DNA from: Lacipirellulaceae bacterium
GTDB taxonomy: Bacteria > Planctomycetota > Planctomycetia > Pirellulales > Lacipirellulaceae
Assembly: GCA_040218535.1 (NCBI GenBank)
Contig: JAVJRG010000005.1
Span: forward strand, 1-64,000
Direction of reading: 5' to 3'
Length of the DNA: 64,000 nt
Numbering within the stretch: position 1 is the first letter of the stretch; each line of letters opens with the position of its first letter. The notes under the pieces are model-generated. The model worked only from the letters and a program-made list of their open reading frames with translations. It ran no database searches and had not been told where the DNA came from. Of the stretch, positions 1 to 64,000 are shown piece by piece. Both the position numbers and the translations under genes were made by a program.

Positions 1-2
1 GG

Positions 3-125
3 CTACGAGACGGCGCACGAAGAACCCAAGAAAGGCTCGTTGAACTCTGCGGACAAGTCCTCGAACTCTTCACCGAAACCGAGATCCGAAACTACTTTCG
101 ACATTGTGGGTACCGCTACGAATAG
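3..125 (+). CDS. C-terminal fragment, probable IS630-family transposase
   Basis: An open frame runs from the window edge to a TAG stop and encodes the last 40 residues of a protein. The tail reads [17 protein letters not shown], which resembles the conserved C-terminus of IS630/Tc1-mariner-type DDE transposases, where a NYFRHCGY-like segment ends the protein. The rest of the gene lies outside the window, so completeness and terminal inverted repeats cannot be judged. If the match is right, an insertion sequence lies immediately left of rsgA. The call rests on one short motif recalled from the family and should be read as tentative. Confidence 0.5.
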
Positions 126-201
126 ATGTAACACGCTCTAGTCGATCTGGCATAATTGCGATCCCGGTATACTAACAGCCTTAGCATACAACTGAAGCCG
201 G

Positions 202-1266
202 CTAGTTCTGTCCACCCCGCTGCTTTTTCTTCGCACCGATAATCGACTTGTACAGCTTCCCCCGCTGTCGGTCCTTCTCGCGTCGCTCGGCAAGTGACTG
301 AGAGTTCCGAGCCTGTTCGCGGCTGAGCTTCATGAAGCTTTGATAACGCCGCTGGTCGAGTTCGCCTGACTCGATAGCCGCCTCGACTGCACACCCGGCG
401 TCCCCTTCATGCGCGCAGTCGTTGAAACGGCAACCTTCGGCGATTTGCAGCACATCCTCGAAGAGGTCGCTGATCCCCTCTTCGCAGGCAGGCAGTTGCA
501 GCTCTCTCATGCCAGGGTTGTCGACAAGCACGCCACCGCTGGGCAGCAGGTGGAGCGACCGCCAGGTGGTCGTGTGCCGGCCCTTGCCGTCGTGCTCGCG
601 AATACCGCCGGTGGCCAATTCTTCATCGCCGATGCCCCGTGCACCCAGCGCGTTGGCCATCGTTGATTTTCCGACCCCGGACGAGCCCAGTAGCGCGACC
701 GTCTGACCGGCACCGCACCAGGGGAGGAGGATCTCGACTTCGCTCCTCTGACGAGCATCGATCGTTTCGACGAGCAGCCCAGGGTGAAGCCGCTCGGTCT
801 GTTGACGTAATTCAGTAGCGTTGTCGCAGAGGTCGGCTTTTGTGAGAACGACCACGGGTGTGGCACCCGCTTGCAGGGTCAGTGCAAGATAGCGTTCAAT
901 GCGTGAGAGGTTGAAGTCTTCATTGCAGGAACAAACGATGAAGATCGTATCGATATTCGCCGCGATCATCTGCGGCTTCACTTCCTCACCCGCAGCTTTG
1001 CGGTAGAGCAATGTTTGCCGCTCGAGGAGTTGCAGCACGCGGTGATTCTCAGCGTCGAGAACGAGCCAATCCCCCACGGCGATGTCACCGCATGACTCTG
1101 CAAGTTGAATCGGAATCCGAAACTCGTCCGCCTCGCCCAGCATGAGGAGTTGGCTGCCAAAGTGCGCGGAAACTCTCGCAACCACAAACGGAGGGTCATC
1201 CTCTGGCGGCAGTTGTTGCTCGAAGTAAGGCTTCCAGCCGAGCGTGCGAAGCTTTGCGTCGGTCAT
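202..1266 (-). CDS. rsgA: Ribosome small subunit-dependent GTPase A
   Basis: RsgA (YjeQ) is a GTPase that acts late in 30S subunit maturation and helps release assembly factors. The 354-residue protein has the expected order: an N-terminal OB-like region, then a circularly permuted GTPase with G4 TKAD (142-145), P-loop GSSGVGKS (194-201) and G3 DNPG (249-252, usually DTPG), and a C-terminal zinc knuckle with C279, C284, H286 and C292. It starts at an ATG and its length is normal for the family. The basic C-terminal tail (KKKQRGGQ) could contact rRNA. It stands alone on its strand. All key motifs are present, so the identification is firm. Confidence 0.96.
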   Translation of the reverse strand: MTDAKLRTLGWKPYFEQQLPPEDDPPFVVARVSAHFGSQLLMLGEADEFRIPIQLAESCGDIAVGDWLVLDAENHRVLQLLERQTLLYRKAAGEEVKPQMIAANIDTIFIVCSCNEDFNLSRIERYLALTLQAGATPVVVLTKADLCDNATELRQQTERLHPGLLVETIDARQRSEVEILLPWCGAGQTVALLGSSGVGKSTMANALGARGIGDEELATGGIREHDGKGRHTTTWRSLHLLPSGGVLVDNPGMRELQLPACEEGISDLFEDVLQIAEGCRFNDCAHEGDAGCAVEAAIESGELDQRRYQSFMKLSREQARNSQSLAERREKDRQRGKLYKSIIGAKKKQRGGQN

Positions 1267-1333
1267 GCGTTTATTCCTGCGAGGAGGTGCTTACCGATCT
1301 TGCTCTGCGTGTTAATAATTATGATCTCAAACA

Positions 1334-1363
1334 AATCCGTGTCATCCGTGCAATCCGTGTCCG
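1334..1363. repeat. CCGTGT/CCGTGC-type intergenic repeat
   Basis: About 30 bp in which ATCCGTGT, ATCCGTGC and ATCCGTGT follow each other upstream of rsgA. Related tracts built on CTCCGTG occur at 47211-47244 and 54428-54457. It has no coding potential of its own. Confidence 0.45.
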
Positions 1364-1444
1364 AAAAAAGAGAAACCATAGCGGCTGATTCGCTCCTCCA
1401 GACACAAGGCCTGCCGGTGAGGTTCGGTACGATCATGGCGGCAT

Positions 1445-1481
1445 AAAAAAAGCCTCCGGTTCGCTGACGAACGGGAGGCTT
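1445..1481 (-). terminator. Rho-independent terminator
   Basis: Read on the minus strand this is a strong hairpin (AAGCCTCC and CGTTCG arms around a TCAG loop) followed by seven T residues. It lies 29 bp beyond the stop of the small membrane protein gene and should end the transcript that starts with the coiled-coil gene. Confidence 0.85.
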
Positions 1482-1509
1482 GATGATTCGAAATGGTGCT
1501 GGGAGCTCG

Positions 1510-1728
1510 CTACACCTGAATGTACTCGCTCACCAGTGCCGGCAACGCCGAGGCACTACCCTTCACGGCTCCAAAGCCGCCGTATTCCTTGATTTCAAGG
1601 TACAGCAAAATATTGCAGACCAGCAGCGCAATCAGTGCGATGAGTAGTAGGACGGTGTAGATGTTCCAGGCCGACTTCTTCGTCAGCACGGTTGGAACGC
1701 TAGCCTGCTCGAAGCTTGGTTGCGACAT
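1510..1728 (-). CDS. Small single-pass membrane protein, unknown function
   Basis: A 72-residue protein with one hydrophobic segment (about residues 25-46, rich in L, I and V) after a polar N-terminus. I recognise no family. The ATG is preceded by a perfect AGGAGG six bases upstream, which is unusual here because most genes in the window have weak ribosome binding sites. The gene overlaps the end of the upstream coiled-coil gene by 29 bp, so the site lies inside that gene. The two are almost certainly co-transcribed and probably translationally coupled. A strong terminator follows. A role as a membrane partner of the coiled-coil protein is an inference from position only. Confidence 0.75.
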   Translation of the reverse strand: MSQPSFEQASVPTVLTKKSAWNIYTVLLLIALIALLVCNILLYLEIKEYGGFGAVKGSASALPALVSEYIQV

Positions 1729-2530
1729 TGTCGCCCTCCTGAATAGGTCCTTGCTGGAAACGTCGCAGCACTTTTGCCACTGCTTGGTCGGGAGCCGTGC
1801 GGATAATCTGAGCTCTTCCGAGATATTTCTCGCCTCGGAAGACCTCTACGGTTTGGTTCACTTTCAGCCCATCGTCGGCACCGACGGTAATCTCGATGAG
1901 CAATCCGCTTGTGTTTCTTTGCGTCTTGCTAACTAACCCGCGAACGCGTGGCTTCACTTCAGCGTTTGGATCGATATCGCTTTCGCGAAGTGCGGAAGTA
2001 GCGATTCCAAGTTGTTGAGCCAACTGCACGTTGCGCTCTTTGACTTGCTCCAGCTCACCCTTGGTGGTGTGCAGCTTGCTCGTCGCGGCGACCGCCTTGC
2101 TGAACGTTTCGTCGCGTTGCTGTTGGTTCGTGCGAATGTCTTCACGGAGCTTGGCGACTTCTTCTTGGAGCTTCTCGTTATTCTTCTCTGTGGAGGCAAC
2201 CAACGCTTCAGCACGGCGGCGCTCCTGACGAAGTTCGTCGAGTTCGCGCTGAATCCCCGTGTTTTGGTTTTGCATCGCGACGCGTTCACTCTCCAGCTTG
2301 CTCAGGTCCTGGAGCGCGGCCTGTTTCTCAGCGTCGAGTTGATTGAGCTTGTTCTCGTAGGAACTGGTCAGCTTCTGATTTTCATTCTGAACCTTGGTCA
2401 GATTCGCCCGTAGGGCGTCGGCTTCCTCTTTCCAGTTGGTATGCGTCGAATAGACGAGCATAGCCATGGCCATCATGAAAATGCTCGCAACAGCAATGCC
2501 GACGGTGAAAATCTTTCCGAGTAGGTTCAT
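1700..2530 (-). CDS. Membrane-anchored coiled-coil protein
   Basis: The start chosen is the ATG giving MNLLGKIFTVG; a TTG eight codons upstream (2554) is possible. Residues 5-27 form a transmembrane anchor, followed by about 140 residues of charged heptad-like sequence (LTKVQNENQKL, LDELRQERRRAEAL) and then a compact C-terminal domain of about 80 residues rich in beta-type segments (GLLIEITVGADDGLKVNQ, YLGRAQIIRTAPDQAVAKV). That last part resembles the small beta domains of periplasmic scaffolding proteins such as MreC, but I do not claim homology. The predicted topology is an inner-membrane anchor with an extracytoplasmic rod and head. It forms an operon with the overlapping small membrane protein gene. 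Function is unknown. Confidence 0.8.
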   Translation of the reverse strand: MNLLGKIFTVGIAVASIFMMAMAMLVYSTHTNWKEEADALRANLTKVQNENQKLTSSYENKLNQLDAEKQAALQDLSKLESERVAMQNQNTGIQRELDELRQERRRAEALVASTEKNNEKLQEEVAKLREDIRTNQQQRDETFSKAVAATSKLHTTKGELEQVKERNVQLAQQLGIATSALRESDIDPNAEVKPRVRGLVSKTQRNTSGLLIEITVGADDGLKVNQTVEVFRGEKYLGRAQIIRTAPDQAVAKVLRRFQQGPIQEGDNVATKLRAG

Positions 2531-2762
2531 AGCTTGATTCCGGACGAGACTCAACTGTGAATGTCGAGTCGGTTTTCAAGTGCAACTTTAGCGAGAGCGG
2601 CCCAGAACTGGCCCGCCCAAAACAGGAAATCTACCTACTAGCAGTATAGGCAGGGGCGAAAATGGGTGTCAAACTTTGCCCCACCATTTCGGCCTTCCCC
2701 AAGCGACGGGGGTAGGGTTCTACCGAGTGTGCGGGAATCAACAAGGAAAAGGCCCGTTCTCC

Positions 2763-3026
2763 CTAGGAAATCACTCGATCGTACTCAGCATGAGGGCCAA
2801 TCCAAAACCAAGCCACACCCTCTGGGTGATCCCGACCGAGGACGCGATAATTGAGCCCTACCCGAGCCGACCAAAGCTCGTGCTTCCCGGTGATTTTCTT
2901 GAACTGGAGGGAAGGATGCGAGGAGTTTTCTTTGAGCAGAGCGAAGTTCTTGTCTGCTAATTTCTGGATCTCGGGCGGCAGTTGGTGGTAAAGCCGCCAA
3001 AAGCGAGGCAGGGCAAAGTGTTTCAC
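2763..3026 (-). CDS. ParE/RelE-superfamily toxin
   Basis: An 87-residue basic protein with the fold signature of RelE/ParE/HigB-type toxins: an N-terminal helical part (FWRLYHQLPPEIQKLADKN) and a C-terminal beta-sheet with ELWSARVGLNYRVLG and GVAWFWIGPHAEYDRVI. Family members either cleave mRNA on the ribosome or inhibit gyrase; the sequence alone does not show which. The start is a GTG whose last bases form the upstream antitoxin stop (GTGA overlap), so the pair is translationally coupled in the common antitoxin-first order. The length suits the family and nothing suggests inactivation. Confidence 0.8.
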   Translation of the reverse strand: MKHFALPRFWRLYHQLPPEIQKLADKNFALLKENSSHPSLQFKKITGKHELWSARVGLNYRVLGRDHPEGVAWFWIGPHAEYDRVIS

Positions 3027-3220
3027 AGAGGCTTCGCCTTACCAGCAGCTATCTCTGCGTCGACTTCGTTGATCAAGGCGTCAAGCTTGCCGGAGTTGAG
3101 GTCCTGCTCTATCTGTTTATCCCAAGCTTGAGCTTGGAACTCCGCAAACCAATGAGATAACTCCGCAAATTCCTCTTTGGAGAGTTGGCTAATCGCAGTT
3201 TCTAGTTCTTTGACGCTCAT
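3023..3220 (-). CDS. Antitoxin of type II toxin-antitoxin pair
   Basis: A 65-residue acidic helical protein beginning MSVKELETAISQLSKEE and ending in a lysine-containing tail. The ATG at 3220 is preferred over upstream in-frame starts because it begins the compact antitoxin-like part. Short proteins of this pattern (ELSHWFAEFQAQ, LDALINEVDAEIAAGK) commonly sit directly upstream of ParE/RelE-type toxins and neutralise them. No DNA-binding domain is obvious, so it may rely on another mode of autoregulation. The stop overlaps the toxin GTG by four bases. The identification depends mainly on the partner and the gene order. Confidence 0.75.
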   Translation of the reverse strand: MSVKELETAISQLSKEEFAELSHWFAEFQAQAWDKQIEQDLNSGKLDALINEVDAEIAAGKAKPL

Positions 3221-3261
3221 GCCCCAATTATAACATTCGTCTTGTCGGTGAGGCCAGCTTC

Positions 3262-3468
3262 TCACCCTGGAAAGCACCCGCAACCGGTGCCGCAACTGCC
3301 ACTTGGTGGAGTGGGGTCGCTGATCACTTGAGTCGTTCCAGCCACGACGCTGAGCTTTTTGAGCAGCTTCTTGCTGCCGCACTGTTCGCACTCGGGCTGC
3401 TCCTCACCGCGAACAAGTAATTCCTGCTCCTCGTCGCAATCTCGGCAAATGAACTCGTAGAGCGGCAT
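3262..3468 (-). CDS. FmdB-family zinc ribbon protein
   Basis: A 68-residue protein that starts MPLYEFICRDCDEEQE and carries two CxxC knuckles (C9/C12 and C27/C30), the standard arrangement of the FmdB/CxxC_CXXC_SSSS family of small zinc ribbons. The name comes from a proposed regulator of formamidase genes; the actual role is unknown. The C-terminus is rich in Gly and Cys (GSCGTGCGCFPG), adding possible metal ligands. The gene sits between a floA-linked membrane protein gene and the toxin-antitoxin pair, all on the minus strand. Confidence 0.85.
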   Translation of the reverse strand: MPLYEFICRDCDEEQELLVRGEEQPECEQCGSKKLLKKLSVVAGTTQVISDPTPPSGSCGTGCGCFPG

Positions 3469-3510
3469 GGATTATTGGCCTCGACCCCTAAATACTGATC
3501 GGCCCGATTC

Positions 3511-4281
3511 TTAGAACTCGGGACGCTTCAAAATCTCGTTGGCGATGATCACCTGCTGCATCCCGCCAGGGCGGGTCAGCAGATCGACGACTTCTTCAGC
3601 TGCCGTCGGGGCGGCGACCTGTTTGGCCTCTTCGGGCTTGCGTTCCAAAGAACCGAGCTTGTGGTCGAACTTAGTGCGCAGATGTTCTTCGAGTCGTTCG
3701 TCTGCGTACCCAACTTCCTCTCCCAAGTGAGAAACGCGCTCGGCCGTGTCGAGGTGGCTGTCAATATGCGTGGCGACGTGCTCAGCGACGGTTTCTCCCC
3801 GGCGAATGGGGTCAACGCGGGAGGGTTGCTGGCGTGGGGGCGACTTTCGTTCAGGAGTTTGACGCTGCGAAGTCGGGCGTTGCGGTGCGTTTGGTCTGCG
3901 GGCCGGTTCTTGCTGGGGGCGGCGGGGTTGGTTGGCTCGCTCGCGACGCATTTGCCGTTCGCGCTCTGCCTGGCGCTCGGCGATTGGTTTCCGCTGAGGC
4001 ACCTCTTCGAGCAGGACGGGCTCAGCCGGGGGGCGAGGTTGCTCGGCAGGTGCTTCGCCCCGAGCCCGTTTGAGAAAGTCTTCGACCTCTTGGCGGAGCT
4101 TCTCGTCGCCCCCGCCTCCACCTCCCGCACCTTGCGGACGAGGCACACGATTGGGGCGGTTTGGTTTGGGCTTCCCCTGCGGATTGCGATTCGCCAGCAA
4201 CTGCGAGAGCCCAGCCATCACTAGGATGACGATTCCCAGGATCGACTCAAAGGCGTCGGCGATGAACAGGGGGATTTTCAT
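3511..4281 (-). CDS. Pro/Arg-rich membrane protein downstream of floA
   Basis: A 256-residue protein with one N-terminal transmembrane segment (about 12-30, ILGIVILVMAGLSQLLA), a long low-complexity middle rich in Pro, Arg, Gln and Glu (about 35-165), and a more ordered C-terminal part with HVATHIDSHLDTAERVSHL and an acidic helical tail. I recognise no family. It begins 18 bp after the floA stop on the same strand, so it is probably in the floA operon and may act at the same membrane sites. The disordered basic and proline-rich linker suggests a tether between the membrane and a cytoplasmic or envelope target, but that is inference. Confidence 0.75.
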   Translation of the reverse strand: MKIPLFIADAFESILGIVILVMAGLSQLLANRNPQGKPKPNRPNRVPRPQGAGGGGGGDEKLRQEVEDFLKRARGEAPAEQPRPPAEPVLLEEVPQRKPIAERQAERERQMRRERANQPRRPQQEPARRPNAPQRPTSQRQTPERKSPPRQQPSRVDPIRRGETVAEHVATHIDSHLDTAERVSHLGEEVGYADERLEEHLRTKFDHKLGSLERKPEEAKQVAAPTAAEEVVDLLTRPGGMQQVIIANEILKRPEF

Positions 4282-4299
4282 GAATGGTTTTCGCGAACT

Positions 4300-5349
4300 C
4301 TAATTGCGTCGGCTGCCGCTAGTGGCAATAGCGTCTCGCATATCGGTATCGGCTTGCACGTTCTTCAGCTTGTAGTAATCAAGAATTCCCAATCGCCCCG
4401 ACCGGAACGCCTCGGCCATTGCTTTGGGAACTTCTGCCTCCGCCGAGACGAGCTTGGCTCGGTTTTCTTCGATTGCGGCGAAGTTCTCTTGCTCTTGAGA
4501 AACGGCCATCGCTCGCTTGCCTTCGGCCTTCGCGCGGGCGACACGGGTGTCGGCTTCCGCTTGATCCGCCTGCAGGCGGGCTCCGATGTTGTCGCCGACG
4601 TCAATATCGGCAATGTCAATCGAAACGATTTCGAACGCCGTCTGGGAATCTAACCGCCGAGCCAGCACCGCTTTGGAGATGCTGTCGGGGTTCTCTAGTA
4701 CATGGGCGTGCGTTGGGGCGGAGCCGATTGCGCTGACGATGCCTTCACCAACGCGGGCGATGATGGTTTCTTCGGTCGCACCGCCGATCAACTGGTCGAG
4801 ATTTGCTCGCACCGTCACGCGCGCTTTCACCTTAAGTTGGATGCCGTCTTTGGCGATGGCATCCAGCGAAGGTCGCTTCGATTCCCGAGAAGGGCAATCG
4901 ATCACGCGGGGGTAGACGCTTGTCTGCACGGCTTCGAGGATATTTCGTCCGGCCAAGTCGATCGCGGTCGCCTGTTTGAAGCCAAGATCGATGATCTTCG
5001 CCTTGCGGGCCGCAATGATCGAGCGAATCACCAGTGGCACGTTTCCACCAGCCAGGTAATGGGCTTCCAGGGCTTTGGTGGTGATGTCGCCATCGTATTC
5101 GTCCAAGCCCGCCTGGACGGCCATGATTTTGCTACGGGTAATAACGGTTGGGTTCACTTTGCGGAACCACATACGGAACAGGTCGAAAATGCCAATACCC
5201 GCTCCGGTCGTGATCGACTGAATCCACAACCGCATGAAGCGAGCCGCGATGGCAATGAAGATAATAAAGCCAATCAGCAGCGCGAAGAGGATAATCAGCC
5301 AAACGGTGTTGCCACCACCTTCGAAAAGTTGGGCGATTGGGAGAGACAT
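4300..5349 (-). CDS. floA: Flotillin-like protein FloA
   Basis: FloA scaffolds membrane microdomains. The start is set at the ATG giving [14 protein letters not shown], because the in-frame extension upstream has no family resemblance; this gives 349 residues, close to the usual 330. One membrane-inserted hydrophobic region (about 15-38) is followed by the SPFH-type core ([41 protein letters not shown]) and the C-terminal coiled coil rich in Ala and Glu ([20 protein letters not shown]). In Bacillus the gene sits beside an NfeD-type gene; here two NfeD genes lie about 4.5-7.6 kb away. The next gene downstream starts after 18 bp and is probably co-transcribed. Confidence 0.93.
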
Positions 5350-5671
5350 ATTTTCTAGGTTCGTGAAGAAGTAGGTGAGTGCTTTGAAAACGTTCCTAAC
5401 TGCTGACAGCCCAATGGGTTGAGGCACTGCTGGCGTCGCTCAGGCTGTCTTATTCGCTTTGTAGTGCTTCCGCTGTCGAAATGCAAGGATGCGCCGTGGC
5501 TCAGTCTTATTCTCACCGCAGGAACCGCACAGTTGCTACAGCTTCTCAAAAGTAGAGGCGAAGTGCATGCTTATTGGCTACGAGTCCCATATTCCCGTCG
5601 ATTACTCAATCCGTACTGACCGATGCAACCGAAGGAACTGATTCCACACTTCAGCGGGGCTTCGTCGGGAC
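5350..5671. promoter_or_regulatory. Divergent intergenic region between floA and an envelope protein gene
   Basis: About 320 bp separate the floA start (minus) from the ATG of the next plus-strand gene. It must hold both promoters. I see no convincing -35/-10 pair, palindrome or RNA structure, and the short open frames here show no family features. Confidence 0.4.
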
Positions 5672-7186
5672 ATGTCTTCAAGTTCACTAAGAATAACAGC
5701 TTCGGTCTGCCTATTGGCGAATCTTCTGTGCGGCCCGTTCGACGCGGTGCCGGCGCGTGCCGAAGACGGTTCGGACCCCCAAGCCAATCAGTTCGAGGCG
5801 GCCTTGGAGGATGCCAGTTGGGAGCAACTCGCCCTCAAAGTTGCCACTGACGCCCTGGAAGAAGCACCCACTCAACGGGACGAATCGGTTGAGCCTGCAC
5901 AGGGTTTGGCCCCTTCGCTAGGAATCGCGCTAGGCACCTTGCCGTTGCAGCAACAACTACGGGCGAATCCGCGGCGGCGGAATCAGCAGCGCCCCGGCGT
6001 GGCGCTGGGGCTAGCGAGCACGCCTTTCATGATTGGTGATACTTCAGCAGGAACCTGCTTTTCCCAGCGGGGTATCATCTTCCAGGATTTCGGGCATCCT
6101 ACGCTCACCTGTAGCCGTTTGAACGTTTCGGAAAACAATACCGCGATCCCCGTCGATCGTATCTATTACAGTTACCGCCATTTTCACAATGCGACGCAGT
6201 TGCAGTTGTTCCAGTTCCAGCAGCAACTGAATTATGATCGCCACACGATCGGCATGGAACGCACGTTTGCTGGCGGCATGGGGAGTGTCGAAGTTCGCTT
6301 GCCCATCGAACGACGCCTCCGTTCGGACGTGATTAGCATCATTGATCCGGCGGGCAGCGGCGTTGTCGATCTGATTGCTGACAATGATTACGAGACCGAC
6401 ATCGGCAATGTCTCGTTCATCTCAAAGATCGCTTTGTATGAAACCAACAACTTCCTGCTGACAGGCGGCCTGGGCGTCACTGTTCCTACGGCACGCGATG
6501 TAAATTACGCTTTTGCGGTCAACACAGGTGTCGACTTGAGCCCGCTGTTTCCCGGACTCACTTCGAACTCGCTTGGTACGTTTGTCTACGAGTACACGAA
6601 CGAAACCACTTACCTGTCTCCCTTTGCAGCTTGGTTGTTCACGCCCGATTCACCCAAGGCTCGTTGGTTCCATCAAGGCTTTTTGCAAATCGAAGTTGCT
6701 GCCAATCCTTCTACCTTGGCCGCGCAGGGATCGATCACGAATAACTTTTTCGTCAACGGCTTAGGAGCTGGCGGAAACATCGTGCAGACTCCTGGTGCTC
6801 AGCAGGTGCTTGTCGATGTGTTTGCCCAAACCCTTATGCGTCTGAATCTTGGGCTCGGTTATCAAGTGACCGACGACACGGGCGGGTTGATTTCCAATGT
6901 TCGTGCATTGGCGGAACTGCATTACACCACCACGCTTCAAGAAGCCAATACCTCGGATGTTCCGCTGGAAGTTCCAGCCGCTGCTGGGGTCGGTTTAGCA
7001 CCGGGACTGCAGGTCTCCAGCGTCGGGAATCCTGACCCTCGTACGGACATCCTCAACGCGGCATTGGGTGTTTCCGCCGACGTGGGCCGTTTCGTCATTA
7101 CCCACGGTTTTATCGCTCCGCTGAAGAGCGCCCCCGATCGGGGATTCGATTTCGAGTACAATTGTCAGGTACAGTTGCCGTTTTAG
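5672..7186 (+). CDS. Secreted, probable outer-membrane protein, unknown function
   Basis: A 504-residue protein with a signal peptide (MSSSSLRITASVCLLANLLC, cleavage near ARA-ED). The mature part has a short Arg/Gln-rich stretch and then long alternating segments typical of a membrane beta-barrel (VSFISKIALYETNNFLLTGG, GFLQIEVAANPS, FVITHGFIAP), ending in FEYNCQVQLPF with a terminal Phe, as many outer-membrane proteins do. I recognise no named family; similar barrel-like proteins of unknown role are common in planctomycetes. It starts at an ATG without a clear Shine-Dalgarno site. The downstream kinase gene begins 87 bp later, separated by a palindrome, so co-expression is possible but not shown. 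Confidence 0.75.
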   Translation: MSSSSLRITASVCLLANLLCGPFDAVPARAEDGSDPQANQFEAALEDASWEQLALKVATDALEEAPTQRDESVEPAQGLAPSLGIALGTLPLQQQLRANPRRRNQQRPGVALGLASTPFMIGDTSAGTCFSQRGIIFQDFGHPTLTCSRLNVSENNTAIPVDRIYYSYRHFHNATQLQLFQFQQQLNYDRHTIGMERTFAGGMGSVEVRLPIERRLRSDVISIIDPAGSGVVDLIADNDYETDIGNVSFISKIALYETNNFLLTGGLGVTVPTARDVNYAFAVNTGVDLSPLFPGLTSNSLGTFVYEYTNETTYLSPFAAWLFTPDSPKARWFHQGFLQIEVAANPSTLAAQGSITNNFFVNGLGAGGNIVQTPGAQQVLVDVFAQTLMRLNLGLGYQVTDDTGGLISNVRALAELHYTTTLQEANTSDVPLEVPAAAGVGLAPGLQVSSVGNPDPRTDILNAALGVSADVGRFVITHGFIAPLKSAPDRGFDFEYNCQVQLPF

Positions 7187-7217
7187 GGCGACCTTCGAAA
7201 GATTCGCTCCAGAGCGA

Positions 7218-7245
7218 CTACCCGTCGGCTTACGCCTGACGGCTC
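7218..7245 (-). repeat. Palindromic intergenic repeat (GAGCCGTCAGGCG type)
   Basis: A hairpin whose arms are CCGTCGGC and GCCTGACGG around a TTAC core. On the minus strand it is nearly the same 28 bp as the element at 40010-40037, differing at two positions, which shows it is a dispersed repeat rather than a local terminator. Confidence 0.7.
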
Positions 7246-7273
7246 GTTGACTTGGACTATCACGCTACCCGAC

Positions 7274-9829
7274 ATGCCTGCACCTGAGTCGCCACGTTCC
7301 GAAAAGGATCTTTCCGATCCCCACGAGACCCAACGCGAAAGCCCTCAGTCGACGAAGGGGGGCGAGGCGAAGCACCGCGGGACTCACGCCACACGTGTCC
7401 CCGAACCTGAAGAGGTGCGCGGGGAACGTGAACGCTTTACGATCCTGCGGCCCCATGCTGACGGTGGGCTGGGTAGGGTAGTCGTCGCTTACGACTGGCA
7501 GCTCAGCCGCGAGATCGCGCTCAAAGAGATTCTTCCCGCCCACGCGGACGATCGCGTCAGCCGTCAACGTTTTCTTCGCGAAGCCGAGATCACTGGGGCG
7601 CTTGAGCATCCGGGCATTGTCCCCGTGTATAGCTTGGGCGAGTTTGCCGACGGGCGACCGTTCTATGCGATGCGGTTTATTCTGGGTGAGGATCTTCGCA
7701 AAGCGATTGAGCAGTTCCACGGAAAGAAACCGACGCGCCTCTCAGACAATTTCGAGCTGCGGCAGTTGCTCGGCCGATTCGTTGATGTGTGCCAGGCAAT
7801 CGATTACTCGCACCATCGGGGAGTCGTGCATCGCGATATCAAGCCCGAGAATATCATGCTCGGCGACTATGGCGAGACGCTCGTCGTGGACTGGGGACTC
7901 GCGCGCCCCACCGACGACACGCCAACGGTAACTGATGCCGCCGAGACGACGGTCACTCGCTCGGGACGACTGACCTCGCGATCGAATCACCCTCAGTCCA
8001 CACGAAAGGTCAGCCCTTCCCCCCAATCGAACCCCTCGCACACCCGCGACGGCCAGGTGGTCGGAACGCCAGCTTACATGAGCCCCGAGCAGGCCGTTGG
8101 CCGTCTTGATCTCTTAGGGCCCGCCGCGGACATCTACAGTCTGGGGGCGACACTCTATCATTTGCTTACGGGATCCTCGCCGATTGACGGCAGCACCAGC
8201 GACATTCTGGCACGTGTCCAGCGGGGTCATTTTCCACCACCGCGCGAGCGGAACCCGCTCGTCCCTAAACCGCTCGAAGCGATTTGTCTCAAGGCAATGC
8301 ATCGTCAGCCAGAGGCTCGTTACGGCAGTGCAGCGGAGTTGGCTCTTGATCTGGAGCATTACCTCGCCGACGAGCGAGTCGAAGCCTTCGACGAGCCGCT
8401 GTGGATGCGAACTTGGCGTTGGGTACGCAACCATCGCACAGCCGTGCTGAGCACGATGGCGGCTGCAACGGTGGCGCTCGTCGCGCTGACCGCGGGGGTG
8501 ATTCTGCTAGGAGCCGCCAACCAGCGAGAGCGAGCCGCCAAAGATCAGGCGACTGCTAATTATGCGGAGTCTGTCAAACAGCGTGACCGTGCTGAGGAGA
8601 ACTTCCGGCTCGCTCAGGAAGCGGTCCGCGAGTATTACGTGCAAGTCAGCGAAGAAACACTGCTCAATCAACCGGGAATGCAGCCTTTGCGAAACGCCCT
8701 GCTCGAACGTTCGCTTGCCTACTTCCAGCGATTCTTGGAGCAACGCAAAGACGATCCGAGTGTCCGCAGCGAGTTGGCTTTAGCCGCTTACTATGTCGGG
8801 CAGATAACCGAGACCGTCGATTCACCGAAGGCGGCTTTGCCGTTTTATCATCAATCGCTTTCGCACTACGAAACGTTATTCGAGGAGTCGGAAGTCGCTG
8901 CGGAGTTAAAGTCTGCTTATGCGCGTGTTCTGAACGCCATCGGCGGTGCCCATCAGAAAATGCAAGAGCTTGATGAAGCGGAGAAGTTTTATCGTCGAGC
9001 CTTAGTTGAACGAGAAGCGATCGCCAAAAACAACACGGAGGATTACCAGCCGGCACGGGAACTGGCGAACTCGTTGATGAATCTCGCAACACTGTCGCAC
9101 CTGCGGCAAAACTATCCGGACGCGATTCGTGAAATGCAGCATGCCCAAGCGATTCGCCAGGCGCACCTCACGGGCGACTCACCGCCCCTCAAATTGCTGC
9201 GGGACTCAGCCATGGGCTATTACAATCTGGCCTTTACGCAGCTTGTCTCAGGAGCGAATGCTGAAGCGGAACGCAACTTCACTTCGGCAGAGAAGACCTT
9301 CAAACAACTGCTTGAGCGAGAACCCGAATCACTCAATCACGCGCATCGGCTAGCGATGAGCCAACGCAAACTGGGTGACTTGGCGGGTGCCTCAGGAGAC
9401 GAAAGCCGAGCGATCCGCCATTACTTGCAAGCCGAAAGCCGCCTGCAGACGCTGGTGGACAAAAACCCAAGTGTCCCCAAGTTCGCTGCCGATTTGTCGA
9501 GCGTGCTGATGAATTTGGGCGCTCAACAGTCGAAAGTGGCAGCCAAGACGCCGGCGCTAGAGACGCTAACCCGTGCGGCAACGCTGCTTGAACGATTAAA
9601 TGAAGGCGAAAGCCCCACACCACGCTATCGCCGTGACTTGGCAGTGACGCAGCGAGCCATCGGCGAGTTGCTCATTCAGCTTGAACGGGAGGATGAAGCG
9701 ACAGAGTGGCTAGAAAAGTCACGAGAATTGCTGCAACAACTCGTGCGTGAGTTTCCTGGGGAAGTGGAGTATGGAGAGTTGTTGCAGGAGACGCTGAGAC
9801 AGATCGAGCAAATCCCAAGTGCCGGTTGA
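7274..9829 (+). CDS. Transmembrane Ser/Thr protein kinase with TPR tail
   Basis: The ATG at 7274 is chosen over a TTG nine codons upstream. The 851-residue protein has a eukaryotic-type kinase domain (about 55-375): glycine loop near DGGLGRV (63-69), catalytic Lys84 in ALKEI, HRDIKPEN (186-193), and DWG (206-208) where DFG is usual. The activation segment holds an unusually long Ser/Thr/Pro-rich insert of about 50 residues before GTPAYMSPEQ. A transmembrane helix (about 390-414) leads to an extracytoplasmic part with repeated TPR-like pairs (LNAIGGAHQKMQELDEAEKF, LMNLATLSHLRQNYPDAIRE). Such kinases are abundant in planctomycetes. Substrates are unknown. Catalytic Lys and Asp are present, so activity is likely. 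Confidence 0.92.
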   Translation: MPAPESPRSEKDLSDPHETQRESPQSTKGGEAKHRGTHATRVPEPEEVRGERERFTILRPHADGGLGRVVVAYDWQLSREIALKEILPAHADDRVSRQRFLREAEITGALEHPGIVPVYSLGEFADGRPFYAMRFILGEDLRKAIEQFHGKKPTRLSDNFELRQLLGRFVDVCQAIDYSHHRGVVHRDIKPENIMLGDYGETLVVDWGLARPTDDTPTVTDAAETTVTRSGRLTSRSNHPQSTRKVSPSPQSNPSHTRDGQVVGTPAYMSPEQAVGRLDLLGPAADIYSLGATLYHLLTGSSPIDGSTSDILARVQRGHFPPPRERNPLVPKPLEAICLKAMHRQPEARYGSAAELALDLEHYLADERVEAFDEPLWMRTWRWVRNHRTAVLSTMAAATVALVALTAGVILLGAANQRERAAKDQATANYAESVKQRDRAEENFRLAQEAVREYYVQVSEETLLNQPGMQPLRNALLERSLAYFQRFLEQRKDDPSVRSELALAAYYVGQITETVDSPKAALPFYHQSLSHYETLFEESEVAAELKSAYARVLNAIGGAHQKMQELDEAEKFYRRALVEREAIAKNNTEDYQPARELANSLMNLATLSHLRQNYPDAIREMQHAQAIRQAHLTGDSPPLKLLRDSAMGYYNLAFTQLVSGANAEAERNFTSAEKTFKQLLEREPESLNHAHRLAMSQRKLGDLAGASGDESRAIRHYLQAESRLQTLVDKNPSVPKFAADLSSVLMNLGAQQSKVAAKTPALETLTRAATLLERLNEGESPTPRYRRDLAVTQRAIGELLIQLEREDEATEWLEKSRELLQQLVREFPGEVEYGELLQETLRQIEQIPSAG

Positions 9830-9897
9830 ATCCGTAACCAACAAATAAGCAGAAGTTCTTGAACGAAACCCCTTCGGGGTAAGTGTTCGACGAACAT

Positions 9898-10482
9898 CTA
9901 AGATTCGTTCAACTCATCAATCCCCTCGAGCCCAAACTCCTCGATCGGCTTATTGAGCAGATCCTTCTCGCTCGTAGCCAGCCCGGCTGCTTCGTGCTGC
10001 TCGGCGCGGCGGACTACCACGCGGTTGGAACTGACCTCGACGACCACGACCGCTTCACCCGGTTCGATGGCTCGGCCTTGGCTCACCGCATCGAGGAGCC
10101 TGTTGTCGACCAGCACATCACCGCTGGGGATCATTTTCGTCTTGGCGACGCCCACTTTGCCAACTAGCTCGCGGCGAGGATCGTGCGGCTTGGTTTCCTG
10201 CTCGTCAGGTAGCTCGCCAAGAAACGCTTTACCCATCGGCGTGTGAGGCCACGCCTTGAAGGCGAGCCCCACGACCGTCGGCACGGCGACCAGCGCAATG
10301 GCGATAAACGAGAGCCCTGTGGTTACGTCCTTGCGGAAGGCCATTACGAGACTGGCCGAGAATGCAACCAGGGCGAAAAAGCTAATCACTCCGCCCGAGG
10401 GAATGAACACTTCCAGCACGATGAGCCCGCAGCCCACCAACATGAAAACCACAGCCCAGCCAAGCGGATCGAGAAGCGTCAT
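9898..10482 (-). CDS. Short NfeD-family membrane protein
   Basis: A 194-residue protein with three hydrophobic segments (about 8-28, 34-50 and 57-77) followed by a soluble OB-like beta domain (RRELVGKVGVAKTKM, IEPGEAVVVVEVSSNRVVV). This is the layout of truncated NfeD proteins that lack the protease domain. NfeD proteins are partners of stomatin and flotillin-like SPFH proteins; here floA lies 4.5 kb away. The larger NfeD gene lies directly upstream on the same strand, separated by about 200 bp that contain an inverted repeat. The tail after the OB domain (EEFGLEGIDELNES) is extra and acidic. Confidence 0.87.
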   Translation of the reverse strand: MTLLDPLGWAVVFMLVGCGLIVLEVFIPSGGVISFFALVAFSASLVMAFRKDVTTGLSFIAIALVAVPTVVGLAFKAWPHTPMGKAFLGELPDEQETKPHDPRRELVGKVGVAKTKMIPSGDVLVDNRLLDAVSQGRAIEPGEAVVVVEVSSNRVVVRRAEQHEAAGLATSEKDLLNKPIEEFGLEGIDELNES

Positions 10483-10600
10483 CGGTGTGAGAGTTTTCAG
10501 TTGGCAGTGTTCAGTTTTCAGTGAGGACGAGAAACTGAGTTTAGCATACCAGCAAGCTTCTACCTATCGGCAGCTTGATACCGAGGAGCGATCTCGTTCA

Positions 10601-10670
10601 TCCTAACCCGAAGCGTGAGCGAGGGGCCACGCTATCACAACTTTTCCCTCGCTTACGCTTCGGGTTAGGA
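10601..10670. repeat. Inverted pair of 25-bp palindromic repeats
   Basis: Two facing copies (10601-10625 and 10646-10670) of TCCTAACCCGAAGCG plus an arm of GAGC-type sequence; they differ at one base in the core (GTGAG against GTAAG). The pair can fold into a 25-bp stem with a 20-base loop between the two NfeD genes. It may weaken read-through. Confidence 0.75.
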
Positions 10671-10684
10671 ATGAGGAAGCCACT

Positions 10685-12985
10685 CTACCCCACAGCACGG
10701 ACCACCACGCGCGTCGCTTTGGCGTCGACGACGATGATTGAAGTGCCGCGGTCAAGTGGTTCGCCTTCGGCGACGACGTCGACCAGTTCGTCGGCGATCA
10801 GTGCTTTGCCGGTCGGGCGAAGGTCCGTGCGGGCGACGCCCCCTTGGCCAATGAGATGCGAGTAGTCGGCAAGGACCTCGCGGTGCTCTTGTTCGATGCG
10901 TTCCTCCGGCGCAGGCGGTTCGAGCATGATGCGATTAAATACGGGTGCATTGGGAAGGTACCGACGGAACGTCATCCCCAGGGCAATCACGCCCACAAAG
11001 GCTCCGGCCACCACGGTCAGCGAACGGCGCAGCTCGCCCATTTGCACTTCCGTTCTCGGAATTACGAACGTCTGGCTAGCAAGTACAAGGGACAGGATGA
11101 CCATCGCCCCACCACCAAGCCCAAAGATGCCAAAGCCGGGCAGAACGAAGACTTCGAGCAAGATAAAGAACAGTCCGGCGATGAAGAGCAACGCTTCCAA
11201 CCAACCGGCCGTTTGATCGAGCGACTTGCTCCAGAAGAATAAGAGGAAAGCCACGGCGGCAACAAAAGCGCCGATGCCCACGCCTGGCGTCTTCACTTCG
11301 ATGTAGAGTCCGGCCAAGCCAATCATCACCAGCAGGGTCGCGAGAGCTGGAGAGGCAAGTGCTTCGATGAGTTGTAAGGCCCAGTTCGTTTCGACTAATG
11401 GTGGAGCTTCTTCGAACCCGTAAAGCTGCCAGAGCTGGTCCGAGTTCTCGACAACGGTCGTCGCGACTCCCTTCTGTTGCGCCACATTCCCTTCGAGCTT
11501 CAACGAGCCACCATCGACAAGTGGAGCAGCGGCCCGCCGCCAGTCAGCGCTATCCTTACGCTGCTCGGCTTCCGCCTCGCTCATGAGACGCGTCTGTCCG
11601 GTGGTTTTGTTGGTGTACTCGAAGATCTCGATCGAGGGATCGATCGTTGCGCTCAAGAGCGACCAACTCTTTCGCCGAACGTCCGCCAGATCGCGAACGC
11701 TAACAAGCGCTGCGGAAAGCTCATCGAACTCGTCGTTCTCGTTTTTCTGGTTTGGAACCTGGAAAGGATTCTCGGGGGCGACCTTCCGATTGTCTTTGGG
11801 TGGCGGGGCGATCGGCTGACCCGCGGCAAGCGTTGCTTCGGGGTGCATGACCAAGCGGTCGCAGGCCAGTGCAATCAACGCAGCTCCGCCGCGGGCTTCT
11901 GAAGGAACGTAAGCGACGGTCAGCACGGTCGCGTCTAATCGACCAAGGATGTTGGCCAGTGCGGCACTCGCTCCAAGATCACCGCCGGAGCTCTCGATCC
12001 GCACGCCGATCCAATTCGCACCTCGTTTGAGTTCGCGCCCGATGAGAGTTTCTAGCTGGCTGGCGGTGCTCGGCGTGATACGACCACGAATCTCTAGCAA
12101 GATCGGCACGCGATCCTCGACCAACGTGCGATCGATCTCCAATGCTTTGACGGGAATGTCGAGACCACGAGCGACGGTCGTCAGGTCGTCGGCCAGTCGT
12201 TGGACGAAGCCGAACTGCCGCCCTTCGCGACCCGAGAACCTCGCCAACGCCCCAGGGGCGACAATGGTTTCCTCCGCGATTACTTCGCTGTCCTTCCGAA
12301 ACTCTTCCAGCTCATCGGCGGTCAAGAAAAGCGTGCGGTTCTCGCTTTCGACTTGAATGACCTCCGCTCGGGGGTCGAGCATCGCGGCGACCAAAGCGAG
12401 AGGAACGTTTCTGCGTGTCTCGGCGATTTCCTGATACGCAGCACGGACCGTGGCGGTCAGGCCCTCGCGCTCGTCGACGCCGGCCTCGCCAATCTCGGCT
12501 TCCGACGCCATCAGGATCTGCTCGCAGGCGATCACGGGCAACACTGAGTGCCCGCGAATCGTTTGCGGGAGATAAGCGATCGTCTTGATTTCCGCCATTT
12601 CGCGACTGGCAAGAAAACGCGCGAGCGAAAAGGCACGTTCAAATTGACTTCCCGCTCCGCCCGCTGCATCAGCCGCCTTCGGCTCGAATCGAAGCACCAA
12701 GATTGGTCGATTGGGGTCGCCCTGCTCCCGGGCTTTGGCAATCAACTGATCGCGAACACGTAGTAAGCTTTGCCGCAGCGATTGGTCCGCGTTCCCAGTA
12801 ATCGGAAGCGGCACGGGCAAGAGGGCCGCTGGCGTCGAAGAGACTTCTTGCTCTGGAGCCTCGCCGTCCAGTGCTGCCTCTTGTGCGGTCGCTTCGCCCG
12901 AGGGGAATGTCCCAGAGAGGAATGCAAGCGCGCAGAAGCACAGCCCTAAGCTCGTGTTCCAGATAATTGAGCGAAGGCTCGTCAT
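10685..12985 (-). CDS. Long NfeD-family protein with two ClpP-like domains
   Basis: The ATG giving MTSLRSIIWNTS supports a signal peptide ending near ATAQ; a TTG 17 codons upstream is less likely. The 766-residue protein has two crotonase/ClpP-like domains (about 75-190 and 290-400), four to five transmembrane segments (about 535-690) and a C-terminal NfeD OB domain (GQGGVARTDLRPTGKAL to the end). Normally a Ser-Lys dyad in this class cleaves stomatin-like proteins. My alignment by eye puts Gly at the usual nucleophile position in both domains (IRGHSVLP and SEARGGAALI), so proteolysis may be lost. It may instead scaffold FloA-type microdomains. Length exceeds the usual 430-450 residues because of the duplicated domain. 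Confidence 0.87.
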   Translation of the reverse strand: MTSLRSIIWNTSLGLCFCALAFLSGTFPSGEATAQEAALDGEAPEQEVSSTPAALLPVPLPITGNADQSLRQSLLRVRDQLIAKAREQGDPNRPILVLRFEPKAADAAGGAGSQFERAFSLARFLASREMAEIKTIAYLPQTIRGHSVLPVIACEQILMASEAEIGEAGVDEREGLTATVRAAYQEIAETRRNVPLALVAAMLDPRAEVIQVESENRTLFLTADELEEFRKDSEVIAEETIVAPGALARFSGREGRQFGFVQRLADDLTTVARGLDIPVKALEIDRTLVEDRVPILLEIRGRITPSTASQLETLIGRELKRGANWIGVRIESSGGDLGASAALANILGRLDATVLTVAYVPSEARGGAALIALACDRLVMHPEATLAAGQPIAPPPKDNRKVAPENPFQVPNQKNENDEFDELSAALVSVRDLADVRRKSWSLLSATIDPSIEIFEYTNKTTGQTRLMSEAEAEQRKDSADWRRAAAPLVDGGSLKLEGNVAQQKGVATTVVENSDQLWQLYGFEEAPPLVETNWALQLIEALASPALATLLVMIGLAGLYIEVKTPGVGIGAFVAAVAFLLFFWSKSLDQTAGWLEALLFIAGLFFILLEVFVLPGFGIFGLGGGAMVILSLVLASQTFVIPRTEVQMGELRRSLTVVAGAFVGVIALGMTFRRYLPNAPVFNRIMLEPPAPEERIEQEHREVLADYSHLIGQGGVARTDLRPTGKALIADELVDVVAEGEPLDRGTSIIVVDAKATRVVVRAVG

Positions 12986-13157
12986 GCTCTGCTCCTCGCA
13001 CCCGATGGATTTTCCGTAGCCGCCTCTCACTAGCAATTATACGTTTCGCTCTTGGGGGAGCAAAGCAAGCAGCCGAGGACCGCGGTTTTGAGACCGTTTC
13101 TATTCGTATTCGTTAGGCAACCGCAGATATTGGGAGGAAAACAACGGCAGAGGCGTG

Positions 13158-14048
13158 CTAACGATAATCGGCCTGCGTTGCCATTCTAAGCTGGCCGGAG
13201 ATTCCGTAATGGAGGATGCCACCTTCGGTTGGCTGGGTCGTCGACATGCCGATAGGGCCAGAGAGTTCGGCGGAGAGGATTCGGCAAGTTTCAATCTCAA
13301 TGGCAACTTGGCCAGCAACAACCATCTGCATGGGTGAGGTTTCGTTAGGCATGGTTTCGATCTTTGCGTCAAAGATCGCCAGTGGGCTTTGGTTTTTGGC
13401 CGAGGGTTGGACCTCCCGGAGCGTCAGTTCGAATCGCTTGATGCCGCCCATGTCGTCATTCATCCCGAAGAGGCTCTTCGCCACTTTCCGTGGAACCAGC
13501 AGACGTTGTCCCACTTGTGGTTGCTTCTCTAGCAAGTGCTTGGCAAGCAAGTTGGGTTTGCCGAGTGTCTTCAGTGAGTCGGCGACGATCTTGTACTCCT
13601 CAAGCGGCGGCATTTCCCCCTTGAGGTCGGTGATCGTTGTTTTCTCACCAACGCGGCTAAACAGGTACGACTTGCCTTCGACCGGTTGAGGATCGTCGAG
13701 GGAGGGGCTCGTTTCGCCGGGCACCACCATACGCGACAGAGGAAAACTAACGCGTGCCGCCTTGAACTTTTCACCATCAACCTGTGTGACCTCAATGGCC
13801 CGTTTTTGGCGGCGAACCATCTTATCTTCGCTCTCGTGAGCCGTCTGGCCGGACTGCGAGATGACCGTCTTCAAGTTGATTTCAACGGCGACCTGCTGCT
13901 GGACGCGATCGCCGATGCGTGTGGGGATCTGGGAGAAGCGAACTCTTGGATGCCCGACTGCTGAATTGGCGAATGCGTTTGACGGCGAAACCGCAAGCGT
14001 CACGGCAAACGCCAACGAGAAACGAATGAACAGATCGTGGAATTTCAT
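13158..14048 (-). CDS. Secreted protein, unknown function
   Basis: A 296-residue protein with a signal peptide (MKFHDLFIRFSLAFAVTLAV, cleavage near AFA-NS). The mature protein is mostly beta-type with alternating charged residues (QQQVAVEINLKTVISQSG, YLFSRVGEKTTITDLKG) and a conserved-looking C-terminal half (GVAIEIETCRI-type strands, LRMATQADYR end). I recognise no named domain; proteins of this build occur in Pirellulales as periplasmic proteins of unknown role. It starts at an ATG. A palindrome lies 18 bp upstream of the start, on the side of the next gene. Confidence 0.7.
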   Translation of the reverse strand: MKFHDLFIRFSLAFAVTLAVSPSNAFANSAVGHPRVRFSQIPTRIGDRVQQQVAVEINLKTVISQSGQTAHESEDKMVRRQKRAIEVTQVDGEKFKAARVSFPLSRMVVPGETSPSLDDPQPVEGKSYLFSRVGEKTTITDLKGEMPPLEEYKIVADSLKTLGKPNLLAKHLLEKQPQVGQRLLVPRKVAKSLFGMNDDMGGIKRFELTLREVQPSAKNQSPLAIFDAKIETMPNETSPMQMVVAGQVAIEIETCRILSAELSGPIGMSTTQPTEGGILHYGISGQLRMATQADYR

Positions 14049-14065
14049 TTCAGCGCCTCGTTTCG

Positions 14066-14088
14066 CCGCGGTGCTTGCACCGCGCTAG
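14066..14088 (-). repeat. CTAGC-GCGGTGC palindromic repeat
   Basis: On the minus strand this reads CTAG, CGCGGTGC, AA, GCACCGCGG: a perfect 8-bp stem with a two-base loop. The arms match the element at 47864-47890 (GCGGTGC and GCACCGC), which places both in one family. Confidence 0.65.
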
Positions 14089-14171
14089 TGTTGTTAAGAA
14101 AGCGCCGCGGATGATCGAAACCTTACGCGCAAGGGTCAAGAGCAAGTCAGCAGAACAACCCGAAGCGGACC

Positions 14172-15047
14172 CTACGAACGTAGCATCGCCTCGAGCGCCG
14201 CCAGTGCAACCGGCCAGCGTTGTTGTCCGTTTTGCACCGTGTTCCACCACTGCCAGAGCGTGTTGGCGGCACCGGCTGGTAGGTCGCTCGTGAGGTGCCA
14301 GGCGGCTAGGGCGGCTTCGATTTTCTGGGTGTCACACGTCGTCAACTCCACCTCTTCCCCGGCGGCTAGCGCTGCGGGGAGGTTTGCTAGCGGAGCAACC
14401 ACGGCGAGCCGCGCTGGCGAGACTTGGTCAGTGAACGCTGCTAAGTCGTAATTCAATTGGGCCAGCAGCCAGGCCAGTCGCACGGTTTCGGGAATCTCTG
14501 CCACAGGGTTGGTCAGAACGGCTTCGTAGACGACTCGATTGTTCCTGGAATGTGCCGTCCCGTGGCCGCCGACGTAGGGCGAAACAAGGATCACCTCGGC
14601 AAACTCTGGCACAATCGCCGGGTCGGTCATTCGGCCCATCGCTCGCAGCAACCCAGGCCCGCGTGCTTCCCACTGCTCCTGCAGCGGGCGACCACGGACT
14701 GCGAGCTGCTCAGCCACTTCTGGTTGAACTTTCAGGAGCGCCGCTTCGAGGCCCGTGATATGGCCTTCCAAATGAGAGACCGCCGTCGGGTCGCCCGTGG
14801 TCAGGCGGGCAACAGTTCGCTCCGCTAGTTCACGATTGTTTTCGTATTCCGCGGAGAGGCTGCACAACTCAAGGAGAGCTTTCCGCGGATCACCGAGCAT
14901 CATCAACTCGGTATGCAAAGCGGCTGCTACGGGAGCAATCGCAACTGCTAGCTGATCGTCAACGGTTGGCAGTCCTTGTTGCTGGCAAACAGCAGCGTGC
15001 AAGCACGTCGCCGACAGGCTCGTCCTCCAACGAAGTTCAAGGCTCAT
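14172..15047 (-). CDS. Helical protein of unknown function
   Basis: A 291-residue cytoplasmic-looking protein, rich in Ala and Leu, with no signal peptide or membrane segment. Sequence such as LAWLLAQLNYDLAAFTDQV, RVVYEAVLTNPVAEIPETV and LWQWWNTVQNGQQRWPVAL suggests an all-helical bundle. I recognise no family; it looks like a lineage-specific planctomycete protein. It starts at an ATG with no clear ribosome binding site and appears to be transcribed alone, divergent from the next gene. Nothing in the sequence shows a catalytic motif. Confidence 0.7.
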   Translation of the reverse strand: MSLELRWRTSLSATCLHAAVCQQQGLPTVDDQLAVAIAPVAAALHTELMMLGDPRKALLELCSLSAEYENNRELAERTVARLTTGDPTAVSHLEGHITGLEAALLKVQPEVAEQLAVRGRPLQEQWEARGPGLLRAMGRMTDPAIVPEFAEVILVSPYVGGHGTAHSRNNRVVYEAVLTNPVAEIPETVRLAWLLAQLNYDLAAFTDQVSPARLAVVAPLANLPAALAAGEEVELTTCDTQKIEAALAAWHLTSDLPAGAANTLWQWWNTVQNGQQRWPVALAALEAMLRS

Positions 15048-15189
15048 CCAAAAATCCCTGTTTCAAGTAGCCGAAAGCCACGATTCTAGTCGCTCTGGCG
15101 GTCTGGTGTCACGCCTGCTACTCTCCGCCGCACCCTCAGGTTCCCGGCTTACGGGTGCCGTGCCTTTCAGTTTGTTTCGAGTTCACTCC

Positions 15190-16326
15190 ATGTTCAATTT
15201 CTTGCGTGCTGTTCGCTTGGCATTTGCCGTCATCCTAAGCTTGGTCACGGCGGCGAACGCTCAAACCTCGCCTTATCAGCAGCCAGCACAGCAGCGGTCT
15301 CAGAACGTTGCCGCGACGCCGCAGCGTTATCCCCAAGTCGATCAGCCGCAGATCCAACAGACGCAAGCGACCACCGACGCGCGAATTGCTGACAGCCGTG
15401 GTCTCGCGAACGGTGGTGTGAACCGGCAACCGAGTTATCAGCCCCTCGACCAGCGTCAGCCGGCAGGACAGCTCGGCCAACCCATTGCTCCCGGAGTACA
15501 GCAGGCAGTCCAAGCGCCGCCACAGCAAGCTCCGCCGTTTCAGTTGACGGACGTCGAGCGGCAATTCGTCCGGCAGATTCTTGAGATGTGGGAGAATCGC
15601 AGCAACGAGGTCAAGACGTTCAACGCCGACTTCGTTCGTTGGGAATACAATCACGCCTTTGGCGGAGTCGACCGTGCGATGACGCAAAGCGACGGTCAGC
15701 TCACTTACTCGAAGCCCGACAAGGGGAGCTTCTACATCAAGAAGATTCACCGTTGGGTTGCCGAGGTTCCAAAGAATACCGCCAAGGATGCACCCGGAAA
15801 CTGGGTCGAACAGAAAAACGAAGTTGGAGAGCATTGGGTTTGTGACGGCAAAGCCATCTACGAATACGTCCAACGCGCCAAGGAGCTGCGCGTCCAGTCG
15901 ATTCCCCCAGAGATGCGTGGCGAAGCGATCGTCAACGGTCCGTTGCCGTTCTTGTTTGGAGCAAAGGCAGATGATTTGGAGCGGCGCTATTGGATTCGCT
16001 CCAAGCAGTCGGATCCTGAAACGATTTGGCTGGAGGCTTACCCCCGATGGCAAGCCGATGCCGCGAACTACCGCATGGTGGACGTCATGCTTGATCGCAA
16101 GACCATGCTTCCTAAAGCGATCCAGGTGCACGAGCCCAACGGGCAGAGCCGTAGCGCTTATATGTTTAAGTCGCCGACGATCAACGGCAAGCTGGATGGC
16201 CTGCTTGGTAACATCTTCAGCGCCCCGCGGACTCCACTCGGCTGGAAACGTGTGGTCGAGCCAGCCCCAGCAGCAGCTCAAGGCTCGCTGCCCCAAGCCA
16301 AGCAATCGCAAGCGATCCAACGCTGA
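15190..16326 (+). CDS. TIGR03009-type secreted planctomycete protein
   Basis: The ATG giving MFNFLRAVRLAFAVILSLV starts a clear signal peptide (cleavage near ANA-QT); a GTG 28 codons upstream is less likely. The 378-residue protein has a Gln/Pro-rich linker (about 25-115) and then a conserved region starting FQLTDVERQFVRQILEMW, with EVKTFNADFVRWEY and HWVCDGKAIYEY. I recall this pattern as the planctomycete domain TIGR03009, related in outline to the LolA/LolB-like outer-membrane lipoprotein carrier fold. The Gln/Ala-rich tail is low complexity. A role in envelope lipid or lipoprotein handling is suggested by the fold only. Confidence 0.78.
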   Translation: MFNFLRAVRLAFAVILSLVTAANAQTSPYQQPAQQRSQNVAATPQRYPQVDQPQIQQTQATTDARIADSRGLANGGVNRQPSYQPLDQRQPAGQLGQPIAPGVQQAVQAPPQQAPPFQLTDVERQFVRQILEMWENRSNEVKTFNADFVRWEYNHAFGGVDRAMTQSDGQLTYSKPDKGSFYIKKIHRWVAEVPKNTAKDAPGNWVEQKNEVGEHWVCDGKAIYEYVQRAKELRVQSIPPEMRGEAIVNGPLPFLFGAKADDLERRYWIRSKQSDPETIWLEAYPRWQADAANYRMVDVMLDRKTMLPKAIQVHEPNGQSRSAYMFKSPTINGKLDGLLGNIFSAPRTPLGWKRVVEPAPAAAQGSLPQAKQSQAIQR

Positions 16327-16339
16327 GCGACACATCAAT

Positions 16340-16410
16340 ACAAGCCCGACGCGCAAGCGAGTGAATCACTCGGTAGTCACCAGTTCACTCGCTTGCGCGT
16401 CGGGCTTGTA
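16340..16410. repeat. Perfect 26-bp inverted repeat (ACAAGCCCGACGCG type)
   Basis: The two arms (16340-16365 and 16384-16410) are exact reverse complements over 26 bp, with an 18-base loop. The sequence contains AAGCCCGACGCGCAAGCGAG. A diverged pair of the same kind lies at 19868-19940. It follows the stop of the preceding gene by 13 bp and has a short T-containing tail, so it may also act as a terminator. Confidence 0.8.
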
Positions 16411-16586
16411 TTTCGTTGCAATCGCTACAAGCGTGCTGATATGAATCGCATCAGCGAAGTTTGCCAATCGGCGGAGCCGGGAGCAAGTCGCAACTAGCTT
16501 GCGTAGTAGGCTTGAAGAGAACGTCCCGGCGAGCCCCAATCCGTTAGAATCGGGCTCGCGGCTAATCTCGTATTGCGATCTCTTCG

Positions 16587-17786
16587 ATGTCCACTGACGC
16601 TATGCTTGCCGAGCAGCTTGAAGACGCCCCTACCACGATTCCTTTCCAGCCGACCAGTACCATCAAGGTGCTGCATGTGATCAATGGGGAGCATTTCTCA
16701 GGCGCCGAACGCGTGCAAGATTTGCTCGCGGTGAATCTGCCGCGCTGCGGATACGAGGTCGGTTTCGCCTGCGTGAAGCCCGACCGTTTCCCCGAAACAC
16801 GAGAATCGGCGAGCCCGCTCTTTGAGCTACCGATGCGGGGCCGTTTCGATTTCGCTTGCGGTCGTCGCGTGGCTCAACTCGTGCGGGACGAGCAGTATGC
16901 GCTCATTCACGCTCACACACCGCGCTCATTGCTGGTGGGCAGCATCGCTGCGAAGCTCGCGGGCGTGCCCTTGATCTATCACGTTCACAGCCCAGCGGGG
17001 CGCGACTCGACGCGTCGCCTGGCCAACTGGGCAAACCTGTGGCTTGAGCGTCGCTCCGCTCGGCGTGCGGCACGACTTGTCGCCGTGTCGCCAAGTGTCC
17101 GGCAATACATGATCGAGGCAGGATTCCCGGAAGAGAAAGTGGTTTACGTTCCCAATGGCGTTCCGAAGATCGACGTAGCCCCGCGCACCGAAACGCCAAA
17201 GAGTTGGACCCTCGGCATGGCCGCGCTGTTTCGCCCGCGGAAGGGCATTGAAGTGCTGCTCGAAGCATTAGCTTCGGTGCGATCCACGGGGCTTGATGTT
17301 CGGCTACGTGCGATCGGCCCATTCGAGACTCCCGAGTACGAATCGGAAGTAATGGCCCTTGTCGAGAAGCTCGGCGTCACTGATGCGGTCGATTGGACCG
17401 GCTTTGTGACGGATATCCCTGCCGAGTTAGCCGAGATCGACGTCAGCGTTCTCCCGAGTCTTTTCGGCGAGGGTTTGCCGATGGTTGTCTTGGAAGCGAT
17501 GGCCGCGGGCGTCCCAGTAATCGCCAGTTCGGTCGAAGGCATCCCTGAGGCAATCCGACATCGCCAGGAGGGACTGCTCGTTGAACCGGGCAGCGTGAGC
17601 CAGTTGGCCCTGGCGATCGAAGACCTGGTTGGCAGCCCACTGATCGCCCACCCTGAGCAACACCCGATCGACTACCCCGCCATGAGCGCCGCTGCTCAAG
17701 AGCGACATGCGGAGCGCTTTTCTGCCGAGGCGATGGCGGCGAATCTTGCTCAAGTCTATGACGATGTCCTCGGAGTGAGCTCCTGA
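16587..17786 (+). CDS. Glycosyltransferase family 4 protein
   Basis: A GT-B fold retaining glycosyltransferase that moves a sugar from an activated nucleotide donor. The 399-residue protein has an N-terminal acceptor domain starting IKVLHVINGEHFSGAERVQ, with IHAHTPRSLLVG, and a C-terminal donor-binding domain with VAVSPSVRQYMIEAGFPEEK, YVPNGVP and the EX7E pair (E295 and E303 in EGLPMVVLEAMAAG). This is the GT4 signature. Donor and acceptor cannot be told from the sequence. No other polysaccharide gene is adjacent; the gene is followed by a palindrome and a convergent gene. It starts at an ATG after an upstream gap of about 175 bp. Confidence 0.9.
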   Translation: MSTDAMLAEQLEDAPTTIPFQPTSTIKVLHVINGEHFSGAERVQDLLAVNLPRCGYEVGFACVKPDRFPETRESASPLFELPMRGRFDFACGRRVAQLVRDEQYALIHAHTPRSLLVGSIAAKLAGVPLIYHVHSPAGRDSTRRLANWANLWLERRSARRAARLVAVSPSVRQYMIEAGFPEEKVVYVPNGVPKIDVAPRTETPKSWTLGMAALFRPRKGIEVLLEALASVRSTGLDVRLRAIGPFETPEYESEVMALVEKLGVTDAVDWTGFVTDIPAELAEIDVSVLPSLFGEGLPMVVLEAMAAGVPVIASSVEGIPEAIRHRQEGLLVEPGSVSQLALAIEDLVGSPLIAHPEQHPIDYPAMSAAAQERHAERFSAEAMAANLAQVYDDVLGVSS

Positions 17787-17858
17787 GCCGAGAAGCGTCA
17801 GCTCTCGGGTCGAACTGCTTGAGGGAACAACTTGAGAGCTGACGCTTCTCGGCTCAAG
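17784..17858. repeat. Inverted pair of palindromic repeats (GAGCCGAGAAGCG type)
   Basis: Facing arms at 17784-17810 and 17831-17858 share GAGCCGAGAAGCGTCAGCTC. The first begins inside the TGA stop codon of the glycosyltransferase. The pair separates two convergent genes and could serve as a bidirectional terminator, although no T tract follows. Confidence 0.75.
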
Positions 17859-17867
17859 GCTCTGTAT

Positions 17868-18335
17868 TCAAAGCGAACGCGTCTCCACCACTTCAAGTCC
17901 TTGTTCGCTCGAGTAGCTCAGTCGTGTGACGTCCTGCACGCAATAGTCGAGCAGTACACCGAAGCGTCCGTCGGCAGAGCACTGCACGAGTGCTTCCAGG
18001 TGGCCATCGAGATCGTACACCTGCCAGACGGAACTCGCGGGCTTATCGTTTTCTTTCTGTTTCTCGATAAGGATGGCCACATTGCCCTGCTCCATCCGTA
18101 CGACATCAGCAATACGACGTTTCGTACCGGCGGAGACACGACGCCAGCGGCTCACTTGGACATACTCAATTTCGCCTTGGACATCACGGACAACCAGGGC
18201 ACCGCCGAAGTGAGGGGCGATGGTCTCAGCATCTGAGTCCTGCGGCAAAAAACGTCTCGCCGAGGATGAGTCGCTTCGCGAGTAGCATTCTGTCTTGGTT
18301 TCCAGGCGGTTTTTGGTGGAATTCAGTGCAACCAT
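17868..18335 (-). CDS. Protein of unknown function
   Basis: A 155-residue polar protein with no signal peptide or membrane segment. The middle and C-terminal parts look like a small beta-rich domain (GGALVVRDVQGEIEYVQVS, WQVYDLDGHLEALVQCSAD, GVLLDYCVQDVTRLSYS). I recognise no family. The start is an ATG preceded by a purine-rich stretch. It converges with the glycosyltransferase gene and has a tRNA gene on its upstream side. Two Cys residues near the C-terminus do not form a recognisable motif. Confidence 0.65.
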   Translation of the reverse strand: MVALNSTKNRLETKTECYSRSDSSSARRFLPQDSDAETIAPHFGGALVVRDVQGEIEYVQVSRWRRVSAGTKRRIADVVRMEQGNVAILIEKQKENDKPASSVWQVYDLDGHLEALVQCSADGRFGVLLDYCVQDVTRLSYSSEQGLEVVETRSL

Positions 18336-18484
18336 GATCGTCTCTCCTGCTCACAAGGGTCCAATTCCGCGGCTCGAAACAAGCCGCTACTAAAGAACTA
18401 AGCGAAAACAGAAGAAAGTTGTTACAAGAACTTCGACCCCGCGTGGCCAGAGATGCTGAGAGCCGAAAGCCAACAGCTAAGAAG

Positions 18485-18555
18485 AGCGGGTGAAGGGAAT
18501 CGAACCCTCGTCTAAAGCTTGGGAAGCTTTCGTTCTACCATTGAACTACACCCGC
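18485..18555 (-). tRNA. tRNA-Gly (anticodon CCC)
   Basis: On the minus strand the sequence folds into a full cloverleaf: acceptor GCGGGTG/CACCCGC, D arm GTTC/GAAC, anticodon stem AAAGC/GCTTT with loop TTCCCAA (anticodon CCC), and T arm with TTCGATT. The discriminator base is T, as expected for bacterial tRNA-Gly. CCA is not encoded and must be added after transcription. It lies alone in a gene-free stretch of about 390 bp (18336-18725), which otherwise holds only low-information sequence with copies of TTCAGT. Confidence 0.95.
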
Positions 18556-18725
18556 GACGCGGCAGGCACTCTCGCTGAGTACCGTACCTCAATCCGCAGT
18601 CTATAGCGGAGTCTAACTTGCAGCAAGTTGTCGCCGCGTAGTTTTCAGTTGTCAGTGTTCAGTATATTAGCAGGAACCTGCGGAGGCATTTCATCTAACA
18701 GTTCCTACCGCCTACTGCCCACTGC

Positions 18726-19841
18726 CTACTGATTCGCGAGAAGATTCAACCGCTGCCTCAGTTGCTCCAACCGGCGCTGGGCAGCGCGGTCGAAGGGCTT
18801 GAGGAAGTCGCCTTCGTGGTTGCGCTCGGCATTGTCGAGCTGCGTTTGCACGCGTGCAACCAACGTATCGAGCGAACGAGGCTCTCGCAAGAAACGACGC
18901 TGGCGTTCTGTGAGCAGATCGTAGTACAGCGAGACCAATTGACGCTGACTTTCGAGTTGCTCGAGCGATTCAACCAATTCGATTAGGCTTCCTGCATCAC
19001 CCGCGGCGGCGTTGATTAAGGAAGCTTCGATCTCTCGAATACCTTCGTGGTAGCCGGTGATCCGTGCTGAAAGTTCACGGAGGTTGATTTTAACATCAGG
19101 CGTTTCTTCGCGAGGTTGTTGGGCGAATTGGCTTTCTTCTTGGAGTGGTTCGACTTTCCGCAGTGGTTGCCCTGCGAAATCTCCTGCAATGGGTTCTTCT
19201 TCGAAGGGTTCCTGAAATACCTCGGCGACCGAGGCTTCTTCGCCCCATTCACGAGCGGCAACATACTCAACATCCACCCCTTCTTCTTCGAACGTGTTTG
19301 CAGGAGCGGGCTCCGCCAAGTCGGGGGTACGAGAAAAGCTGCTGTTCTTGCGAGTTTTCGGTTGATTCTCGAAAGGAACGATAATGTCAGCCAAACCTCC
19401 CGCGAGGCTCGATCCGGTTGCCAGTCGACCCTTCTCACGTGTTTCTTCATTCGCTTGCGGATTCGCCGTGGAAGTAAACTCAGGCGTCTCCGGCAAAGCA
19501 CGCTTCGAGCCCGGCATCGAGCGGGCCATCGCTTCGCGAATCCAACGGGCGAGTTTCTCATCGCGTTCATCGGTGGCGGGAGCAGCATCCCACTGGCGGA
19601 GGACTTCGTTGAACTGTGCGACACGCTTGTCGAGCAGGCGTGTGTCGTGTCGATAGGCGATGTCAAATTGCGTCATCAATTCCGACTCAAGCTGCGCGAG
19701 ATCTCCGATCGGAGCTTCATTAACTCGCTGCGCTGTGACCGCCACGCCCAAAATGCCGATGGCGAAGAGCGTACTTACGATCGCTGTGATCCGTTCGCTG
19801 GTGGACGAGTCGTGCATGAATTTCAATCGCATGGGTTTCAT
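18726..19841 (-). CDS. Membrane-anchored protein with coiled-coil segments, unknown function
   Basis: The ATG giving MKPMRLKFMHDSS is chosen; a TTG 12 codons upstream is weaker. The 371-residue protein has one transmembrane segment (about 19-38), a helical region with QFDIAYRHDTRLLDKRVAQF, an acidic, poorly conserved middle (about 110-235), and a C-terminal coiled-coil domain (ITGYHEGIREIEASLINAA, LESQRQLVSLYYDLLTERQ, EQLRQRLNLLANQ). I recognise no family. The layout suggests a membrane-tethered envelope protein with a flexible linker. Its stop is close to the tRNA gene. The upstream intergenic region contains an inverted repeat. Confidence 0.72.
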   Translation of the reverse strand: MKPMRLKFMHDSSTSERITAIVSTLFAIGILGVAVTAQRVNEAPIGDLAQLESELMTQFDIAYRHDTRLLDKRVAQFNEVLRQWDAAPATDERDEKLARWIREAMARSMPGSKRALPETPEFTSTANPQANEETREKGRLATGSSLAGGLADIIVPFENQPKTRKNSSFSRTPDLAEPAPANTFEEEGVDVEYVAAREWGEEASVAEVFQEPFEEEPIAGDFAGQPLRKVEPLQEESQFAQQPREETPDVKINLRELSARITGYHEGIREIEASLINAAAGDAGSLIELVESLEQLESQRQLVSLYYDLLTERQRRFLREPRSLDTLVARVQTQLDNAERNHEGDFLKPFDRAAQRRLEQLRQRLNLLANQ

Positions 19842-19867
19842 TCCTGAAGAGTGTTTGGATATTTCGC

Positions 19868-19940
19868 ACAAGCCCAAAGCGCAAACGAGTGAATCAAGAC
19901 GAATGCTTGGGAATTCACTTGCTAGCGCTTCGTGTTGGTA
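19868..19940. repeat. Diverged inverted repeat pair (ACAAGCCCAAAGCG type)
   Basis: Arms at 19868-19894 and 19913-19940 are imperfect reverse complements and resemble the perfect pair at 16340-16410 (shared AAGCCC, GCGCAA and GAGTGAAT blocks). It lies between two divergent genes, so it cannot serve as a terminator for either; this argues for a mobile or structural origin. Confidence 0.65.
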
Positions 19941-20026
19941 TTCGATTGGCTGCTAGCCAGTCCTGTCGCCTAAAGCGTAGAATCGCCTGAGGCGTTGTCA
20001 AAATCCTTCCCACAACTGAAGAACGA

Positions 20027-20662
20027 ATGCCCAACGATCTTTGGAAGCCGTTGCTACTGATTACGGTTGTGCTGGTTTTGCCGTTGGTGCTGCTGGCCGT
20101 TTGGGGAGAACCGTTCACGGAGCAGCTCGCACGTTGGGAGGAGTCTCCTCCGTCTCATGGGGTGCTGGCCCTTGTGATTGTGGGGGCACTCGCCAGCGAT
20201 GTCTTTCTACCCATCCCCTCAGGACCTCTCTGCACATTGGCAGGGAGCGTATTGGGTGTTTGGCAGGGTACCCTGGTTGGCTGCGTGGGAATGACGCTTG
20301 GAGCAACGATTGCCTTTGCCCTGGCACGACGCTGGGGAAAGCCGTTGGCTGTTCGCTACTCATCGGCGGAGCGTATCGAGGAACTAGAAGACGCTTGCCG
20401 GAATCACGGCCCGTGGATGCTCGCCATCACACGGCCCTTGCCGATCGTTGCCGAGGCTTGTGCGCTGCTCGTTGGTGCGTTGCAGATGCCTTGGAGAACA
20501 TTCCTTGTTACGACGACGATTTGCAATGGCGTTCTCTCGTTGGGGTACTCACTGCTTGGCAGTCAAGCGGTCACCCAAGGCTGGCTGCCTGCGGCGCTCT
20601 GCATGTCCGTCGCTTTACCGTTGTTGGCGACTTGGGTCTGGCAACGGGGCTTGGCGAGATAG
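20027..20662 (+). CDS. VTT-domain (DedA/TVP38-type) membrane protein
   Basis: A 211-residue integral membrane protein with a start helix (about 9-26) and the VTT core: a re-entrant segment with SDVFLPIPSGPLCTLAGSVLG (48-68), TLVGCVGMTLGATIAFALARRWG and RPLPIVAEACALLVGALQM. This pattern is characteristic of the DedA/TVP38/TMEM64 superfamily; members flip or transport lipids such as undecaprenyl phosphate, or act in membrane homeostasis. Which substrate applies here is unknown. The gene starts at an ATG and ends 62 bp before the fur-like gene, which has its own promoter, so linkage is only positional. Confidence 0.87.
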   Translation: MPNDLWKPLLLITVVLVLPLVLLAVWGEPFTEQLARWEESPPSHGVLALVIVGALASDVFLPIPSGPLCTLAGSVLGVWQGTLVGCVGMTLGATIAFALARRWGKPLAVRYSSAERIEELEDACRNHGPWMLAITRPLPIVAEACALLVGALQMPWRTFLVTTTICNGVLSLGYSLLGSQAVTQGWLPAALCMSVALPLLATWVWQRGLAR

Positions 20663-20689
20663 TTCCGCTAAGAAGACTCATGCCATTTC

Positions 20690-20717
20690 TTGACAAAGTC
20701 CAGAATCCTGGTAGATT
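20690..20717 (+). promoter_or_regulatory. Sigma-70-type promoter of the fur-like gene
   Basis: TTGACA (20690-20695) and TAGATT (20712-20717) are 16 bp apart. The ATG follows the -10 box by only six bases, so transcription would begin at or next to the start codon, giving a leaderless or nearly leaderless mRNA. There is no Shine-Dalgarno site, which fits. Confidence 0.65.
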
Positions 20718-20723
20718 ACGGGC

Positions 20724-21170
20724 ATGTCAGACGAAACGGCCAAAATATTGCGGGAGCATGGCGTGCAAGTCACTGCTCAGCGTCTGGCGGTCCTGCAAGC
20801 CGTTTCAAGGCTTCCGCACGGTACGGCGGACGAAGTGGCCGACGACGCGCGAGCCGAAATCGGGGCGATTTCTCGCCAAGCCGTCTACGATGCGCTCAAC
20901 ATTCTCGTTGAAAGCAACCTCATCCGCCGCATCCAACCGGCCGGCTCACCGGCACGCTACGAGGACCGCGTCGGCGATAATCATCACCATCTGATTTGCC
21001 GTCAGTGTGGCGTTACTGTCGACGTCGATTGCGCGGTTGGTAAAAGGCCCTGCCTCACAGCGGCAGAAACTTCGGGCTACGAGATTGATGAAGCGGAAGT
21101 CATCTTTTGGGGCACCTGCCCGAAGTGTATCAAAAAGAAGCCTCGTAAGAAGGAAAAAGCGACTCGTTAG
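20724..21170 (+). CDS. Fur/PerR-family metalloregulator
   Basis: A 148-residue winged-helix repressor with the DNA-binding part (about 10-70, [21 protein letters not shown] and [20 protein letters not shown]) and the C-terminal dimer/metal domain: the metal-site loop [11 protein letters not shown] (H87-H89, C92, C95) and a second structural pair C132/C135 (CPKC). The Lys/Arg-rich tail is extra. Family members bind Fe2+, Mn2+ or Zn2+ and repress target operons. The gene sits 124 bp upstream of katG on the same strand, the same arrangement as furA-katG in actinobacteria, so it probably senses peroxide through metal-catalysed oxidation and represses katG. PerR, FurA and Fur functions cannot be told apart by sequence alone. 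Confidence 0.9.
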
Positions 21171-21173
21171 ACC

Positions 21174-23496
<2,323 letters not shown>

Positions 23497-23513
23497 GAGC
23501 CATCAGGCAAGTA

Positions 23514-23545
23514 AGGCGGTCACTGGCGGCCGCCTTACTTGCCTG
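23514..23545 (+). terminator. Hairpin terminator after katG
   Basis: An inverted repeat (CAGGCAAGTAAGGCGG with its reverse complement) begins 17 bp after the katG stop and is followed by TAATAATTTT. It lies between convergent genes and may act in both directions. Confidence 0.7.
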
Positions 23546-23566
23546 TAATAATTTTGGCTTTGGAAC

Positions 23567-24070
23567 TCACCGACTGAGTTGGTTATTTTCGTCTGGTGAA
23601 ATCGGTGCCGACCAGAGTTCTTCGTACTCTGCTGCATCGACCTCGCGAGAAGTCATATTTAAGAAGCCCACCAAGCGCATCCCTTCAATACCGGTAGCCT
23701 CGAAAACGACCGGTGCGTCACTGCCCATGATGTTGCCAGGTACACCGTAGCGTACCTTGAAAGGTTGGCCATCCCGTTCGCTTACGAAGACTTGGTCAAC
23801 CGTGCCTGGTTCGACCCCGATGTTGGCTAGCTTTTGAGGATTCCAGCTTTTGAGAAACGATTTGAGTTCCTCTTCAGACTTTGGTCCTCGCCAGTTATGG
23901 CGACTTTGGTAGGCTTCGTAGAGATTGGCAAGTCGTTGGATGTTTTGGTCGTTCGCTTCGGCGAGTAAGTCTTTCGGGTCCGTTTCGCTGCAGCCGGTGC
24001 CAAGGCTTAGGAGAACGAGGCAAATCGCAAGCTTACTTTGGAAACCGAACCATTGAGCGTGATCTTTCAA
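23567..24070 (-). CDS. Lipoprotein downstream of a DUF1559 gene
   Basis: The frame is open further upstream, but a TTG at 24070 has a GAGGAG eight bases before it and gives MKDHAQWFGFQSKLAICLVL, a proper lipoprotein signal ending LSLGTGC; earlier starts would overlap the upstream gene. The mature protein (about 140 residues) is anchored through the Cys. It has a helical start (NIQRLANLYEAYQSRHNW) and a beta-type end (VFVSERDGQPFKVRYGVPG, VVFEATGIEGMRLVGFLNM). I recognise no domain. Planctomycetes often place small lipoproteins directly after DUF1559 genes, as here (gap 58 bp), so a shared role in the secreted pseudopilin-like system is plausible. Confidence 0.75.
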   Translation of the reverse strand: MKDHAQWFGFQSKLAICLVLLSLGTGCSETDPKDLLAEANDQNIQRLANLYEAYQSRHNWRGPKSEEELKSFLKSWNPQKLANIGVEPGTVDQVFVSERDGQPFKVRYGVPGNIMGSDAPVVFEATGIEGMRLVGFLNMTSREVDAAEYEELWSAPISPDENNQLSR

Positions 24071-24128
24071 AATCAAGACTCCTCTCCGGACATTAAGAAA
24101 TCGACTACCACAATGGGAGGTCGAATGG

Positions 24129-25187
24129 TTATAGCTCTGCAGGCAAGCCATCGGCACGTTTGCCCATGCGATCCAATACGATTAGGTCGGCGTCGAGCGA
24201 TATCGAATGGGTCGAACCATCGCCAAATACGGCAAGGAAAACCCCAGAGTGTGCTGATCCGAAGCCCTTTTCGACTTTCAGGCTGCCCTGGTTATTGAAA
24301 CTCGACGGACGTTGCTCGCCGTCGTTCAAGACCGGAACGGTCTCACGTGAGCAACTATCGACCGTTCTTGCTCCAAACATTCGCATCGTCGGCCAATCGG
24401 CGGCACTGTAGTAGCCTCGGATCTCCCAGAATTGGAACGGAGAGTTACGCGGGATCGTATAGCGATCCGCAGCCACAGCTTTCTCGGCAATCATGATGGT
24501 ATTCGATGAGCCGTCAGTGACACTCTTAAAACCAATGCGGCTGAACTTCGTTACGTCTGTCGCGCCTAGGTCAGTGTGGCCGCCACGGGCGATGATACCC
24601 GTCCAAACTAGTTCCTCCTCAGTCCCTTGAGAATTCGACTTTGGAGGTTCGTCCGCTCTCCACTCAAATTCAGTCCACCCTAAATCACAATGGCTAGCCA
24701 TCACGCCAGCATAGTCACCAAATCGAAAGACATCGGCACCGAGAATTCCGAATCGTTCGCTGCGCGAAGGGCAGTTGAATGCGGCCACCGGTGTGTCAGC
24801 CAAACCTGTATCGGTGAAGCCATTGCTTCCTACTGGGGCAGTCGCACGCTGGTCTGCCAAACTTTGTTGTTCCATAAAGGGCAAAATCTGGAACATCCAG
24901 CTTGCGTACTCATATCCGTAAAGAGGTCCTTGTTGCGAATCGCGGTCTAGGAACTCGGATACGGAACCTCCAGCAGTCGGATAGGCACCTTGAGAGGATT
25001 CCTGATTGAGGCAAGCCAACCCAATCTGCTTCAGGTTGTTGATGCACTGCGTCCGCCGAGCCGCTTCGCGTGCCGCTTGTACCGCGGGTAGGAGCAAGCC
25101 AACGAGAACGCCGATAATGGCGATCACCACTAACAGTTCGACGAGCGTAAAAGCGTGGCGTCGGGGGCTTAGTCGTTTGGGCATCAT
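24129..25187 (-). CDS. DUF1559 prepilin-like protein (H-X9-DG type)
   Basis: A 352-residue protein with a type IV prepilin N-terminus: short basic leader and [20 protein letters not shown] (12-31) with Glu at position +5, cleaved by prepilin peptidase before Phe. The first conserved DUF1559 block, [20 protein letters not shown], follows. The C-terminus carries the H-X9-DG motif ([12 protein letters not shown]). This family is highly expanded in planctomycetes; members are thought to form pseudopilus-like or secreted surface structures, but no function is proven. The ATG start is clear. A lipoprotein gene follows on the same strand. Upstream is a divergent region of 220 bp leading to an ECF sigma factor. 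Confidence 0.93.
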
Positions 25188-25407
25188 TGGTGTTCCGAGA
25201 TCAGAAAAGAGGAGATGAATAAGCTGTTATGACGCGGGTGGCTTTGGGTCTCAGGTCCCGCTGACACTCATTGATAGGACTAAGTCTACCATCTATGTAA
25301 CAGTTCCGCAAACTGTTTTTTGCCGTGGGCCGTTTAGGATCTTGCAGAGGTTCCCCGCAGTCATGCAATGAAATAGAGTATTGGCGACATTCATCAGTTA
25401 GACAGAC

Positions 25408-26022
25408 ATGGCCAAGCCCTCACGATCGCCAGACGATTCAGCAGCCAAGCCCTCTCCCGAGGTATTGAGTGCTGCGCAATTTGCGACCGAGTTCCAGAGC
25501 AGCTACGACCGCTTGTGGGTGTTGGCTGCAGCCATGTTGGGCGATCGCCACCTGGCAGAAGACATTGTTCAAGATTCAGGGATCGTCGCACTAAAACGTT
25601 TAGATGAATTTGAAGTGGGAACGAGTTTCGTCGCCTGGATGTCACAGATCGTGCGTTTTCAAGCTTACAACCAATCGCGAAAGCGCACTCGCCGGAGCAC
25701 GCGCAGCGTTGACCCAATCACACTGGACTCTGAAGCGAGCAATCACCCAGCGACAACCCAGTTACCAGACTCGAAAGGAGTTCTGCCCGCCAACCAAACG
25801 CTTTTTGATGATCAAGTGATGCAAGCCTTGCAAGAACTAAGCGATGTGGCACGCGCGTGCCTGTTGCTGAGAACCCTGCATCAGCTCGCTTATGCGGAGA
25901 TCGCCGCGATGCTCGAGATTGCCGAAGGGACGGCGATGAGTCATGTGCATCGTTCGAAAGCCCTGCTGCGGAAAAAACTGACTCAGAACGCCACCAAGAC
26001 GGACAACCAGCGAACGAGCTAA
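25408..26022 (+). CDS. ECF-type RNA polymerase sigma factor
   Basis: A 204-residue sigma-70 family protein of the extracytoplasmic function group. Region 2 spans about 25-95 (FATEFQSSYDRLWVLAAAML, AEDIVQDSGIVALKRLDEF, FVAWMSQIVRFQAYNQ) and region 4 about 140-190 (ALQELSDVARACLLLRTLHQ, LAYAEIAAMLEIAEGTAMSH). The LWVLAAAML and DEFEVGTSFVAW segments match the planctomycete/verrucomicrobial ECF group (TIGR02989). The start is an ATG. The next gene begins 11 bp downstream and encodes the probable anti-sigma factor. Target promoters are not evident here. Confidence 0.9.
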   Translation: MAKPSRSPDDSAAKPSPEVLSAAQFATEFQSSYDRLWVLAAAMLGDRHLAEDIVQDSGIVALKRLDEFEVGTSFVAWMSQIVRFQAYNQSRKRTRRSTRSVDPITLDSEASNHPATTQLPDSKGVLPANQTLFDDQVMQALQELSDVARACLLLRTLHQLAYAEIAAMLEIAEGTAMSHVHRSKALLRKKLTQNATKTDNQRTS

Positions 26023-26033
26023 ATGACACGATA

Positions 26034-26858
26034 ATGCCTGACTTCCACGAGTCAAAATCCGATCAGCCCGACGAGCGCCTCGAAGCGTATCTCGATGACT
26101 GCATGACGCCTGAAGAGCGTCAGGCATTCGAATCTGAAATGGCCGGCAATGAGCAGCTCCGTCAGCAGTACGATCTGCAACAGCAGCTCGATGCTTCCCT
26201 GGGGCGCTTATTTGTCGCTCCTGCGGCGCCGCCCGACATCCTGTCGCTGGCTGATCGTGAAGGTCCCACCAAAGCTCTTAACGAGTTGCCTGATCGTGAC
26301 CAGGAGGCTGACAAGGAAACGTCGAAGAAGAATCGCAGAGCCATTTTCGCCCTCCTGGCCGCAATCATTGCATGGATCATCGTAGGAGTCGGAATCGACT
26401 TCGATAACCCTAAGAGCCCCTACGATCGCCTGGCATTGGCGGAGATTTACGAGAAGTCAGTCGCCGACGGATTTCAGCCGAAGTGGGTTTGCGACGACGA
26501 TCGCGAGTTTGCCGAAACCTTTCAACAACGTCAGGGAGTTCCACTGCTTCTGAAGCCGGACGCGCAAGATCTGATGGTCGGACTCTCCTACTTGAGCGGT
26601 GTGACTTCGCGGACCACCACCATGCTCGCACGAGTTGATGGCAAGCCGGTTCTCGTTTTCGTCGAACGTCTCGCACTGGATACCAAGCCGGAAGCCCCCT
26701 CTTGGAGCAGCGGCCTGGAGCTCTTCCGCAAGGAACTTGGCGATCTCGTCCTGTATGAAGTCACGCCGTTTTCCGAGCCCCGCGTTCTGGAGCACTTCTA
26801 CATTCCTGAGACGCTTCCTCCGCTGGAGGAATCTGAAGCGTCGGTCGGCGAGGAATAG
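26034..26858 (+). CDS. Putative transmembrane anti-sigma factor
   Basis: The ATG at 26034 (MPDFHESKSDQPDERLEAYL) is chosen over longer in-frame starts that would lie inside the sigma gene. The 274-residue protein has an N-terminal cytoplasmic part of the anti-sigma type (LEAYLDDCMTPEERQAFESE), one transmembrane helix (about 103-120, IFALLAAIIAWIIVGVGI) and an extracytoplasmic domain of about 150 residues. It lacks the zinc-binding His/Cys cluster of ZAS-type anti-sigma factors, which is common for planctomycete versions. Spacing of 11 bp from the sigma gene supports co-transcription. The outer domain may sense an envelope signal. Confidence 0.78.
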   Translation: MPDFHESKSDQPDERLEAYLDDCMTPEERQAFESEMAGNEQLRQQYDLQQQLDASLGRLFVAPAAPPDILSLADREGPTKALNELPDRDQEADKETSKKNRRAIFALLAAIIAWIIVGVGIDFDNPKSPYDRLALAEIYEKSVADGFQPKWVCDDDREFAETFQQRQGVPLLLKPDAQDLMVGLSYLSGVTSRTTTMLARVDGKPVLVFVERLALDTKPEAPSWSSGLELFRKELGDLVLYEVTPFSEPRVLEHFYIPETLPPLEESEASVGEE

Positions 26859-26892
26859 ACTATATCCGAGTATTGATTGTGACTAAGTCATC

Positions 26893-26928
26893 AAGGCGTA
26901 GCTCAAGGTCGCTTGAGCTACGCCTTTT
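26893..26928 (+). terminator. Rho-independent terminator after the sigma/anti-sigma pair
   Basis: A 14-bp stem (AAGGCGTAGCTCAA with its complement TTGAGCTACGCCTT) with a short loop and a T-rich end, 35 bp after the stop. Confidence 0.8.
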
Positions 26929-27128
26929 CTATGCGCTCACTGCGAAGCTCATGTCCTTGTCACGAACTCCAAAGTTTTTTTTAAAATTCCTGCAAGAGAT
27001 CCTGCGTGAGGCAACATCTGTCTCTTGTTAGCGCTAACAAACACTTGTGAGCAACAACGAATCGCTCGTTACTCAAGCTCATCTTTCGACAGACTCAAAA
27101 CTAGAAAACTAACTCACGGAGAAGAAAA

Positions 27129-27968
27129 ATGTTATTACGAAAAATCAAACTCGTCGCCGCAGTTGTTGTCCTCACTGTTTGCCAGTCGATCAGCGACGCC
27201 CAAGCCTCATCAACCACTTTTAGTGCCGCGGGTGGCGATCCGTCGTCGATCCAATCAACCGTCGACGATTTCCGCAATGCTCTAGGAGCGTTGAATCCTT
27301 TTACTCCTGTGCAGAATGCCGATGGTCGGCGACAAATCGACTGGGATGCCGCCCCAGCAGCCGTTTCGGCACCGAATCCGTTTCCGGGAGACTTCTTCAA
27401 CTTCAACGCGAATCCCAGAGCCCGTGGCATTGAATTCACGACGCCGGGGTCGGGTTTTCAACTCAGCGGGGATGTTGATGACGGTACGCCAATCCGTTTT
27501 GAAAACATCAATCCAACTTATGTAGACGAGTTTCAGACGTTCAGTGCGGAAAGGCTTTTCACCGCATTGGATAGCACAATCGTTGAAGCGAAGTTCTACT
27601 CACCCGTCGATCAAACCACGCCTGCATTGACCGATGGTTTCGGAGCCGTTTTCACGGACGTTGACACCCTTGGTAGTACCACCATTGAATATTTGGATAT
27701 CAATGGCAATACGTTGCTGACGGAAACGGTACCCGTTGCCGACAAAGGCCTGTCGTTCGTTGGCGTCAAGTTTGACGACAACGTGCTGGCTTCGGTCGTC
27801 ATCACCAGTGGTGACTTCGTTGTTGGTCCTGATGACGGGATGCTCGGCTACGACATCGTCGTAATGGACGATTTCATCTTCGGGGAACCTATCGGGATTC
27901 CTGAGCCTGCCACCGCTGGCCTGGCAATCAGTGCCCTCGGATTGCTGGGCGTACGACGTCGTCGGTAA
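27129..27968 (+). CDS. PEP-CTERM sorting-domain protein
   Basis: A 279-residue secreted protein with a signal peptide (MLLRKIKLVAAVVVLTVCQS, cleavage near AQA-SS) and a C-terminal PEP-CTERM tail: PEPATAG, a hydrophobic stretch (LAISALGLLGV) and RRRR. Exosortase would cleave at PEP and release or anchor the protein. The middle is beta-rich, with GIEFTTPGSGFQLSGDVDDG and FYSPVDQTTPALTDGFGAVF, resembling the lectin-like or choice-of-anchor domains of other PEP-CTERM proteins. An ATG with GGAGAA nearby is the start. A strong terminator follows. No exosortase gene is in the window. Confidence 0.88.
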   Translation: MLLRKIKLVAAVVVLTVCQSISDAQASSTTFSAAGGDPSSIQSTVDDFRNALGALNPFTPVQNADGRRQIDWDAAPAAVSAPNPFPGDFFNFNANPRARGIEFTTPGSGFQLSGDVDDGTPIRFENINPTYVDEFQTFSAERLFTALDSTIVEAKFYSPVDQTTPALTDGFGAVFTDVDTLGSTTIEYLDINGNTLLTETVPVADKGLSFVGVKFDDNVLASVVITSGDFVVGPDDGMLGYDIVVMDDFIFGEPIGIPEPATAGLAISALGLLGVRRRR

Positions 27969-27978
27969 TCGATGTTCG

Positions 27979-28016
27979 AAAAAAGGCGCCGAGTGCTAAT
28001 GCTCGGCGCCTTTTTT
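27979..28016. terminator. Bidirectional rho-independent terminator
   Basis: A perfect GGCGCCGAG/CTCGGCGCC stem flanked by six A residues on the left and six T residues on the right, between convergent genes. It should stop transcription in both directions. Confidence 0.93.
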
Positions 28017-28055
28017 GTTACGTACGTGCCTATCGGTTCAGCGTGGGCTGATGCC

Positions 28056-31000
28056 TTAGCTAAAGACTTGTTCAAGCAGTTCATCACTGAGCCAGGGCCC
28101 AACTGTTTCGTGCTGTTCAGCATCATCTGCTGCGGGGAACTCTTCAAGCTCGTTCGCGAAGGAGGCCAGTGCCAGATCGCGCCGGGTGTCACCAGAGACT
28201 GGGGCTGTCACTGGCGTGAAAGAAGAGAGGGCCAGTGATGGGGTCTCTGCTGGCGATACTACACTTCCTAGATTAGCGGCGATTGCCAACGGCACGAAAT
28301 CGATACCAGAATCATCGCCTGATGTTGCCGCTTGTACGCTCGAGGCGGCAGAACCAGAGAGACCAACTGTGAAGTTGATGTTGTCGATATAGAAGGCAAC
28401 CCCTGAACCGTTGCCGTTGACTGGCCCGCCGTTAAAACCTCCATCGGCGACAATGAAAAACGGCTGAGCGGTTGTGGCGTTTGATGGAACCGTATCGGTC
28501 AGCGTGATGGTGTTCCAACCGGAACCCGCCGCTGCTCCACTGACGAATCCCGCCGAGTGCGTATTCTGACCGTTGAAATTCATCTGCACGTAGAACACAT
28601 CGGGGCTGTTGCCGCCCGGATCGTCCAGTGTGGTGCCTGGCGGCACAAAGTAATCGATCGTGTAGCTGTACTCAGTGCCCCGATATTGGGGATCGATTGT
28701 CAGCTCGTCGGTATTGATGTTCTTGAACCGAGGCCCACTCCCAAGGACTACTTGGCCGACCAGTGCTCGTGAGGAATCCCCCGTTGCTGCAGATCCGCTG
28801 ACTTGAGTGACTTGCAACATGTTCGACGAGGTATTGGTGATGCCGCTCGCAGGGTCGTCGTCCTGCCATAAAGTGTTCGTCTGTGACGGAGCAGTCACGA
28901 AGTTGATTTCATTACCAGAGCTGAAGAACTTCACGTACAGATCGTTACCAACGACCGTGTAAACCGTGTTGTTGGAGTTGCGAAGTGTTGTCAGGCTCGC
29001 GACGAATGGAACACCCGCAGGAGCAAGCACGTTGCCTAGATCTTCGAAGCGAATAACGGTCGAACCATTATTCGGGCCGACGCGTTGGAAGTGCTTGACA
29101 CGTAAGCCGCTCGAAATGCTGCCGACTCCCTCGGGGAAATCGACGACGTAGTCACCATCGTTTGTCTTAACGTGGGTATTGAAACTGCTGACGTTCTCTT
29201 CTGAGCCGGAATCGCCATCAGGCGAGGTGACTCGGATTTCCGCACCCTGATTCGTTGGGCGGAAGAAGAGTTGTGCGTAAACGTCGTCAGACACCCAGGC
29301 ATTCCAGCCCGCGGGCTGGAAGTCGTTGGAGTCGTAGAAGAACGGATGATTGGTGACGACCGTACGACCGGCACCGCCACCGACGTGTCCTGTTAGCGTT
29401 CCATCGACATCGTAAATCGCAGCCGGTGACGCTCCACCGACCGCCTGATTATGGTTCGAACCGCCACTCTGAGTGGCAATGCTCACGCTTGCAGCGGTTC
29501 CATCATTCTCAAACGTGGTATTGCTCAGCACGTGGCTCGTAAAGCGGTTCGCTGCGCTGTGGACGCGGAAGGTGTGAGCATCGTCGTCAGCAAAACCGGC
29601 GAAGTGGTTACCGTCGAGGGTGTTCGCTCCATCGTAGATCGTATGCCCCGTCACGCGATCGGTAAGGTCCGCATTCCCTTGGCTGTGCCCAACAAACAGC
29701 GTATCGGTGATGCGCTGGGTGAAGGTGATAAACGAGGTGATGAAGTTATCTGCGTAACGATTCTCATGGAAATTCGCATCAAATCCACGATGGTACAAAG
29801 CAACGTTGTGCTTATAGCCCGTGTAGTAATTGACCTGCGGCTCCTGGGGCGGCAGGTAGTTGTCGCCATCGAAGAAGGCCTTGATCGGCGTTATCCCGTT
29901 GATCTTATTGGCCAGCGACTTCTCGATATCCGATCCGCGATCAAAGTTCAGTCCAGCCGGTGAGGAGTGTGACGAGTTATGATCGAACTGCCGCAGGTTC
30001 GTACGCTCGGCGTTGACATTGTTGTACTGGGGGTCGCCGGAAGCAGCCCCGATCGCCTCGTCTGGAAGAATAAACCAGAAGCCGGTTCCTTCGGAGCCTG
30101 CTGAAATGTTGCCGATCCAGGTGTTGTCGGGGTTGGTAATCCAGTAAGCGGAGGAACTCAAAAAGCGATTCGCATTCTGGCCAACGAAATCGTGCGTGTC
30201 CACGATAAACGGATCGTTCGGGTCGGGGGCGAAGTTGCCCACTGCGGCACTACGTCCCACCTTATGGATGCCGAAAGCGATATTGTGAAGGTACTGGTTG
30301 CCCGTCTCCACGGCATCTTCCATGAAGAATCCATGGCCGTGAATATCGTGCAGCACATTGCCTTCGACCAGCACATTGTGCGTCGTGTGGATCGTCACTC
30401 CGCGATTGTTCGAGTTAGTAACGCTCGAGCCACGCAAGATATCGCCGGAACGATCCCCGGCAATGTGCCAATGAACCGGGTAGCGACCCAGCCGTCCTGT
30501 TTGTCCCATCCGATCAAACTGAACACTGTCGATCGTGATCTGCCCGGCGGAGCCCATGATCATCGTGTGCCCGGCGAAGCCGTCGCCCGTGCCGGCGTTG
30601 AATCGTGCTCGATCCCCAAAGAAGTTATCGGTGTCGTGGCTGGCAAGCCCTTGGATGCGGACATTCCGGTTGAGGATTGCCACTTCCGCTCGCAGATCAA
30701 TGTCCCAAGTACGCGTACCGTTGCCGTAGGTTTCAATTTCACCGTAATGGCGCTTGCTGAGCGTCTGATCCAAAGTGATCAGCGACGTGCCATTCCCTTG
30801 GTCGGCAATGGCCGTGATGATGCGGACCTCTTCATCGTCGTAGTCTTCCGAAGAACTGGCAATGACGATCTGATCGCCGACCTCCCAATTCAGCGAGCCA
30901 TCGGTTGCATTGATATTGCCGTCATGGTTCCGGTCGATGGCGTTCTCAACAAGAATCTGCGAGGTTCCCGCTTGCGCCGTTGCTGCAAGTTTCGTGAATG

Positions 31001-31670
31001 TCAGCTTCTCTTTGCCGAAGAACTGGAGGCGGCCACCACCGGCTGCCATGAGGAACGCATTGTTGTTCGAGATGGTTCCAACGCCTGGCACATTTGTGAA
31101 CTCGGCGTTGGGGTCTTCACCGGTGAGCGTTACGACAAAGTCGTTAGCGTCGTAGCGATTCGCTGCCGTACCAATTTGAAACACGCCGCCGCTGTTGACG
31201 TGGATCCAGTCGGCGGTCAAGGTTTTGGTTGCGCCGCCGCCAGTGCCCGCTGTAGCGTATTGCTGCTGCCAGAGTCCCAAGTCTGAGGCGTCGGTATTGG
31301 AATCTCCATCTGCGTCGCCGTTGCCCTGTTGCCAGGAAAGAAAGTCGGAACCATCAACGGTACCGCTGCCATCGAAATCCGCGCCCGCTGCCTCAGCAAC
31401 TTCGAGCACGCCTTGGATGACGAGTTCTTCGGCAACATGATCCGTCCCGGTCAGCGTGACCGTGTAGCCAGAGGGAATCACCGCACGGTCGGTATCGTCG
31501 GGCACGCCAGCGCTCCAGACGGCCGGATCATCCCACTCGCCGGAAGCCACGGCTGTGGTGAGTGCGAGTAAGTTGCGCGCCTCCAACTCTTCAAATCGTA
31601 GCCGCACGCGATTGCGTTGCTCAGCTCCCACCGCCTTCATCCGGCGCATGCCTCGCCCTAAGAAATCCAT
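28056..31670 (-). CDS. LEPR-xLL surface protein with G8 domain and inserted dockerin-like repeats
   Basis: The ATG at 31670 puts the LEPR-xLL element (RLRFEELEARNLLAL, 24-37) near the N-terminus as usual; upstream in-frame starts (for example 31826) are possible. The 1204-residue protein then has a G8 domain (about 43-175: SGEWDDPAVWSAGVP, LTADWIHVNSGGVFQIGT) interrupted at about 97-145 by two calcium-binding dockerin-like loops (DFDGSGTVDGSDF and DADGDSNTDASDL). Next comes a long right-handed beta-helix-like region (about 300-700) with VHWHIAGDRSGDI and TTHNVLVEGNVLHDIHGHGF, as in CEMIP/TMEM2-type proteins, followed by beta-sandwich-like modules. G8 proteins bind or cut glycans. I expect a large secreted or surface protein acting on polysaccharide; activity is not shown. 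Confidence 0.85.
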   Translation of the reverse strand: MDFLGRGMRRMKAVGAEQRNRVRLRFEELEARNLLALTTAVASGEWDDPAVWSAGVPDDTDRAVIPSGYTVTLTGTDHVAEELVIQGVLEVAEAAGADFDGSGTVDGSDFLSWQQGNGDADGDSNTDASDLGLWQQQYATAGTGGGATKTLTADWIHVNSGGVFQIGTAANRYDANDFVVTLTGEDPNAEFTNVPGVGTISNNNAFLMAAGGGRLQFFGKEKLTFTKLAATAQAGTSQILVENAIDRNHDGNINATDGSLNWEVGDQIVIASSSEDYDDEEVRIITAIADQGNGTSLITLDQTLSKRHYGEIETYGNGTRTWDIDLRAEVAILNRNVRIQGLASHDTDNFFGDRARFNAGTGDGFAGHTMIMGSAGQITIDSVQFDRMGQTGRLGRYPVHWHIAGDRSGDILRGSSVTNSNNRGVTIHTTHNVLVEGNVLHDIHGHGFFMEDAVETGNQYLHNIAFGIHKVGRSAAVGNFAPDPNDPFIVDTHDFVGQNANRFLSSSAYWITNPDNTWIGNISAGSEGTGFWFILPDEAIGAASGDPQYNNVNAERTNLRQFDHNSSHSSPAGLNFDRGSDIEKSLANKINGITPIKAFFDGDNYLPPQEPQVNYYTGYKHNVALYHRGFDANFHENRYADNFITSFITFTQRITDTLFVGHSQGNADLTDRVTGHTIYDGANTLDGNHFAGFADDDAHTFRVHSAANRFTSHVLSNTTFENDGTAASVSIATQSGGSNHNQAVGGASPAAIYDVDGTLTGHVGGGAGRTVVTNHPFFYDSNDFQPAGWNAWVSDDVYAQLFFRPTNQGAEIRVTSPDGDSGSEENVSSFNTHVKTNDGDYVVDFPEGVGSISSGLRVKHFQRVGPNNGSTVIRFEDLGNVLAPAGVPFVASLTTLRNSNNTVYTVVGNDLYVKFFSSGNEINFVTAPSQTNTLWQDDDPASGITNTSSNMLQVTQVSGSAATGDSSRALVGQVVLGSGPRFKNINTDELTIDPQYRGTEYSYTIDYFVPPGTTLDDPGGNSPDVFYVQMNFNGQNTHSAGFVSGAAAGSGWNTITLTDTVPSNATTAQPFFIVADGGFNGGPVNGNGSGVAFYIDNINFTVGLSGSAASSVQAATSGDDSGIDFVPLAIAANLGSVVSPAETPSLALSSFTPVTAPVSGDTRRDLALASFANELEEFPAADDAEQHETVGPWLSDELLEQVFS

Positions 31671-32256
31671 AATGGTAGTTCCGAATCTCGACCAATGTTC
31701 CGATGGAGAAGTTTCGCGTTGAAGAGTGCCCCTGAGAAGCGTGAAGATAACGCCGCCAAATCTCTTCTGATCGCGGTTACTGTAGCATCGATTGTACACA
31801 ATTGGGGCGGATTTGTCGATTGTCGACATCTCGCGTTGTCGGTTTTTTTGACGTTCTGGCGGGTAAGAAGTTGGTCTTTGCCCTATTTCCACCATTCCGC
31901 TGCGGAGTTCCACTCGCGCAGCGGACAGTTAGCCATTAGTGCTCCAAGCATAGTAGTGCCTGTTTGATCGCTACGAGCATGCTCAATTTGTGAGCAGCTA
32001 TCTGGGCTCCTCATCGCTTCTTAACCTCTGGTTCGATCTTGCTTTACATTTCGAAGTTACATTTTGAACCATGAGCTACGACACTCGATCGATTCATCGA
32101 TGCGAGAAGTGTACTCATCCTTGAAGCAACCTTCGAATTGGCACGAGGGATGCTGTACGGAATGCAAACCTTCCGTCGCGATCAGTGAATCGCGACACCC
32201 CCACCCACCCGGTTGTCAGGCGGCGACCAAACCTTCAAGCCGCGGAGACCGGTCTC
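31671..32256. promoter_or_regulatory. 586-bp divergent intergenic region
   Basis: Lies between the start of the G8 protein gene (minus) and a small secreted protein gene (plus). It probably holds both promoters and long leaders. Open frames here overlap one another and lack family features. I see no repeat of the palindromic class and no clear hairpin plus T tract. The first 243 bases remain open in the G8 frame, so part may be coding if that gene starts earlier. Confidence 0.4.
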
Positions 32257-32880
32257 ATGAAAGTCGCATCTTTCGCCGTCGCATTGCTTTGCCCCTCAAT
32301 GCTTCTGAGCAGCTCGAACGGTATCGCCGACGACTCTGCGACACACAATCTGCTAACGCAAGGCGAGTCCGTGGAAGTCGTGGAAAACGAAGCGGTGCTT
32401 GATCTTCCAACGCAGCCTATGAGCTTGCCTCTGGCCGACGGTTCCGTGAACTCCCTTTCAAACTCCGAAGATAAGAGCGAAGAAGACATTGATACTGTGA
32501 CGGGACTCACAGTCGTTCACACGCCCTTGGGATCTCGCAAGCCGCATCTTTGGGAGCCGTTCGTTCAGAGCGAAGCCATGTCTTGGTGGAACTTTACCAA
32601 TCTTGAGTCTCAAGAGCTCGTCGAAAGCACGATCATGGTCCACGAATCAGACGAAGCTGCGACACGAATTAGGCCTGCAGAGGCAGAGGAGATAGGCGTG
32701 CTGGAAGTCTCGAAGACCATCCCAACGAGCCGGTCCGGTAAGATCGTCAATCCCGGCAGCGCTTCGAGTCCGCTAATAGTCGCCTCATCGATCATGCTGC
32801 TGGGGCTGACGTTTGGATTCTATGGAACCGGGCTGGTGATTTGCCTCACTCGATTGAAGGTGGCGCGTCACGCCAGTTAG
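32257..32880 (+). CDS. Secreted or membrane-anchored protein, unknown function
   Basis: The ATG giving MKVASFAVALLCPSMLLSSS starts a signal peptide (cleavage near GIA-DD) and has a GGAGA site ten bases upstream; earlier in-frame starts are less likely. The 207-residue protein is acidic and low in recognisable structure, and ends in a hydrophobic segment (about 175-197, PLIVASSIMLLGLTFGFYG) and a short basic tail, so it may span the membrane once near its C-terminus. I recognise no family. It is convergent with pckA, whose stop is 25 bp away. Confidence 0.6.
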   Translation: MKVASFAVALLCPSMLLSSSNGIADDSATHNLLTQGESVEVVENEAVLDLPTQPMSLPLADGSVNSLSNSEDKSEEDIDTVTGLTVVHTPLGSRKPHLWEPFVQSEAMSWWNFTNLESQELVESTIMVHESDEAATRIRPAEAEEIGVLEVSKTIPTSRSGKIVNPGSASSPLIVASSIMLLGLTFGFYGTGLVICLTRLKVARHAS

Positions 32881-32905
32881 CAGTCCTAGACTCTGCAACG
32901 CCCAC

Positions 32906-34504
32906 TTAAACCACTGGCCCCGCACGGCGGACTTCTTCGGAAGCATCGGCAGCGTATTTCTCGAAGTTTGCGGCAAAAAGTCCGGCCAGTTTCTTGGCGG
33001 TCGCATCGAAGGCTTTTGTGTCGATCCACATGTTCCGGGGAATGAGAATCGCGTTGGGGAGGTTCTCGCACTCCAACGGAACTTCCAGGCCAAACACGGG
33101 ATCGGTCTTCGTTTCGACCTTCAGCAGCGAGCCATCATGGATCGCGTCGATAATCGCCCGCGTGTAGAGCAAACTAATCCGGGTGCCCACCCCGTACACG
33201 CCGCCGCTCCAGCCGGTGTTCACCAGCCAGGCGTTCGCTTTGTGGCGGCGCATTTTCTCAGCCAGTAATTCAGCGTATCTCGCCGGATGGAGTACGAGAA
33301 ACGGCGCGCCGAAACAGGCAGAGAAGGTCGCTTCAGGTTCCGTGACGCCCACCTCGGTGCCAGCAACCTTTGCCGTGTAGCCACTGATGAAGTGATACAT
33401 CGCCTGCTCAGGCGTCAGCTTGCTCACCGGTGGCAACACGCCAAAGGCGTCGCACGTTAGAAAGATCACATCGCGAGGATGATCACCGACGCAAGGGATC
33501 TTCGCATGCGGAATATAATCAATCGGGTAGCTGGCCCGCGTGTTCTCCGTACGCGAGACGTTCTTGAAATCGACAATGTGCGTTTCCGCGTCTTGCACCG
33601 TATTCTCTAGCACCGTGCCGAATCGGATGGCGTCGTAAATCTCCGGCTCGTTCCGCCGCGACAGGTTAATTGTCTTGGCGTAGCAGCCGCCTTCGATGTT
33701 AAACACACCGCGGTCGCTCCAGCAGTGTTCATCATCGCCGATCAGATCACGGTTGGCGTCGGCGGAGAGCGTCGTCTTACCGGTGCCCGACAGGCCAAAG
33801 TACAGCGAGACATCTCCTCCCACGCCATCCTTACCGCCTGGTCCTGAGTTGGCGGAGCAATGCATGGACAGGATGCCCTGCTTCGGCATCAGGTAGTGCA
33901 TGATCGTGAAGACGCCCTTCTTCATCTCTCCGGCGTACTCCGTTCCTAAAATAACGAACTCACCCGAGGCGAAGTTGAGCGCGACACTGGTCGTGGTGTC
34001 GACTCCTTCAACGCTGGGGTCCGCCGTTTGCCGCCCCGCGTTGAAGATCACATAGTCCGGTTCGCCAAAGTCGGCCAGCTCTTCCGCGGTGGGACGAATC
34101 AGCATGTTGTGCATAAAGAGTGCGTGATAAGCACGCGTGCAAATCACACGGACCTTGATACGGCACTCCGTGTCCCAGCCCGCGTAGCCATCGAACACAT
34201 GAGCGCGTTCGCACTGGTTGAAATACTGAATCGCCAGTTGCTTATTCTTCTCGAAGGACTCCGGCGAGAGCGGCTTGTTGACCTCGCCCCACCAAACATC
34301 GTCTTTGCTGGAAGGCTCCTCAACGATGCGCTTGTCTGAGGGGCTCCGGCCCGTCTTCTCCCCCGAGTCAGCCGCCAACGCCCCCGACGCGGCAATCGTC
34401 GAGCCGTCATGCAAGATGCCCTCCTCATAGAGTCGCGCAGGCGTAGCATTGCGGAGAACGTCGGTCGTGGCGATGCCGTATTGCTTGAGATCCATCGCAG
34501 GCAT
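32906..34504 (-). CDS. pckA: Phosphoenolpyruvate carboxykinase (ATP)
   Basis: PckA converts oxaloacetate and ATP to phosphoenolpyruvate, CO2 and ADP, the first step of gluconeogenesis from TCA-cycle acids. The ATG giving MPAMDLKQYG is chosen; a second ATG lies three codons on. The 532-residue protein has RSPSDKRIV (substrate site), the P-loop GLSGTGKTT (237-245), the metal-site segment HCSANSGPGG and DAFGVLPPVSKLTPEQAMYH, all standard for the ATP-dependent family. Length is near the usual 530-540. An extra glycine-rich insertion follows HCSANSG. It is transcribed alone, with a long leader upstream. Confidence 0.97.
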   Translation of the reverse strand: MPAMDLKQYGIATTDVLRNATPARLYEEGILHDGSTIAASGALAADSGEKTGRSPSDKRIVEEPSSKDDVWWGEVNKPLSPESFEKNKQLAIQYFNQCERAHVFDGYAGWDTECRIKVRVICTRAYHALFMHNMLIRPTAEELADFGEPDYVIFNAGRQTADPSVEGVDTTTSVALNFASGEFVILGTEYAGEMKKGVFTIMHYLMPKQGILSMHCSANSGPGGKDGVGGDVSLYFGLSGTGKTTLSADANRDLIGDDEHCWSDRGVFNIEGGCYAKTINLSRRNEPEIYDAIRFGTVLENTVQDAETHIVDFKNVSRTENTRASYPIDYIPHAKIPCVGDHPRDVIFLTCDAFGVLPPVSKLTPEQAMYHFISGYTAKVAGTEVGVTEPEATFSACFGAPFLVLHPARYAELLAEKMRRHKANAWLVNTGWSGGVYGVGTRISLLYTRAIIDAIHDGSLLKVETKTDPVFGLEVPLECENLPNAILIPRNMWIDTKAFDATAKKLAGLFAANFEKYAADASEEVRRAGPVV

Positions 34505-34639
34505 GGGGATTCCGTGGCGTGGTTGAGGTTGCGGTGTGTGAGCCCCCCAGTAAAGCAGATCGAACGCCTCCGTCCTAGCCCGCGAGCCTGATAATGCTTG
34601 AGTTGGCTCGCACGGTTTCTTGCAACTCAAACACCGTGG

Positions 34640-34666
34640 CCGCGCGAGGCGTAGCTCGCGGGCTAG
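34640..34666 (-). repeat. CTAGCC-CGCGAG palindromic repeat
   Basis: On the minus strand: CTAGCC, CGCGAG, CTACG, CCTCGCG, CGG. It overlaps the TAG stop of the next gene (34663-34665). The element at 49840-49866 has the same layout and nearly the same arms. Confidence 0.65.
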
Positions 34667-36033
34667 TGGGTATTTGACGATCGCTTTCGACGAGACAATA
34701 TCACAAGACTCATCGCGAGTAACATGATCCCACTCGGCTCCGGAACCGTCTCAGCCACGACCGCTGCCGAGCCGTACCCTCCAGTCCAAAGACTCAAATC
34801 GTCCGCGTCGACGTCACCGTCACGATTCCCATCAGCATCGCGGGCGTCTGCCGTGAAAGAGATTGCATCGGAGTCACGTTCTCGCTGCCAATGAAGGAAA
34901 TCGCCCCCTTCGACAGTGCCCGAACCATTAAAGTCCGCGGTGGTAATGGCTGTCGCCTCAAAAGTGATTATCGTATTGGTGCTAAGCTGGTCTCCACTGT
35001 CAACAACACCAACCAAGAGCCAATTACCGTTGTCAAGCTTCGGCCCGACGGTAAGCCCCTCCAAATTTTGGCCAAATCCGCCACCAACCGTGCCTGACCA
35101 AAGCAGTTCTTTGCCCGCTGGTGTGTAAGTCGCTCCGGCGAGGCCTGAATCGTACGTGGCAGCACCGGTGTCGGTCGCGTTGTCAGAGTCGATTTCGTAC
35201 AAGCGATTCTGAAAAGGTGGCGGCGAGAACGAGTTTGCCAAGGACCGTTCCATTGCCACAAGTGTCTTGTCCGGCATGGCGATCAGTTCAGCTAGACCGC
35301 TGCGTGCCCCATTGGCCGTGCTTGTGCCAGCGTGGATCGGATCAACTTCATAGGCGAATTGCTTGGTTGCTTGTGCCGTGACGGCAAACTCGGGATTTCC
35401 TAAGACTGAATAAGTCTGTACCCGCACAACTGTTCCGTTGGTAGTCGTCGCGGCGGGGCCATCAATGGTTAGTGCCTCCTCGTTGGCCGTCGCAAGGCGG
35501 GCACCATCTGGCGAGTTGCTCCAACTAGCCAGCGACTCGAAGCCACGGTTCACGCGGCGGTTTGCATAAACAGAAGGCGCCGCAATGGTAGAAATCACCG
35601 CACCGTCGGTGAACCGAATCTGTCGTATACTGGGATCGTCTTCGTTACTAACGTAGGCGATTCGCTGACCGGGGAGTGAGAAACCGCCCAACTCGACGGC
35701 TCTGGCGATCCCTTCGTCGTCCATGCCAGGGGTGAATGGAAAGGCATCAATCGCCGTCGCTGAGAGAATGGTTCCAAAATTCGGGTCTTGATTCAAACGA
35801 AATCGGATGCCGCCACTGCCATCGTCTTGCACCGCAAGAAAGTCAATCGCTGAGAAGCCTTGACCAGCGTGCATGACACCGCTCATTTCAGCAACACTCA
35901 AGCCATTTGTGTCGAGGGTGAAGGTTCCCGTCGGCGTGATCGACCAACGAGCGGCTCGGCTTTCAGAGATCAGACACGGCGAAACTGCAAGCGATAAAAG
36001 AGTGAAGCACGAAGCGATGCGCAGAAATGTCAT
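34663..36033 (-). CDS. PEP-CTERM protein with phytase-like domain and dockerin-like repeats
   Basis: A 456-residue secreted protein: signal peptide (MTFLRIASCFTLLSLAVS), an esterase-like activity of phytase domain (about 40-365, with FTPGMDDEGIARAVELGGF, NRGFESLASWSNSPDG and LAELIAMPDKTLVAMERSL), two dockerin-like calcium loops (DFNGSGTVEGGDFLHW and DADGNRDGDVDADDLSLW), and a PEP-CTERM tail (PEPSGIMLLAMSLVILSRRKR). Exosortase processing is expected. The phytase-like beta-propeller family includes proteins of uncertain substrate, so phosphatase or phytase activity is a guess. Its dockerin-like block closely resembles that inserted in the G8 protein. The stop codon is covered by a palindrome. 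Confidence 0.83.
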   Translation of the reverse strand: MTFLRIASCFTLLSLAVSPCLISESRAARWSITPTGTFTLDTNGLSVAEMSGVMHAGQGFSAIDFLAVQDDGSGGIRFRLNQDPNFGTILSATAIDAFPFTPGMDDEGIARAVELGGFSLPGQRIAYVSNEDDPSIRQIRFTDGAVISTIAAPSVYANRRVNRGFESLASWSNSPDGARLATANEEALTIDGPAATTTNGTVVRVQTYSVLGNPEFAVTAQATKQFAYEVDPIHAGTSTANGARSGLAELIAMPDKTLVAMERSLANSFSPPPFQNRLYEIDSDNATDTGAATYDSGLAGATYTPAGKELLWSGTVGGGFGQNLEGLTVGPKLDNGNWLLVGVVDSGDQLSTNTIITFEATAITTADFNGSGTVEGGDFLHWQRERDSDAISFTADARDADGNRDGDVDADDLSLWTGGYGSAAVVAETVPEPSGIMLLAMSLVILSRRKRSSNTH

Positions 36034-36090
36034 TTCGTCTCCCCACGGGCTAGTCGACGCAGACTTTCGTCAGTCTAACCAAGCTAGAAG

Positions 36091-39000
36091 TCAAAGTCCC
36101 GCGTTTTTCTTCTTCGCGGCGACCTCTGCCTTTTCCTCAGTGCTTTCTTCTTCGGGGCCTGGCAGACCACTATCAACGACCAGATAGCCCGCCCAGAAGA
36201 ACGGATGCTCCGCGGTCAGTGGCTCGTCGGGGATCTCCGCCGCCCGGCGTTCTTCTTTGACACGCATTTCGACCTTCGGATCGATCGGCATCGTGCGTAA
36301 GATCTGCACGCTCCGTTGCCAAGCATCGGCGGCAGACGAATAGGGCAACTCCTGGGCGAACTCACGTGTCGCATCCAGCGTGGTTTGGCCGCCAACCCGC
36401 CACCGGCTCATGAACAGGGTTTCGGCACCAGCTTCCATAAGTGTGCAGCTTGCCATGAACAGTTCTGAACCCGCGGCCCCAGTTGCTTGCTTCCGTCGAG
36501 AGCCTTTACCACCGTTCTCCGCGAGCGTGCGCATCCCAGGAAGAAAGATCCGCTGAGGTCCAAGGTCAGGAATGATTATCCACTCGCCAAGCGGCGCTGA
36601 GGAGCGGCGTAGTTGCAGTGGCGACCAGCCAACGGGATCGATCGTGTCGGCCTGAACCTCTTCAAGAACCACCAGCCAATCTAAAAGCGATGCGGCAAGC
36701 GGAGCTTCGGCGTTGGCATCATCCAAGGAAAGAGTTCGCTCGAATGAATCCTTAAATCCTTTCAAAGCGGCCTCGCGCTCTTCATCATCTTCGCCGGGAA
36801 GCAACTCCCCGCTCTTAATCCCCAAACGATTGACGCGTCGGAACCGTTCCTTCCCGGAGAAGGCCAACCCTGCGGTCGGTGCGTAACGTACCTGACTGAA
36901 ATCGATCAGTGCTTCACTGCGGTCGTCGCTACTCGCGCTCAGTGCCTCGAATGGCACGTACCACAACGGTCCGTCAGGAATGATGACCAACTCGTTGGTC
37001 GAAGCAGGATCGAACGACGAGCCTTTGAACAGAGCGTCATACAGTTTGGCCCCTGACTTTTTCCAATCGTCCGAGGTGAGCTGCTCAACCGTCAGTTCGT
37101 GATTGCCGCCGTAATTGCCTAGGTCCTCAAGAAACTGCTTGATCGGTCCTGCAAGTCTGCCAGTAGGTCCGCAATTCCACTGGGTTGAGGCGCTCCGTGT
37201 GAACAGGAAGCCCAACATTCCCGCGGGAGTTTCATGAAATGCCACCACCGCTTGACCAGGACGCAACTTCGATTGCATCTCTTTCGTGTTAAGCGTCGGC
37301 GGGAAGACATAGTCCGCGGGGATACGCTGCAAGCTCAGTATTTGAAGTTCCTCCTCACGGGCTCGCACAGCGCTTGAGTACTTTTTCCAGAGCGATGCCG
37401 CTTGCGAGAGGGCCTGCTTCTCCATAACCGGCTGCCAGAGCTTGTCGAGTTGCTCGCGCGCATCGGCAGCCTTCCTTTCGATGGCGGCTAGCTTAGGTAC
37501 GCGGACTTGCAGATCGTTTTGCTGAAGCCGTCGCTCGGGCGACAGCCGTTCCTTGGGCGTTGCCAGCAGGTTGCGGATCGACGAGAGCCGGCCTAGCCAA
37601 GGCAGCATGCGATGAAACCGCCGGCGCTTGCTGAGGTCGGCGATTTCCAAAGCAGCTTCGCGCTCTTTCCGTTCCAACAGGGCCGCCAGCCAGCGTTGGA
37701 AGGCCAGTTCATGCGGCGCTCGTAATACAGCTAGCGTATCGAGAGGTAGAAAGATCGTGTCTGCGGGGGTCGGATCGCGGAGCAATTCCGCATAAACATC
37801 TACTGCGTTGCGGTTGGTCAACGCTCGGGAATCGAATCGGTCATTCGCGAGTTGGATCTGGAAGTTTCGCAGCGAAATATTCATCCGCCCTTCGACGGCT
37901 GACGCTAACTTGCTGGGAGCCGAGCTACGACCCGCCAAATAGTCGAGCCGGGCATCCAAGTAGAGTGACCAATTCGCGAGAACGCCGTTGGCCGCTCCAC
38001 GCCGGAGTCTGCCTTGGGCGGCTTTCAGAGCAACGGCAGCCCCGTCGAGATTCTTTTGGTCGAGTAACTCCTCGGCCAGCAAAAGCTGCAAACGAGCGAA
38101 AATGTGGTCGTAACGTTTTTGTCGGGCCCAAGCTGACGCGGCAGCCAGCGCCGGGTTCACGTCCGTTGCGCCGCTGGCGATCCGGCTCACGTGCGCAAGG
38201 CGAAACGCCTCGTCGATGACGTTCAAGTCCTCAAAAACGAAACCAGAAAAACTTGCCTCGGCGAGCAGGGCCGTTGCCTGCGCGGGCGCCGTGCCGTCTG
38301 CAATCAACAGACGTCCCTGTTCCAACAGCGCAACGCCAGTCAGCGGGTGATCGAATTTCCCGGCGACGAGGGTGCCCCGCTCCAGACGTTGCATCGCCTG
38401 CTTATGCTCACCCACCCCGGCGTGGCCGATGCCCCGGAGGATGTCGATCCACGCATTCGACCAATGGTTGGGTGGTGCCCCTCCACGAGAAAGCCGTGCC
38501 AGCATCTGCTTCGAGATATCATCGTGCGGCCCCAGCGGCCCCAGGATTTCATTGCGGCGGCGCATTACCAATGCTGTGCAGCGGAGAACCTCGATAGCAT
38601 TGATTTGCCAGAGCTGATTGCCGGCGGCAACGCCACCACTGCGGAGGATCTGTTGCGGATCGAATCCGCCCATTCGGATTCGCATCGAGGAGGGGAACTC
38701 GCCCGGTGTGAACTGCCTTGTGCTTGTTCCCCAAGGTGGAATCCTGCGGACGAGGGAGCGATCGACTCGCGGGTCGCGCTGGAAATCAACATCCAGAAGC
38801 CAGCCGGAGTACTGCAAGTAGAGGCTAGCCGCGAGATTGAACTGCTCTAAAGCGAGCGCCGGCTGACCTTGCTGGTAGAACGTCTCGCCGAGATGGGCGT
38901 GGTAGCAAATCGAATCGATCCAGCGGGCATCAACGGTTTTGATCGCGCTGCGAAGCTCGCGCTGAAACGTTCGCCCCGCATCGCGGTAGTCGCCACGATA

Positions 39001-39138
39001 CAGCTCCTCAACGCCCGCAAAGTAAATCTGCGTCGGCGTTGAGTTCCCTAGCTGAGCGTGAGCAACAGAGCACTGATTGCCGATGGGCAGCAGAAAAAGA
39101 ATCAAAAGAAGGGATCGGCAGCGAAGGCGTGCTAGCAT
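36091..39138 (-). CDS. TPR protein with degenerate CHAT-like domain
   Basis: A 1015-residue secreted protein with a signal peptide (cleavage near AHA-QL), TPR-like helical pairs over about 30-440 (YRGDYRDAGRTFQREL, FYQQGQPALALEQFNLAASL), a coiled-coil linker, and a CHAT-type domain (about 621-1010) with LRPGQAVVAFHETPAG, ELVIIPDGPLWYVPFEALS, and AGAETLFMSRWRVGGQTT. CHAT domains are caspase-like peptidases with a His in an ATHG-type motif and a Cys in SACETG. Here the first aligns with DWLVVLEEVQAD and the second with IFLPGMRTLAEN, so neither catalytic residue is visible. It is probably a binding or scaffold protein. It starts at an ATG; function is unknown. Confidence 0.8.
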   Translation of the reverse strand: MLARLRCRSLLLILFLLPIGNQCSVAHAQLGNSTPTQIYFAGVEELYRGDYRDAGRTFQRELRSAIKTVDARWIDSICYHAHLGETFYQQGQPALALEQFNLAASLYLQYSGWLLDVDFQRDPRVDRSLVRRIPPWGTSTRQFTPGEFPSSMRIRMGGFDPQQILRSGGVAAGNQLWQINAIEVLRCTALVMRRRNEILGPLGPHDDISKQMLARLSRGGAPPNHWSNAWIDILRGIGHAGVGEHKQAMQRLERGTLVAGKFDHPLTGVALLEQGRLLIADGTAPAQATALLAEASFSGFVFEDLNVIDEAFRLAHVSRIASGATDVNPALAAASAWARQKRYDHIFARLQLLLAEELLDQKNLDGAAVALKAAQGRLRRGAANGVLANWSLYLDARLDYLAGRSSAPSKLASAVEGRMNISLRNFQIQLANDRFDSRALTNRNAVDVYAELLRDPTPADTIFLPLDTLAVLRAPHELAFQRWLAALLERKEREAALEIADLSKRRRFHRMLPWLGRLSSIRNLLATPKERLSPERRLQQNDLQVRVPKLAAIERKAADAREQLDKLWQPVMEKQALSQAASLWKKYSSAVRAREEELQILSLQRIPADYVFPPTLNTKEMQSKLRPGQAVVAFHETPAGMLGFLFTRSASTQWNCGPTGRLAGPIKQFLEDLGNYGGNHELTVEQLTSDDWKKSGAKLYDALFKGSSFDPASTNELVIIPDGPLWYVPFEALSASSDDRSEALIDFSQVRYAPTAGLAFSGKERFRRVNRLGIKSGELLPGEDDEEREAALKGFKDSFERTLSLDDANAEAPLAASLLDWLVVLEEVQADTIDPVGWSPLQLRRSSAPLGEWIIIPDLGPQRIFLPGMRTLAENGGKGSRRKQATGAAGSELFMASCTLMEAGAETLFMSRWRVGGQTTLDATREFAQELPYSSAADAWQRSVQILRTMPIDPKVEMRVKEERRAAEIPDEPLTAEHPFFWAGYLVVDSGLPGPEEESTEEKAEVAAKKKNAGL

Positions 39139-39239
39139 TGCTAGTGACTTTCTATAAGAGGCTCTGTTCCAGGCTTTCTATTCTACACGTTGCCGCATCA
39201 GAAACAGAGTGAGCACTTTTCGTGCTTCGTTAAGCCCAA

Positions 39240-39297
39240 TTAGCCTCCCAGCGCGAGCTGGGGGTTCAGTACCCCTAGCTCGCGCTAGGGGCTAGGG
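39240..39297. repeat. Inverted pair of palindromic repeats (TTAGCC-CAGCGCGAGCTG type)
   Basis: Facing copies at 39240-39266 and 39272-39297. Each is a hairpin (CCCAGC/GCTGGG and CCTAGC/GCTAGG with a GCGA-type core), separated by five bases. It occupies part of the 339-bp gap between the CHAT protein start and a small lipoprotein gene; the rest of that gap shows nothing else recognisable. Confidence 0.75.
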
Positions 39298-39477
39298 CTT
39301 TCATGTTGGCTGCTTCCTTTTTAGCTAGCAGTGCGTACCTCGAAAGAGAACTCCGAGAAACTTCGACTCTCTGTGAAAGTTTGCCGGTTGGGGCGTCGAT
39401 AACGATTGTGCTGGGCAATGTTGAATTGCTGCCAATCCAGCCACACCCTCCTCTGTTGTGATGTTGGAGTTAATGAA

Positions 39478-39729
39478 GTGAAGAATCAATCGAAGAACAT
39501 GGGCTCGAAAGCCTCTCGTGGAATCCTAGCCGCAGGGTTGCTCGCGTTTGCCGCCATCGGCTCGACCGGTTGCCAAATCGACGTCGCGGGCCAAACGCTG
39601 CCCAGTGGCTACCACTTGGACGACGACGTGCAGTATTACGCTCCAGGGCCCGAGTTCAAACTGGCCCGTGAAGCGGCAGCGCTCGCTGAGCAAAATGCAG
39701 CCGTCGCCAGCGAACCACAACGTCGCTGA
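39478..39729 (+). CDS. Small lipoprotein, unknown function
   Basis: The GTG at 39478 has a GGAG eight bases upstream and gives MKNQSKNMGSKASRG; an internal ATG at 39499 is the alternative. The signal ends AAIGSTGC, a lipobox-like site with Cys at residue 32. The mature part is about 52 residues, with ALPSGYHL-like sequence (TLPSGYHLDDDVQYYAPG) and an Ala/Glu-rich helical tail. I recognise no family, but short lipoproteins with the TLPSGYYL/YHL signature recur in planctomycetes. It is followed by repeats and a structured hairpin. Confidence 0.7.
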   Translation: MKNQSKNMGSKASRGILAAGLLAFAAIGSTGCQIDVAGQTLPSGYHLDDDVQYYAPGPEFKLAREAAALAEQNAAVASEPQRR

Positions 39730-39745
39730 GCAAACTCAGAAGTCA

Positions 39746-39809
39746 TTAGCCGCAGGGCGTTAGCCCCCGGTTGCCTAGAGAACCGGACGCTAACGCGTGT
39801 CGGCTAATG
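39746..39809. repeat. Inverted pair of palindromic repeats (TTAGCCG...CGGTT type)
   Basis: Two elements of 27-29 bp face each other (39746-39772 and 39781-39809). Both keep TTAGCCG at one end, CGTTAGC in the core and CCGGTT at the other end, while their arm bases differ (CAGGG against ACACG), with compensating changes that preserve the stem. Confidence 0.75.
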
Positions 39810-39903
39810 TTCTGAAACCGATTGTTAGGATCAAGATTTCGCCGCTTGTTGCGATGCGTGTCTGGAGGGGAACGCGCGCGGCAAGACCTGGGGGGGTACG
39901 GCG

Positions 39904-39996
39904 CCTCGTGTGGCAGGCGTCTGAGGTGTCGGTATGTTCAAGAACGTACGAACGTATCATGCCTCAGACGTCGTTGCCCCGAGGATAATTTTTTCT
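39904..39996 (+). ncRNA. Long stem-loop with T tract, candidate structured RNA
   Basis: Four nested stems pair in register: 39904-39908 with 39980-39984 (CCTCG/CGAGG), 39912-39915 with 39975-39978 (GGCA/TGCC), 39918-39926 with 39962-39970 (CGTCTGAGG/CCTCAGACG), and 39931-39939 with 39950-39958 (nine pairs including two G-T). The loop is ten bases. ATAATTTTTTCTT follows directly. It may be a terminator for the lipoprotein transcript or a small RNA; the stem of about 27 bp is longer than a usual terminator. It does not belong to the short palindrome class. Confidence 0.5.
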
Positions 39997-40009
39997 TGCT
40001 ATGACTCCC

Positions 40010-40082
40010 GAGCCGTCAGGCGTCAGCCGACGGGTGGCAGCGTGTGAGAGTCTTTTCCCGACAGCTAACGCTAGTCGGCTCG
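40010..40082. repeat. Inverted pair of palindromic repeats (GAGCCGTCAGGCG type)
   Basis: Copies at 40010-40037 and 40058-40082 face each other; the first is nearly identical to the element at 7218-7245. With the pair at 39746 and the stem-loop at 39904, the 369-bp gap between convergent genes is almost filled by inverted-repeat structures. Confidence 0.75.
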
Positions 40083-40098
40083 CCTCGTGTCGTTCTCA

Positions 40099-41253
40099 TT
40101 ACCGACTTGCCACAACTCTCTTCGCCCACTGAGTCAGTCGCACGCCTTGCGACTTCAAGTCGGAAATAGGGTAGTGCGTAATCCGCTTGCTCTCTTCTAC
40201 CTTCGTTCTATAGCGATGCTTGAAGTTGAAATCGTCCACACCGAGGTCGAAGCGGCGGTCTCCACGCTCGAAGCTATCTCGCAAGGAAGAGAGCAGCAAG
40301 ACGGTTCCCACTCCCAGATGGCGGTACTTTGGATCGTAGCCCATGCGGAGGCCGCTGATTTCGTCGCGGTAGTGGTAGTTGTATCCAAACGCCACTGGCT
40401 TGCCCGCAAGCTTCAAGAGTGTTACGTCAAGCATCCCCAGCCGAGCCGCTGCTTCGTGGCAGTCTCTCAGGAAAGCGGCCACTCGGTCATGTGAGAGCGT
40501 GACACCGTCGGTGGCGTCCCCTTGCCAACTTTCGGCGGCGATCTGTAGGCAATCTTCATAGAGGTCCCACCGCGGATCGCCGTCCCCCTCAGTGGCTGGT
40601 AGTGGCCGATGGCGAATGAATTCAACACGGTCGTGCTTCTCAAAGAATCGCAGATGCCGGCGGATTTCGTGTCGACGTTTCCGTGAACGTGATCGAAGGT
40701 AGTCTTCCCATGAACCGTTGATTTCGATGACGAAAGTCTCGCGAAAGGGAGCAATTTCTCCCGCAATCCCAGCCGCCTGCATCGCAGCCGACAGCGAAGG
40801 AAGCTTCGCCTGCTGCTCATCGATCCAGCGGAGGTCCAGTAAATCCCAATCACGTTCTTGATTTGCCAGATATTGCATTGCCAGCCAGTAGCAAGCCGTT
40901 TGGTCGGGACCAATGGGCGAGTACCAGGCTCCCCAGTCGGCGAGTGGGTAAGTCAGTGTGCGGAGCGTGCCAACGCGGTACGGTTCCTCAACCACGCACA
41001 AAGGCACGAAGCCGATCGGTTTTCCTTCGGAGCGAATCACGAGCAGCCGGTAATCATGCTGCCCTTGTTGGCCAAAGTGTTTCCAAGCCAGCTCGAACCA
41101 ATCGAAGGTCATGAAGAACGAGCGTCGCGGAGTCTCCTCGAGCAGCGCGTTCCAAGCCATGCGGAACGGCTGCAAGTCTTCAAGCCTGCGGATTTCGACC
41201 ACGTCAGCCATGGGAGGCAGCACCAGCTCATTAGGGCAGGGTGTTTGCGACAT
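40099..41253 (-). CDS. GNAT-type acyltransferase (BcsL/FemAB-like fold)
   Basis: The ATG giving MSQTPCPNELVLPP is chosen over a TTG 23 codons upstream. The 384-residue protein has the double-GNAT layout of the acetyltransferase group PF13480: RSFFMTFDWFELAWKHFG near the start, a central basic helix (SRSRKRRHEIRRHLRFFEK) and the C-terminal acyl-CoA-binding half (LGMLDVTLLKLAGKPVAFGY, GLRMGYDPKYRHLGVGTVLL, RRFDLGVDDFNFKHRY). Relatives act in exopolysaccharide or cell-envelope modification, transferring an acyl or aminoacyl group. The substrate is not evident. No polysaccharide cluster adjoins it directly, though an acyltransferase lies 4 kb away. Confidence 0.83.
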   Translation of the reverse strand: MSQTPCPNELVLPPMADVVEIRRLEDLQPFRMAWNALLEETPRRSFFMTFDWFELAWKHFGQQGQHDYRLLVIRSEGKPIGFVPLCVVEEPYRVGTLRTLTYPLADWGAWYSPIGPDQTACYWLAMQYLANQERDWDLLDLRWIDEQQAKLPSLSAAMQAAGIAGEIAPFRETFVIEINGSWEDYLRSRSRKRRHEIRRHLRFFEKHDRVEFIRHRPLPATEGDGDPRWDLYEDCLQIAAESWQGDATDGVTLSHDRVAAFLRDCHEAAARLGMLDVTLLKLAGKPVAFGYNYHYRDEISGLRMGYDPKYRHLGVGTVLLLSSLRDSFERGDRRFDLGVDDFNFKHRYRTKVEESKRITHYPISDLKSQGVRLTQWAKRVVASR

Positions 41254-41565
41254 GGCAGCGGCTTGAGTTTTCCGTTGAGGACTAGAAGACGGTGGCTTCC
41301 TCCAGCTCAAGCAGTCTGCCAACTGAGCAAGAGAGAATGCAACGATTGTGCCGAGAAGCTGAAAAGTGTTGGTCAGTCAAGAAAAGGTACGTCACTCCCC
41401 TGTTCACTGCGAAATAGATTACACTCAGAATTCATTCGAGTAATACGCTGTTGTTTTTTCGCAGCATTTCGATTCGCAAGGTGGCGAAAACTCAACCCGT
41501 TAGGTAGCGATCAATAGTCTCTGCGACTCTGCGCGAATACTCAACCGAAGATATTTAGGATAGTT
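41254..41565. promoter_or_regulatory. 312-bp divergent intergenic region
   Basis: Separates the GNAT-type gene (minus) from the CinA-like fusion gene (plus). It is more AT-rich than the flanking genes. I see no palindrome of the dispersed class and no certain promoter. AGGA at 41557-41560 is the likely ribosome binding site of the plus-strand gene. Confidence 0.4.
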
Positions 41566-42747
41566 TTGAACTCTGAAATCGACCTCACTGAGCATTGGCA
41601 GCCGATCGTCCAGGCGATCCACGATGGCGAGTTTCAAGCTGTGCTTGCAGTAACAGGCGGTGGGAGCGGTGCGCTCTCCGCCCTGCTAGAGACGCCTGGT
41701 GCCTCGCGAACGGTGCTCGAAGCGGTCGTGCCCTACTCGGCAGAGTCGCTTCGTCAATGGATCGGCGGAACGCCCGATCAAGCGTGTAGCGAGGCAACGG
41801 CCCGCGCTATGGCGATGGCCGCCTGGATGCGGGCGCGCGAATTCGCACCCGACGCCGACCCGGCGAAGCTCATTGGACTCGGTAGCACGGCAAGCTTGGC
41901 GACCGATCGAGCGAAGCGTGGCGACCATCGCGTGCACGTGGCGCTGCAGACGGGCGCGTTTACGCGAACTTGTAAGCTGAGCTTTGATTCAGATCGTAAG
42001 CGACCGGAAGAGGAGCGACTGGCCACTTGCTTGATCTTGTGTCTACTTGCTGAGAGCGCAGAGGTTGATTGCGAACGGGTAAGTATTGCCATCGAAGAAG
42101 CACTGCAAACGGACGAGAGGCTTACGAAGAAGGAGCAGGCAGCTCTTCCGCGCTGGTGGCGTTTGATCCTGCAAGACTTTCAGTCAACCAGTGTGCGCGC
42201 CCCTGATCAACCCGCGGGTCAGGAGGTGTCTTGGAGGAAGCTCCTCTTTCCAGGTTCGTTCAATCCGCTGCACAAGGGACATCTTCGCATGGCGGAAATA
42301 GCGGAACAGCGAATTGCCAAGCCCTTGGCCTGGGAACTGTCCTTGATGAATGTGGACAAACCGCCAATGGATTGCCTAACTCTCGAGGAACGGCTTGCCG
42401 CGATACACGAGATAGACCCTTCGCGTCCAATCGAAGTCAGCACTATGGCCACATTCGCTGAGAAAAGTGAAGTCAGCGAAGACATCACCTTCGTCGTCGG
42501 CCTCGATACCATCCTCCGTATCGACGACCTCAAGTATTACGCGAACGAGTCCGCCCGCGACTCCGCCTTCGCAACGATCAAATCAGCTGGCTGCAAGTTC
42601 CTCGTCTTCGGCAGAAACATTGATGGGAACTTTCAAGTCCTCAGCGATATCCAACTCTCCCCTGCCCTGCGTGAGCTCTGCGAGGAAGTCACCGCGGAAG
42701 AGTTTCGTGAGGACATTTCCTCGACCCAATTGCGAACCCAACCGTAG
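41566..42747 (+). CDS. CinA-like amidase fused to a nucleotidyltransferase, probable NAD salvage
   Basis: The start is a TTG with AGGA five bases upstream; the first in-frame ATG lies far inside a conserved region. The 393-residue protein has an N-terminal CinA/PncC-like domain (about 10-185: VLAVTGGGSGALSALLETPG, LEAVVPYSAESLRQWIGG, CSEATARAMAMAAWMR, IGLGSTASLATDRAKRG) and a C-terminal cytidylyltransferase-like domain (about 225-393) with FPGSFNPLHKGH (HxGH at 236-239) and ISSTQLR (384-390). PncC-type domains deamidate nicotinamide mononucleotide; HxGH/ISSTxxR domains adenylylate the mononucleotide. One polypeptide could thus join two steps of NAD recycling. The amidase Ser site is altered from the usual ESCTGG, so activity needs proof. 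Confidence 0.8.
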   Translation: MNSEIDLTEHWQPIVQAIHDGEFQAVLAVTGGGSGALSALLETPGASRTVLEAVVPYSAESLRQWIGGTPDQACSEATARAMAMAAWMRAREFAPDADPAKLIGLGSTASLATDRAKRGDHRVHVALQTGAFTRTCKLSFDSDRKRPEEERLATCLILCLLAESAEVDCERVSIAIEEALQTDERLTKKEQAALPRWWRLILQDFQSTSVRAPDQPAGQEVSWRKLLFPGSFNPLHKGHLRMAEIAEQRIAKPLAWELSLMNVDKPPMDCLTLEERLAAIHEIDPSRPIEVSTMATFAEKSEVSEDITFVVGLDTILRIDDLKYYANESARDSAFATIKSAGCKFLVFGRNIDGNFQVLSDIQLSPALRELCEEVTAEEFREDISSTQLRTQP

Positions 42748-42920
42748 CCCACGCCTCTGGCGTGGGATGATTCACCAACGACGGCCGTATTTCACGCTCG
42801 GAGCCGTTTTTCTGGCGAAATCTTTCACGCGGTCCAAATTAGATTGGGAAAACTTCGAAGAAATGACATAAGTAAGTTGTGAAGAAGCTGCAACCCGATA
42901 GTGACAACTCCGAGTTCCCC

Positions 42921-44900
42921 ATGCCTAGGCTCTTTTATTTCCTCACCCTGCTCCTGACTACGTTTCCTGGGGGTTCCCATGCCACCGAGACCGTCGAGTT
43001 AAGCGTCTATCCCCAGTACCGTCGCCAAATCGACGGTGTTTGCGAACTCGATCGCACTTCCCTGTTTGCCCTTTGCGATCACGGTGTCGGTTTTGATCAA
43101 CGAATGCGCGATCCCGAGCGCGTGGAATACTTGCTCAAGGATCTCAACGCCACCTTCGGGCGGTCGCTGGGGCCGATCAGGTCCGTCGTCAGAAACGAGC
43201 AAATCGTTCGCGAAGATCCCGACCGTCCCGGATTCGCTGACCTTGAGCTTGTGAAGCAGGAAAGTGTCAGCAGGCAGCGACCCGCCAGCAAGGTACTTCA
43301 AGATTTCGTTGGTGAGAGAATGGACATCGCTGCCCACGGCTCGCACAACGCCTATCCTGAGTTCATGGGTGCCCACACGACGCCCCAGTCAACGCAAGAT
43401 CCGAATCATTCGCAGCACTTACCTGAGAATATGGAGGCAGCCGCAGAACTGGCCGCTGCGGTCTTGCAATACAACTACGGCGACTTCACGCGTCCTCGCT
43501 ATTTCGAACCGGTCAACGAGCCTCACTGGTCGTTCATCGGGGCAGAGCATCTCGCAAATTGGCACCTGAAGACACACAGCGCAGTTCACGATCGAGGGCT
43601 CGACGTGGAGGTGGGCGGGCCATGCAACTCGGTTTGCTATTTCTATCGTAACGATTTTAACGCGTTCAACGGCGTCAAGAATTTCATCAACAATACGAAG
43701 GGCCAGCTCGATTTTTATTCGTTCCACGCCTACGACTACCTGAACTGGAACGGTCAGGATCTGGTCGGGCGTATTTCGAGTGGCTTGCCGCTGGAAGGGA
43801 TGATCGACCTCGTACAAAACCACCTCGTCAATGAATTTGGCGAGCAGAAAGGAATCGTCATCTCCGAACACGGCGGGTACGTCACAGGCTCTCAGGGACG
43901 ACCCACTGCGGAAGAAGTCGGCGACCTGTTGGCAGCGAAGTACTTTCCAGAGGGCGAGGGATTCGAGCATGAAATGCGGAAGCGTTCGATCCAAAGCCAC
44001 GTTCTGGTCAGCGCGATCATGGCCAACACACTGACCTTCATGGATCACCCGCACGTCATCAAGAAGGCTGTCCCTTTTATTCTGCCTGAGTCGATGGCTT
44101 GGGATCCGAAGTATTACTCCACGTTGTACGTGCCTTACGATTTCACCGACAGAAGCCGTTGGGTGGAGACGCGCAACTCTGACTTCTACAAGTTCTTTCG
44201 CGACGTCCAAGGAGAACGTGTCATCATCAAAGGTGGCGACCCTGACATTCAAGCTCGAGCGTTCGCTGACAAAGATCGTCTGATCATCGTCGTGAACAAC
44301 TTGTCCGACGAACTTCATGATGTGAAGCTGGACTTTCCCCAACCAAAAGAGTCGACCGAGCCACAAGAAACGAAATCGAAGAAAATCGTCCTGCGTCGCT
44401 ACGGTCGCAACGAGGACTACACGCCCTATCTGACCGAGGAAAACATCGAGTCGTTAGAACAGTTGCAGCTTGCCGGTCGAGAGGCAGTCCTTGTCGCGGT
44501 TGAGTACGACCAGGAGATTCCGGTCAAAGGCACTTTTAATGAAACCCCTCACTATGGAAGCCAACTCGCCGTAAAAGCCACCAAGGAAAAGCCTGCCCGT
44601 TTCCTTGTGGAAATTCCCGCGGCAAAGGAGCTGGCGTTCGCCACACTAAGGCTTAGTATTTCACGTCCCTTTGACGCTGATCCGAATGTCTTAGTCAAAG
44701 TCAATGGAAAACGTGTCGAGTTTCCGCTTGAAGATGCGGTGTCTCGACTGGCCGAAGAGGGTCGCGAATACGCCTCGACAAAGATCGTCCAGCTTGATCG
44801 CAAGCTACTCCGCGAGCAGAACCGCGTTGAAGTGAGTTTCCCCGACGACCGTGGCGGGACGGTTGGTAGCGTTGTCATCCGCGCAGGAACCAAGCTCTAG
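42921..44900 (+). CDS. GH86-like secreted agarase/porphyranase-type glycoside hydrolase
   Basis: The ATG giving MPRLFYFLTLLLTTFPGG starts a signal peptide (cleavage near SHA-TE); a GTG 14 codons upstream is possible. The 659-residue protein has a TIM-barrel catalytic region with candidate acid/base E200 (FEPVNEPHWSF) and nucleophile E316 (IVISEHGGY), the pattern of clan-A retaining hydrolases, and barrel landmarks SFHAYDYLNW and LTFMDHPHVIKKAVPFILPE. The C-terminal part (about 450-659) forms beta-sandwich domains. Length and motifs fit GH86 beta-agarases and porphyranases, which cut red-algal galactans. The substrate is inferred from family only. No sulfatase or SusCD-like gene adjoins it. 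Confidence 0.78.
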   Translation: MPRLFYFLTLLLTTFPGGSHATETVELSVYPQYRRQIDGVCELDRTSLFALCDHGVGFDQRMRDPERVEYLLKDLNATFGRSLGPIRSVVRNEQIVREDPDRPGFADLELVKQESVSRQRPASKVLQDFVGERMDIAAHGSHNAYPEFMGAHTTPQSTQDPNHSQHLPENMEAAAELAAAVLQYNYGDFTRPRYFEPVNEPHWSFIGAEHLANWHLKTHSAVHDRGLDVEVGGPCNSVCYFYRNDFNAFNGVKNFINNTKGQLDFYSFHAYDYLNWNGQDLVGRISSGLPLEGMIDLVQNHLVNEFGEQKGIVISEHGGYVTGSQGRPTAEEVGDLLAAKYFPEGEGFEHEMRKRSIQSHVLVSAIMANTLTFMDHPHVIKKAVPFILPESMAWDPKYYSTLYVPYDFTDRSRWVETRNSDFYKFFRDVQGERVIIKGGDPDIQARAFADKDRLIIVVNNLSDELHDVKLDFPQPKESTEPQETKSKKIVLRRYGRNEDYTPYLTEENIESLEQLQLAGREAVLVAVEYDQEIPVKGTFNETPHYGSQLAVKATKEKPARFLVEIPAAKELAFATLRLSISRPFDADPNVLVKVNGKRVEFPLEDAVSRLAEEGREYASTKIVQLDRKLLREQNRVEVSFPDDRGGTVGSVVIRAGTKL

Positions 44901-44947
44901 AGGCTGATATTTTGCGACCTTTTCGACCTGCTTTAAGGTTGCCCGCC

Positions 44948-44978
44948 GCTAGCAGACGAATTCTTGATTCGTCTAGCC
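44948..44978. repeat. Palindrome GCTAG...GACGAA/TTCGTC...TAGCC
   Basis: A hairpin of ten paired bases with two unpaired bases and a seven-base loop (TTCTTGA), 47 bp after the GH86-like gene. It lacks a T tract. The remainder of the 337-bp gap up to the acyltransferase gene shows nothing I recognise. Confidence 0.5.
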
Positions 44979-45237
44979 GTAGTTGGCTCTCGTTTCTCAC
45001 CTAGCTTGGTTATACTCAGGAGACATCCACAGACGTCTCGTTTCGACGGAGTTCTGGAGATGTCGAGTTGCCGTTTCAATCCCCTTGCAGCCGCAGTGCC
45101 AAGCCCTCGGTTGTAGAGATACTCCAGACGCTAGCCCCGACTCGTTGGGAGGTCTGAGCTCTTGAAACCGCTTTTATCATTTAACCGATGTCCGTTGGAG
45201 CGGTTCGAGGTTTTTGGTGTCAAATCGTACTCAGACA

Positions 45238-46293
45238 ATGCCGAAGCACCGAAACGGTACGTCTTCGTACAATGCGACGCTTGACCTCTTCCGTTTTCTT
45301 GCTTGCTTGGCGATTGTTTGGATTCACGTGCCTGAGTCAGGCCTGCTGAAACCGACGACCATCGTTTCTCGATTTGCGGTCCCCTTTTTTTCTGCCGCCG
45401 CCATCTACCTCACCGTTCGCTCGCTTCACCGACGGCCTGATCTTTCAAGCTGGGATTATATCCGGGCACGCTTCCGCTCGATCTACCTACCTTTCTTGGC
45501 TTGGTCGGCCATCTACTACCTGGCTCGCTACTTGGCGAAGCAAGTGTCCGAAGTAGGAGGGCTCACTGCCACAACGTGCCTCCCGGCACTGTCATGGGAA
45601 ACGCTACTCGATGGAACCGTCCATCACCTCTGGTTCTTGCCCTATATCGTGGTCGCTTCTGTCGCAGCCTTGGCTGCCACAAAACTCGTATTGAGCTGCC
45701 CCTTATTGCGTCTGCCGGTCGCACTTGTTTGCCTCGTGACAGGATTCACCACGGCAGTTCTCACGGCAGACGAAGCCCCTGTCCCGAATATCTACGCCGT
45801 TGAATTGGCCTACCAAACGCTTCCCTCAGCATGCTGGGCAGTCGCGATTGCGTTGTACGCAGATCGTTGGCAGTGGCTAGGAAAAGCCGATGCAGCGGGG
45901 ATCTTGGGCAGTCTCTTGTTCTTCGCAGGTTCTGCTTGGTTATGGCAAAACGGCAGAAACAGCCTCGCCGAAAACCTTGCCGGGTGTGGGCTACTGCTGG
46001 CAACCTTACCCGATACTTTCACGAGGGGCTTGTCCGTATCGGGATCACTCGCGAAACAACTAGGGGCTTGGTCCTTCGGCATCTACGTCGTACACATCTT
46101 GTTTGTCGAGGGAATCCAAGATGTTTTACACGCATTGCAAATAGAAGCATCTCCGACGATCGACCTGATCATTTATGTGTTGTCGATCATTGGTTCAGTC
46201 GCGGTGACAATCCTTGCGTCGCAGTTTGCCGGTCTGAGCTGGCTCTTCAGCACGCGTCGTCAGCCCAAAACCGCGGCCGCGGGGACCTCATGA
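45238..46293 (+). CDS. Acyltransferase 3 family membrane protein
   Basis: The ATG at 45238 is chosen over a TTG eight codons upstream. The 351-residue integral membrane protein has about ten hydrophobic segments and the family start motif near ATLDLFRFLACLAIVWIHV, with the catalytic-type His in IHV, and RARFRSIYLPFLAWSAIYYL as the Arg-rich second motif. Members O-acetylate or otherwise acylate polysaccharides, peptidoglycan or lipids at the inner membrane. Donor and target are unknown. Its TGA overlaps the ATG of the following dehydrogenase gene by four bases (ATGA), so the two are translationally coupled. Confidence 0.88.
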   Translation: MPKHRNGTSSYNATLDLFRFLACLAIVWIHVPESGLLKPTTIVSRFAVPFFSAAAIYLTVRSLHRRPDLSSWDYIRARFRSIYLPFLAWSAIYYLARYLAKQVSEVGGLTATTCLPALSWETLLDGTVHHLWFLPYIVVASVAALAATKLVLSCPLLRLPVALVCLVTGFTTAVLTADEAPVPNIYAVELAYQTLPSACWAVAIALYADRWQWLGKADAAGILGSLLFFAGSAWLWQNGRNSLAENLAGCGLLLATLPDTFTRGLSVSGSLAKQLGAWSFGIYVVHILFVEGIQDVLHALQIEASPTIDLIIYVLSIIGSVAVTILASQFAGLSWLFSTRRQPKTAAAGTS

Positions 46294-47102
46294 AATCCCG
46301 CGCCGAAGCGACATCTTGCTGCGCAATCATCACCGGCGCAGGGGGTGAATTGGGACGCGCGTTTGCCGATCTGCTATCGAAAACTCAGAACACACGGCTC
46401 ATCCTGACAGATATTGACACTGACGCCGCGCATCAGGCTCGATCTTCGGTTGAGCGAAATGGCGGGGAAGCGGTCGCTGCCCCACTCGATGTAACGCAAC
46501 CTTCGGCTTGGCAGCAGCTTGTCGAGGATCTGCACCACGAGTATCAGCGGGTGGAAATGCTCATCAACTGCGCGGGAATCGGCGCGGGTGGCATCGTCGA
46601 GGGCTTTTCTCCCGAGCAGTTCAATCAGGTCTTCAACGCAAACTATTTCGGTACGCTCTACGGTTGCCAAGCCGTGATCCCTCGGATGAAAGAACAAGGC
46701 CACGGTCATATCGTCAACGTCGCTTCAATCACCGGCCTGCTCGCCCCGCCATCGGTGGCCGCGTATGCCAGTTCGAAAGCGGCCGTCGTCTCGCTTACGG
46801 AAGCGCTCTACGGCGAACTCAAACCGTACGGGATCGGCGTCACGCTTTGTGTACCTGGTTTCTTCCGGTCACCACTGATCGAGAACGGAATCTTCACCGA
46901 CGAGGGCACTCAGAAGCGTGGCGAAGACTACGCTGACAAGGCCACCCTAACTGCGAAGCAAGTTGCCGAAGAGACTCTCCGTGCCGTCCGCAAACGGCGC
47001 CTCTACGCCGTGATGGGCCGCCGCGCTCGCTGGTACTGGCGAATCAAACGCCTCGCTCCACAATGGCTAGCAGACAAGTTAAGCGCGAGATACAGAAATT
47101 GA
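46290..47102 (+). CDS. Short-chain dehydrogenase/reductase
   Basis: A 270-residue NAD(P)-dependent oxidoreductase of the classical SDR type: cofactor loop TGAGGELG (15-22), D67 (LDVT), NCAG (93-96), catalytic Ser (VASITG, S146), Tyr159 and Lys163 (YASSK). All catalytic residues are present. The C-terminus (RARWYWRIKRLAPQWLADKL) is basic and Trp-rich and may contact the membrane. The reading frame continues upstream, but the ATG overlapping the acyltransferase stop is the natural start. Coupling to a membrane acyltransferase suggests a lipid or sugar substrate, which is inference. Confidence 0.9.
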   Translation: MKSRAEATSCCAIITGAGGELGRAFADLLSKTQNTRLILTDIDTDAAHQARSSVERNGGEAVAAPLDVTQPSAWQQLVEDLHHEYQRVEMLINCAGIGAGGIVEGFSPEQFNQVFNANYFGTLYGCQAVIPRMKEQGHGHIVNVASITGLLAPPSVAAYASSKAAVVSLTEALYGELKPYGIGVTLCVPGFFRSPLIENGIFTDEGTQKRGEDYADKATLTAKQVAEETLRAVRKRRLYAVMGRRARWYWRIKRLAPQWLADKLSARYRN

Positions 47103-47111
47103 GAGCCCTCT

Positions 47112-47202
47112 AATGACCAATGACCAAGCCCTAATGACCAAGTAATAAGAGTCAGACCGCTTGCATCAAACAATGGTCATTTGGACTTGGTCATTGGTCA
47201 TT
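47112..47202. repeat. Inverted repeat of AATGACCAATGACCAAG type
   Basis: Arms at 47112-47142 and 47172-47202 are near-perfect reverse complements over about 31 bp, built of repeated AATGACCA units. It lies 10 bp beyond the dehydrogenase stop and could act as a terminator, but the sequence type recurs in many bacterial intergenic regions. Confidence 0.7.
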
Positions 47203-47210
47203 TCTATACT

Positions 47211-47244
47211 CTCCGTGTCCTCCGTGTCCTCCGTGCCTCCGTGG
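47211..47244. repeat. CTCCGTG direct-repeat tract
   Basis: Four successive CTCCGTG units directly upstream of the miaE start. A comparable tract precedes the 2-hydroxyacid dehydrogenase gene (54428-54457), and an ATCCGTG version lies upstream of rsgA (1334-1363). Confidence 0.55.
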
Positions 47245-47279
47245 TTTATTACCAAGAGGAGTGAACCTATAATCGGGGC

Positions 47280-47855
47280 ATGCTACATCTTCAATCCGAA
47301 ACCGACGCTCGCTGGTTCGCCCAAGTCGATGCCCACTTGGACGAAATCCTCATCGACCACGCCCACTGCGAAAAGAAAGCCGCCGGCACGGCAATGAATC
47401 TCATTTTCCACTACGTGGATAATCGCGAGCTTTGCCAGGAAATGACCGAGATCGTCAACGAAGAGCTCGAACACTTTCACATGGTGCTCGACCTGCTTGA
47501 GAAGAAGGACATTCCGTTCCGCAGGCTCAAGCCAAGTCAGTATGGCCGCAAACTCAACGACTTGGTCAGCAAGCAGGAACCGCAACGGGCCGTTGATCGG
47601 CTGCTCGTTGCGGGGCTCATCGAAGCACGAAGTTGCGAGCGCTTCCACGCCCTCGCGCAACATGTCGATGACGAAGAACTGGCCAACTTCTACGCCAGCC
47701 TGTTCGAATCGGAAGCGCGGCACCACACCACGTACACGCGGCTCGCCAAGCATTTCGCGCCTGAGGAAGAAGTCATGGCAAGGCTCGACGAACTGGCAGC
47801 ACTGGAGTCAGAGATTATCTCCGCGGGCGAACCCCTAGCGCGGATGCACAGCTAG
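47280..47855 (+). CDS. miaE: tRNA-(ms2io6A37) hydroxylase
   Basis: MiaE is a diiron monooxygenase that hydroxylates the isopentenyl group of ms2i6A at position 37 of tRNAs reading UNN codons. The 191-residue helical protein has two ExxH metal motifs (E62-H65 in NEELEHFHMV and E145-H148 in ESEARHHT) with E31 and E115 as likely further ligands, plus the family pattern LIDHAHCEKKAAGTAMNLIF. The ATG comes six bases after TATAAT (47268-47273), so the mRNA may be leaderless; no matching -35 box is evident. The modification also needs miaA and miaB, which are not in this window. Confidence 0.95.
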   Translation: MLHLQSETDARWFAQVDAHLDEILIDHAHCEKKAAGTAMNLIFHYVDNRELCQEMTEIVNEELEHFHMVLDLLEKKDIPFRRLKPSQYGRKLNDLVSKQEPQRAVDRLLVAGLIEARSCERFHALAQHVDDEELANFYASLFESEARHHTTYTRLAKHFAPEEEVMARLDELAALESEIISAGEPLARMHS

Positions 47856-47863
47856 CAGCACAC

Positions 47864-47890
47864 CTAGCCGCGGTGCTACGCACCGCCGGA
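47864..47890 (+). repeat. CTAGCCGCGGTGC palindromic repeat
   Basis: CTAGCC, GCGGTGC, TAC, GCACCGC, CGGA, eight bases after the miaE stop. The element at 53501-53527 is the same except that one stem pair changes from G-C to A-T, a compensated change that keeps the hairpin. Confidence 0.75.
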
Positions 47891-47909
47891 AGCCAGCGAC
47901 TCAGCAGAC

Positions 47910-48500
47910 TTAAGCTTCCTCTTTCTCTTCTTCCTCATCAACCGCAGGAGCCGGTTCTTCACCTTCAGCGGCGGCCGTCTTGGGAGCTTTACCGCGTGCG
48001 AACTCATAGGCGAGAAAGATTCCAATTGCCATGAACGCGAACGGCCAGACATCGTTTTGGCCGAGTTGCTTCGGAGCACCGATCGCACCTCTGTCGGGAT
48101 CAATGTCGCCTGCCTTGGGAGGTTCGCTGGCGGTCACTTCTTCTTCGACTTCTGCCGCTTCCGCTTCACCCTCCTCAGCATCTTCATCTTTTGAATCGGC
48201 TTTCTTCTCAGGACCGGCCTTTGCACTAACAGCGGCGGCCTTTCTCGTGAGCACTTCTTTCGCCACGTAGTCACTGCCCAAGATTGCTCCAGCAGCGATC
48301 AATCCCGAGACGGCTCCGCGAGCATAGCTGACATTGCCCGCCGTCTTGCAGGCCTGCATGACGCCGAAGCCTACCAACGCACCTGTGACTACCGGGAACC
48401 AGTTGGCAGATTGCCCTGTCCCTAGCATCAGTGCCACGTAGATTCCGATGGCGACCGCCGCCCCGATAATTCCGCCAACTAATGTTCGCCCGAGATTCAT
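47910..48500 (-). CDS. Membrane protein with acidic linker, unknown function
   Basis: The ATG giving MNLGRTLVGGIIGAAVAIGI has an AAGGG site nine bases upstream; earlier in-frame starts are less likely. The 196-residue protein has two hydrophobic segments near the N-terminus (about 6-24 and 37-55), a glycine-rich helix (about 62-80), a long very acidic Glu/Ala linker (about 100-135), another hydrophobic segment (about 155-172, DVWPFAFMAIGIFLAYEF) and an acidic tail. The Gly-rich helices suggest tight packing in the membrane. I recognise no family. Confidence 0.7.
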   Translation of the reverse strand: MNLGRTLVGGIIGAAVAIGIYVALMLGTGQSANWFPVVTGALVGFGVMQACKTAGNVSYARGAVSGLIAAGAILGSDYVAKEVLTRKAAAVSAKAGPEKKADSKDEDAEEGEAEAAEVEEEVTASEPPKAGDIDPDRGAIGAPKQLGQNDVWPFAFMAIGIFLAYEFARGKAPKTAAAEGEEPAPAVDEEEEKEEA

Positions 48501-48710
48501 AAGTTTTACCCTTAGGGACGTAGGAGACCCCGTTAGAGAAGAAATCGCTGCCCGCCAGCATAACGCTGCTAAGCCATAGTTTAGCCACACGATACAAACC
48601 GGGTCAACAATCGCCCGGCACTCGTTCGGAGATTGATTCGCTGTTACAATCGCAATCTTGCCTAAAACGAATAAGTCCTCACATTCAATTCAACAAATCT
48701 CCAAGAAAAC

Positions 48711-49808
48711 ATGTCCAATTCCACCTCGCTGAGAATCGCTGTCATCGCCGGTGATGGCATCGGCCCCGAAGTCGTCGGCACCAGTCTCGAAGTCCTGAAA
48801 GCGACCGCCGCGGCGAACGATTTTGTCTACGAAACAACCGATTTCCCCTTCTCGGCGAAGCACTTTCTCGAGAGCGGGCACATCCTCGACGACGACGATG
48901 TCGCGAAGCTTAGGGAGTTCGACGCCATCCTCCTCGGGGCCGTCGGCGGGCTGCCCAACGACCCTCGCCTTGCGGGCGGCGTGATCGAGAAAGGAATTTT
49001 GCTAAAACTTCGCTTCGACCTCGATCAGTACATCAATCTCCGCCCCGTGCAGCTCTACCCGGGTATCGATACACCGCTGAAAGACAAAACGAGCGAGCAC
49101 ATCGATTTCATCTGCGTCCGCGAGAACACTGAGGACCTCTACTGCGGCCTCGGCGGGATTGTTCGTAAAGGAACCGATCAGGAAGTCGCCAATCAAACGA
49201 TGGTCGCTACGCGTTTCGGTGCCGAACGCTGCATCCGCTACGCCTTCGAACTGGCCCGCACGCGTCCCCGTAAGCACCTAACGCTGGTCCATAAGACCAA
49301 CGTCCTCAACTTCGCCGGCGACACTTGGCATCGCACATTCGAAGACGTTGCCCAGGATTACTCCGACGTCGAAACCGGCTACCACCATGTCGACGCCTGT
49401 TGCATGTTCATGGTCGCCAAGCCCGAAGTGTACGACACGATCGTCGTGCCCAACATGTTCGGCGACATCATCACCGACCTGGGCGCAGCCATCGCCGGCG
49501 GCATGGGCATCGCTTCGAGCGGTAACCTCAACCCCGACGGAACGGCGCCCAGCATGTTCGAACCAGTCCACGGCAGCGCCCCCGACATCGCCGGCCAAAA
49601 CGTGGCCAACCCCATCGCCACGATCGATTCCCTCGGCCTGCTGCTCCGCGAAACGGGCCGCATCAAAGAAAACGCCGCCGCCATCAAGTGCGGTGAGCAA
49701 ATCGGCGCCGCCGTGAAAAAGGTGACGCCGAAGTTTGCCGGGAAGAGTTTAGACCGGAGTGGGTTTGGGACGAATGAGATTGGGCAGATGGTGGTTGAGG
49801 CGTTGTAA
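48711..49808 (+). CDS. leuB: 3-isopropylmalate dehydrogenase-like beta-decarboxylating dehydrogenase
   Basis: A 365-residue enzyme of the isocitrate/isopropylmalate dehydrogenase family. It has the N-terminal IAVIAGDGIGPEVV, the substrate loop LLKLRFDLDQYINLRP, the catalytic Tyr/Lys region (RENTEDLYCGLGGIVRKG and HKTNVLNFAGDTWH), the metal Asp site (NMFGDIITDLGAAIAGGMG) and the NAD-type dinucleotide loop (EPVHGSAPDIAGQNVANPIA). LRFDLDQYINLRP is typical of LeuB, which oxidises and decarboxylates 3-isopropylmalate in leucine synthesis. The RENTED segment is closer to isocitrate or tartrate enzymes, so substrate specificity is not certain. No other leucine gene is nearby. Confidence 0.82.
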   Translation: MSNSTSLRIAVIAGDGIGPEVVGTSLEVLKATAAANDFVYETTDFPFSAKHFLESGHILDDDDVAKLREFDAILLGAVGGLPNDPRLAGGVIEKGILLKLRFDLDQYINLRPVQLYPGIDTPLKDKTSEHIDFICVRENTEDLYCGLGGIVRKGTDQEVANQTMVATRFGAERCIRYAFELARTRPRKHLTLVHKTNVLNFAGDTWHRTFEDVAQDYSDVETGYHHVDACCMFMVAKPEVYDTIVVPNMFGDIITDLGAAIAGGMGIASSGNLNPDGTAPSMFEPVHGSAPDIAGQNVANPIATIDSLGLLLRETGRIKENAAAIKCGEQIGAAVKKVTPKFAGKSLDRSGFGTNEIGQMVVEAL

Positions 49809-49839
49809 TTTTGCACTTCGACAACGACAAACACCAAAA

Positions 49840-49866
49840 CTAGCCGGCGAGCTACGCCTCGCCCGG
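49840..49866 (+). repeat. CTAGCC-GGCGAG palindromic repeat
   Basis: CTAGCC, GGCGAG, CTACG, CCTCGCC, CGG, 31 bp after the leuB-like stop. It matches the element at 34640-34666 except at one compensated stem pair. Confidence 0.7.
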
Positions 49867-49973
49867 TCTTCAGTTTCGTCAACGAATTGCACAAATCTCA
49901 CGAATGCCTTTCAGCAGTGTAGGGTTCGTGAAACGCACCATGCAGGGTGATTTAACGGTGCTTTTCACACATC

Positions 49974-50579
49974 TTACTCTGCATGGTCTTCGATATTGAG
50001 TTCGGGAATATCCGAGGCAATCTCGTGTTCAACTCGCATGTAGACAGACTCTTCGCATCTTTCAATTGCTGCCTTCGCAGTATCCGCCGCTTGTCTCGTA
50101 TTCCTCTCGATTTCGAAAACGCTGCTATTCTCAGTCCACCATCGATACCAATCCTCCTCGGATTCAACAGCCTTTATGGATAGATCGTCCAGAACCAACA
50201 CTGCTACCCACTTCAGGGCGTTCTCTCTATTGCCAATTGTCTTCAACGCTTGTTTCTGCCACTCCCGTTCGGGAAGCATTTCCAGGCCTTCCAAGGCCCG
50301 CATGTTTGATATGGGGAGACGACTTCGATTGTGGTTATGAGTAATGAATTTGTAAGTTGTATCGGGTTTCCAGAATGAGTGCGGACACGCTTCGCCTACT
50401 ATTCTCTCGTAGCTGTCAGAAAGCCAACCCTCTTGCATGAATAGATTTGGGCTAAAGGCGGTTGTCAGAAAGACGTGGCGACATGATCCACATTGGTAGC
50501 AGTAGTCGTACCTGTGGTAGCCAAACGTTGCGAGCAAGATGACGAGAAGCAAGCCAAATGTGTATTTCAATATCTTCAC
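49974..50579 (-). CDS. Membrane-anchored protein of unknown function in AT-rich island
   Basis: A 201-residue protein that begins at a GTG with an N-terminal transmembrane anchor (about 5-22, KYTFGLLLVILLATFGYH), then a CYQCGSC motif that could bind metal or form disulphides, and a mostly helical polar remainder (WQKQALKTIGNRENALKWV, TRQAADTAKAAIERCEES). I recognise no family. Base composition is visibly lower in GC (about 47 percent in a sampled stretch) than the neighbouring leuB-like gene (about 65 percent), suggesting recent acquisition. It follows the DUF2262 gene after 16 bp, so the two form an operon. Confidence 0.65.
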   Translation of the reverse strand: MKILKYTFGLLLVILLATFGYHRYDYCYQCGSCRHVFLTTAFSPNLFMQEGWLSDSYERIVGEACPHSFWKPDTTYKFITHNHNRSRLPISNMRALEGLEMLPEREWQKQALKTIGNRENALKWVAVLVLDDLSIKAVESEEDWYRWWTENSSVFEIERNTRQAADTAKAAIERCEESVYMRVEHEIASDIPELNIEDHAE

Positions 50580-50595
50580 AGCATTTTCGACCTAA

Positions 50596-51474
50596 TTATC
50601 CTGCCAGAGTTGCTCGAAGCGAGCCACCATGCACGCTACCGTAGACTTGGATGCTATGTTCCAAGAACAGCCCGCCGTCGTGATGCCAAAACTCGAATTG
50701 ACCGTCCTTGTCGATGGTTACTGAACTTAAAGAGAAATGGTCTGCAAACTCATTGGGAGTGAGTTCTGGATCTTTTTCCTCTCGCCAAGTGCCGTTGTAG
50801 AGTTGGTGGAGATCTTCGATAGCTTGCTGCCTAATTCGTGTGTTCCACTCCTCTTGATCCGTCCACAGTAGCTCGGCGGTCTTTAGCATCTCCTTGAGTT
50901 CTTCTGGGTTTTCAGTATCGAACCTCAAATCAATCTCCTGACCGACCCACTCGCCTTCCCCTTCGAACCAGCCGATAGAGGCATCGAGGAAGAGCTCACC
51001 AAAGCGATCTGACTCAACGATTACCGATTGGCAAAGTTCTTGCGCGGCAGCGGTCAGTTCAAGGTTGGTCCCTTCGAGCGGCAACGATTTCTCATAGACA
51101 GCACGCTCTTGGTCCTGAGAGAGAATGACGCTCATTCTTTGGTAAGACATCTCTGGAAAATCTAGGGGATAGTCGTGCTCCTTAGGAATCGGTCTTTGCA
51201 CGTAGAGTTTTTCTACGACAACCTCACCATCGATAGGCATCCAGGCCACCAATTCGAACCCATGAAGCATGTATTCGTGCTCTCCAAGAATTCCAGCTGA
51301 CTGCGCTCTCTGAGATACGACACCTTCGATGATCTGAGGCTTCTTGCCGTACTCAACACCGTCAAAGGTCGCGTCTCCGAGGGATTCGTACTCCTGAAAG
51401 TCGAAGGACTGTGGCAAGGTGTTTCGATTGAGTTTGCCTCGAAGCCATTGGAGAATGCTGTCCCTAAAGTGCAT
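50596..51474 (-). CDS. DUF2262 domain protein
   Basis: A 292-residue cytoplasmic-looking protein. The C-terminal half (about 165-292) matches my recollection of DUF2262: GWFEGEGEWVGQEIDLRFD, AEDLHQLYNGTW-like (IEDLHQLYNGTWREEKDP), LTPNEFADHFSLSSVTIDKD and the end FWHHDGGLFLEHSIQVYGS. The N-terminal half (about 1-160) is polar and contains VVSQRAQSAGILGEHEYML; it may be a DUF2314-like or other unit. DUF2262 proteins often stand alone or near polymorphic-toxin genes, where an immunity role has been proposed; no toxin is seen here. GC is lower than in neighbouring genes. Confidence 0.68.
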   Translation of the reverse strand: MHFRDSILQWLRGKLNRNTLPQSFDFQEYESLGDATFDGVEYGKKPQIIEGVVSQRAQSAGILGEHEYMLHGFELVAWMPIDGEVVVEKLYVQRPIPKEHDYPLDFPEMSYQRMSVILSQDQERAVYEKSLPLEGTNLELTAAAQELCQSVIVESDRFGELFLDASIGWFEGEGEWVGQEIDLRFDTENPEELKEMLKTAELLWTDQEEWNTRIRQQAIEDLHQLYNGTWREEKDPELTPNEFADHFSLSSVTIDKDGQFEFWHHDGGLFLEHSIQVYGSVHGGSLRATLAG

Positions 51475-51633
51475 GGTCGTGTGTCTTTGGGTAGTGCTGG
51501 CTATGGTCCTGAAGTCGCATTATAGTCCGTATAGCGATATCGATTGCACCCAAAACTCACCGACTGCCACTGCTAGCTCGCCTGGCGGTGCGAACGGTCA
51601 AGCTGAGTCACACGTCAATCAGGACAGCACGAC

Positions 51634-52140
51634 ATGGCCGAGAAGAACCGCCGAGACCTCCTCTCATTCGCAACCGCTTCACTCACGCTACCAGCCTTCC
51701 TTGGTGTCGCCAACACTTCGAACAAGGGTCACGCACAACTCGCCGAACCAGCGAAGAAGGCAGACAAAGAAGTCGCGATGGAGGTCGGATACTTGGAAAT
51801 CGTCACCCCCGAAGTTGACGCCGTTTGCAAGAACTACGAGCAGTTGCACGGCGTGAAGTTCAGCAAGCCGAACGCGAACTTAGGCTTTGCCCGCACGGCC
51901 AGACTTGCCGGTGGCGGGCTGCTTGGTGTCCGCGCACCGCTGCGACCGACCGAAACGCCCGTCGTCCGTCCGTACTTACTCGTCGAAGACATCGACGCGG
52001 CAGTCCTCAAAGCTGCCGAAGCGGGCGGCAAGATTGCACTTCCGCCGATGAAGCTCGCCGGTTACGGCAAGTGTGCCATCTTTATCCAGGGCGGAATTGA
52101 ACATGGGCTTTGGGAAGTGATGCCCGGAGGGCAGCAATAG
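51634..52140 (+). CDS. VOC (glyoxalase-like) protein with Tat-like leader
   Basis: A 168-residue protein. The N-terminus has a twin-arginine-type leader (EKNRRDLLSFATASLTLPAF, likely cleavage near AHA-QL or later). The mature domain is a single vicinal-oxygen-chelate module of beta-alpha-beta pairs (MEVGYLEIVTPEVDAVCKNY, RPYLLVEDIDAAVLKAAEAG, GKCAIFIQGGIEHGLWEVM). VOC domains bind a metal and act on small molecules; His and Glu near the C-terminus (GIEHGLWEV) are the candidate ligands. An internal ATG (51778) would give a leaderless cytoplasmic form. Substrate unknown. It starts at an ATG, 159 bp from the divergent DUF2262 gene. Confidence 0.75.
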   Translation: MAEKNRRDLLSFATASLTLPAFLGVANTSNKGHAQLAEPAKKADKEVAMEVGYLEIVTPEVDAVCKNYEQLHGVKFSKPNANLGFARTARLAGGGLLGVRAPLRPTETPVVRPYLLVEDIDAAVLKAAEAGGKIALPPMKLAGYGKCAIFIQGGIEHGLWEVMPGGQQ

Positions 52141-52142
52141 CC

Positions 52143-52315
52143 CTAGCCGGTGCCGTTAGGCTCCGGAGAGAGTATCTGCTTGAAGTTCGAAGTCCCGCAG
52201 GGGCGACATAAATTCCGACGCGAAAAATATGTCGACCCTTCGGGCCTTCGTTTGTCTTGTCCAAATGATCCGGAGGCTTACGCCACCGGCTAGGGTTCTT
52301 TCGGCCCTCCGGGCC
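52143..52315. repeat. Composite palindromic element, copy 1
   Basis: Begins two bases after the VOC gene stop. Order: hairpin CTAGCCGGTGCC...GGCTCCGGA (52143-52167), CCCGCAGGGGCGACA (52194-52208), its inverted partner TGTCGACCCTTCGGG (52230-52244), an inverted hairpin ending GCCACCGGCTAG (52269-52293), and TTTCGGCCCTCCGGGCC. The same order recurs at 61507-61700. The remaining 270 bp up to the ligase gene show nothing else I recognise. Confidence 0.75.
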
Positions 52316-52584
52316 AGGTTGAGCGAACTGATATCTATCTGACAGCCACCAAGGCCGGAGTGCCTTTTCTCACTCGAATTCGAGCCACCTCATCAGGTAA
52401 AATGCAACGCCGGGGACTCGCATGAAGCGCGTCATCCGAGGGAAGTGAGCAGCGGAAGTGACCTCATTGGGACACCCCCTTTTGCTCGCGCCAGCCCCCA
52501 TCGAGAGCAAAAGTCCATCGTCCGATTCGACGTGCATGACTCGAAGTCGTTTCCAGGTAAGAGCTAACGCGAAGAACTCTGCGA

Positions 52585-54330
52585 ATGTGGAAGCGACTTT
52601 TGCACGCTAGAATCGTGTCGGCTTGCAAAAGTGCAAAACCTAACCGTCATGCCCAACGGGAGCAAAACCTGATTCGAACCCGCGACATCACCGAGATCAC
52701 CTGCCTACCGCAGTTCCTCACGGCGGAACGATTGCCCGCCGGTGATGAAACTGCGCTCAGCACGATCTGCGCTGGCCAACTCAGTTCAGTGAGTTGGAAC
52801 CAAGTCGCCCAGGATCTCGTGCGCTGGGTCCGCGGACTCGAACACGCTGGTGTGAAACGTGGCGACTACGTGGCACTCGTCGCAGAGAACTCCTACCCCT
52901 GGATTCTTGCCGACCTATCGCTGCAAGCAATTGGAGCTGTGAGCGTTCCCCTGCACAGCTCTCTCTCATTCGCCCAATATCGCGACCTGATTCGACATTC
53001 CGAGGCGAAGTTCCTGCTGGCAGACACGCCGACGCGAGCTTCTGAAATCGGCGAAGAAGCCGAGGTCGAGAATTGCACGTTCCAAGAGATTGAGGCCTCA
53101 ACAGAGCAAGGCACGAGCGAGCTTCAGGAGTACACCTGCCAACGTAATGCGAACGACTTGGCGACAATCCTCTACACTTCCGGCACAACCGGCCAACCCC
53201 GCGGCGTCATGCTCTCGTTCGGCAACCTCGTGAGCAATGCGGTTGCCGTGAGCGACGCGGTGGCTTCAAACGAGCAAGAAACGCGTCTCGCCTTCCTCCC
53301 CTTCTCGCACATCTACGCCCGCACGTGCGACATCGGGAGTTGGCTCTATCGCGGCACGCACCTTGTGCTGGCCGAGTCGCGCGAAACAATCCTCCGCGAT
53401 TGCCAACTTTGCCAACCAACCACTCTCAACGGCGTTCCCTACTTTTACCAAAAGGTTGCCGATGGTATTCGCGCAAAAGGAAATGAAGCCGAGAAGGATC
53501 CTAGCCGCAGTGCTACGCACTGCCGGAGCGACGCATTGAGAACTGCCTTTGGAGGCAAAATCCGCCGCCTTAGTTGTGGTGGAGCCGGTGTGGCTCCAGA
53601 GACTGAACGATTCTACGAACAGTGCGGCCTGCCGATCCTCTCAGGCTACGGCCTCACCGAAGCTTCGCCGGTGATTACCGCCACAGCGAAAGACGAATAC
53701 AAAGCTGGTACGGTGGGAAAGCCAATCCCTGGCGTCGACTTGAAGATTGACAGCGATGGTGAACTGCTCGTCCGCTCGCCCGGCGTGATGCAAGGTTACT
53801 GGCGCGACGAAGCGGCCACCGCGGAAGTGCTCCGTGACGGCTGGCTCCACACGGGCGACCTCGCCGAATGGGCCGGCGAGAATTTGCGGATCATTGGCCG
53901 CAAAAAAGAAATCCTGGTGCTCAACACGGGAAAGAAAGTCGTGCCCACGGCGATTGAGCAGCAGCTCACCGGCTCGCCAATCATCGAACAGGCCTGCGTA
54001 CTCGGCAACGGCAGAAAATACCTCACCGCGATCCTAGTGCCCACCCCTGAACGCCTGAAAGCAGAAATCCGCCGCCAACGCCTCTGGGTTTGGTCAAAAC
54101 GCCGCGCGGTAACGCATCCGAAAATCCGCGATTGGTTCCGACAAGAAATCGACCGCTGCCTCGCCCAACTGGCACATCACGAGCAAGTTGCTAAGTTCGT
54201 AATCATCCCCCGCGGTTTCTCAGTGGAGCTCGGCGAGCTGACCCCGAAACTAAGTTTGCGACGAAATGTTATCGAAAAGAACCTGCACAAGGAAATCGAG
54301 TCCATGTATTTATCAACACAAAATGAATAG
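52585..54330 (+). CDS. AMP-forming long-chain acyl-CoA ligase
   Basis: A 581-residue adenylate-forming enzyme that activates a fatty acid with ATP and transfers it to CoA. It has the P-loop-type motif ILYTSGTTGQPRGVML, FLPFSHIYARTCDIG, the SGYGLTEASPVIT motif, the hinge TGDLAEWAGENLRIIGRKKE and a C-terminal lid with KLSLRRNVIEKN. All core motifs are intact. Between YFYQKVADGIRAKGNEAEK and LRTAFGGKIRRL there is an insert (about DPSRSATHCRSD) encoded by a palindromic intergenic-type repeat at 53501-53527. The start is an ATG; an upstream leader of 60 poorly conserved residues may be partly non-coding. Chain-length preference is unknown. Confidence 0.9.
   Translation: MWKRLLHARIVSACKSAKPNRHAQREQNLIRTRDITEITCLPQFLTAERLPAGDETALSTICAGQLSSVSWNQVAQDLVRWVRGLEHAGVKRGDYVALVAENSYPWILADLSLQAIGAVSVPLHSSLSFAQYRDLIRHSEAKFLLADTPTRASEIGEEAEVENCTFQEIEASTEQGTSELQEYTCQRNANDLATILYTSGTTGQPRGVMLSFGNLVSNAVAVSDAVASNEQETRLAFLPFSHIYARTCDIGSWLYRGTHLVLAESRETILRDCQLCQPTTLNGVPYFYQKVADGIRAKGNEAEKDPSRSATHCRSDALRTAFGGKIRRLSCGGAGVAPETERFYEQCGLPILSGYGLTEASPVITATAKDEYKAGTVGKPIPGVDLKIDSDGELLVRSPGVMQGYWRDEAATAEVLRDGWLHTGDLAEWAGENLRIIGRKKEILVLNTGKKVVPTAIEQQLTGSPIIEQACVLGNGRKYLTAILVPTPERLKAEIRRQRLWVWSKRRAVTHPKIRDWFRQEIDRCLAQLAHHEQVAKFVIIPRGFSVELGELTPKLSLRRNVIEKNLHKEIESMYLSTQNE
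53501..53527 (+). repeat. Palindromic repeat inserted in frame in the acyl-CoA ligase gene
   Basis: CTAGCC, GCAGTGC, TAC, GCACTGC, CGGA. Identical in layout to the intergenic element at 47864-47890 with one compensated base pair. Its 27 bp keep the reading frame and add nine residues between the substrate-binding region and the LRTAFGGKIRRL block. Confidence 0.8.
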
Positions 54331-54422
54331 GACGCGGATAAACGCAGATTGGGCTGACATTCGCTGATTTTTTGAGAGGATCAATCGGCGCGAATCCGCC
54401 CAATCCGCGTTCTTCAGCGTCC
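54330..54422. repeat. Inverted repeat of GGACGCGGATAAACGCAGATT type
   Basis: Arms at 54330-54354 and 54398-54422 are imperfect reverse complements built on CGCGGAT and CAGATTGGGC. The left arm starts on the last base of the ligase stop codon. This sequence type is a common intergenic repeat in many bacteria. A CTCCGTG tract (54428-54457) follows and runs to within ten bases of the next start codon. Confidence 0.65.
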
Positions 54423-54467
54423 CATTCCTACCTCCGTGCCCTCCGTGTCTCTGTGGTGAAATCAAAG

Positions 54468-55424
54468 ATGCCAAAATTCAAAACTCTCTACACCGACTTC
54501 CCCTGGGCCGATGCCGACATCGAGCGTGACAGGCTTGCTGAACTAGATTGCGAGCTGGCCATCTCGCCCGATAACAAAGAGGAAACACTGATTGAGCTGG
54601 CTCCCGGTTCGGACTGCATCATTACCTGCTGGGCTCCAACCACTGCCCGCGTGATTGCCGCGACAGGCAAGTGTCGACACATCGCGCGGACCGGAATCGG
54701 GCTCGACAACATCGATGTCGAATATGCCACCGAGCACGGGATCGTCGTCACCAACGTGCCCGACTACTGCATCCTCGAAGTGGCTGAGCAAACGATCGCC
54801 TCAATTTTCTCACTGGCTCGCAACGTTCATGGCTACCATCTGGCCACCAAGTCGGGCGAGTACGATCTGGTGAAGGGACTGCCGGTGAATCGGGTAGCGG
54901 GCAAGACATTGGGCATCGTGGGCTTGGGGAAAACCGGCTCGCTCGTTGCCGAGAAAGCACTCGCTTTAGGAATGGAAGTCGTAGGCAATAACCGCTCACA
55001 GCAAGTTCCCGAGGGAGTCAAGTGGTTGCCGTTTGAGGAGCTATTGGCAGTCAGCGATTACGTTTCGCTCCACGCACCGCTGACCGACGCAACACGCCGT
55101 CTGATGAACCACACCGCCTTCGCTCAAATGAAGCCGACCGCCGCGCTGATCAACACTTCCCGTGGTGGTCTGGTCGACCATGATGCTTTGGCTCACGCGC
55201 TCGAGGACAACCGTCTCGCCGGAGCTGCACTCGACGTGCAAGATCCCGAACCGCCGGACCTCTCGCAGCCGCCGTGGAATCACCCGAAGGTCCTCATCAC
55301 CCCCCACACTGCGTTCCTCTCGCCAGAGGCGGTCACCGAACTTCGAGAACGGGTCGGCCAACAAGTGGTTGATTTCCTTTCTGGCAAACGGCCAGAGAAT
55401 GTTATCAATCCCGAAGTCTTTTGA
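54468..55424 (+). CDS. D-isomer-specific 2-hydroxyacid dehydrogenase
   Basis: The ATG giving MPKFKTLYTDFPWADADIE is chosen because the upstream frame is made of repeats. The 318-residue protein has the family layout: substrate domain with RTGIGLDNIDVEYATEHGI, the Rossmann motif GIVGLGKTGSLVAEKALALG, the catalytic Arg in INTSRGGLVDHDAL, the Glu in LDVQDPEPPDL and the His in ITPHTAFLSPEA. All three catalytic residues are present. Members include glycerate, phosphoglycerate and CtBP-type dehydrogenases. It lacks the ACT regulatory domain of long SerA forms. The substrate remains open. Confidence 0.88.
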   Translation: MPKFKTLYTDFPWADADIERDRLAELDCELAISPDNKEETLIELAPGSDCIITCWAPTTARVIAATGKCRHIARTGIGLDNIDVEYATEHGIVVTNVPDYCILEVAEQTIASIFSLARNVHGYHLATKSGEYDLVKGLPVNRVAGKTLGIVGLGKTGSLVAEKALALGMEVVGNNRSQQVPEGVKWLPFEELLAVSDYVSLHAPLTDATRRLMNHTAFAQMKPTAALINTSRGGLVDHDALAHALEDNRLAGAALDVQDPEPPDLSQPPWNHPKVLITPHTAFLSPEAVTELRERVGQQVVDFLSGKRPENVINPEVF

Positions 55425-55445
55425 ATCATAAAATGGTCAATAATT

Positions 55446-55553
55446 GTCATTCCGACCGAGCGACAGCGACCGAGGAATCCAGTTTGTACCGGAGTTGACT
55501 CAACCAAAGTTCAAGCCGGATTCCTCGGTCGGCGAGCCTCCCTTCGGAATGAC
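55446..55553. repeat. Inverted repeat of GTCATTCCGACCGAG type
   Basis: Arms at 55446-55480 and 55518-55553 share GTCATTCCGA at the outside and CCGAGGAATCC at the inside, in opposite orientation. It fills about a third of the 337-bp gap before the coiled-coil gene; the rest shows no recognisable feature. Confidence 0.7.
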
Positions 55554-55761
55554 ACGAGATTGGAGGTTTAAAACTCGTTACTCGCCTGAAAGAGTACGCA
55601 TCACCGCAACAACCGTTACTAACCGAACTCCCCAGCCCCCCACTTTGACCGGGCCCCATCCATAACGTAGATATTCATGGACTATTCTCATCTTAACGCT
55701 AGCAAACAAGCAGTTTGGACCTTCGTTGCCGCGGTTGGCGACGCGGGGCCAGGGCACGTCC

Positions 55762-58530
55762 ATGGAAGACACCGAGCAAAACTCAATCCCCTTCAACGAA
55801 CGGTCAGCAGCCACCGTAGCCAAGCTGCGCGCTCTGCGCGAGCAGACCGATCGGGAGCTCGAAGGATATGCTCAGCAGTTGGAAGACATGGAGGCCGAAG
55901 TAAACCGTCGCGTTGAGCAGTTCATCGCGACCTACAAGGCTGAATCAGAAACCGCACAACCTGCGACTCTCGACACAGCCGACGAAGATCAACTCGCAGA
56001 ATTTGAACGTCGCATTTTGGCGCTCAAGAAGAGTTTCGATGAACAGCTTGCCAATCGGAATCAAAAAGCCGAAGAGGACTCGCAAAGGATTCGCGAGCTC
56101 GAGCAACAACTCGAAAAGCGGGCTGAGCGACGAGCCGATGAACCGAAGCAAGATTCGGCGAAGGTACGCGAATTAGAATCGCAACTTGAAGAGCAACTGG
56201 CCGAGTTTGAAGGTCGCATCGGGGCACTGCAAGCCAGCTTCAACGAACAGTTGGCGAGTCGCAACAAACGGGCCGATGAAGACACCCAAAGGATCCGAGA
56301 GTTAGAGGAACAACTTGAAGAAGGGGCCGTCTGCCGGAACGAACAAGCTGAACTAGAGGCGACTCAGCTAAAGGAACTAGAAAAGCAGTTAGCTGAGCAA
56401 ACAGCCAGTCAAGAAGAGCAAGCCGAACAGGATGCCGCTCGAATTGCTGACTTGGAGAAGCAGCTCGAGGAAGCACTCGCCAAGCGAGGTGATCAGTCAG
56501 AGCAAGCTGCCGATCGAGTTCGCGAGCTTGAGACTCAGCTTGCCGACCAGGCAGCCAATCATCAGGCGCAGTCCGAGGAAGATGCCTCGAAGATTGCTGA
56601 GCTAAAGAATAAACTAAGCGAGCAAACCAACCAACGAGATGCGCAAGCGGAAGAGAACAAAGCACGTGTTCTCGAACTAAAGGGACAACTGGCCGAACAA
56701 ATCGCTGGTCGCAAAGAGCAAGCGGAACAAGATGCTGCGAGAATCGAAAGTTTAGACAAGCAACTCGACAAGGAAATTGCCAGGCGCGACAAACAGACCG
56801 AGCAAGAGGCGGCTCGAATTCAAGAGCTGGAGAAGCAACTCACCGAAAAAGACGCTGTTAGTCGCGAGCGAATCGAGCAAGATGCGGCAGTGATTGAAGG
56901 GTTGAAGCAGCAACTCAAAGAGCAAACTGCCGCATTGAATGGGCAAGCCGACCAAAGCGAGGCTCGAATACAGGAGTTAGAGTCGCAACTCCGAGAGCAA
57001 TCCGACAGCAACAGTAAGCAGGCGGAACAAGATGCCGCGCGGGTTCGCGATTTAGAGAAACAACTCGAAGAGCAAATCGCTAGCCGGAATCAGCAAGCCG
57101 AGGAAGACTCAGCCAAGCTGCTCGAATTACAGCAAACGCTTGAAGAAGAAAAGGCGAATCGAGAGGAGCAATCCAAACAGGCGAAAGCCCGGATTGAAGA
57201 ACTCGAAGGTCGATTGGAGGAGCAAGCGGCCAGCGGAAACGAGCATGCCCAACAGAATGCTGCCCGGGTTCTCGAGTTGGAAAAGCAACTCAGCGAGCAG
57301 AACTCGGTACGTTCGGTTGAGCAAGCGACGCTCACCAAACTCGAAAAGCAGTGTAAGCGACTTGAGCTAGAATTAGTCGACCAGAAAGCCGAGTACGAGT
57401 CACTCGCCGACCAAGCCTGCCAAACATGCGAGCAAACCCGGCAAACCTTGGCGGAAGCCGAAGACTCGCTCACCGACCTACGAAAGGAAAACGAGGTCCT
57501 CGCGGGGGTTAAAAATCAGTTCGAGAAGCAGCAAGAAAAACTCGAAGTAGAACTTGCCGAATCGGAGGCAAAACGCGAGCGGCTCGTTGAACTGGCAGAA
57601 CAAGCGAAGTCGCAAATTGCGGATTTGCAGTCAGAAGCGGCCCAGTTGGATGAACTGGGACCACTGCAGCAGAAGTTCGACCTTGCCTTGGCAGACGTTC
57701 AGAAGCTGAAAAAGGAGAATGCCAGCTTAAGGGAAGAACTTGCCGCACGCCCCGAAGCCAATGAACAAGAGTCCGCCGAGTTGATCTCGATTCGCGCTGA
57801 ACGTGATCAATTGGCAGCCAAGGTTGACGAATTAGAACAGCAACAACCTGCCGTCGTCGATGAAGATCTCCAGCAACAGTTTGAGGACTTGCAACGCCGC
57901 TTCGAGCTGTCCGTCGACGATGTGCGAACTTACAAGCAGCAAGTCTCGGAACTGCGTCAACAGCTTGACAAGGCAAGAGTCACTTCCCCTCAAGTCGAAG
58001 CAGAAACCAATGCGGGTGGCTTCGATTGGGCCGCTCAAAAAGCGCAGCTCATCGCGAAGCTCGATGAAGAAGCCGCCCGTGGAGAGATTACTAGTGATCG
58101 AAAGGCTGAACGGCTCTCTGTCGAAGACACGATCCGAGTCACGGACGATCTGGTCGCGGAGAAAGACCGCCAACTTGCCGAGCTACGCGAACAGCTTGAG
58201 CAAGGCCAAGTCGCCAGCAGCGAAGAGCAGGCCCGTGAACAGGCGGAGCGGGCGGTGCTTGACGTGGATGAACTGATCCAACGGGAGCGAGCGAAGCTAG
58301 AACAACTGCAAGATGAGTGGGAAGACAAAATCCGCCAGTCAGAACTGGAGTTCTCTCTGGAACGCGCCAAGCTCGCTCGCGAACGGGCAAATCTCGAAGA
58401 GAAACTCTCGCAACTTCCGACGCAGCAAGAGGACTCTGCTGAAGGTGCCGGAAAAGATGGCCAGCCCAAACGACGTTGGCTGGCGGCACTCGGGCTACGC
58501 GATGACAAAGATGGTCAGGAGGCCGGTTAG
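55762..58530 (+). CDS. Giant coiled-coil protein with 25-residue tandem repeats
   Basis: The ATG giving MEDTEQNSIPFNERSAATVA is chosen over a TTG 12 codons upstream. The 922-residue protein has a short leader with coiled coil (about 20-60), then about 18 tandem units of 25 residues (84-521), each with the core RIRELEKQLEEQ and a polar second half, then irregular coiled coil (about 522-740), a further segment (FDWAAQKAQLIAKLDEEAA) and a final helical part (about 790-890) ending in a basic, proline-poor tail. It has no signal peptide or membrane segment and is very rich in Glu and Gln. I recognise no family. A cytoplasmic filament or scaffold is the simplest reading. Confidence 0.85.
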   Translation: MEDTEQNSIPFNERSAATVAKLRALREQTDRELEGYAQQLEDMEAEVNRRVEQFIATYKAESETAQPATLDTADEDQLAEFERRILALKKSFDEQLANRNQKAEEDSQRIRELEQQLEKRAERRADEPKQDSAKVRELESQLEEQLAEFEGRIGALQASFNEQLASRNKRADEDTQRIRELEEQLEEGAVCRNEQAELEATQLKELEKQLAEQTASQEEQAEQDAARIADLEKQLEEALAKRGDQSEQAADRVRELETQLADQAANHQAQSEEDASKIAELKNKLSEQTNQRDAQAEENKARVLELKGQLAEQIAGRKEQAEQDAARIESLDKQLDKEIARRDKQTEQEAARIQELEKQLTEKDAVSRERIEQDAAVIEGLKQQLKEQTAALNGQADQSEARIQELESQLREQSDSNSKQAEQDAARVRDLEKQLEEQIASRNQQAEEDSAKLLELQQTLEEEKANREEQSKQAKARIEELEGRLEEQAASGNEHAQQNAARVLELEKQLSEQNSVRSVEQATLTKLEKQCKRLELELVDQKAEYESLADQACQTCEQTRQTLAEAEDSLTDLRKENEVLAGVKNQFEKQQEKLEVELAESEAKRERLVELAEQAKSQIADLQSEAAQLDELGPLQQKFDLALADVQKLKKENASLREELAARPEANEQESAELISIRAERDQLAAKVDELEQQQPAVVDEDLQQQFEDLQRRFELSVDDVRTYKQQVSELRQQLDKARVTSPQVEAETNAGGFDWAAQKAQLIAKLDEEAARGEITSDRKAERLSVEDTIRVTDDLVAEKDRQLAELREQLEQGQVASSEEQAREQAERAVLDVDELIQRERAKLEQLQDEWEDKIRQSELEFSLERAKLARERANLEEKLSQLPTQQEDSAEGAGKDGQPKRRWLAALGLRDDKDGQEAG
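56011..57324 (+). repeat. Tandem 75-bp coding repeats (about 18 diverged units)
   Basis: Each unit encodes 25 residues; consecutive units start with RIRELEQQL, RIADLEKQL, RVRELETQL, KIAELKNKL, RVLELKGQL, RIESLDKQL and so on. Length stays at 25 in all but one shortened unit (18 residues, unit 3). The DNA has diverged far more than the register, so selection has kept the period. Confidence 0.85.
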
Positions 58531-58534
58531 CCGA

Positions 58535-59086
58535 CTATTTCACTCGCTCACCATCGAGCGCGTAAATCGCCAAGTGGTTGCCATTCACGGGATCGATGAG
58601 CTCCTCAAAGCGAAATCGGCCCTCGACAGCGATTTGCCGCGTTGTGAAGCTTGTTGTTGCTCCATCTTGCATCCGCACGTAGATGCAATCGTACAAGTAG
58701 GCACCCGGACCGAAACAACATTCCATGTTGTGCCTGACGAGCACGAACTCCTTGATTCCGTGGTCGCGCGGCGTGTTAAGCATCCAACCGCGAATCCGAA
58801 TCCGCTTACCGAACATCTCCTCGACTTGTGGTGTGAAGAGTTCGCGCTTGAACGGATCCGTCTTCTCCATCTCGAATTTGATGTCGTCGAACGAAGCCTC
58901 TTCGATCCGGTCCGACCGAGCATCGCGGGTCTTCGCCGCGGCCGCCTCATTTTCAGATGCCTGTCCCGTTTCGCCCTCGTAGTTTTCGCTCGGCACCTGG
59001 GTTGAAGTAGCGCCAGGAGACTGATTGCAACCAGAGACGATCAGCGTCAAGCTACAAAGCAGCAGTAGTCGCTCAGCGAGGTTCAT
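58535..59086 (-). CDS. DUF3299-like lipoprotein
   Basis: The ATG giving MNLAERLLLLCSLTLIVSGC starts a lipoprotein signal with Cys at residue 20; upstream in-frame sequence overlaps the previous gene and is not conserved-looking. The 183-residue protein has an acidic linker and then a domain with FGKRIRIRGWMLNTP, KEFVLVRHNMECCFGPG and VRMQDGATTSF, which resembles the DUF3299 pattern (FLLV followed by a Cys-rich loop). The ECC motif may bind metal. Its ATG overlaps the stop of the preceding gene by one base (TGATG), so the two are coupled. The DUF3299 call is by resemblance only. Confidence 0.7.
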   Translation of the reverse strand: MNLAERLLLLCSLTLIVSGCNQSPGATSTQVPSENYEGETGQASENEAAAAKTRDARSDRIEEASFDDIKFEMEKTDPFKRELFTPQVEEMFGKRIRIRGWMLNTPRDHGIKEFVLVRHNMECCFGPGAYLYDCIYVRMQDGATTSFTTRQIAVEGRFRFEELIDPVNGNHLAIYALDGERVK

Positions 59087-59799
59087 CAGTCCACATGCTC
59101 CGCTTCGAGCGAGAACACCGGATAGCCAGGGCCTCGGCGGGAGTTGCTGGGGGCGACATGCAAGGTGCCGTGAACGCGAAACAGGCCCCGCGAGACTTCG
59201 ATGCCTTTCTTGTCTTTGACGTGTACAGCCAACTGGTCGTAGTATTTCACTTTGCTCGCGTCGCCGTAACAGCACTCGTTGTTGTCTCGCACCAACAGAA
59301 AGTCGCGCACACCTTTGGAAAACTGTACCGAATCAGGCCGGATGAAGCCTTTGATGAAAACCGGTTTGCCGTCCAAAGCATCGATATCATCCGGTACGGG
59401 ATCGCCGAGGTCGAGCTCGCTCTGATCGGGTGCGAAGTCAATAAATGAAGTCCGTTGGTAACCTTCGCGCACTTCGGTCGCTTCGACGTAACCCGCATAG
59501 CCGAGCCCGCCGAGGAGGCTCACGAGTCCGAGTGCAATACCCAGCTTTGCGATCCCACCTCCGCTGAGTGTCTCGGATTGGGAGCGAATCTTTCGGTAGG
59601 AGACAAAGCCAACAACGAGTGCCAGGATCCCAAACGGAGCCATCATTGCTGCTGAAGCGAACGAGGTGCGTGCCGCGAGAAAGATCAGCGTCGAGAGGCC
59701 ACCAAAAATGGCAGCGACTACGGCACCGGTGCTGAGGGCACGGTAGTCGAACTCTTCGGTCTCGTAGGTAGCGGATGATGGGGATTCAATCGTTGACAT
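59086..59799 (-). CDS. Membrane protein with DUF3299-like domain
   Basis: A 237-residue protein with three hydrophobic segments in the first half (about 25-44, 50-70 and 84-105; the middle has APFGILALVVGFVSY, like DUF4190 proteins) followed by an extracytoplasmic domain with GKPVFIKGFIRPDSVQF, VRDFLLVRDNNECCYGDA and LAVHVKDKKGIEVSRGLFRV. The Cys pair and its surroundings match the lipoprotein encoded next, so the two are paralogues. It begins five bases after the solenoid gene stop and is clearly in the same operon. A metal-binding or redox role for ECC is inference. Confidence 0.75.
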   Translation of the reverse strand: MSTIESPSSATYETEEFDYRALSTGAVVAAIFGGLSTLIFLAARTSFASAAMMAPFGILALVVGFVSYRKIRSQSETLSGGGIAKLGIALGLVSLLGGLGYAGYVEATEVREGYQRTSFIDFAPDQSELDLGDPVPDDIDALDGKPVFIKGFIRPDSVQFSKGVRDFLLVRDNNECCYGDASKVKYYDQLAVHVKDKKGIEVSRGLFRVHGTLHVAPSNSRRGPGYPVFSLEAEHVD

Positions 59800-59804
59800 G
59801 ACTG

Positions 59805-61412
59805 CTAAGCTTGGTTCTCCGGTCGAGATGTTCGAGGGTCAGAGCCGCGGATGAGGATTCCAAACACGATAAACATGATCACCGCTGCCAGGACTGCCGT
59901 GCCGATGATGGCGATGCGACTCGGCGCTTCCACGGTGGGAGAATCTGCGGCTTCGATTTTCTGCGATCGCGCTTTGGTCGTCTCACTGGCGACCTCACGT
60001 TTTTCTTGTTTGGCACCTGAGTTTTCTACGGACTTTGAAGTTTCCGAGTTCGCCGCTTCGGGTTCTGTTGCTTCCGTCGCTTGTGTGTCGTCGTTTTCTT
60101 CGACTTTTCGACTCTTCGCACCGCTGAGCATGCTGAAAGCGAGGGGCAGTTCGGCCCGTTTCATGGTTTCGGGGTCGAGTTCCCTCAGCTTCTCAATGTG
60201 CGTATCCGCTTGCTTCCCGACGGGCCCTGATTGCTCCGAGGCGACCAGCAAGTAGGAAGCCACCGGCAAGCGAATATAGGCATCCTCCTCCGACTCGACA
60301 AACAGGTTCACGAGACGATCCATGATTTCCCAGTCTTCCCAGCGGGTGAGATCGGTCACCACTTGGTCAGCAAACTTCGGGTGATCAAGCACCAGTCGCA
60401 TCGTGTCGAGCAGATCCTGACGCGGAATCACATCGGTTTCTTCCCCATGAAAACGCATCGCCATAATCGCGGAATGTAAGTGGTAGTACCTGACGTTTGG
60501 GTTGCCGAAAAACCGTTGGTTCACCAACTCGAGACCATCAGGTCCCTTCAGCTTCAAGAAGCAAGCGATCAGTGCATCAAGGCATTCCTTCTTGCGGCGA
60601 TCTTCAGCGCGGACCAGCGTGTCCAAAATGCCTGTTCCCAGCGGCGAGCCCGTCAGCCCTACTGTGCTGATCGAGGCAGCCACCAGCGGCTTGATCTGGT
60701 CGTAATCGAAGTTCAACAGCTTCTCGAGCATTGCCACGTCCTCGGGCTGCCCACAGACACCCAGCATCGTCAAGTAAAGACGACGGCTCGAAGGCCCCAC
60801 CTCGGGCGACTCAATCCACTCCAGCAGCTTGTCGCGTTTCATTCGGTCCTTGAAGGCAATGATTACTTCGTAAGGCGCACGGGCGAATTCGTCGTAGGCG
60901 TCTTGCGCTAGCAGCGGATCGGGGTGTTCAAAATACTCCTGAAAGAACGCCAGTCGATCAGGACCTTTCTCGGGAACCGACTCTAACTGCTTCACGTACT
61001 CAACGGCTGCGTCGGAAAGCGGCAAGGGGGTTCCCCATTCGACACGCTCCCCAGTGATCGGTTTGTCCTCGCCCAGGTTCAAGCTGAAACTGGTGATCAT
61101 AAATCGCTTCTCGGGAGGATCCTCACCAAAGTAAACAATTTTCAATTCGTCACCCGGCTGAGAGGAGTTGCCTCGTAGTGGCTCAACGACCACAAACAGA
61201 GCCGTATCGTCAACGGGCTCGGCCGGTTCCTCCTCGGTTGGCAGCTCTGCCTCGGGCAGTTCGGGCATTGGTTTTTCGAGCCGGGCAATCACTGCCGATT
61301 CGGCCTCGGCGAGTTCTTCGCTGAGGGTCTGCATCGGCGTGGCGCAGAACGGGCAGGCGGCGGCGTTTGTCATCAATGATGCGATCAGAGTAATGGTGAG
61401 GAAGTATCGCAT
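59805..61412 (-). CDS. Secreted CPFC-motif solenoid protein with C-terminal anchor
   Basis: The ATG giving MRYFLTITLIASLMTNAAAC starts a signal peptide with cleavage near AAA, leaving CPFCATPMQTLSEELAEAES at the mature N-terminus. The 535-residue protein then has a beta-type domain (about 45-140), a helical HEAT-like solenoid (about 150-400: DPLLAQDAYDEFARAPYE, LYLTMLGVCGQPEDVAMLEK, PLVAASISTVGLTGSPLGTG), a low-complexity acidic linker (about 430-500) and a C-terminal transmembrane segment (about 502-524). CPFC is a CxxC metal or thiol motif. I recognise no named family, though similar CPFC proteins occur in planctomycetes. It is in one operon with the two DUF3299-like genes. Confidence 0.75.
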   Translation of the reverse strand: MRYFLTITLIASLMTNAAACPFCATPMQTLSEELAEAESAVIARLEKPMPELPEAELPTEEEPAEPVDDTALFVVVEPLRGNSSQPGDELKIVYFGEDPPEKRFMITSFSLNLGEDKPITGERVEWGTPLPLSDAAVEYVKQLESVPEKGPDRLAFFQEYFEHPDPLLAQDAYDEFARAPYEVIIAFKDRMKRDKLLEWIESPEVGPSSRRLYLTMLGVCGQPEDVAMLEKLLNFDYDQIKPLVAASISTVGLTGSPLGTGILDTLVRAEDRRKKECLDALIACFLKLKGPDGLELVNQRFFGNPNVRYYHLHSAIMAMRFHGEETDVIPRQDLLDTMRLVLDHPKFADQVVTDLTRWEDWEIMDRLVNLFVESEEDAYIRLPVASYLLVASEQSGPVGKQADTHIEKLRELDPETMKRAELPLAFSMLSGAKSRKVEENDDTQATEATEPEAANSETSKSVENSGAKQEKREVASETTKARSQKIEAADSPTVEAPSRIAIIGTAVLAAVIMFIVFGILIRGSDPRTSRPENQA

Positions 61413-61506
61413 GTGAGCGGTTTTCGTTTTGGCGACTGAGTTGTTATGAATTGACCTGTTCGCGGAGTCTTGGGTTTCGTCGTCCAAGATATTGGCGAAA
61501 CTAACA

Positions 61507-61700
61507 GTCGCGGAGCGACGAAAGCACGTAGCCAGGGGCGTGAGCCCCTGGGAATTATTGATTCTGCCAGGCAAGCCCCGAAGGGGCGACAGTGGTTCTC
61601 AATTTCGAAACAGTGTCGCCCCTTCGGGGCTTCCAAACCTCTTCATTCTCGGACCAGGGGCTTACGCCCCTGGCTATGGGTTGTCGGCCCTTCGGGCCTA
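61507..61700. repeat. Composite palindromic element, copy 2
   Basis: Order: GTCGCGGAGCGAC hairpin, GTAGCCAGGGGC...GCCCCTGGG (61528-61552), AAGCCCCGAAGGGGCGACA (61573-61591), its partner TGTCGCCCCTTCGGGGCTT (61614-61632), an inverted GGGGCTTACGCCCC hairpin (61653-61677) and GTCGGCCCTTCGGGCC. It has the same order as copy 1 at 52143-52315. It separates the ABC permease stop from the CPFC protein start (319-bp gap). Confidence 0.78.
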
Positions 61701-61730
61701 GTCACCAACTCTTTATTCTATCGAACTTCC

Positions 61731-63212
61731 TTACCGCGTGCCGCCCAGCGTTTTGGCCACGTCGGTCCGATAAGCCGTCAATGCAGGCAGGAAACCGACC
61801 AACGCCGCGAAAGCCAGCAGCCCGGGGACCAGCAACCATTCCTCGGGGGTCGTCTGCCAGGGGGCGACGATCACTCCGGTGTAACTTTCCACGAGCGGGC
61901 TGGCTATCGCCAGGATGCCGTGGCCGAGCAACATGCCTGCCACGCCACCTAGCAATGCTAGCAGGACCGACTCGAAAAGCACAATCAGCATCACGGCAGA
62001 ACGCTTGGCTCCCAGGGCTCGCATCACGGCGATGTCGTGGCTCCGTTCGCTCATCGAGTTGTAAATGCTGACCAAAATGCTGATCCCCGCGACAATGACG
62101 ATCATCACTGTCAGCACCAGCAGAATCATTCGCATCGGGGCGAGAAAACCTTCGGCCAGTTGCTCGACAACTCCGCGGGGGGAAACGACTTGGACAGTTC
62201 GGTCGGCACCTTTGTTGATCTGACGATCGATCTCGCCGGCGAAGAAGGGGTTCTTGCACAGAATCAGAATCGAAGTCACTTCCCGTTGCGCTCGCGGCAA
62301 AGGTTCTGTCCCGTCAGCAGCCAAGGGAAGCGGCTCTTCAACGACTTCGGCTTGGGAGGCGGATGCGTCGTAATCGTTGGTCGGGGCGTAAACCAGTTCG
62401 TCATTCGCGGTACCCGTGGGACCAAGCACGGCTAGCACGTTGCCCTCGGTCTCGCCCGTCGAAGGCAACTTCCCGCCGACGTCGACACGTCGTTTCTTCG
62501 CCGCGTCGGAACCCAACACGACGGGGTTCTCAACCGGCTTTCTCGCCGTCAGCGAATGGCCTTCTTGCAGATAAAAACCTTCCATGTTGATGAACATCGC
62601 ACGGTCGTTCGCCGTGCCCGTTGGCTCCAGCACGCCGACGACGGTGAACTTATCGTGCTCACCCTGATCGCTGCTGATGCCGTGCGCTGGACGGAACTTA
62701 TCGCCGACTTTCAGGCCCGTCTTATAGGCGGCGACGGAACCTAGCACCGCTTCGTAGAAGTTCTCTCGCTTGAAGTTCTCACCTTCGGCAAACTTGTACT
62801 CTTTGTCTGCCGCGTAGGAAATCTTAAACATATCCGGCGTGGTCGCCACGACGCGAAGCCGGCTGCCGTCGTTCGCCTCGTAGCTGTCGCCCAGGCAGAT
62901 GGGCACGGCAAGTTCGGTATAGCCTGCGAACTTGCCGACGGTGAACTGTTCGTAGTAGCTGTAGGAAATCGGATAGAGCGGCGTTCCCAAATGGAAGACG
63001 GTACTCAGCACCACTTCAAACTTACTCCCTTTCCCTCCCCCGACGATCACGTGGTAGCCCTGGGCGTCGTTGGAGAGCTGATTCACCACCACGCCATGAA
63101 TCACCAGCACGAGGATCATCAACGCGACGCCCAAAGCCATCGACAAACCGGTGAGCGTCGACGCAAGTGCCCGCTGCTGGAGGTTTCGCCAGGCGATCTT
63201 CCAATAGCTCAT
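61731..63212 (-). CDS. FtsX/MacB-type ABC transporter permease
   Basis: A 493-residue integral membrane protein with the four-helix permease layout: N-terminal helix (about 20-43, LTGLSMALGVALMILVLVIH), a large extracytoplasmic domain (about 45-345), then three helices near the C-terminus (about 362-385, 405-437, 452-475). The cytoplasmic segment RSHDIAVMRALGAKRSAVM is the FtsX/MacB coupling helix region. Such permeases pair with LolD-like ATPases to drive mechanotransmission or extrude lipoproteins, peptides or toxins. Its ATG overlaps the ATPase stop by four bases, so they form one transporter. Confidence 0.92.
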   Translation of the reverse strand: MSYWKIAWRNLQQRALASTLTGLSMALGVALMILVLVIHGVVVNQLSNDAQGYHVIVGGGKGSKFEVVLSTVFHLGTPLYPISYSYYEQFTVGKFAGYTELAVPICLGDSYEANDGSRLRVVATTPDMFKISYAADKEYKFAEGENFKRENFYEAVLGSVAAYKTGLKVGDKFRPAHGISSDQGEHDKFTVVGVLEPTGTANDRAMFINMEGFYLQEGHSLTARKPVENPVVLGSDAAKKRRVDVGGKLPSTGETEGNVLAVLGPTGTANDELVYAPTNDYDASASQAEVVEEPLPLAADGTEPLPRAQREVTSILILCKNPFFAGEIDRQINKGADRTVQVVSPRGVVEQLAEGFLAPMRMILLVLTVMIVIVAGISILVSIYNSMSERSHDIAVMRALGAKRSAVMLIVLFESVLLALLGGVAGMLLGHGILAIASPLVESYTGVIVAPWQTTPEEWLLVPGLLAFAALVGFLPALTAYRTDVAKTLGGTR

Positions 63213-63904
63213 GTCGCCGCCCCCCCGCTGACACTACGATCACTGACAACTCGATTGATGTCTTCGAGCTTCTCCACGCGGGAAAACTGATCGGCCACTT
63301 CGTCGGCGTGAGTCACCAGCAGCAACGCGACTTCTTCTTGCTGACAAGCGTCACGGATGAGGTCGATCACTTGCTGCTGATGGGCCGGATCGACATTCGC
63401 TGTCGGTTCGTCGGCCAGTAGTAGCACGGGGCGATTCGCCAACGCCCGGGCCACGGCAACGCGTTGCTGTTCGCCCACTGAGAGCGCGGCCGGCTTGTGT
63501 GTGAGGCGGTGCTCGAGCCCGACCTGCGCGAGCAGTTCCCCAGCACGTGCCGGATCGGCCTTCTGCTTCGTGAAAGTCATTCCTAGCAGGACGTTTTCCA
63601 AAGCCGTAAACGCTGGCAGTAAATTAAAAGTTTGAAAGACAAAGCCCAGATGCTCCGCCCGGAACCGATCTCGCGTCGCCTCGGGGAGTCCGACGAGGTC
63701 GCGCCCGTTGAGTTCGATCCGTCCCGAGTCGACGGTCGTCAGCCCGGCGATGCAGTTCAGCAGCGTCGTCTTCCCGCAGCCGCTCCGCCCCCGCAGGACA
63801 ACCTGCTCCCCCCGCTCAACGGCCAGCCGCGGCACATCAAGAATCTCCAGCCGCCCGCCGTCGGGTTCTGGGTACGTTTTGCGGACGTCTTCAAGCAGCA
63901 GCAT
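63209..63904 (-). CDS. ABC transporter ATP-binding protein (LolD/MacB type)
   Basis: A 231-residue ABC ATPase with Walker A GRSGCGKTT (39-47), Q-loop QTFNLLPAFTALENV (91-105), signature LSVGEQQ (141-147), Walker B VLLLADEP (160-167) and the switch His in LLLVTHADEVA. All motifs are intact. The lack of other domains and the LLPAFTALENV pattern fit the LolD/MacB/FtsE class that pairs with FtsX-like permeases. It is the first gene of the cluster and ends overlapping the permease gene by four bases (ATGA). The ATG is near the window edge; its promoter lies in the 96 bp to the right (63905-64000), where I see no clear element. Confidence 0.93.
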   Translation of the reverse strand: MLLLEDVRKTYPEPDGGRLEILDVPRLAVERGEQVVLRGRSGCGKTTLLNCIAGLTTVDSGRIELNGRDLVGLPEATRDRFRAEHLGFVFQTFNLLPAFTALENVLLGMTFTKQKADPARAGELLAQVGLEHRLTHKPAALSVGEQQRVAVARALANRPVLLLADEPTANVDPAHQQQVIDLIRDACQQEEVALLLVTHADEVADQFSRVEKLEDINRVVSDRSVSGGAAT

Positions 63905-64000
63905 GGCTTGTGTTAGGGACTATTGTTGAACCGCCAAGGACGCCAAGGCAGGGGAATTTAGGATTGGTGGAAGGAACGATGATAGCGAGGAAGGCTCAGG

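Follow-up and report, generated by a model that had tools for sequence, protein, structure and literature searches.

An in-frame REP in an acyl-CoA ligase-type gene of two genomes from one genus

An acyl-CoA ligase-type gene carries, within its reading frame, a copy of a short dispersed palindrome of the REP type, and a counterpart is found at the same site and in the same frame in a second genome of the genus, which makes it most likely that the insertion happened before the two species diverged. The gene lies in the window, i.e., the whole stretch of 64,000 nucleotides that was analyzed (contig C5:1-64000 of the source genome, G000, which comprises 5.36 Mb in 13 contigs), and all comparisons within the genus are between two genomes, G000 and the one other examined, G001. 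The reading that we favor, with a probability of about 0.78, is an ancestral in-frame REP insertion into a variable loop of the ligase, tolerated and kept in both species. A REP copy would have entered the length-variable loop in frame in the common ancestor of G000 and G001, a RAYT-type transposase may have moved it as single-stranded DNA, and it would have added some 9-11 residues without serious harm. It would have been retained because its removal needs a precise in-frame deletion, and the ligase REP is probably a tolerated passenger kept across the species split. The coordinates of the main features are given in Table 1.

Table 1. Features of the window and of the two genomes (positions without prefix are those of the window)
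Feature	Coordinates	Strand	Remarks
Acyl-CoA ligase-type gene (AMP-binding enzyme)	52585..54330	+	ORF of 581 aa, Pfam matches
Intragenic REP copy, TAGCCGCAGTGCTACGCACTGCCGG	53502..53526	+	7-bp stem and 2 outer pairs across a bulged C; loop TAC
Nine REP codons, P S R S A T H C R	53500..53526	+	read-through of the REP in the ligase frame
Intergenic REP copy, same family as the ligase REP	47865..47889	+	pattern match
Palindrome of a second class, TAGCCGGCGAGCTACGCCTCGCCCG	49841..49865		just 3′ of an ORF ending at 49808
Inverted REP doublets, G000	C8:137874/137960; C12:560005/560049; C12:894990/895050; C12:1356024/1356111		starts 44-87 bp apart
REP-flanked transposase gene, G000	C12:446059-446628		locus L027
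REP-flanked transposase gene, G001	C1:5658057-5658633		locus L231
Gene of unknown function with in-frame REP, G000	L148:967-1965	-	DLRFVEPRL, REP read on the opposite strand
Orthologue of the preceding gene, G001	L154:961-2088	-	YRRAVGSRL, REP read on the opposite strand
Gene with in-frame REP, G001	L142:1236-1811	+	IAAGQRPAG in a linker
VWA-domain protein gene with in-frame REP, G001	L072:1246-2226	+	PAVRSTATA in a linker

The ligase gene and its palindrome

The ligase ORF is uninterrupted, its true start possibly lying 3′ of the first ATG, and its product matches the Pfam families AMP-binding (residues 54-406, E 2.3e-70) and AMP-binding_C_3 (residues 442-577, E 8.6e-14); the open frame and the presence of both domains rule out a pseudogene. 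The 27-mers at 53501-53527 (CTAGCCGCAGTGCTACGCACTGCCGGA) and 47864-47890 (CTAGCCGCGGTGCTACGCACCGCCGGA) differ at two positions that form one stem pair (G-C to A-T), which confirms the statement of the initial annotation that the first is a copy of the second but for one compensated pair. The intergenic copy separates two convergent ORFs, whose 3′ ends are at 47855 (+) and 47910 (-). When up to three mismatches to the family pattern were allowed, these two copies were the sole matches in the window and no match occurred in 100 shuffles, while the core, at the same tolerance, was found at 19 places in G000 and its reversed control at none.

A homologue search of 59 genomes, G000 included, yielded 44 matches in 42 genomes, 30 of which were compared (the window, G001, and 28 loci from other genera). 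The REP-derived segment is absent in 28/28 of the homologues examined from other genera, and the loose REP pattern has no match in the loop of any of them, the weak matches in the homologues L045 and L054 lying far from it. The loop that contains the REP is 39 residues long in the window and 47 in G001, vs. a median of 28 (range 18-46) in the 28 homologues; the window loop exceeds this median by about 11 residues, of which nine codons are REP. A chance palindrome in coding DNA has negligible probability in view of the shuffles, the reversed controls and the 28 homologues, and no support was found for it. As judged from the letters of the gene, the ligase copy appears to be an intragenic, translated REP, with the frame kept and the gene otherwise intact. 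The earlier description of a mobile-type palindrome that lies in frame in an intact gene and adds about nine residues is therefore borne out, and the alignment with homologues that it called for turned up neither a palindrome-free homologue with the same residues nor any sign of gene decay.

The loop itself varies widely among relatives. In the homologue L038 the loop, with 46 residues and an unrelated sequence, is even longer than that of the window, and the ligase loop therefore gains residues without REPs too. A scan of genome contigs for the ligase gave 40 loci, the best of which reaches 49% identity in an uncultured Planctomycetaceae MAG, and none of the 40, as far as seen, belongs to the same genus. 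Sixteen homologues drawn from these loci, 15 of them at 30-33% identity, were aligned with the ligase to build a structural model from 17 sequences (mean pLDDT 84.3), the best fold matches of which are adenylate-forming enzymes. The REP residues 306-314 are predicted to lie between a helix at 285-302 and the start of a helix at 310-321, in a region where block 301-310 has a mean pLDDT of 64, and the majority consensus of the structure alignment has a long insertion at the REP place. This predicted position in a loop fits with tolerance of extra residues.

The repeat family, its candidate transposase and other coding copies

The wider pattern TAGCCGC NNNN CTACG NNNN GCCGG, with 2 mismatches, matches 40 places in G000 and 68 in G001, vs. 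5 and 4 in the reversed controls, so that part of these matches are due to chance or to another class. Filtering for at least 6/7 stem pairs and conserved ends left 31 distinct REP copies in G000, one of which (minus strand, position 2473 of L019/L141) fits poorly and is unlikely to be a true member, and 61 in G001, with 22 and 35 stem variants, respectively; these are dispersed, imperfect palindromes within the 20-40 bp expected of REPs. Stem pairs 3-6 occur as G-C, A-T, T-A and C-G over the two sets, in which the filter biases upward the share of paired stems but not the variety of pairs. The loop is TAC in 27/31 copies of G000 and AAC in 42/61 of G001. The base preceding the tag is variable (CTAG 10, ATAG 6 and GTAG 5 of the 31 in G000), and a GTAG tag is found in only 5/31 and 3/61 copies, so that the conserved 5′ GTAG of the GTAG superfamily is missing; the family is therefore filed as REP in the wide sense and not as a GTAG family. 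Four doublets in G000 consist of two inverted REPs a short distance apart, as in REPINs, and the ligase copy, being a singlet, is not a REPIN. Matches to TAGCCGCNGTGCTACGCACNGCCGG with at most 2 mismatches were found in 8/43 genomes of the family. An intergenic REP that both genomes have 5′ of a gene identified by eye as groES-like (L015/L069) has a T-A stem pair in G000 and a G-C pair in G001. The window also holds a palindrome of a second class (Table 1), with more copies in both genomes.

Matches to Y1_Tnp number 11 in G000 and 14 in G001. Within 1.5 kb either side of these matches, this REP is present on both sides of only one per genome (C12:446269 and C1:5658236), and one further match per genome is accompanied by a lone REP-like site (L026, L229). 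The pair flanked on both sides consists of orthologues (58% identity over 152 residues), and both genomes contain an IS200-like HUH transposase gene flanked by REPs, the arrangement that defines a RAYT or REPtron. The transposase is divergent: it scores 31.6 bits against Y1_Tnp (cut-off 23), with positions 19-88 of 121 (70) covered. Its HUH motif reads HVH in G000 and HAH in G001, and a tyrosine in VYLP is common to the two proteins, in which neither YI..NP nor YV..EQ was seen by eye. No transposase gene flanked by AAC-loop copies was found among the 14 Y1_Tnp matches in G001, where AAC predominates. By analogy with the available text of the REPtron literature (PMC8266576, PMC3733652), a RAYT-type transposase would mobilize these REPs. 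The flanked genes occupy the same syntenic place in opposite orientation in the two species, as though an inversion had taken place between the flanking inverted REPs.

In-frame REPs also occur in three further genes of the genus, in variable linkers in every case. On the one hand, the orthologues L148 and L154 both carry one at nearly the same point, but the two REPs are of different subtypes (8/25 differences, TAC vs. AAC loop), and, the linker being hypervariable, it is uncertain whether the site is exactly the same. No REP was found in 20 further homologues from 19 genomes of the family; 3-mismatch pattern matches exist in L178, L179 and L190, the last in the same linker but with only 3/7 stem positions paired. 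On the other hand, two genes have their REP in G001 alone of the pair: the G000 orthologue of L142 (60% identity) is without it, as are, by REP match, 19 aligned homologues, and the G000 homologue of the VWA-domain protein (61%) has PAV only at that point, the rest missing.

Altogether, at least 2/31 REPs in G000 and at least 4/61 in G001 are judged intragenic, and the family is mostly extragenic; these counts are lower bounds because codon score was the sole criterion for ORFs that have no known domain. The calls were based on the same best frame on both flanks, an open frame, and homologues. The codon-score test (32 + 60 copies, under a slightly different filter) is a weak instrument, since it failed to pick out the ligase copy of either genome and, at its threshold, flagged two rows in G000 and none in G001, one of the two (L019, 2473) having an in-frame stop and being no clear family member. 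Same-frame rows that were left out comprise L002 (no 100-aa ORF), L149 and L164 (ORFs of 108 and 110 aa), L073 (no 90-aa ORF), L134 (stop in the REP), and L003 and L062 (transposase locus). The REPs of L013 (rplU) and L019 (Mpt_N) were not counted as intragenic, given that the domains start 3′ of them, at residues 54 and 53, and L061, where the REP lies early in a 305-aa ORF that matches no family over cut-off, was left out likewise. The 165-191 aa ORFs over L005, L008, L010 and L014 have no Pfam match and were left uncounted; the 120-aa length cut-off used in the available text of PMC3733652 would count them.

Probable descent and retention of the ligase copy

The ligase of G001 (67% amino-acid identity, in a syntenic neighborhood) encodes PGRSATHSR from CCTGGCCGTAGTGCTACGCACAGCCGG at the same place and in the same frame and orientation. 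The two in-gene REPs differ at 3/25 bases, compared with a mean of 4.84 between the genomes for pairs with a TAC loop. Many other copies resemble the window copy more closely than the in-gene copy of G001 does, namely 10/30 of the others in G000 and 3/61 in G001, so the case for shared descent rests on position, not on sequence; position favors descent over replacement, and sequence does not decide. We infer arrival by insertion, neutrality, and ancestry as opposed to repeated insertion.

Separate acquisition of the REP at the same spot, or its overwriting by conversion with other REPs, is rather unlikely. The many closer copies speak for it, as do the different subtypes in frame at nearly the same place in L148 and L154, and a precedent is found in recB, where X. 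campestris and X. oryzae have different REPs at about the same site according to the available text of PMC3733652. Yet the two ligase copies agree in codon phase, orientation and point of insertion, and both have a TAC loop and a GTGC stem even though AAC predominates in G001. A further reading, which we consider unlikely, is that REP sites, coding ones included, are fixed addresses whose occupant is replaced in place by the dominant subtype of the genome. TAC in G000 faces AAC in G001 at four shared sites, three intergenic (L145/L144, L150/L162 and L008/L120, of which two are oppositely oriented and one is anchored on a single side) and one coding (L148/L154), whereas the ligase site, the transposase flanks and L013/L075 are shared without a subtype switch. 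If true, intragenic REPs would be live targets of transposase or conversion that rewrite coding sequence.

Selection at the level of nucleic acid, by which the hairpin would be kept as an mRNA hairpin or a transposase site and would constrain codon choice in the ligase stretch, appears distinctly improbable, but it would account for an excess of likeness in the nine REP codons. Between G000 and G001, 24/27 of their nucleotides are identical vs. 65.5% over all aligned codons, a total matched by 14/549 nine-codon windows. Third positions are identical in 8/9 codons vs. a proportion of 0.407 (binomial P = 0.0043; equaled in 5/549 windows), and identical residues are encoded by identical codons in 6/7 cases vs. 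146/349 (P = 0.024). This excess could reflect constraint, conversion or chance. It comes from one locus, small numbers and a single species pair, conversion could produce it as well, REP copies being alike anyway, and the G001 stem, with one A-A mismatch and one wobble, has a folding z-score of -0.68, vs. -1.95 for the window copy. Such third-position conservation is nonetheless above expectation for a neutral passenger and counts against ancestral insertion with passive retention, as do the closer REPs elsewhere, the scarcity of GTAG, the divergent transposase, the reliance on two genomes, and the long loop of L038. It is very improbable that the REP-encoded peptide was selected for enzyme function: it was kept in both species with 7/9 residues identical, vs. 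66% for the rest of the ligase, but the loop varies in length and sequence across the 28 other homologues, model confidence in it is low, and the REPs of the three other genes likewise fall in variable linkers.

Comparison with known repeats

The initial annotation had considered in-frame palindromes rare outside Rickettsia, which is overstated because intragenic REPs have already been published: the available text of Di Nocera, De Gregorio and Rocco (2013; PMC3733652) lists REPs inside genes of several species, and it names REP families in R. baltica. The GTAG REPs described there share with the present family a short dispersed palindrome that is mostly intergenic but in some copies lies entirely within a gene, doublets whose members face opposite ways, and a tyrosine transposase gene flanked by repeats. 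They differ in that the present family does not conserve the first base of its tag, the numbered families being compared by description only. As reported in the accessible part of Bertels and Rainey (2011; PMC3116915), 14 16-mers overlap genes in P. fluorescens SBW25, and REPINs and RAYTs resemble the present system in their inverted REP doublets, transposase genes with adjoining REPs, and few repeats overlapping genes; by contrast, the ligase copy is a singlet.

The bulged REPs of TnpA-REP group 2, as presented in the portion of Corneloup (2021; PMC8266576) available to us, likewise form an imperfect, irregular hairpin after a short unpaired tag and go with a protein that has an HUH motif, here HVH in the candidate transposase. 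The tyrosine motifs given in the available text of PMC6006769 (YI..NP types, and YV..EQ of the planctomycete-rich class 3) are not visible in that candidate, and the same text mentions REP insertion in some proteins of one transposase subclass. Rickettsia palindromic elements are similar in that they have inserted in frame into ORFs whose products are likely functional, as summarized in the accessible part of PMC3733652. RPE-4 and RPE-6 have a CGTC tag, and CGTC repeats are described there without an associated transposase gene; RPE-1 is longer than the ligase REP. All three were compared by description only. Subtype replacement at shared intragenic sites was not found in the available parts of the literature searched, except for the recB remark in PMC3733652, which is possibly one such case.

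The ligase REP is a clear new case of a phenomenon already reported in other bacteria. What it offers is an in-frame REP that can be positioned with respect to the separation of two species, other genera having the site empty and the same genomes containing a REP-flanked transposase gene, together with a second gene (L148/L154) in which the two species carry REPs of distinct subtypes almost at the same point. The entry of REPs into coding DNA and their possible rewriting in place thus become directly comparable within one small genus.
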